This document shows, piece by piece, positions 1 to 20,112 of a stretch of 20,112 nt of DNA. Positions within the stretch are counted from its first letter, which is position 1; each line of letters starts with the position of its first letter. A program made the position numbers and the translations under genes. This stretch comes from a virus. The notes beneath the pieces were generated by a model. It was not told the DNA's origin, did not search any database, and saw nothing but the letters and a program-made list of their open reading frames with translations. The stretch spans positions 1 through 20,112 of the IMG/VR virus record IMGVR_UViG_3300032323_000374; one strand, given 5' to 3'.

Positions 1-939
1 GGCTTGCTGTGGGGTCAGTGGTACCTCACGGGTAATGGTCACGACCGGCGGCAGGTCAAGGCACTGCTCTTTGGTAAAACGTATTGCTGGTTGAAGTGCG
101 TCGAATACTTTCTCTGGTGCGTCCGACTTAGCCAGCCACCGGAACTGCGACACCTTGTTCATCACCTTGTCGCGCCATGCTGTATAGAACCTCGGCACCG
201 CATCAGAGTTCACCAGCTTGGCAAGGCCATACGCATCCAGCGGCGACTGCGAGGCAGGCGTACCCGTCATCATCCAGAGCAGCGTGGTAGGTTTGATCAG
301 ACGGTTCAGCGCCTTCCAACGTTTTGTTGATACGTTCTTGTATGCGTTCGCTTCGTCAACGATGATCAGATCGAACCGTCCGTCGTTGGCTATTTCGTCT
401 GCCGTCAGGTTCAACCCGTCATAGTTCATGATGACGAACTCGTAGTCACCCTGCACCATTTCTATACGGCGCGAGGCTTGCGCGTGGTGGGCGATGACAG
501 CACTGCGGTGCAGGATGCTGTTGTTCAAGTCTTGCATCCATGCGCTCTGCATAATTGATAGCGGGCAGAGAATCAAACAACGCCTTATCTCGCCGCGCTC
601 CATGAGGTAGTCCGCAGCCCAGAGAGCCGAGAGGGTCTTACCCGTCCCCGGTTCCGAGAAAACAAACGCCTTGCGGTGCATGGTAAGAAACGCAGCCGTT
701 TCCATCTGGTGCGCCATCGGAGTAAACCGACCGGGCCACGAGTAACGACGAGTGATCGGCGAAGGTACGTTCTTAACCCCGAGGTTTTTAAGTACACGCG
801 CCTCATCTAATCCCCAGTGAACTGCTATCTCATGCACACCGTTCGGATATGCGTTAAGTATTTTGCTCTTCGGAATGATCTTATATTTCTCCGGCGTACG
901 TGTACGTAGCACGAGCGCCTTGTTGTCAATTATTTGCAT
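1..939 (-). CDS. SNF2/DEAD-like helicase, 3' part outside window
   Basis: Superfamily 2 ATPase of the SNF2-like type that phages commonly carry near their polymerase; it probably remodels or unwinds DNA during replication or recombination. The ATG at 937-939 has GGAG eight bases upstream. The frame stays open for 313 codons to the left edge, so the C-terminal RecA-like domain is missing here. Visible motifs are the Walker A SEPGTGKT at about residues 94-101, motif II as VDEAN (about 197-201) instead of DEAH or DEAD, and motif III-like MTGTPAS about 30 residues later. The N-terminal 70 residues are a family-specific extension. The start lies inside the end of the preceding small gene, with a 14-nt overlap. 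Helicase-family membership is strongly supported; the exact substrate is inferred. Confidence 0.9.
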   Translation of the reverse strand, partial: MQIIDNKALVLRTRTPEKYKIIPKSKILNAYPNGVHEIAVHWGLDEARVLKNLGVKNVPSPITRRYSWPGRFTPMAHQMETAAFLTMHRKAFVFSEPGTGKTLSALWAADYLMERGEIRRCLILCPLSIMQSAWMQDLNNSILHRSAVIAHHAQASRRIEMVQGDYEFVIMNYDGLNLTADEIANDGRFDLIIVDEANAYKNVSTKRWKALNRLIKPTTLLWMMTGTPASQSPLDAYGLAKLVNSDAVPRFYTAWRDKVMNKVSQFRWLAKSDAPEKVFDALQPAIRFTKEQCLDLPPVVTITREVPLTPQQA

Positions 940-1144
940 CAAAGATTCTCCATACTTCGCGTCCTACATCTGGACGATACAGCTTTTGAATTTGTCCTGC
1001 GAACCATAGCTGCTGTTGCACAGGCATGTAATCCATCGGTACATCTTTAGTGTCTACCCATCCGACACCGAATCTGTTTATCCACAAGTCACGGAGAACA
1101 GACGGTGGGATTTGATTACGGTCTAAGTTACTTCCCGTTATCAC
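926..1144 (-). CDS. small uncharacterised protein, start uncertain
   Basis: A short acidic-aromatic protein whose credible part runs from about residue 5 (DRNQIPPSVLRDLW) to the C-terminus EVWRIFDANN. I do not recognise a family. The frame is open much further upstream, to 1345, and an ATG at 1259-1261 has a good GGAG site. That start would place half the protein antiphase over the conserved HNH gene, so I prefer the GTG at 1142-1144, which overlaps the HNH stop codon by 17 nt. The GTG has no clear ribosome binding site, so it may be translationally coupled. The stop overlaps the helicase start. Reality of the C-terminal part is likely; the start is a guess. Confidence 0.55.
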   Translation of the reverse strand: MITGSNLDRNQIPPSVLRDLWINRFGVGWVDTKDVPMDYMPVQQQLWFAGQIQKLYRPDVGREVWRIFDANN

Positions 1145-1367
1145 GCTGGTTGACACGCTTGTTACGGAGCCGGAGATTGCCCACTGTGGTCTTGCCTCCT
1201 GCACGGATGGGCTTAACGTGATCAATGTCCTTTCCGCTTCTGTCAATTCCATCTTGGTCATACTTTCTCCGTGCCTTCTGGCGTTCGAGTTGATCTTTGG
1301 TTTCACCGTTTTGTTTCTGTAGCTTGTATGCGTGCTTGTAGTCACGCTTGCCGTTTACTTGGGTCAT
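1128..1367 (-). CDS. small HNH-type endonuclease
   Basis: A 79-residue basic protein with an HNH core in its C-terminal third: DIDHVKPIRAGG (about 47-58), then GNLRLRNKRVNQ (about 62-73). This fits the D-H ... N ... N pattern of small phage HNH proteins that lack the zinc-binding CxxC pairs. The first 45 residues are very basic and lysine/arginine rich, which fits DNA binding. A GGAG sits ten bases before the ATG. It follows the PD-(D/E)XK nuclease with a 9-nt gap. Family knowledge suggests a nicking or packaging-associated endonuclease, or a domesticated homing-type enzyme; which of these applies cannot be read here. Confidence 0.8.
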   Translation of the reverse strand: MTQVNGKRDYKHAYKLQKQNGETKDQLERQKARRKYDQDGIDRSGKDIDHVKPIRAGGKTTVGNLRLRNKRVNQRDNGK

Positions 1368-1376
1368 GACGATCTC

Positions 1377-2039
1377 CTAATGTTTCGGGTTGAACTCACA
1401 ATCTTTCACTACGCACCAGCCACACAACGGTGTCTGTGTTGGATTCCATACGTCGTTGGCATGGCACGCAGCCAGCCTTGCGATGCGCTCCCGATATTTC
1501 CACCAGTGGGCATCAGCTTCTTCACGCGACATGCTCTGCTTGACCATGTCGTTCTTCACCACAAACAGCAATGCCGACTTGACCTGACGAATGTGCGGGA
1601 AGTGCGCGAACACCATCAGTGACATCAACACAAGCTGATCACGGTCTGGGTACTTGTTGTTCCCCGTCTTGTAATCCAGTATGTGCGCCGTTAAGTTCTC
1701 GTCGTTGATAATCAGCAGGTCGGCAATACCACGCACCCACGCATCCTCGGCATCCCACTTGCATGGTGACAAGTCTTCACGCAGCGCCATCTCGTACTCG
1801 CACAGCTTACGCCCCGGCTTAACCTTCAGCGCATCTAGTACGTCCTTGGCAAACGTGAAGTGAGCAGGCAGTGGTGTGTCGTCCCGCACGTATAGCTCGG
1901 CAGCGGTGTGGAAATCTTTACCATAGCGTGTTTGCTCAGTGTCAGGGAACGGGTACTTCTTCAGCACCTTGACTTCATGGTACCGACGAGCACAGCCTTC
2001 GAAGTCTTTCAGCGCGGAGTGCGACCAGCGTAGGTTCAT
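1377..2039 (-). CDS. Cas4/RecB-like PD-(D/E)XK exonuclease with Fe-S cysteines
   Basis: A 220-residue nuclease of the PDDEXK_1 (RecB/Cas4) group, expected to degrade or trim DNA ends. The catalytic pattern is visible: H44 in GKDFH, D107 in VRGIADLLI, D122-Y-K124 in LDYKTG, and Q135 as the likely QxxxY-type residue. C16 near the N-terminus plus C206-x2-C209-x4-C214 near the C-terminus matches the four-cysteine 4Fe-4S arrangement of Cas4 and AddB. The length is typical for stand-alone Cas4. The start has AAGGA nine bases upstream and overlaps the preceding stop by 4 nt. No cas1/cas2 or repeat array is nearby, so a replication/recombination role (lambda-exonuclease-like) is more likely than CRISPR adaptation. 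Confidence 0.87.
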   Translation of the reverse strand: MNLRWSHSALKDFEGCARRYHEVKVLKKYPFPDTEQTRYGKDFHTAAELYVRDDTPLPAHFTFAKDVLDALKVKPGRKLCEYEMALREDLSPCKWDAEDAWVRGIADLLIINDENLTAHILDYKTGNNKYPDRDQLVLMSLMVFAHFPHIRQVKSALLFVVKNDMVKQSMSREEADAHWWKYRERIARLAACHANDVWNPTQTPLCGWCVVKDCEFNPKH

Positions 2040-2215
2040 TTGTCAGTGTCCTTAACTTCATTTGCAAAACGTAAACCAGCAGCAAACCCACGCTCGTACT
2101 CTTGCTTCAGCAGTTCCTCTGGCTTCCACGGCAGGTCTATGCCAGCGTGTTTGTATGCTTCGTTGCGCCACATCTGTGCGCTCAGTTTGTATCGTTCGCA
2201 GTCTGGGCAAGTCAT
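2036..2215 (-). CDS. 59-residue CxxC small protein
   Basis: A short gene linking its neighbours by 4-nt overlaps on both sides: ATGA at 2212-2215 with the gene before it, and ATGA at 2036-2039 with the nuclease after it. It begins MTCPDCERYK, giving a single CxxC at residues 3-6. The rest is predicted mostly helical, with a C-terminal stretch EYERGFAAGLRFANEV of a type common in small phage proteins. One CxxC cannot complete a zinc site alone, so it may dimerise or pair with a partner. No function is recognised. The perfect overlap architecture is the main reason to believe it is translated. Confidence 0.75.
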   Translation of the reverse strand: MTCPDCERYKLSAQMWRNEAYKHAGIDLPWKPEELLKQEYERGFAAGLRFANEVKDTDK

Positions 2216-2841
2216 ATGTTTTCCTCAATGCTGTAAAACCAATCATCCCCCGCTGACCACTTGCGAGTTCCGTCCACCGTCCAAAACTTCTGCGCCGCCT
2301 GAAAGTCAGGGAACTTTGTTTCAGCAGGGATCAGGCTCTGGTCATACCAAAGGCATCGGTTGTTAGGCTGCGTGGCAAACTGCCCGTTGTCTAGCTGGAT
2401 AAAGTTAAACGATTTGTGTTCCTCGGCTTGTTCGGTAAAGCCGGTGTCTACGTCCATGCCATCAGCACAGAAGTCCACCGTAAACATGTACCGCCCGAAA
2501 TGCCACTCCTTGTCTTTGCCCAAGAACTTCACACCTAGATTGCGTAAGCCGATCTTCTCCACCACCGTGAAGCGGTAGCCCATGCAATCCCATAGCTGCA
2601 AGGTATCAACCGGCAGATCGCCATGATCCGCTGCCCACACATAAGCATGGATTGGTAGCTTGTCGTACAAAGCCCCATAGTTAGGTAGCAGCGACTCGAT
2701 GCGGAACACCTGTCCCCGCAGTGCTTTGATGCTTACCCAGATCGCTGGCTCCAGTTCGCCATGTCCTTTCGTAAAGTTGTACAGGAACTCCCTGCGAACG
2801 AAGCACTTAATTGGCGGCAACGAGGCCACGACGTAGCTCAT
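2212..2841 (-). CDS. conserved-looking phage protein of unknown function
   Basis: A 209-residue soluble protein starting MSYVVASLPPIKCFVRREFL. It has no signal peptide and no membrane segment. It is rich in aromatic residues, for example WHFGRYMFTVDFC around residues 112-124 and DDWFYSIEEN at the end. I recognise no catalytic motif. The composition and absence of repeats suggest a compact globular fold, and to my recollection similar proteins occur in aquatic phages without a known role. AGGAG precedes the ATG by eight bases. It overlaps the gene before and the gene after by ATGA, so it is part of a tightly coupled operon. Confidence 0.8.
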   Translation of the reverse strand: MSYVVASLPPIKCFVRREFLYNFTKGHGELEPAIWVSIKALRGQVFRIESLLPNYGALYDKLPIHAYVWAADHGDLPVDTLQLWDCMGYRFTVVEKIGLRNLGVKFLGKDKEWHFGRYMFTVDFCADGMDVDTGFTEQAEEHKSFNFIQLDNGQFATQPNNRCLWYDQSLIPAETKFPDFQAAQKFWTVDGTRKWSAGDDWFYSIEENI

Positions 2842-3170
2842 GTGTTCTTCTCCTGTAGCTTTGCTTCGACAGTTCGCATAAGTTCATGCGCTTCATGGTC
2901 CAACAACGCTTCGCATGGGTCTGCCTCAACCAGACAATCATTACGCTCCTTATACGTCAGTCCCTGCCATTCGCGCTGTGGCGCACCTCTTTCGCGGATA
3001 TTTCCCCAAGCCTCTGCTGCTTTTTTCAAAGCATATCCAACTGATTCTTGACTACGCTCATCGTCGGCAACATCTAACACGGTGAACTCAAAGGTTCCAT
3101 CCCAGTGATGTGTAATGACCAACGTATAAGTCACCGGCTGGCGCTTCTTGGCTAAATCAATCACAGTCAC
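2838..3170 (-). CDS. hypothetical protein, GTG start
   Basis: 110 residues when started at the GTG of 3168-3170. That GTG forms a GTGA overlap with the preceding stop and has GAGG six bases upstream. An upstream in-frame start would read antiphase through the neighbouring gene. The N-terminal half, TYTLVITHHWDGTFEFTVLD, looks like a beta-strand pair. The second half has the stretch IRERGAPQREWQGLTYKE (about residues 58-75), a type of motif seen in small phage proteins, then a helical tail. Function is unknown. The stop overlaps the next gene by ATGA. Confidence 0.72.
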   Translation of the reverse strand: MTVIDLAKKRQPVTYTLVITHHWDGTFEFTVLDVADDERSQESVGYALKKAAEAWGNIRERGAPQREWQGLTYKERNDCLVEADPCEALLDHEAHELMRTVEAKLQEKNT

Positions 3171-3397
3171 GGCGCACCTCGCTCTCTGATTCGCAACGCT
3201 GCCACTTGGTAATAGTTCGACAGCTTGTCTGCCGCTGCCATCTCGTCGAGTAACTTGGCACATTCCTCGCGTTCTGCTGCTGCGACTAGTTTGGCAAAGC
3301 GTTTGACTCTCGCTATTTCGTCATCCTCGCCGTACATATCGCCTTGAATGGCAAACCCCGCCTCCCGTGCCATATGCACTATGTCATCGCTGTCCAT
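3167..3397 (-). CDS. small helical phage protein
   Basis: 76 residues, starting MDSDDIVHMAREAGFAIQGD. It belongs to a recognisable class of short phage proteins with an 'MAREAG ... RFAKLVAAAEREECAKLLDEMA' layout, mostly helical, function unknown. The start at 3397 was chosen because GGAGG lies five bases upstream and the ATG overlaps the preceding stop as TGATG. An ATG 18 bases upstream has no ribosome binding site. It ends in IRERGAP, a heptapeptide that recurs inside the next protein. It overlaps that gene by GTGA. Confidence 0.78.
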   Translation of the reverse strand: MDSDDIVHMAREAGFAIQGDMYGEDDEIARVKRFAKLVAAAEREECAKLLDEMAAADKLSNYYQVAALRIRERGAP

Positions 3398-3600
3398 CAA
3401 ATCCTCCGCTGACATGTGAATGCTTGTATGTCCACGCGAAACGACCCAGCGAACTTGCAGTCGGATACGATGCGGCCTTCCGTGGTTACGCTGCCTATCC
3501 ACAACCCGATGACGAACAACACCACCGCCACCAACGACTTCGCCCAGACCGCGTTTATCCATGCCCATACCGCCTTGTAGTTAATTGCTTCTGTCAACAT
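3397..3600 (-). CDS. small single-pass membrane protein
   Basis: 67 residues from the ATG at 3598-3600, which follows AGGAG by five bases. One hydrophobic segment, SLVAVVLFVIGLWIGSV, spans about residues 22-38. It is followed by a short domain with two cysteines, IVSDCKFAGSFRVDIQAFTC. The amphipathic tryptophan-containing N-terminus (YKAVWAWINAVWAK) probably lies on the membrane. Proteins with this anchor plus 'SDCK ... F-x-C' tail are common in phage early regions; their role is unknown. It is not a typical holin, having only one segment and no charged tail. It overlaps the next gene by 1 nt. Confidence 0.78.
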   Translation of the reverse strand: MLTEAINYKAVWAWINAVWAKSLVAVVLFVIGLWIGSVTTEGRIVSDCKFAGSFRVDIQAFTCQRRI

Positions 3601-3608
3601 TACTTCTC

Positions 3609-3908
3609 CTATCGTGCGGTGCAGATTGCATCCGTTAAGTGCTTGGCAAAACGTTTCACGAACTTCTCGTCGCGCCACAGCGGGTGGTTCATCTCATACA
3701 GAATGGCGTGCGTCATCTCATGAAACAAGGTTTCATAACGCTCCTCTGCTGAAAACTTACTGCCTGCTACATCTTTCTTGCCTAGCTCAATACGCTTGGC
3801 TTTTACATCTACTACACCTCTGTCCCACCCTTTGCCAACCTTCTCAGGCTGCACTACTGCATACTTCTTATTACCAATCTGCATCTCAGTTGGTATCCAA
3901 TACCTCAT
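3609..3908 (-). CDS. small HExxH metallopeptidase-like protein
   Basis: 99 residues with a textbook zincin helix, LFHEMTHAILYEM, with HEMTH at 63-67. A start at 3908 is chosen because AAGGAGG lies five bases upstream; the longer in-frame extension lacks a site. Preceding features (ELGKKDVAGSKFSAEERYETLFHE) resemble the small phage and ImmA/SprT-like metallopeptidases in which the pre-helix region carries a conserved 'I-x-L' strand (here KRIEL). A third zinc ligand could be E72 or a downstream acidic residue. Its target is unknown. Possible roles are cleavage of a host regulator or a replication-linked protease. It lies between the polymerase and a membrane protein, all co-oriented. Confidence 0.75.
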   Translation of the reverse strand: MRYWIPTEMQIGNKKYAVVQPEKVGKGWDRGVVDVKAKRIELGKKDVAGSKFSAEERYETLFHEMTHAILYEMNHPLWRDEKFVKRFAKHLTDAICTAR

Positions 3909-3918
3909 ACATTCCTCC

Positions 3919-5886
3919 TTATTGTTTTGCGTCACCGTAGCGACGGTTACTGCCACTCTCCGCCTTGAGCGGTATACCCGGCAGGTACGCCGGTTCCTTC
4001 ACCATCTGGTCGTAGACCCATGCCTCTCCCTCCGAAACCTCAGTTTCAGGAACAAGTACTACGACTTCATCGTGCACGGTCAATACGCACGGATAACGTT
4101 TTTGTATCCGCAGCATGCCGTCAGTCATCACGCAGCGAGCAACCGCCTGAACAATGTTTTCAGTCAGCTTCCCACCATACATCTTCTTGAAGCTCTCGCC
4201 GTAGACCCACTGGATGCGCCCCTTGGCATCGGCAGAACCTTTCAACTCAGGATACCGCAAAGACAGACCGCTTGGCAAGACCACCTCGCCCTTCCTGAAT
4301 GTGACGCACTTGTGGGTGTATTCATGTCCTTCATGCAACGAACGCAGGATCAGGTCTTGGCACATCGCCCAGTAGTCCACCACAGGCTGCGCTGCAGCAC
4401 GGTACTTGTCGATGATCTCCTTCGCCGCCAAGCAATGCACGACTAGCTCCTCCTGCGTACAGGTGTGCGGGATAGTTGCCATCTTCTCAAGGTTCACATC
4501 CCACTCAAGGAACCGCTGCACCTTCTCCGGTGTCACCCCCAACATCTTGGCAATACGTTTGTCGTAACGCATGGGCGGCGCACCGAGGAAGCCGGTCAAC
4601 AACTGCGCAGCGAAACTTGTCCAGCCGAGGTTGTATCCCGCGCCCAGCATGGCGGACTTGGCGCTCTGTCGCAGGTCAGGGTGGCTCTCCTTGGTCATGC
4701 CCGGTATGTTGAACATCTGCGCACCGAACATAGAGTAGGCATCCTTACCCGAGCGGAAGATGTCCAGCATGTCATCGTACCCAGCCAGCCACGCCAGCAC
4801 ACGCGGTTCGATCTGCGAGAGGTCACACACCGCCAGCGAGTAGCCCTCTGGTGCCATGATCGCCTTACGCAAGAAGCTGCCACGCTTTAGGTTCTGCATG
4901 TTGATGCCGCTGCCCTTGGATGCAGTCCACCGCCCCGTGTGTGCGCCGTAGTAGTTCAGGGGAACCGGGAGCGTTCCACGTTGCGAGATGTCGTGGAAAC
5001 GTTGCGCTCGCGTTCTTTCAAGGGTGGACTTGACCTTGAGTCTAGCTTCGCATAAGAGTGAAATTTCTTTACGCTCACTGTTGAGAAGTGCTTGGAAGAG
5101 CGCGTCGTTTTTAGCAAGCGCCAAAGTCTGCTTGCCCGTAGTTTTACTCGTCTTGTATGGAACTTCACATCCCAACGTAGCCAACAAATCCGCGAATTGC
5201 TGGTTACTCGCCAGCGTCGCATCGCCCACCCCAAGCCGTACCAAAAGCTCTTCACGTTCTTCACGCTCCTCATCGATAGCTTCCCGCAACATGTCTGGGT
5301 CTAGCTCCAGCACGGGGTTGGTAAACATCTTCAACGTTAGGTCAATCAGTCGAAGTTCTTTCTGTGGGAAGTCAACAGACAGACGTTTGAAAACTTCTTC
5401 ACACAAGAATGTATCGTGGCGGCAGTAGTCAGCAAGCTCTTGCTCAACCTCGAAGCTGATGTCTGACAACCCATCGGTGCTGTGCACGGCACGACCTTTA
5501 GGCGGTAGCTCGAACTCCTCTGCAAGTTTGGCAAGACTGTTACCTGCCTCTACCCCACGCAGCGCACGCGCCATTGATAGCGAATCGAATATGAAGACCG
5601 GTCGCGCACCGTACACCCAAGAGAGAATGGCAACATCGAACTGCGCGTTGTGCGCAAGCACGGCAGTCTTAGACCAGTCGATGCTGTCAACCCACTCCTG
5701 TATCTTGTCACCACGCACCCACGTTGCTGGTAACTCGTCCCCATATTCTTTGATGCACATGCCGAACGCCTTGAAGCGCGGGTCACGTATGTACTCCTCG
5801 GTCGTCAACTTCGATAGCGTGTATTCTTTACTTGACCATCGCGTTTCGAAATCGACTACGAGCATTTTGTCGAAAGGTTTTGTCAT
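3919..5886 (-). CDS. polA: family A DNA polymerase with 3'-5' exonuclease
   Basis: Replicative phage DNA polymerase, 655 residues, lacking the 5'-3' exonuclease domain of bacterial Pol I. The proofreading domain is intact: DFET (D12, E14), NAQFD (N80-D84) and Y154-x3-D158. The polymerase motifs are intact: GRW near 318-320, motif A DLSQIEPR (D355), motif B R406-x3-K410 and Y418, and motif C VHDE (604-607). The residue matching E. coli Phe762 is Leu414. I chose the ATG at 5884-5886, four bases after the preceding stop. A GTG at 5919 is in frame but overlaps 29 nt. Neither has a strong ribosome binding site, so coupling is likely. The helicase and nucleases nearby form the replication module. 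Confidence 0.96.
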   Translation of the reverse strand: MTKPFDKMLVVDFETRWSSKEYTLSKLTTEEYIRDPRFKAFGMCIKEYGDELPATWVRGDKIQEWVDSIDWSKTAVLAHNAQFDVAILSWVYGARPVFIFDSLSMARALRGVEAGNSLAKLAEEFELPPKGRAVHSTDGLSDISFEVEQELADYCRHDTFLCEEVFKRLSVDFPQKELRLIDLTLKMFTNPVLELDPDMLREAIDEEREEREELLVRLGVGDATLASNQQFADLLATLGCEVPYKTSKTTGKQTLALAKNDALFQALLNSERKEISLLCEARLKVKSTLERTRAQRFHDISQRGTLPVPLNYYGAHTGRWTASKGSGINMQNLKRGSFLRKAIMAPEGYSLAVCDLSQIEPRVLAWLAGYDDMLDIFRSGKDAYSMFGAQMFNIPGMTKESHPDLRQSAKSAMLGAGYNLGWTSFAAQLLTGFLGAPPMRYDKRIAKMLGVTPEKVQRFLEWDVNLEKMATIPHTCTQEELVVHCLAAKEIIDKYRAAAQPVVDYWAMCQDLILRSLHEGHEYTHKCVTFRKGEVVLPSGLSLRYPELKGSADAKGRIQWVYGESFKKMYGGKLTENIVQAVARCVMTDGMLRIQKRYPCVLTVHDEVVVLVPETEVSEGEAWVYDQMVKEPAYLPGIPLKAESGSNRRYGDAKQ

Positions 5887-5890
5887 ATGT

Positions 5891-6154
5891 TTAGTTAAGT
5901 AGTCGTTGTGCTGCAACACCGCTTAGTTCTTCTCGAATCATCTCCATCGTAGAACCCAACATCATCACAGCCAATGACGGCGTGGTGTTGAAGTTGAATG
6001 TCTGCAACAGATGATCATCCTCGTCGAGCATCAGCAGCACAGCGTGTTTGTTTGGCGAAGCCTCGACCAAGAACTGACGTAGTGCTGCCAGCGTATTGTC
6101 GATATACTCCGCCTTCTCCTCATCCGACATTGGTTCGTCACTTGCAAGTTCCAT
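5891..6154 (-). CDS. hypothetical acidic protein
   Basis: 87 residues, starting MELASDEPMSDEEKAEY. The N-terminal 25 residues are acidic. The rest alternates helix and strand (KHAVLLMLDEDDHLLQTFNFN at about 36-56), ending in a helical segment. No motif is recognised. The ATG overlaps the preceding VRR-NUC stop as TGATG, with GGAG nearby, and the stop lies four bases before the polymerase start. This tight spacing suggests co-translation with the polymerase, and possibly a partner or regulator of it; that is inference from position only. Confidence 0.72.
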   Translation of the reverse strand: MELASDEPMSDEEKAEYIDNTLAALRQFLVEASPNKHAVLLMLDEDDHLLQTFNFNTTPSLAVMMLGSTMEMIREELSGVAAQRLLN

Positions 6155-6450
6155 CAACGCTCCAGTAAAGTAGTCAGCCAGTTCTCCAGTATCGATACGT
6201 TCTCCTCGTTGATAACGATAGTGTAGCCTCCGGCCTGCCGTATCTTCTGCATCTGTGCTTCTTGCAGAGGTGTTGGCTTGTTGCCTTTAGCCTTGCACTC
6301 AATACCTATGAACACACCGTTATAACAGCAGATGATGTCTGGTACACCAGACGAACCATAGCCGCCAGTTACAGGGAAGAAGTAATAGATACCAAGCTGT
6401 TTAAGTATCTTCGTAACTGAAGACTTCACTTTGCTTTCTGGTGTTTGCAT
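6154..6450 (-). CDS. VRR-NUC domain nuclease
   Basis: 98 residues that are essentially one VRR-NUC domain (PD-(D/E)XK superfamily). Key residues are visible: the GVPD motif with D38, then E51-C-K53 in GIECKAKG, and Q63 in TPLQ. The length is normal for stand-alone phage VRR-NUC proteins, which are thought to act as structure-specific or Holliday-junction nucleases. The only usable ATG, at 6448-6450, lies inside the preceding DNA-binding gene (50-nt overlap), with AGGAG rather far upstream. The stop overlaps the next gene by 1 nt. Together with the Cas4-like and HNH proteins it gives this region three distinct nucleases. Confidence 0.88.
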   Translation of the reverse strand: MQTPESKVKSSVTKILKQLGIYYFFPVTGGYGSSGVPDIICCYNGVFIGIECKAKGNKPTPLQEAQMQKIRQAGGYTIVINEENVSILENWLTTLLER

Positions 6451-6670
6451 AAGGCAGTAGACTCCTGATCTTTTCGATTGACCATCCGGTAGCGTCGTAC
6501 ACTTTCAAGATGAACTCTGCTGTAATGGCGCTGGTGCCGTATCTGATCTTTGATATAGCAGAAGGTGGTGCCTTCAACAGCCGCGCTAAGTGCGCATCGT
6601 TATGTATATCTAGCTCTCGTTTGATAGTATCCAGCAATTTGTTCTCTGGCAAATCTCTTTTCTTTACCAT
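6401..6670 (-). CDS. Cro/C1-like helix-turn-helix protein
   Basis: 89 residues with a small lambda-repressor-like fold. Helices 2-3 are visible as DAHLARLLKAPPSAISKIRYG (about 25-45), and the following helix as TAEFILKVYDATGWS. The hydrophobic spacing is right for an XRE-type DNA-binding domain, and there is no dimerisation or peptidase domain. AAGGAG seven bases before the ATG is strong. It lies in the early operon just upstream of the nuclease and polymerase and could be a transcriptional regulator of the phage or host. No operator can be assigned. Its 3' end overlaps the VRR-NUC gene by 50 nt in another frame. Confidence 0.8.
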   Translation of the reverse strand: MVKKRDLPENKLLDTIKRELDIHNDAHLARLLKAPPSAISKIRYGTSAITAEFILKVYDATGWSIEKIRSLLPYANTRKQSEVFSYEDT

Positions 6671-6695
6671 CTTACTTCTCCTTATTTTTTGGTGG

Positions 6696-6746
6696 TTAGC
6701 ATTTGCTTAATAAGTTTTCGTATTCATCAAAGACCCAGTACCTCAT
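6696..6746 (-). CDS. 16-residue micro-ORF, possible truncated relic
   Basis: Reads MRYWVFDEYENLLSKC and stops. Its ATG overlaps the preceding stop as ATGA, the same coupling used throughout this operon. The 'RYWVF-x-EY' opening resembles the start of longer small phage proteins as I remember them, so this may be a shortened relic or a genuine micropeptide. No separate ribosome binding site is visible. Treat as tentative. Confidence 0.35.
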   Translation of the reverse strand: MRYWVFDEYENLLSKC

Positions 6747-6925
6747 ACTCGCAACACAATGCTGAGAACCTTAGACAGAAACGAATACTTGGTCTCTTGA
6801 TGGTTGAGCAGGATGCTCTGCGCCAGCCGCTCCTCTGGTGTTGGCGTGTCCTCTTTGAACTTGGGTACGTAGAACTTGCCGATCTTCGGCGGGTCTTCTT
6901 TGATGAATTTGCCATCACGTAGCAT
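6743..6925 (-). CDS. small hypothetical protein
   Basis: 60 residues: a basic N-terminus (MLRDGKFIKEDPPKIGKFYV) rich in proline and lysine, then a helical C-terminal half (EERLAQSILLNHQE to the end). GGAGG precedes the ATG by eight bases, and the ATG overlaps the preceding stop as TAATG. No family is recognised. The ribosome binding site and overlap make translation likely. Confidence 0.68.
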   Translation of the reverse strand: MLRDGKFIKEDPPKIGKFYVPKFKEDTPTPEERLAQSILLNHQETKYSFLSKVLSIVLRV

Positions 6926-7200
6926 TAGTAATCCTCCTCTTCGATGAAGTAGTTCGGCACGTAGCTTCGACGATCTTCATTCTTGCGCCGTGCTTCTACT
7001 TTCTTACGATGTATCTCCGCTGCCATCTTCGCCATTGGTTTCTCTACAACAGGCGGCGGTGCTGGTTTAGGTGCATCCCGATATTCTGTCGTCAAGAATG
7101 AAGCGCGGCAGGCCACACACTTACGCTGCCTGCGCACGCCCTGATCTATCTGACGGGTATTGACCACCTCAGTACGTCCGCCACAATCACACAGCATCAT
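6925..7200 (-). CDS. stand-alone NrdR-like zinc-ribbon protein
   Basis: 91 residues. The first 40 look like the N-terminal zinc ribbon of NrdR, the repressor of ribonucleotide reductase genes: C4-x-C6 GG, then a basic VRRQRK run, C28-x2-C31, and the NrdR-typical SFLTTEY ending. The ATP-cone that follows in NrdR is absent; instead there is a proline-rich linker (PKPAPPPVVEKP, about 45-56) and a basic helical tail. The first knuckle has one residue between cysteines rather than two. The start is one of two tandem ATGs at 7195-7200 with AGGA upstream, overlapping the preceding gene by 14 nt. DNA binding is inferred. Confidence 0.75.
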   Translation of the reverse strand: MMLCDCGGRTEVVNTRQIDQGVRRQRKCVACRASFLTTEYRDAPKPAPPPVVEKPMAKMAAEIHRKKVEARRKNEDRRSYVPNYFIEEEDY

Positions 7201-7645
7201 CAACTTCCTGTGGAGAAGCCATATCATTCGACAGCCCTGTTAGCTGTGCCGCCGCAGAGGTACGCCATATTTCAATGTACTTGTCGGTCTTCTCCACCAC
7301 GAATGACTTCTGCCCCCACATGCGGGTCGCTGTGGAGTGCGTTGTTGAGTACACCGATTTCGGGTGGTACTTCTTGTAGGGAATCTGCACCAACTCATCT
7401 TCCGCTACGCTCTCCAGCAACGGCCTGACGTACGCTGCGATCTCCCCGAACTTGGCATCAGGGTTGCGTGGTGTGCGCAGCATCTTGGGTACGCGATCTT
7501 TCAACGCACCCTCACGAATACCGTATTCATCCTGCACCAGCGCATACTTGAAACCGAACTTCGCCTCTAACAACTTCATGCGCACTTGCACCTGCTCAAG
7601 AAGTTTGGCAGCAGTAATCGGCAGTGCTTTTTGTTTCTTGCTCAT
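7187..7645 (-). CDS. uncharacterised 152-residue protein
   Basis: Starts MSKKQKALPITAAKLLEQVQ at the ATG of 7643-7645, with AAGGAG eight bases upstream. A longer in-frame start lacks a site. The N-terminal third is a basic helix followed by FGFKYALVQDEYGIREGAL. The middle (RPLLESVAEDELVQIPYKKY) and the C-terminal region (SFVVEKTDKYIEIWRTSAAAQ) look like a mixed alpha/beta domain. No motif is recognised. It is the first gene after an 86-bp gap that follows the MoxR-VWA cassette, so it could start a separate transcription unit. I see no strong promoter in that gap, only a short inverted repeat. Confidence 0.75.
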   Translation of the reverse strand: MSKKQKALPITAAKLLEQVQVRMKLLEAKFGFKYALVQDEYGIREGALKDRVPKMLRTPRNPDAKFGEIAAYVRPLLESVAEDELVQIPYKKYHPKSVYSTTHSTATRMWGQKSFVVEKTDKYIEIWRTSAAAQLTGLSNDMASPQEVDDAV

Positions 7646-7686
7646 AGTTTCATCTCCTTGATTAATGGGCATCGCCCAGTTTACGC

Positions 7687-7703
7687 GACACGTTTATCGT
7701 GTC
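7687..7703. promoter_or_regulatory. short inverted repeat between cassette and next gene
   Basis: GACACG and CGTGTC arms of 6 bp are separated by TTTAT. It lies in the 86-bp gap upstream of the gene starting at 7645. A second small inverted repeat, GGGC-ATC-GCCC, lies at about 7668-7678. Either could be an operator or a weak RNA hairpin; neither is followed by a T-run. Confidence 0.35.
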
Positions 7704-7731
7704 AATAGTTAGACAACTCCAGCAACCTCTA

Positions 7732-8610
7732 TTAGAAAGAAAATTTGTCCAGCAGTTGCTCCACTTGGGCACGCACGTCAGTACGTACTTCCATGTTCTT
7801 ACGCAGTTCATCGGCATCTACTCCCGACAACAGGTTGGCAAGAGAGCGGCGAGTATCCTCAAGGTTCTCATCACCCACTACATTCAACGACTTGACGATC
7901 TCGCACAACTCCAGTGCACCTGTGACCAGCGAGTCGTGGAAGCGCCGGGTCTTGACCTCACCGTTGATGACATCGACTGCCAGCCGGTCAGACATACGCT
8001 TTAAGTGGTCACCCAGTCGGGCACGTACGTCAGCCATCGCAGTCTCGACACGCTCACTCTGCAGGCGCTCAAGTTGTTGACGCAGTTCTTGTTGCGCTGC
8101 ATTACCCACGTCCACACGGAAGTCACCCGCAGTCGGCACCGGCATGTAGCCCACCCGGAAGCGGAACTTGTCAGCGATAGCCTTGGCGGTGGGGTACTCG
8201 TCACGCTTGAACATGTCACCGAGTGCCATAGCTTGCGCCGTGATCAGCGTCGGGTACACATCCACGAACTTGTCCACCAGCGTGTTGAACTCCTCCTCGT
8301 ACTCATTCATACGAGCGGTGAACGCCATGAAGTTGACAGTCGGCAGCAAGCGCAGGCCGGAGTCAGACCACGGCAACGTGTTGTCATAAACAAAGGTACG
8401 TACCTTGCCCACCTGTTGATTGATCACGTCCAGTTCAGGGCGACCAGCCAGCAGGTTCTTGTTGACGCGTGCTGCGTCCTTGGCCTTGGCGGACTTGGTG
8501 CTGATGACCTCATCGGTTGTGCCCTTGTCCAGCTTACGCGCAGTCCATACGGATGCGTTGAATTCCACCAGCATGGCGCAGGTGTCGAGGTTGTATCGAG
8601 TAGTTTTCAT
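7732..8610 (-). CDS. DUF3150-like helical protein of MoxR-VWA cassette
   Basis: 292 residues, almost entirely helical. It has a conserved-looking middle LRLLPTVNFMAFTARMNEYEE (about 86-106) and VDKFVDVYPTLITAQAMALGDMF, and a heptad-like glutamine/arginine-rich helix (QQELRQQLERLQSERVET, about 173-190) that could form a coiled coil. The pattern of 'W ... L-AGR ... LP ... F-x-Y ... A-x-LG-x-F' is what I associate with DUF3150 proteins. These accompany MoxR/CobS-like ATPases and VWA/CobT-like proteins on conjugative elements. AAGGAG precedes the ATG. It is the last of three co-oriented genes. Assignment rests on pattern and neighbours; the role as an adaptor of the ATPase-VWA pair is inferred. 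Confidence 0.7.
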   Translation of the reverse strand: MKTTRYNLDTCAMLVEFNASVWTARKLDKGTTDEVISTKSAKAKDAARVNKNLLAGRPELDVINQQVGKVRTFVYDNTLPWSDSGLRLLPTVNFMAFTARMNEYEEEFNTLVDKFVDVYPTLITAQAMALGDMFKRDEYPTAKAIADKFRFRVGYMPVPTAGDFRVDVGNAAQQELRQQLERLQSERVETAMADVRARLGDHLKRMSDRLAVDVINGEVKTRRFHDSLVTGALELCEIVKSLNVVGDENLEDTRRSLANLLSGVDADELRKNMEVRTDVRAQVEQLLDKFSF

Positions 8611-8631
8611 GTCATGCTCCTTTCGGTTTAA

Positions 8632-9822
8632 TTAAACGCCCTCTACTAGCGACGAGATGTTGACCAGCTTGCCTTGCGGTGGCGTGAAGCGGTCGTTGTC
8701 AATGACACCCCACAACTGCGGGATGTCGGTCTGCAGGTTGTTGTTGCCGTAGAAGTAGCCATCGGTCAGCCAGATGATGCCCTTGGCCTTGATGTCGTTC
8801 TGTCGGATGTGGTCAAGCACACACTGCGGCTCAGTGCCGCCACCACCACGCGGTTTCAATGCCCGTGCAATAGAAGCGAAGTCCTGCTTCTCGAACACCT
8901 GCTCACCACAGACGGCGCTGTCCCACCAGACGATGCGTACCTTCTCAGGGTTGGCGATCTCACAGATACGAGCGATCTCACCGAACAGCACAGGGTAGAT
9001 ACCGCCCATCGAGCCAGACGTATCACCGGCGATCACTAACTCACCCGTAGTCTCAGCGAAGTGTGACCACAGCAGGATGCCCAGCGGCAGCATGCGCTTG
9101 TTGGGTGGCGATAGCCGAGACAGGTCGTGCCCCATACAGACTGATGTAGCGAACTCACGAATAGCCGAGCGCCAATCGGTATGCCGGGGTGCCAACGCAC
9201 CATCGATGACTGTACTGCGTGAGCCTTGGCCTGCTAGGTTGTTGGCAGTGATCACGCCTTGGCGCACCGCTTCCTCAACCATCTCCTTCAGTTCGCCAGC
9301 CTCGGCCTCCTCGAAGTCACCCTCCATGTGCTCGTCCAACGACTGCCCACCGCCTTCGTCCTCCTGCTCCTCGCTGTCCTTGATCAACTCCTTCAAGACC
9401 TCAAGGATGGACTTGTTAGCAAAGCGTGCTTTGTCGATCAGCAAGTCATCGGTAGGCCGCTCAACGAACGTGAACGTGGGGTCGATCTCCTCGATCATGC
9501 CGTTGACCACGTAGTCAGCCGCCCTCGCCAAGTGCTCTGGATACTTCTTGGCTAGTGGCTTGTACTCGGTGCAGTGGTGCAGCATCTTGTGGCCGTTCTC
9601 ATGCAGCACGAGGTAGCGCAACTGCTTGCGGTTCAAGCTTTCGCAGAACTTGTTGCCGTAAATAACGTCCCGCCCATTGGTGGCAGCGGTTGGCATCGTG
9701 TCGCTGAACTTGACCGCACCGATCATTGCCACGCCAGCCATGCGGGTGAAGTCCTTGTGGCGCATGATGTCCACGTGGGTTGCCTCGATACGCTCGGGCA
9801 GCGGTAGATTACTCCAAGCCAT
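8632..9822 (-). CDS. zincin-like plus VWA domain protein (DUF2201-type)
   Basis: 396 residues with two domains. The N-terminal domain carries the HExxH helix LVLHENGHKMLHH (HENGH 74-78) and the follow-up AADYVVN (101-107), as in the DUF2201 putative metallopeptidase domain. A long acidic linker (about 146-185) follows. The C-terminal VWA domain has an intact MIDAS: DTSGS 267-271, T330 in the GGGGT stretch, and D354 in WLTDG. Such proteins work as the metal-dependent partner of MoxR-type AAA+ ATPases, and the ATPase gene lies directly upstream (9-nt gap). AAGGAGG is five bases before the ATG. The substrate is unknown. A link to cobalt chelatase (CobT) is possible but unsupported by other cobalamin genes. 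Confidence 0.9.
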   Translation of the reverse strand: MAWSNLPLPERIEATHVDIMRHKDFTRMAGVAMIGAVKFSDTMPTAATNGRDVIYGNKFCESLNRKQLRYLVLHENGHKMLHHCTEYKPLAKKYPEHLARAADYVVNGMIEEIDPTFTFVERPTDDLLIDKARFANKSILEVLKELIKDSEEQEDEGGGQSLDEHMEGDFEEAEAGELKEMVEEAVRQGVITANNLAGQGSRSTVIDGALAPRHTDWRSAIREFATSVCMGHDLSRLSPPNKRMLPLGILLWSHFAETTGELVIAGDTSGSMGGIYPVLFGEIARICEIANPEKVRIVWWDSAVCGEQVFEKQDFASIARALKPRGGGGTEPQCVLDHIRQNDIKAKGIIWLTDGYFYGNNNLQTDIPQLWGVIDNDRFTPPQGKLVNISSLVEGV

Positions 9823-9831
9823 AACTCCTCC

Positions 9832-10965
9832 TTACCGGATAGAAAGTAGTTCAGCGTTCTTAGCCAGCATCGACGTGAACGCAGGCACCGACATGAACAG
9901 CGAGGCTTTCTGTAGGTTCTTTGACGTGACGGTGGTGAACAGGCCACGCATCTCGCCACGCATGCGCTCGACGTAGGTGGTCAACGCCTCGGCCTCGTTG
10001 CGGTCTGACACACGGTTGACGAACTTGAACACTTGAACAGTTTGAACAATCGCGTTGTCCGGCACAGGTGTGCCCGTGGGGTCAGCCACTACAGACTCAT
10101 ACAGCGGCATCTGATCACCGAAGCGAATGATCGACATGATCTTGGCAGCGAACGGCGCACCGACCGTACCCTCCAACGCCTGCTGCAGCGACTCGTCGTC
10201 CATACCAGCGCGGCACTTGATGACATCGGACGCAGCTTCCATCGAGCGTGGTGAGGCGTACGCATCCTGTGCGGCATCGCGTGGGTTGAAGATGTCAGGG
10301 TTGTGCTGCTCCAGCTTCTTGTCGGCAAACTTACCACCCGGCAAGTAGTCGGTGAACGAATCGAACACGGTGGGGTACTGGTGCACAGTCGTGATCAACT
10401 CAGGTGCCAGCCCACGGTTGGTGGCGTACTGCACCCACTCCGGCATGTTGGACTTGCGCATCTTGATTCTGATCAGACGGTTGCGCTGGTGTGCCTGCAG
10501 CATGTCGCCCAGACCCTCCAACGCTAGGTTGGTGGTGGCAAACACCACGCTACCCTCGGGCATGTACAGGTTGCCTAGCCTGCGCTCGTAGATCAGCGGA
10601 GCCAACTGCGGCTTGATGTAGGACGGTGCCTTGCCGATCTCGTCCAGACAGATCACCACAGGCCGGGAGCCATCCAGTCCCTTGCAGTACTCCTTGCTGA
10701 CCCCGAAGCGGTCGTTGGGAATCTCCCTCGACACGCCCATCTCGTTGTCGATGGTTGGCATCCAGATGGAACCGTCAGCTAGTTGCTGGCAATCGATGAT
10801 GCCGGGGAAGATGTGGTTTGCGAACTGCGGCATGGCCTTCAGTGCGTGGTAGATCGACGTTTTGCCGATGCCGTTTTCGCCCTCGATCAGCACCGTGCGT
10901 AGGTGGCCGACAGAAGAGATGACACTGGTTGCCTGAGAAAAGGATAAGAATTTTGCTGCGTTCAT
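9832..10965 (-). CDS. MoxR-type AAA+ ATPase
   Basis: 377 residues. AAA+ core: Walker A GENGIGKT (29-36), Walker B VVICLDE (103-109), sensor-1 FATTN (142-146), and an arginine-rich RNRLIRI (161-167) that may contain the finger. The KPQLAPLIYERRLG segment is typical of MoxR/CobS/CbbQ-like ATPases, which remodel proteins together with a VWA partner. The C-terminal 200 residues are helical lid plus a family-specific extension. AAGGAG lies seven bases before the ATG. It is first in the three-gene cassette and sits behind a good candidate promoter. Function in the phage is unknown; annotation as cobalamin chelatase CobS would be over-reading. Confidence 0.92.
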   Translation of the reverse strand: MNAAKFLSFSQATSVISSVGHLRTVLIEGENGIGKTSIYHALKAMPQFANHIFPGIIDCQQLADGSIWMPTIDNEMGVSREIPNDRFGVSKEYCKGLDGSRPVVICLDEIGKAPSYIKPQLAPLIYERRLGNLYMPEGSVVFATTNLALEGLGDMLQAHQRNRLIRIKMRKSNMPEWVQYATNRGLAPELITTVHQYPTVFDSFTDYLPGGKFADKKLEQHNPDIFNPRDAAQDAYASPRSMEAASDVIKCRAGMDDESLQQALEGTVGAPFAAKIMSIIRFGDQMPLYESVVADPTGTPVPDNAIVQTVQVFKFVNRVSDRNEAEALTTYVERMRGEMRGLFTTVTSKNLQKASLFMSVPAFTSMLAKNAELLSIR

Positions 10966-11011
10966 TGTGTTTCTCCTTTGTAAATACTTTTGTGAAAGAT
11001 GTTATGGCTAG

Positions 11012-11041
11012 ATTATAACCATGAAAGATTACGGTGTGCAA
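11012..11041 (-). promoter_or_regulatory. candidate sigma70 promoter for MoxR-VWA cassette
   Basis: On the minus strand a perfect TATAAT (11012-11017) is preceded by TTGCAC (11036-11041) with an 18-nt spacer. It lies in the 110-bp gap upstream of the MoxR gene, with its 5' untranslated leader of about 40 nt leading to an AAGGAG site. The -10 is excellent and the -35 is weak. Confidence 0.6.
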
Positions 11042-11075
11042 CTATGTTTAGTGATTTCACCTCCATGTAGTTGAT

Positions 11076-12056
11076 TCATAGGAATACTCGGCGGGGTAGC
11101 CGCTCGGGGAACATAGGCAACTGCACCTTGGCGTTGGGTGTGTGGAGGTCGCAGCACTTCAGCACGGCGTACTTGAATGTCCGCATGAACTCATCGGGTT
11201 GTATCTGTGCCTTGACCCTCTCCCACATCAGCCCACGGTCACGTGCAGACTCGTGGTTCATCTCCGCCTCCAGCACCTTCCATTTCTTTGAAGCAATAAA
11301 GGTCAGCACCTCACCGGCTAACAGCATGAGGGTGGGCAGCGTCTTGTCGAGCGTTAACGTGTCCTTCATGGCGTACATCTTCACCACCCACGACACGTTC
11401 TCCCCATTGAACTCACCCACACCCCGCGCCTCGATCTTGATTGGGTCGAAGTTCCCACCCCAGTACCGATCATGCAGGTGTACCCCAGCCAGCAAGTCCT
11501 CCGACCGCATGAGCGCCAAGTTAGCCACGGGCAACAACTTCTCCCAAACTTGTTGTGCTAAGACCTTATGCTCCAAGGACGTGTGGCGGGTGAAGATCGG
11601 CTCGTGGTGTGACAACTCCAGTACGAGTTTGTCGTTCGCGTCGAAGGTCAGAAGCGTGCGGTGGTTGGGGATGAACGGTGCGTAGACCATCATGCCTTTG
11701 TCTGTCTCCAACCTCGGCACCCACGACTGCCATCGATGGTGGGCAAAGAACCTAGACATACCCCGCGTGCCGTTGTTCGTCACCTCCACTTGGCGCAGGT
11801 ATGGGTGAACGAGATGACCCCCAACCGCTACCTTCACCACCTCCTCCGGCTTGGGTCGCAGGTACTTGATGATGGGTTGGTCGTTGCGCAGCAGGATGTA
11901 CATACCCTCCTTGTGCACCAGCCCATAGTCTCGCCCACGTTTCTTGCGCAGCGGTACGATGTGCGGTTGACCATCGTAAGGTTTGATTGAATTGAATACC
12001 TCTGCTGCTGTCTCGTAGTCAGGTATTGGTGGTTGATCTGCGTATGCGTCCTTCAT
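11076..12056 (-). CDS. uncharacterised 326-residue protein
   Basis: A soluble protein starting MKDAYADQPPIPDYETAAEV. No signal peptide or membrane segment. It has many histidines and aromatics (SRFFAHHRWQSWVPRLETDK about 101-120; GVHLHDRYWGGNFDPIKIEA about 192-211) and a helical C-terminal third. The N-terminal part (RDYGLVHKEGMYILLRNDQP) reads like a beta-rich fold. No catalytic motif is recognised. The ATG overlaps the preceding micro-gene by ATGA, and its own stop is followed by the promoter of the MoxR cassette, so it ends a transcription unit or is followed by a second promoter. Function unknown. Confidence 0.8.
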   Translation of the reverse strand: MKDAYADQPPIPDYETAAEVFNSIKPYDGQPHIVPLRKKRGRDYGLVHKEGMYILLRNDQPIIKYLRPKPEEVVKVAVGGHLVHPYLRQVEVTNNGTRGMSRFFAHHRWQSWVPRLETDKGMMVYAPFIPNHRTLLTFDANDKLVLELSHHEPIFTRHTSLEHKVLAQQVWEKLLPVANLALMRSEDLLAGVHLHDRYWGGNFDPIKIEARGVGEFNGENVSWVVKMYAMKDTLTLDKTLPTLMLLAGEVLTFIASKKWKVLEAEMNHESARDRGLMWERVKAQIQPDEFMRTFKYAVLKCCDLHTPNAKVQLPMFPERLPRRVFL

Positions 12057-12136
12057 ATCACCCCCTCATACGTCATCAACAGAACACCGAACAACACCAA
12101 CGCACAGATCACCCCAACCCAGTCGTACGTATCCAT
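12053..12136 (-). CDS. 27-residue membrane peptide
   Basis: A micro-gene with a strong GGAGG five bases after which (TGACTT) the ATG follows. It reads MDTYDWVGVICALVLFGVLL and ends a few residues later, so nearly the whole peptide is one membrane span. It overlaps the following gene by ATGA and the preceding small membrane gene by 28 nt in a different frame. Too short for family assignment. Confidence 0.6.
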   Translation of the reverse strand: MDTYDWVGVICALVLFGVLLMTYEGVI

Positions 12137-12243
12137 AAGTCACCTCCAAAGAAAACGATTAACAGTACAGCGATACACGCGCCCAGCACCGCGCCCATCA
12201 ATGCGACGAGGATGAGTATCCACTCTTCAGGTTCGAGATTCAT
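12109..12243 (-). CDS. 44-residue membrane protein
   Basis: Starts MNLEPEEWILILVALMG; residues 8-32 form one long hydrophobic span. The N-terminus is acidic (probably outside), and a short tail GGDLWIRTTGLG follows. AAAGGA precedes the ATG by seven bases. The sequence LGAC inside the span resembles a lipobox, but the N-terminus has no positive charge, so lipoprotein processing is unlikely. The start overlaps the end of the preceding gene by 17 nt, and the end overlaps the 27-residue peptide. Confidence 0.6.
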   Translation of the reverse strand: MNLEPEEWILILVALMGAVLGACIAVLLIVFFGGDLWIRTTGLG

Positions 12244-12439
12244 TGCAAGTTCCTTTCGTCATTAGCATGGTTTTACGCAGACCATTGATTGCGTCAGCAA
12301 GTATGAGCGCAGCGATGATCTGTCCCTTGGCAACAGTCTGTGCTTCATTCTTCTCCACGGTATCCCCATAGAAATCGAACACGGCCAAGTCACAGTCCTT
12401 CAGCAAATCTTCCATGTATTCCTTACGCGATACAGTCAT
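12227..12439 (-). CDS. small hypothetical protein
   Basis: 70 residues from the ATG at 12437-12439, which has GAGGAG seven bases upstream. It begins MTVSRKEYMEDLLKDCDLAV. The middle (AQTVAKGQIIAALILADAINGLRKTML) is a helical, fairly hydrophobic region but with charged flanks; it is more likely an amphipathic helix than a membrane span. No family is recognised. One of the four 23-nt hairpins lies just upstream of the ribosome binding site, so its RNA leader may be structured. Confidence 0.68.
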   Translation of the reverse strand: MTVSRKEYMEDLLKDCDLAVFDFYGDTVEKNEAQTVAKGQIIAALILADAINGLRKTMLMTKGTCNESRT

Positions 12440-12459
12440 CTTACTTCTCCTCAATAAAT

Positions 12460-12482
12460 CTCAGGGACACCATGTCCCCGAG
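12460..12482 (-). repeat. dispersed 23-nt hairpin, copy 1
   Basis: Arms CTCRGGGAC and GTCCCYGAG of the dispersed family, fully pairable on the minus strand with one G-U pair. It lies in the 45-bp gap between the peptidase stop and the ribosome binding site of the next gene; ATTTATT follows it, so terminator activity would be weak. Confidence 0.75.
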
Positions 12483-12484
12483 TG

Positions 12485-13636
12485 TTAGTGCACGTGGCAC
12501 ATATCAAACAAGTCGAGCAGCACAGACTCGACATCGAACCCAGCTTGCACAGACTCAAGCGCGTAGTCCAACTCATCACGCGATATGTTCTTCAGTCGCA
12601 TGTGCTTGCGTGCTAGTGCTGGATCATCAGGGTACGCAGCTTGTGCAATGAATGACTGCAGCGTATCGGTGTAACCCACCGTGGCATCCATCAGCGCGTC
12701 GATGACATCGAGTCGGTAGTACTTCATGTCCTCGTACTCATCCCACGATGAAGGGTCGCCATCCCACCACGCCTTGTCGTATGCGCTGGTGTATCCCTTG
12801 TACTCACCCCAGTCCTTCTCGTCGATCACAGTCGGGTCACGATCTGTTGGTAGGTTGTCCCAGTTGATACGCAGCACAGCGTCAGCGAGTCGTTGCAAGT
12901 GTGCGGTATCTAATGACTCGTGCTCGGTGTGCTCACGGTAATACCCCACGCTGATGTTGGTGCACTCGGGGATGATGTCAACAAACTCTGCGGTGTCGGT
13001 ATACACACCGCTGTCATCGGGTGAGTACATGAAGATGTCAGGGTGAATGTCGTTGAGTGCATTGGCGAGTGTCTGCGCAAACAGATCAGAGCAACACCTA
13101 CCCCATCCCTGATGAGAGATCACGCTGTCTGTGCCACGGCGGTCGAATGCGATAGCCCGATCAAACTGAGCAAGCAAGTCTTTGTGCTGCTTGGCAATGA
13201 ACGTCGCACCGATGCCACCCTTCTCCTCACCCTGCGTGAAGATGTAGTAAGCAGGTACACCAGCGTGCATCATGTGCATCAGCAACGCAACACCAGCGCC
13301 ATCATCAGCACCGAGTTGTACGCCACCGTACGCATGCCACACATCACCCTTGACCTTGACTAAGTTCTTGCCATCAGCAGCGTGGACTGTGTCAACGTGT
13401 GCAACGAATAGTGTGCGGTGTTGCTTGGTGGTACGTGCGTCAACGTGCAGGTTGCCTGCGTTGTCTGTGAATGTGCGTGGCTTTAAGTGTGCAGGTACAG
13501 CATCTTCCAACCACGTAGTGAACATGGCTACGCCTTTGCCACCATGCGGACGCTTCACGGTTAGCGCAGTCTTCAATGTGTGCATGAGCATGGTTGTACC
13601 CTCAGTGCGTGTGGTTTGTTTAGCTTTGCGTGTCAT
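12485..13636 (-). CDS. M20/M28-type zinc peptidase
   Basis: 383 residues. The di-zinc peptidase signature is complete: H80-x-D82 in FVAHVDT, D111 in GADDGAG, E137-E138 in TQGEEKGG, D165 in AFDRRG, and H236 in HTEHESLD. This is the arrangement of M20/M28/M42 aminopeptidases and PepT-like enzymes. The catalytic domain covers about 30-255. A 125-residue acidic, tryptophan-rich C-terminal extension has no recognised family. There is no signal peptide, so it would act in the cytoplasm. GGAG precedes the ATG. Roles could be cleaving host peptides to recycle amino acids, or processing a phage or host protein; the sequence does not decide. Confidence 0.87.
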   Translation of the reverse strand: MTRKAKQTTRTEGTTMLMHTLKTALTVKRPHGGKGVAMFTTWLEDAVPAHLKPRTFTDNAGNLHVDARTTKQHRTLFVAHVDTVHAADGKNLVKVKGDVWHAYGGVQLGADDGAGVALLMHMMHAGVPAYYIFTQGEEKGGIGATFIAKQHKDLLAQFDRAIAFDRRGTDSVISHQGWGRCCSDLFAQTLANALNDIHPDIFMYSPDDSGVYTDTAEFVDIIPECTNISVGYYREHTEHESLDTAHLQRLADAVLRINWDNLPTDRDPTVIDEKDWGEYKGYTSAYDKAWWDGDPSSWDEYEDMKYYRLDVIDALMDATVGYTDTLQSFIAQAAYPDDPALARKHMRLKNISRDELDYALESVQAGFDVESVLLDLFDMCHVH

Positions 13637-13638
13637 GG

Positions 13639-14904
13639 TTACTCTCCTTCGTTCTCGTCGTTGTTGTACTCGTCGGCATGGTCGGGGTGGATGGTGAGCG
13701 TGTTACCTTGTGCGTCAGTCACCTCGATGCTGTCCTCGTCATCGCTGTACCACTCGTTGCTGTGCTCACACTCCCACGCATGATCGCGGTGTTCGTACTC
13801 GCCACTAGCTAACGTGATGACGCCGTTCTGATCCAGATAGTCAACGTCGTAGTGCTCCTCAGTTGACTCAAGGAATATCACGTTGTTCTCGTGTATCTCG
13901 AACTGATGGCCGTGGCGTGTGTATGCGGTGACGTAGTTATCTCTGCAGCTACTGCATACATGGTTCGACTCACCACGCCCAACCCAATACATGTCCTCGG
14001 GGTGTTGGTAGGAACCGCAGTCAGCGCACTCCTCTGACTCATCCTCACTCTCTGGTGTGCCGTCGGTGTTGTTGCATACGTACTCACCGCCATCTCTGAT
14101 GACGAGGCACAGCTTGCCATCGTGTCGTTCGACATCAACGTTCTGTACATCACCGTCGATGTATGGTGCAAGGAAGGCAGAGGATGTGTAGCGTGGTTCG
14201 AGGTGTGCCATGCGTGCGCCTTCAGGCCAACCACCCCTGTGCTCGTACCCTTGTTGCTTCAGCCATGCTTCGAGCATCTCGTCAGCGTATGAGTAGCCCT
14301 CGCCTTTCTTGTAGCTACGCACATAGCACTTGTAGTTCTCGTAGGTATCCTCGTACACCAGCGCACGGCCACGCACATCGCCGTCAACCACACGCCGTGC
14401 CATACCCCAGCCGAGTGCAGGTGAGTAGACTCTGTAGGGATGGTGCTCGTGGTGGCAGTCGTTCCATCGCATACATGAGTGTGGCCCACGTTGTAGCGTG
14501 TCGAGTATCTCGTCGGTGGTACGCACGATCTCGCACCCTGACGCTGAGTGCAGCGCAGCGATGTCACGTATCTGATGGTCGGCCAGCTTGGGGAAGTGGC
14601 GGTGCAGATACTTGCCGATGGTAGTTATGGTCTGCTTGTTGTCGTGGCCTGCTCGGTCGTCGCGTGTGTAGGCCAGACGGTTGGGGTCACTTGTGGAAAT
14701 GTGCGGCCACTCAAGTACCAGCAAGTGCCAATCTTTCGGTGGAGAAAGTTTGACTGCACACCACACTGCCTCGTGGAATGAATAGCTGCGCTGCTCACGT
14801 GCATGCCAGCCACGCACACCCGATGGGTCATAGCGTAGTACCTGTATGAGTGAGTGCATCCAGTCGATGCGTGACACAGGGTCGTACTCGTATAAGTCTC
14901 TCAT
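13639..14904 (-). CDS. 421-residue zinc-ribbon phage protein
   Basis: Starts MRDLYEYDPVSRIDWMHSLI at the ATG of 14902-14904, with AAAGGAG eight bases upstream. The longer open frame to 15057 overlaps the previous gene and has no site. The N-terminal domain has a striking TTIGKYLHRHFPKLADHQIRD (about 94-114), a pattern I have seen in phage proteins of unknown function. A cysteine/histidine-rich segment (144-155: CMRWNDCHHEHH) follows. A C-terminal zinc ribbon, C293-x2-C296-x20-C317-x2-C320, sits before an acidic tail ending in EYNNDENEGE. It lies 2 nt from the peptidase. Possible roles are nucleic-acid or protein binding; no enzyme motif is seen. Confidence 0.82.
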   Translation of the reverse strand: MRDLYEYDPVSRIDWMHSLIQVLRYDPSGVRGWHAREQRSYSFHEAVWCAVKLSPPKDWHLLVLEWPHISTSDPNRLAYTRDDRAGHDNKQTITTIGKYLHRHFPKLADHQIRDIAALHSASGCEIVRTTDEILDTLQRGPHSCMRWNDCHHEHHPYRVYSPALGWGMARRVVDGDVRGRALVYEDTYENYKCYVRSYKKGEGYSYADEMLEAWLKQQGYEHRGGWPEGARMAHLEPRYTSSAFLAPYIDGDVQNVDVERHDGKLCLVIRDGGEYVCNNTDGTPESEDESEECADCGSYQHPEDMYWVGRGESNHVCSSCRDNYVTAYTRHGHQFEIHENNVIFLESTEEHYDVDYLDQNGVITLASGEYEHRDHAWECEHSNEWYSDDEDSIEVTDAQGNTLTIHPDHADEYNNDENEGE

Positions 14905-14909
14905 GGTTG

Positions 14910-15743
14910 TTACTCCTTTCGCTGTGGTAAAAAACTCGGGGACGGGATGTCCCCGAGTCGTGGTGCTACGGTTACTACTGTTTCTTCCTTCGTGGTAAAT
15001 GCTTCGCCGAGGCGTGTCATCTCTGCGCCTTCCTGTGCGGTAAGTAATCTCACCCATTCAACGGACGCTCTGCGTATGCCAACGTCCTCTAGTCTGAGGA
15101 TGCACCGCTCGATGCAGTCCGCGCAGTACTTCGCCCACTCTGCTTTCGCTGCATCGCCTGACCGCACGGCATCGTCGTACGTTGCCATGTACTGCAACCA
15201 TTCTTGTTTCCACGCATCAACACGCTTTGACTTCTGCGTGCGGATGATTACTTTCTCGTTGGAAAATAGTGGTGCTGCTGTGCGTGTGTTCGCTTTGTTG
15301 AATAGCTCGGTGTGTCGTTGAATGAATGGACGCTTTACTTCTTCGGGTATCCAGTCCGACCAATGTGGTTTGCCCAATGCTTCGGGCGTTTGCTTCTCGC
15401 GCTGCTGCTTCAAGCGTAGGCCATACAACCTTTTCTGTAGCAGTTGCAGGTACGCGCTGAATAATTCTGCTCGCTCGGGATGGTTGTGTTTCTCTGATGT
15501 GTACTTGTCGATCTTCGCTCGTGTCCTGTGCATCTCTGCGAGTAACTCCTCGATCATCACATTCCACGGCGCGTAAACGCCATAGCGCATACGCTCTGCT
15601 TTCAACAACGCTTTGCGTTTCACTTGCGCTCTATCGATAAGGTTGTAGATCGTGCCTGCAGAGTAGCCTCGTGCTTCGAGTCGCTTGTAGAGTTTCTTCT
15701 TCGTGAGTTCAAAGTATTTCTGTGGTTTAGATGGTTGTACCAT
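14910..15743 (-). CDS. basic helical protein, possibly DNA-binding
   Basis: 277 residues from the ATG at 15741-15743, which has GAGG five bases upstream. An in-frame extension to 15890 runs through the repeat-rich non-coding gap and is rejected. The N-terminal 60 residues are very basic, with LYKRLEARGYSAGTIYNLID resembling a helix-turn-helix. The middle is a long helical region with lysine/arginine-rich segments. C-terminal residues (PRLGDIPSPSFLPQRKE) are encoded by the copy-2 hairpin and its T-run. No family is recognised. The gene's first codons carry one of the GGTTGTAC repeats, so autoregulation is plausible but unproven. Confidence 0.75.
   Translation of the reverse strand: MVQPSKPQKYFELTKKKLYKRLEARGYSAGTIYNLIDRAQVKRKALLKAERMRYGVYAPWNVMIEELLAEMHRTRAKIDKYTSEKHNHPERAELFSAYLQLLQKRLYGLRLKQQREKQTPEALGKPHWSDWIPEEVKRPFIQRHTELFNKANTRTAAPLFSNEKVIIRTQKSKRVDAWKQEWLQYMATYDDAVRSGDAAKAEWAKYCADCIERCILRLEDVGIRRASVEWVRLLTAQEGAEMTRLGEAFTTKEETVVTVAPRLGDIPSPSFLPQRKE
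14929..14957 (-). terminator. intrinsic terminator made from hairpin copy 2
   Basis: On the minus strand a perfect 9-bp stem (arms CTCGGGGAC / GTCCCCGAG at 14935-14957, loop of 5) is directly followed by TTTTTT. This is a canonical Rho-independent terminator, but it lies inside the last codons of the gene at 14910-15743, a few bases before the ribosome binding site of the next gene. It may partially terminate or tune expression between the upstream genes and the long downstream operon. Confidence 0.7.
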
Positions 15744-15809
15744 GTTGTCCTCTGTCAAGAAGGTTGTACCAAGTTGCCACGACCGTGACAGTACGTGACC
15801 GCCTGAGAT

Positions 15810-15825
15810 GCTAGTGCTGGTGCGG
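15810..15825. repeat. 16-nt direct repeat core, copy A
   Basis: GCTAGTGCTGGTGCGG, identical to the copy at 16021. It is flanked by CTGAGA on the left and TTTTCAG on the right, which can pair to close a stem around it. Confidence 0.75.
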
Positions 15826-15965
15826 GTTTTCAGAGGGCGGGCAAAAAATAGTCTACATTCCCACCTAAATGCAAGTATAGAACAAACCAAAGGAAGGTTG
15901 TACTTGGTTGCGTGAGTTTTTCGAGAGAGTGCAAGGAATGAGATACAACCATTAGTCTGGTTCTC

Positions 15966-16006
15966 TAATAATAATAATTTATATGTTATGTATACTATTT
16001 TTTAGT
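15966..16006. other. A+T-rich tract
   Basis: About 40 bases that are nearly all A or T, inside a window that is otherwise around half G+C. It lies between the two 16-nt repeats and could be a DNA unwinding element or a UP/-10 region. Confidence 0.55.
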
Positions 16007-16020
16007 GTGTCCTCTGAAAC

Positions 16021-16036
16021 GCTAGTGCTGGTGCGG
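16021..16036. repeat. 16-nt direct repeat core, copy B
   Basis: Same 16-nt core as copy A, flanked by TGAAAC on the left and GTTTCA on the right: a perfect 6-bp inverted repeat with different bases from copy A's arms. Confidence 0.75.
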
Positions 16037-16126
16037 TGTTTCACGCTTTTCATTTGCGTCACGGTCGCGTCCACATGATACAACCATCTTGACAATAGTC
16101 TAGTGTTGCTTTCAAGCAAGTATCTC

Positions 16127-16318
16127 TCACAAACATGTTGTGGAGAGTTTGATTGCACGTAGTTCGCGTCGCTCGTCGAGTGAGCGCAGTTGATACCCGA
16201 CTGCTTCGCCTGCGTCGTTCCACCAGTAGCCGAGCACTTCCCAGTTGCGACGCTGGTACTTGATGGTGTTGGGATACTCAGGGACACTGCGTCCCTGAGT
16301 TGATGTGTGGGTGTGCAT
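16127..16318 (-). CDS. small basic hypothetical protein
   Basis: 63 residues from the ATG at 16316-16318, preceded by AAAGG. It starts MHTHTSTQGRSVPEYPNTIK; codons 7-14 are made from hairpin copy 3. The middle, QRRNWEVLGYWWNDAGEAVGYQ, looks like a short beta hairpin, followed by arginine-rich RSLDERRELRAIK. No family is recognised. It is the last gene before the non-coding gap on the leftward strand. Confidence 0.6.
   Translation of the reverse strand: MHTHTSTQGRSVPEYPNTIKYQRRNWEVLGYWWNDAGEAVGYQLRSLDERRELRAIKLSTTCL
16277..16299 (-). repeat. dispersed 23-nt hairpin, copy 3
   Basis: A perfect 9-bp stem, arms CTCAGGGAC / GTCCCTGAG, loop of 5. It is inside the first codons of the 63-residue gene, where it could occlude translation initiation. 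No T-run follows on either strand. Confidence 0.75.
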
Positions 16319-16328
16319 GCTGTGCCTT

Positions 16329-16511
16329 TCAGTAGTATGTTTCCAGTAGATCGAGAAGCTGCTCGACCAAGTCTTCACCGCTGATGTCGAAACACCAGCC
16401 GTCCCAAACTTCTGTGCCGTCTGCCATCTGATCGATCACAGCGAACGCCGTGCGGACGAACTCGTGGGTGAAATGCGCGTTCATCTCGATGTCGTCGAGG
16501 TAGGTTTTCAT
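16329..16511 (-). CDS. small acidic hypothetical protein
   Basis: 60 residues: MKTYLDDIEMNAHFTHEFVR at the start and DLVEQLLDLLETYY at the end. It is very acidic and mostly helical, with one cysteine. AAAGG precedes the ATG by seven bases. The size and charge resemble small phage inhibitors or DNA mimics, but no family is recognised, so this is only a possibility. Confidence 0.68.
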   Translation of the reverse strand: MKTYLDDIEMNAHFTHEFVRTAFAVIDQMADGTEVWDGWCFDISGEDLVEQLLDLLETYY

Positions 16512-16543
16512 GATTTGCCTTTCGTTGGACAGGAAATAGAATC

Positions 16544-16569
16544 GGCGCGAGCCTTCGCTTTCTCGCGCC
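16544..16569 (-). terminator. GC-rich hairpin, weak or partial terminator
   Basis: Arms GGCGCGAG and CTCGCGCC form a perfect 8-bp stem with a 10-nt loop, located between the stop of the gene at 16595 and the start of the gene at 16511. On the minus strand it is followed by GATTCTATTTCC, only a poor U-tract, so it may attenuate or stabilise mRNA ends rather than terminate fully. Confidence 0.45.
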
Positions 16570-16594
16570 TTCCGTGAAACTTGCTGCCAAAAAC

Positions 16595-16966
16595 TCAGAT
16601 ACCAGCGAGAAAACGCTTCTTCTGCGCAGCGGTCAATCCCTGAAACTTGCTGATAAGACGCGCAACCTCGTCGGTCTGCTTCGCAACCTTCTTACCGCTC
16701 GGAATGTCGCTCGGTGGGTAGATCGTATTGAGTACGCGCTGCACCGCTTTGTGTGCTGCCTCGCTTTTCTTCGTATCACGAGCGAAACCATCGCCACGTT
16801 GGCCGGTGCGAATCGGTACGCCGTACTTCTTGCTTGCCCACTGCAACGCGTGAGGTTTTGCTTCTTCCTTGCTGCCGATGCCCATCATCATGAGCTGCTC
16901 CGCGAGCGCAACGCTCATCTCTTCTGCTGCGTCGAATACTTGTGCTGGTGTGTTGTAGGTAGTCAT
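16595..16966 (-). CDS. first leftward gene, basic hypothetical protein
   Basis: 123 residues from the ATG at 16964-16966, with AAGGAG six bases upstream; the open frame to 17149 covers the promoter and is rejected. It starts MTTYNTPAQVFDAAEEMSVA. Residues 30-70 (GSKEEAKPHALQWASKKYGVPIRTGQ) read like a small helix-turn-helix or helical bundle, and the C-terminus is lysine-rich (KFQGLTAAQKKRFLAGI). No family is recognised. As the promoter-proximal gene of the leftward operon it is a candidate immediate-early protein, which is inferred from position only. Confidence 0.75.
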   Translation of the reverse strand: MTTYNTPAQVFDAAEEMSVALAEQLMMMGIGSKEEAKPHALQWASKKYGVPIRTGQRGDGFARDTKKSEAAHKAVQRVLNTIYPPSDIPSGKKVAKQTDEVARLISKFQGLTAAQKKRFLAGI

Positions 16967-16994
16967 TTGAATCTCCTTCGCGTGGTTGATTGAA

Positions 16995-17017
16995 CTCGGG
17001 GACAACGTGTCCCTGAG
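16995..17017 (-). repeat. dispersed 23-nt hairpin, copy 4
   Basis: Arms CTCGGGGAC / GTCCCTGAG (one G-T or A-C position). It lies in the 5' leader of the leftward transcript between the promoter and the first ribosome binding site. Confidence 0.72.
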
Positions 17018-17047
17018 ATGTGGCGGCGCAATGCCAAACACAGCTAT

Positions 17048-17056
17048 ATTATACCA
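17048..17056 (-). promoter_or_regulatory. leftward extended -10 promoter
   Basis: On the minus strand TGG followed by a perfect TATAAT, an extended -10 element (TGnTATAAT). A TTGTCA lies 24 nt upstream, too far for a normal -35. Transcription would begin near 17041 and run through hairpin copy 4 into the gene starting at 16966. Confidence 0.6.
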
Positions 17057-17125
17057 CAATAGGCTACCAAATACCCTTGACAACCCCCGCACCAGCGACC
17101 CCACCGTACCCGTACCCCCCGAGTT

Positions 17126-17154
17126 TTGGCTGCTGCATAGCTCGACCATATAAC
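17126..17154 (+). promoter_or_regulatory. rightward sigma70-like promoter
   Basis: TTGGCT (17126-17131) and TATAAC (17149-17154) with an optimal 17-nt spacer. It would produce a leader of about 220 nt before the 22-codon ORF, or about 280 nt to the terminase small subunit. The match is fair, not perfect. Confidence 0.45.
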
Positions 17155-17316
17155 ACTATTCCTCACCCGCTCTCCAACTTTTATTGCAATTTTGTCAATC
17201 TGACGGCAACCCCACCCCCTAAAAAAGTAAATGCCCGCCAAAAAGCCAAAATCGGACCCCCCACCATTATTATAAAAATTCTAACAAGTCTTGTCTAATG
17301 TTTGACATGCACGGAC

Positions 17317-17348
17317 AAAAAAAGACCCCGGAAAGGGGGGACCGGGGT
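17317..17348 (-). terminator. leftward-facing intrinsic terminator
   Basis: Arms ACCCCGG (17325-17331) and CCGGGGT (17342-17348) with a 10-nt loop. Read on the minus strand, the stem is followed by C then TTTTTTT (17317-17323), a good Rho-independent terminator. On the plus strand the A-run precedes the stem, so the same hairpin would only structure the 5' leader. It would shield the early promoter region from antisense reads coming out of the late module. Confidence 0.65.
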
Positions 17349-17377
17349 TAATAAAACAACAAGGAGAAATATAACTA

Positions 17378-17446
17378 ATGACACAACGGTGTCAAGTGCA
17401 GTATATACTGCGCCCAACGAGACCACAAGGAGTCTTCGCGTGTTAG
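17378..17446 (+). CDS. 22-codon leader ORF before terminase
   Basis: Starts MTQRCQVQYILRPTRP at an ATG 11 bases after an AAGGAG. It ends in TAG at 17444-17446, overlapping the GTG start of the terminase small subunit (17440). The last codons contain that gene's AAGGAG, so ribosomes on the leader would deliver reinitiation at the GTG. It may be a translational coupling leader rather than a functional protein. Confidence 0.4.
   Translation: MTQRCQVQYILRPTRPQGVFAC
17398..17411. promoter_or_regulatory. 14-bp perfect palindrome
   Basis: GCAGTATATACTGC, inside the leader ORF upstream of the terminase genes. It could be a dimeric repressor operator or chance; no second copy was noticed. Confidence 0.35.
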
Positions 17447-18072
17447 AGCATTTGGTTGATGGTAGTGTGCAGTTCGAGCCGGAGGTGATCGCCACCCCCG
17501 AGCGTCTACGCCTACTTGAAAAAACAACACCACAAGAGTTATTCGAGAGTCAGATCAGTACCGCTGATTGGTTAGCCGATCTGGGCGCAGCCCCAGACCC
17601 GCTTGAGAAGGCGCAAAACGCCGAGGCAAACCGTGCATTTACGGCACTTGCCACCCAAGCAACACCAGAAGAGCAGAAAGCGGCGTTAACAAAACTGAAT
17701 ACACCTGCCGCCGTGCGACATCTTGTCGGCATGCTAACGGCTTACGACTGGAAGTTTGTCGAACAGGCAACGGAGCTGCGTGGTTATGCGGTCAGTCAGC
17801 TCCTTGAAGAGACGAAACACCCCGACGCAAAGATCAGACTGAAGGCGCTGGAGCTTCTGGGCAAAGTTACCGAAGTGGCATTGTTCACAGAGCGCGTCGA
17901 GGTGAAGAAAACCGACATGACAGACGCTGAACTCGACAAGCGGATCAAAGAGAAGCTAGAGAGACTGGCAAAAATCGTGGATGTGACGGATGTTACCGAC
18001 GTGACAGACATCGTAGAGGCTGACGCGGCGGAAAAAGATGGGGAGGACGCAGATGAATCTGACCCCGCATGA
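17440..18072 (+). CDS. terS: terminase small subunit
   Basis: 210 residues, starting at GTG with AAGGAG seven bases upstream. A TTG far upstream (17302) is in frame but runs through the terminator hairpin and has no site. Residues about 87-170 (LNTPAAVRHLVGMLTAYDWK, then EETKHPDAKIRLKALELLGK) resemble a DNA-binding and oligomerisation region seen in phage small terminases, followed by the helix AELDKRIKEKLERLAKIV. It would recognise the packaging start on concatemeric DNA and recruit the large subunit. The C-terminal tail has the tandem DVTDVTDVTD and a very acidic end. The assignment relies mainly on position before the large subunit plus the helical pattern. It overlaps the large subunit gene by 20 nt. 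Confidence 0.82.
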   Translation: MLEHLVDGSVQFEPEVIATPERLRLLEKTTPQELFESQISTADWLADLGAAPDPLEKAQNAEANRAFTALATQATPEEQKAALTKLNTPAAVRHLVGMLTAYDWKFVEQATELRGYAVSQLLEETKHPDAKIRLKALELLGKVTEVALFTERVEVKKTDMTDAELDKRIKEKLERLAKIVDVTDVTDVTDIVEADAAEKDGEDADESDPA

Positions 18073-19564
18073 GATAACGGCGCTCCAACGAGTGCTGCCC
18101 ACGCTAAATCCGCAGGAGAAAGCCGAGTTATTGGCTGACCTCGAAGAGCGGGCGGCGCGTGCGGCTAAGAAAGCGGCCCAGACGAACATGTTGGGGTTTG
18201 CCACCGAGGTATATCCGGGTTTTAAGGTCGGAGCGCACCACAAAAAGCTCGCCAAGATATTCGAGGATGTCATTGAAGGGCGCAAAAAGAGGGTAATTAT
18301 CAATATTGCACCGCGTATGGGTAAGTCGGAGTTCTCCTCCTTCCTGTTCCCGGCGTTTTTCCTTGGTAAGTATCCTGAGAAGAAGATCATTATGGGCACG
18401 CACACAGCGGGCCTGTCTGAAGATTTCGGTCGTAGAGTAAGGAACCTGATTGAAAGTGAAGAGTACCAAACAATATTTCCCAACACTCAAGTCGCCGACG
18501 ACCAGAAAGCGGCGGGAAAATGGTCTACCAGCGCGGGAGGACAATATTACGCAGCAGGTGTTGGTGGAGCACTGGCCGGTCGTGGTGCAGACCTTTTTGT
18601 CATCGATGACCCGCATTCAGAACAAGACATGAAGGCGAACAGCCGCTTGGCGTTTGACAACGCGTGGTCTTGGTTCCAGACAGGTCCACTGCAGCGTCTG
18701 ATGCCGGGCGGTGCGATTATCGTGATCATGACGCGCTGGAGCCTGATCGACCTGACGGGCAAGCTGATTGACTTTTCAATAAAAAACCCCGATGCTGATC
18801 AGTGGGAGATTGTGGAGCTGCCTGCCATCCTCCCATCGGGTAAGTCGCTGTGGCCTGAACAATGGCCGGTAGAGCAGTTAGAGTCTAAACGCGCCGCACT
18901 CGACCCGCGTTTTTGGAACGCGCAGTACATGCAGCAACCTACGGCGGATGGCTCCGCAGTTATTCCGCGAACGGCGTGGAAGATATGGGAGCACGAGCGA
19001 CCGCCGCAGTGTGAGTTCATCATACAGTCGTGGGATACCGCGCACGAAACGAAAACGACCTCTGACTACAGCGCCTGCACAACGTGGGGTGTCTGGTACA
19101 ACGACGAGGACGGCAGCAGTCCACACCTGATATTGCTCGATGCGTTCAAGGACAGGATGGCGTTTCCTGAACTGAAAGAGACCGCACACAAGCACTATAA
19201 AGAGTGGGACCCAGATGCGTTCATTGTTGAAAAGAAGGCGGCAGGTTCGCCGCTGATTCAAGAACTGCGCAGGATGGGTATACCGGTGCAGGAGTTCACA
19301 CCGTCACGGGGTAACGACAAGATCGCCCGTATGAACGCGGTGTCTGATCTGTTTGCCTCGGGTAAGGTGTGGGCACCCGACACACGTTGGGCGCGAGAAG
19401 TCATTGAAGAAGTAGCGGCGTTCCCGGTCGGCGAGCACGATGACTACGTCGATACCACCACACAGGCGCTCCTGCGATACCGGCAGGGCGGATTCATTCC
19501 ATTACCAACTGATGCAGAAGACGAGCCTACGCTATTTCGCCGCAGGCAGTTTGCTTATTACTAA
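18053..19564 (+). CDS. terL: terminase large subunit
   Basis: 503 residues; the DNA-packaging motor ATPase and headful/cos nuclease. The ATPase domain has an atypical Walker A APRMGKS (86-92), Walker B LFVIDDP (181-187) and coupling motif MTRWS (226-230). The RNase H-like nuclease domain has D328 in SWDTA, E393 in VEKKAAG and D463/D464 in GEHDDYVD. Both domains are intact and the length is normal. I chose the ATG at 18053 because GGAGG lies six bases upstream; an ATG at 18038 is less well placed. It overlaps the small-subunit gene by 20 nt and is followed after 9 nt by the dioxygenase. Confidence 0.96.
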   Translation: MNLTPHEITALQRVLPTLNPQEKAELLADLEERAARAAKKAAQTNMLGFATEVYPGFKVGAHHKKLAKIFEDVIEGRKKRVIINIAPRMGKSEFSSFLFPAFFLGKYPEKKIIMGTHTAGLSEDFGRRVRNLIESEEYQTIFPNTQVADDQKAAGKWSTSAGGQYYAAGVGGALAGRGADLFVIDDPHSEQDMKANSRLAFDNAWSWFQTGPLQRLMPGGAIIVIMTRWSLIDLTGKLIDFSIKNPDADQWEIVELPAILPSGKSLWPEQWPVEQLESKRAALDPRFWNAQYMQQPTADGSAVIPRTAWKIWEHERPPQCEFIIQSWDTAHETKTTSDYSACTTWGVWYNDEDGSSPHLILLDAFKDRMAFPELKETAHKHYKEWDPDAFIVEKKAAGSPLIQELRRMGIPVQEFTPSRGNDKIARMNAVSDLFASGKVWAPDTRWAREVIEEVAAFPVGEHDDYVDTTTQALLRYRQGGFIPLPTDAEDEPTLFRRRQFAYY

Positions 19565-19573
19565 GGACTACGG

Positions 19574-20112
19574 ATGATTGGTTCTACTTTTATGTATTAC
19601 GAGCGGGCTATGCCGCCGGACTTTTGTGACTATGTGATCAAGAGTTTGGACTGGTCACACGCTGGGACTGGCGCAACACAGGAAGAATCTGGCGAGGAAT
19701 CTACAAGGCTTCGCAAAGTGAAGGTTTTGCCGGAGCACTTAATGTCTCCGCTTGGCTCGGTCTGCAAAAACTACATGATCGACGGCAACAGTAGAACACA
19801 GTGGAGCAAGTCAATTTGCGGCTTCGACATCCCACAGATTTTGAAGTATGAGACTACGGACCACTATTGGTGGCATCACGATGTGCTTCCGCCCGTAGAT
19901 GGGAAGCAACGGCGCGTCTCGCTATGTATGCTGTTAAATGACCCGTCAGAGTTTGAAGGCGGACAGCTTGAGATTAAAGACAAGACTGACAACGCACTAA
20001 AAAACAAAGGCGACATCATCGTGTTTGATTCAACCGCAATGCACCGGGTTGCCCCTGTAACTAAAGGTGTTCGCATCTCGGCTGTGTGCTGGGCTTACGG
20101 ATTTTATGAGGA
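19574..20112 (+). CDS. 2OG-Fe(II) dioxygenase, C-terminus cut by edge
   Basis: 179 complete codons to the right edge. The double-stranded beta-helix metal triad is visible: H101-x-D103 in WWHHDVL and H157 in MHRVAPV, plus R167 in GVRIS for 2-oxoglutarate. This matches prolyl-4-hydroxylase-like (PKHD-type) oxygenases found in many aquatic phages. FEGGQLEI (127-134) is the usual strand before the second histidine. The substrate cannot be read; candidates are a phage structural protein, host protein or nucleic acid. The ATG at 19574 is 9 nt after the terminase stop, preceded by AAGGA, so it is co-transcribed with packaging genes. Little or nothing seems missing from the domain. Confidence 0.9.
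   Translation, partial: MIGSTFMYYERAMPPDFCDYVIKSLDWSHAGTGATQEESGEESTRLRKVKVLPEHLMSPLGSVCKNYMIDGNSRTQWSKSICGFDIPQILKYETTDHYWWHHDVLPPVDGKQRRVSLCMLLNDPSEFEGGQLEIKDKTDNALKNKGDIIVFDSTAMHRVAPVTKGVRISAVCWAYGFYE

Follow-up and report, generated by a model that had tools for sequence, protein, structure and literature searches.

A mobile AAA+, zincin-VWA and DUF3150-like gene trio of a freshwater-type phage: an accessory cassette that may remodel DNA-bound proteins

What a phage does with a compact set of genes for an AAA+ ATPase, a zincin-VWA protein and a DUF3150-like protein is the question raised by the locus described here. The window, i.e., the whole stretch of 20,112 nucleotides that was analysed, comes from a freshwater-type phage. 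Three co-oriented ORFs lie on its minus strand and encode a MoxR/midasin-like ATPase of 377 aa (positions 9832-10965), a zincin and MIDAS VWA protein of the DUF2201 family of 396 aa (8632-9822) and a mainly helical DUF3150-like third partner of 292 aa (7732-8610), with stop-to-next-start gaps of 9 bases between the first two genes and 21 bases between the last two. This is the adjacent, co-oriented arrangement that was described in the first-pass annotation, made from the sequence alone, which also held that similar sets occur on conjugative elements and phages; such pairs are indeed known there. While the AAA+-VWA pair itself thus has known examples in phages, its constant association with DUF3150 appears to be undescribed in the literature searched, where DUF3150 is nowhere mentioned, and none of the four papers mentioning DUF2201 apparently deals with its function in the parts that were available.

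The catalytic features of the first two proteins are well preserved. The ATPase carries a Walker A motif GENGIGKT (residues 29-36), a Walker B motif VICLDE (D108/E109) and a sensor-1 residue N146, and in an alignment of 59 homologues K35, D108, E109, N146 and also R240 are invariant and R163 is near-invariant, in agreement with the earlier claim of intact Walker A/B and sensor 1. The protein scores 123 bits against phrog_1297 and 20.4 bits against Pfam AAA_5, slightly below the cut-off of 22, so that the gathering score is not reached; a plasmid homologue (L042) exceeds it with 24.9 bits. The best match of the ATPase profile is midasin (8e-20), and ClpB-type AAA+ proteins are also matched. The VWA protein passes the curated cut-offs of both PF13203 (26.5 bits, cut-off 23.2) and PF09967 (40.2 bits, cut-off 26.4) and scores 196 bits against phrog_1314. 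Its zinc motif HExxHxxxxH, which contains HENGH, occupies residues 74-83, and its MIDAS is formed by D267-S269-S271, T330 and D354. The HENGH and MIDAS residues are invariant in 61 homologues, and H83 is present in 60 of them, which bears out the HENGH zincin helix and the intact MIDAS domain noticed previously. The nearest PDB folds of its model (pLDDT 87) are those of the MDN1/Rea1 MIDAS, and NorD was matched as well.

The third protein scores 19.0 bits against PF11348, below the curated cut-off of 24.9. A close homologue that is 70% identical to it (L029) passes the cut-off at 28.3 bits, as does the homologue G005 at 27.6 bits, and the fold of its model (pLDDT 89.5) agrees with that of a phage protein annotated as DUF3150 (TM 0.80), with seven further BFVD matches at E<=1e-3. 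These scores and the predicted fold uphold the earlier view that the protein is DUF3150-like rather than unrelated to that family. The model gave zero fold matches in the PDB at E<=0.001, and no close chromosomal relatives of the protein were present in the genome contigs searched.

The three genes recur together, as a synteny survey proposed in the first-pass annotation has now established. The complete trio was found in 101 non-redundant viral loci, always on one strand and in four gene orders. Planktothrix phage Pag-Yong1, which can be cultured, is one of the phages that bear it. With enough flanking sequence, 27/27 loci anchored on DUF3150 are complete, and the 36 loci anchored on the VWA gene contain the AAA gene in every case (36/36) and DUF3150 in 31/36; DUF3150 was undetected beside the AAA+VWA pair in N4-type and Rhizobium phages. 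The trio is also carried by plasmids of Burkholderiales and Rhodovastum, where all three genes are homologous to those of the window and lie on the same strand; these cassettes differ in their gene order, AAA-DUF3150-VWA, and their DUF3150 proteins are about 25-33% identical to that of the phage. In two of the plasmids the cassette is located near PRTRC and type IV secretion (T4SS) genes.

A putative sigma-70-like promoter, TGCACA-17-TATAAT (11012-11040, minus strand), precedes the ATPase gene and may drive transcription of the window's cassette. The claim that the set has its own promoter stands in part: the TATAAT-containing site is there, but the number of such sites in the region is at chance level (4 found, 4.3 expected). 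Sites of this kind are nevertheless overrepresented ahead of the AAA gene within the window's clade (0.32, versus 0.10 in shuffled sequences and 0.02 upstream of the VWA gene), which makes the promoter plausible rather than proven. TATAAT is found at about the same distance in three related loci (L002, L003 and L005), and the strong Shine-Dalgarno sequence AAAGGAG of the ATPase gene (10973-10979, minus strand) is identical in all three.

The cassette occupies a variable slot bordered upstream by a candidate gene of the terminase small subunit (17302-18072, plus strand; phrog_51, 21.6 bits), whose homologues adjoin TerL in G001-G003, and downstream by a family A DNA polymerase gene (3919-5919, minus strand; PF00476, 92.5 bits). 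The terminase large subunit gene is located at 18038-19564 on the plus strand (phrog_38, 331 bits), and no tRNA was found in a search of the window. Upstream of the ATPase gene lies a gene for a 326 aa protein of unassigned family (11076-12056, minus strand); a cluster of 325-aa-type genes to which the window's copy may belong holds this position in 45 of 124 non-redundant loci. The slot further contains a pair of minus-strand genes for an M28-type peptidase (12485-13636; PF04389, 28.6 bits; phrog_4191) and a Cys-rich protein of 472 aa (13639-15057), for which a Pfam search gave no family. Copies of the two, 53-55% and 42-46% identical, respectively, are present in G025 and G027, which are phages without the trio. 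These two and G023 are near-full-length sister phages (MCP 83-97%, TerL 83-90% and PolA 75-82% identical to those of the window phage) from which all three trio genes are absent. The same slot region holds the peptidase pair in G025 and G027 and an amidoligase/GATase pair in G023, and G025 retains the gene that adjoins DUF3150. Among other phages, TM3_14A has the polymerase, an SNF2 helicase and the nuclease in common with the window phage and contains the AAA+VWA pair, whereas KPP25 has the polymerase and the nuclease in common but not the pair. The cassette is an accessory one, dispensable in sister phages, because KPP25 and the sisters with the same polymerase lack it, and on the same grounds we rejected the idea that it is a core part of the replication module.

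A motor ring acting together with a MIDAS protein is known from Midasin/Rea1, NorQD, CbbQO and RavA-ViaA, which like the window set combine a MoxR-type or dynein-like AAA+ ring with a MIDAS VWA and whose substrates are known. To our knowledge, none of them has a zincin domain or a DUF3150 partner. Schitoviridae encode a pair similar to that of the trio, gp24 (AAA+ ATPase) and gp25 (vWFA/metallopeptidase) of N4, near replication genes, and tblastn with the window VWA protein finds the N4-like homologues. The two genes are listed among the N4-like core genes, unlike the dispensable cassette described here, DUF3150 was not found in Presley, in contrast to the window phage, and the window phage is not N4-like, its terminase being nearest to those of HTVC023P/DSL-LC04-type phages. 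The IncC plasmid pAR060302 follows the same three-family logic, combining an AAA+ protein with DUF3150 and with a VWA protein that contains an HExxH motif, but its ATPase is of the CbbQ/NorQ type, its VWA of the CobT type and its genes are split by ssb-bet-exo (AAA-hyp-ssb-bet-exo-DUF3150-VWA).

We suggest that the trio encodes an AAA+/MIDAS machine, accessory to the phage and active early, whose most likely task would be the remodelling of proteins on DNA, and we assign to this reading a probability of roughly 45%. The three proteins would form one ATP-driven machine in which the AAA+ protein would be the motor ring, the zincin-VWA protein would be the MIDAS adaptor that couples the motor to the substrate and may also clip it, and the helical DUF3150 protein would be a constant third subunit, possibly involved in substrate recognition or scaffolding. 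Acting early in infection, the machine might work on strand-annealing, exonuclease and SSB complexes or on host nucleases bound to the incoming genome, which would allow the element to repair, replicate or protect its own DNA in a new host. The one-strand viral loci, the invariant active-site residues, the matches to known ring-plus-MIDAS remodelling machines, the sharing of the trio by phages and plasmids and its accessory nature fit this proposal, which is favoured because DUF3150 recurs beside SSB, nuclease and UvrD genes in bacteria and beside ssb-bet-exo on IncC. The bacterial operons have the composition AAA-DUF1257-DUF3150-SSB-SWIM protein-PD-(D/E)XK nuclease-UvrD, and the minus-strand PD-(D/E)XK exonuclease gene of the window (1377-2039) shares the Pfam domain of their nuclease (PF12705). 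In addition, Schitoviridae and Rhizobium phages have their AAA+VWA pairs close to genes for a DNA polymerase or a helicase, and the pair of N4 belongs to the middle-expressed genes (PMC4193335). The genes that accompany DUF3150 in operons point to recombination and DNA-end processing as far as gene neighbourhoods can tell. Against this, the link is through distant DUF3150 relatives with a differing ATPase (of the PF00004 type in the bacterial operons) and a differing or, in bacteria, absent VWA; hhalign of the trio profiles with the IncC proteins is weak (probabilities of 34%, 0.4% and 16%); no SSB was detectable with Pfam in the window's phage family and no annealing protein was found; the PD-(D/E)XK nuclease also occurs in phages without the trio; and the pairs of N4-type and Rhizobium phages have no detected DUF3150.

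A protein-remodelling machine was also what the first-pass annotation had in mind, with host takeover, anti-defence or virion assembly as its possible uses, and the midasin, ClpB-type AAA+ and Rea1/NorD MIDAS matches agree with the machine itself. Host takeover or anti-defence is a less likely alternative: a dedicated machine whose ring and MIDAS adaptor would, soon after infection, disassemble or cleave a specific complex of host defence or regulation, phage recombination being not directly involved. The patchy presence of the trio among near-identical phages, in a slot otherwise filled by other gene pairs, its occurrence in both lytic phages and conjugative plasmids, which face the same host defences, and the invariant zincin motif would all suit such a role, but the chromosomal operons in which DUF3150 relatives reside serve DNA processing and have no obvious anti-defence character, and a PADLOC search, the models of which describe defence and not counter-defence, gave only AbiLi at 16.6 bits on the P-loop. 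Virion assembly is unlikely. A chaperone function, in which a MoxR-VWA-peptidase pair folds and processes structural proteins, was proposed for the group 2.2 jumbo phages (PMC7824862), whose pair has the same architecture with the VWA fused to an N-terminal metallopeptidase, there is a precedent in the Acidianus two-tailed virus, and four RPP1 virion proteins are encoded near homologues of N4 gp24/25. The window set, however, has DUF3150 as a third partner and dissociates from the structural module, and the role is disfavoured because capsid and terminase relatives lack the cassette: no trio gene was found by hmmsearch (E<=10) in DSL-LC04, HTVC023P and 023Pt despite common MCP, TerL and portal-size genes, and the sister phages are without it too. 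Plasmids, moreover, carry the trio without virions.

Still less probable is a role in assembling conjugation-like or membrane machines, the trio having come from plasmids in which it neighbours type IV secretion genes. The trio lies directly upstream of VirB-type genes in Robbsia and Burkholderia plasmids, but in Simplicispira and Rhodovastum no T4SS genes adjoin it within the stretch read, and none of the phages showed a T4SS; deletions of SXT bet, exo, s067, s068 and s070, which may or may not correspond to the trio genes, reduced transfer <=10-fold (PMC2791158). The least credible proposal is that of cobalamin auxiliary genes, published for viral AAA-VWA pairs, in which viral CobS/CobT hijack the host CobN and raise B12 production (PMC8651126). 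It is disfavoured because the window VWA protein has no match to the CobT domains PF06213 and PF11775 up to an E of 1, while the IncC VWA matches CobT, and because CobN is missing from all 20 carrier records searched, with the control positive in 5 genomes; cobaltochelatase, besides, has no place for DUF3150. The earlier remark that no cobalamin gene is visible is in line with these results.

Beyond the DNA-protein remodelling proposed for the phage, DUF3150 may serve AAA+ proteins in general, coupling motors of interchangeable type to the complexes of RecA-independent recombination; the phage cassette would then be a mobile remodeler of such complexes that helps incoming DNA to survive breaks made by host defence. 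This extension is tentative, possible but short of probable. The motors in question are of the MoxR type, with a zincin-VWA adaptor, in phages and plasmids, of the CbbQ type, with a CobT-type VWA, on IncC, and classical AAA in the bacterial SSB/nuclease/helicase operons. The AAA+/VWA pairs of phages often carry annotations such as cobST, HNH endonuclease or virion chaperone, and no such label fits here. The constant third subunit, the four gene orders, the clean presence and absence among sister phages and the association of DUF3150 with recombination make this annotation puzzle experimentally addressable, and genes that are widespread on plasmids, conjugative elements and phages with no function assigned would be brought under one testable mechanism.

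The window, which is an entire virus record of 20,112 bases and itself a fragment, carries on its minus strand, in transcription order, genes for an AAA+ ATPase (9832-10965; phrog_1297), a zincin-VWA protein (8632-9822; phrog_1314) and a DUF3150-like protein (7732-8610). The first-pass annotation named these families correctly, with a reservation about the last. Both DUF2201 domains of the VWA protein exceed the Pfam cut-off, the AAA_5 score of the ATPase lies slightly under it, and the third protein scores 19 bits with Pfam DUF3150, below the cut-off that its homologues pass. Its AlphaFold model (pLDDT 89.5) matched an annotated DUF3150 phage protein (TM 0.80) and nothing in a PDB fold search; judged from profiles and model, it is a divergent DUF3150 member. 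The Walker and sensor-1 residues are invariant in 59 diverse phage ATPase homologues, as are the zinc motif and MIDAS residues in 61 diverse phage VWA homologues, 60 of which also conserve H83. PHROG 1314 is labelled "HNH endonuclease", a name found on many RefSeq phage records (e.g., NC_023581.1). The domain content of 8632-9822, zincin-VWA (DUF2201) with no HNH match, does not support this name, which is likely a propagated annotation error.

The three genes were claimed to belong together, and they co-occur more than chance would allow. Anchoring IMG/VR retrieval on DUF3150 yielded at least 561 stretches with a gene for a relative (the best 80 were retained), and anchoring on VWA yielded at least 536. 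The trio is complete in all 27 DUF3150-anchored loci with sufficient flank; among the 36 VWA-anchored loci with enough flank, the ATPase is present in every one and DUF3150 in 31. All three genes occur in 101 of 124 non-redundant loci, always on one strand, in four orders: AAA-VWA-DUF3150 (49), DUF3150-AAA-VWA (29), VWA-AAA-DUF3150 (20) and AAA-DUF3150-VWA (3). Shuffled order with preserved membership and strand is the pattern expected of subunits of one complex, and we infer that the three proteins form one. In record G009 (15269-16144), the DUF3150 gene contains a single in-frame TGA, reflecting decay, sequencing error or recoding.

The window's phage family has genomes of about 64-66 kb; two of them, G001 and G002, encode the trio along with a family A polymerase, nucleases and a terminase, and their major capsid protein was assigned via annotated relatives. 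The terminase is closest to those of Pelagibacter HTVC023P-type phages, DSL-LC04 and Planktothrix phage Pag-Yong1. Outside the family, Pag-Yong1 has the complete trio, while in Schitoviridae (Presley), Rhizobium TM3_14A and Thermus phiFa the ATPase and VWA genes are present and DUF3150 was not detected. The AAA-DUF3150-VWA order also occurs on Burkholderiales and Rhodovastum plasmids and, among 71 genome contigs found by searching with plasmid DUF3150 sequences, in 46.

A virion-assembly role, proposed for the MoxR-VWA pair of jumbo phages (PMC7824862) and among those entertained in the first-pass annotation, finds no support in this family. DSL-LC04, HTVC023P and 023Pt have a major capsid protein (61-64%), a terminase and portal-size genes in common with trio-bearing phages, and hmmsearch (E<=10) found no trio protein in their complete records. 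Stronger evidence comes from the near-full-length sister records G023, G025 and G027 (61.9-62.6 kb), which contain no trio gene; their identity to trio-bearing sisters is 83-97% for the capsid protein, 83-90% for the terminase and 75-82% for the polymerase. At the G025 locus this absence is not truncation, because a homologue (20954-21490; 58% identical) of the gene that immediately follows DUF3150 in the phage record G038 is retained there, on a single contig with terS and polA to either side; a copy may still lie elsewhere, in a few unsequenced kilobases. As for replication, KPP25 shares the polymerase and nuclease and has no trio gene; TM3_14A, with its ATPase and VWA genes, has genes for the polymerase, SNF2 helicase, nuclease and DUF927 in common. 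When records of 50 kb or more were retrieved independently of the trio, it was present in 6 of 7 anchored on the capsid versus 0 of 4 anchored on the polymerase. This makes the trio an accessory cassette, part of neither core virion assembly nor core replication. Nor was the cobaltochelatase label borne out: as anticipated, a cobalamin partner is missing, with no CobT match in the window VWA protein and CobN absent from 20 of 20 carriers. This runs counter to the cobalamin role suggested for viral cobST (PMC8651126), in a paper that may partly concern other families.

The slot between terS and polA holds other cargo. Upstream of the trio, the window encodes an M28-type peptidase and a 472 aa Cys-rich protein (12485-15057), which are also found in the same stretch of the trio-less G025 and G027 and constitute a second mobile pair; in trio-less G023 the slot contains an amidoligase and class II glutamine amidotransferase-like pair (28069-30900). 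Four copies of the near-perfect palindrome CTCRGGGAC-N5-GTCCCYGAG lie in the window's slot (12459-12483, 14934-14958, 16276-16300 and 16994-17018), versus none expected in shuffles. A strong hairpin is predicted for three of them. Of the loci checked, only L002 and L003, the window's closest relatives, also have the palindrome. The copies are candidate terminators or regulator sites. The promoter assigned to the cassette exists as a TGCACA-17-TATAAT site upstream of the ATPase gene (11040-11012, minus strand). It is no proof by itself, because the region has 4 such matches versus 4.3 expected. In the window's clade, the 150 bases ahead of the ATPase gene contain a site in 32% of cases versus 10% in shuffles, and those ahead of the VWA gene in 2%. 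A host-type promoter at the head of the unit is plausible.

The genomic company of DUF3150 points towards recombination. The IncC plasmid pAR060302 has the order AAA (CbbQ-type), hypothetical, ssb, bet, exo, DUF3150, VWA (CobT-type, HEAAH). DUF3150 proteins that exceed the Pfam cut-off, from Deltaproteobacteria and a Bacteroidota MAG, have as operon partners a classical AAA ATPase, DUF1257, SSB, a SWIM-finger protein, a PD-(D/E)XK nuclease and a UvrD helicase, with no MoxR or VWA gene of the window type; the set resembles a module for recombination or defence that has not been described. In bacterial loci L450, L451, L452, L454 and L456 the conserved operon reads AAA-DUF1257-DUF3150-SSB-SWIM/ATRAxxRAL protein-Cas4-like nuclease-UvrD helicase, complete in some of the L450-L456 loci and cut by contig ends in others. 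A ZorA/ZorB-like pair (MotA/ExbB and OmpA; L451, 505-3146) lies directly upstream in Desulfobacter latus and was not found at the other DUF3150 operon loci compared. Window 1377-2039 encodes PF12705, the nuclease domain of the bacterial operons. The published context is partly in line with this link: AcaCD directly activates IncC bet/exo (PMC4207636), SXT has a large recombination operon headed by s089 (PMC4344509), deletions of its bet, exo, s067, s068 and s070 reduce transfer by at most 10-fold (PMC2791158), and a study cited in PMC11541004 reports that, as they conjugate, IncC and SXT elements mend breaks made by CRISPR. The link is drawn from remote DUF3150 relatives that accompany other ATPases; the trio's profile similarity to IncC proteins is weak and no SSB is detectable in the window's phage family.

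In MoxR/VWA systems, the ATPase forms a ring and the MIDAS binds acidic ligands, midasin being an example. Midasin was returned by the ATPase profile search and, independently, Rea1/MDN1 and NorD by the VWA fold search. By analogy, the phage ATPase would assemble into a ring, the MIDAS domain would bind an acidic ligand presented by a partner or substrate, and the zincin domain might add proteolysis. DUF3150, whose description as a third partner we did not find in the open-licence literature searched and which may be known elsewhere, would likely be the substrate-facing or scaffolding subunit. The main alternative is a narrower anti-defence target, a role also entertained in the first-pass annotation. 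We consider DNA-bound recombination or nuclease complexes encountered during genome establishment the most likely target, and remodelling of such complexes would benefit lytic phages and conjugative elements alike.
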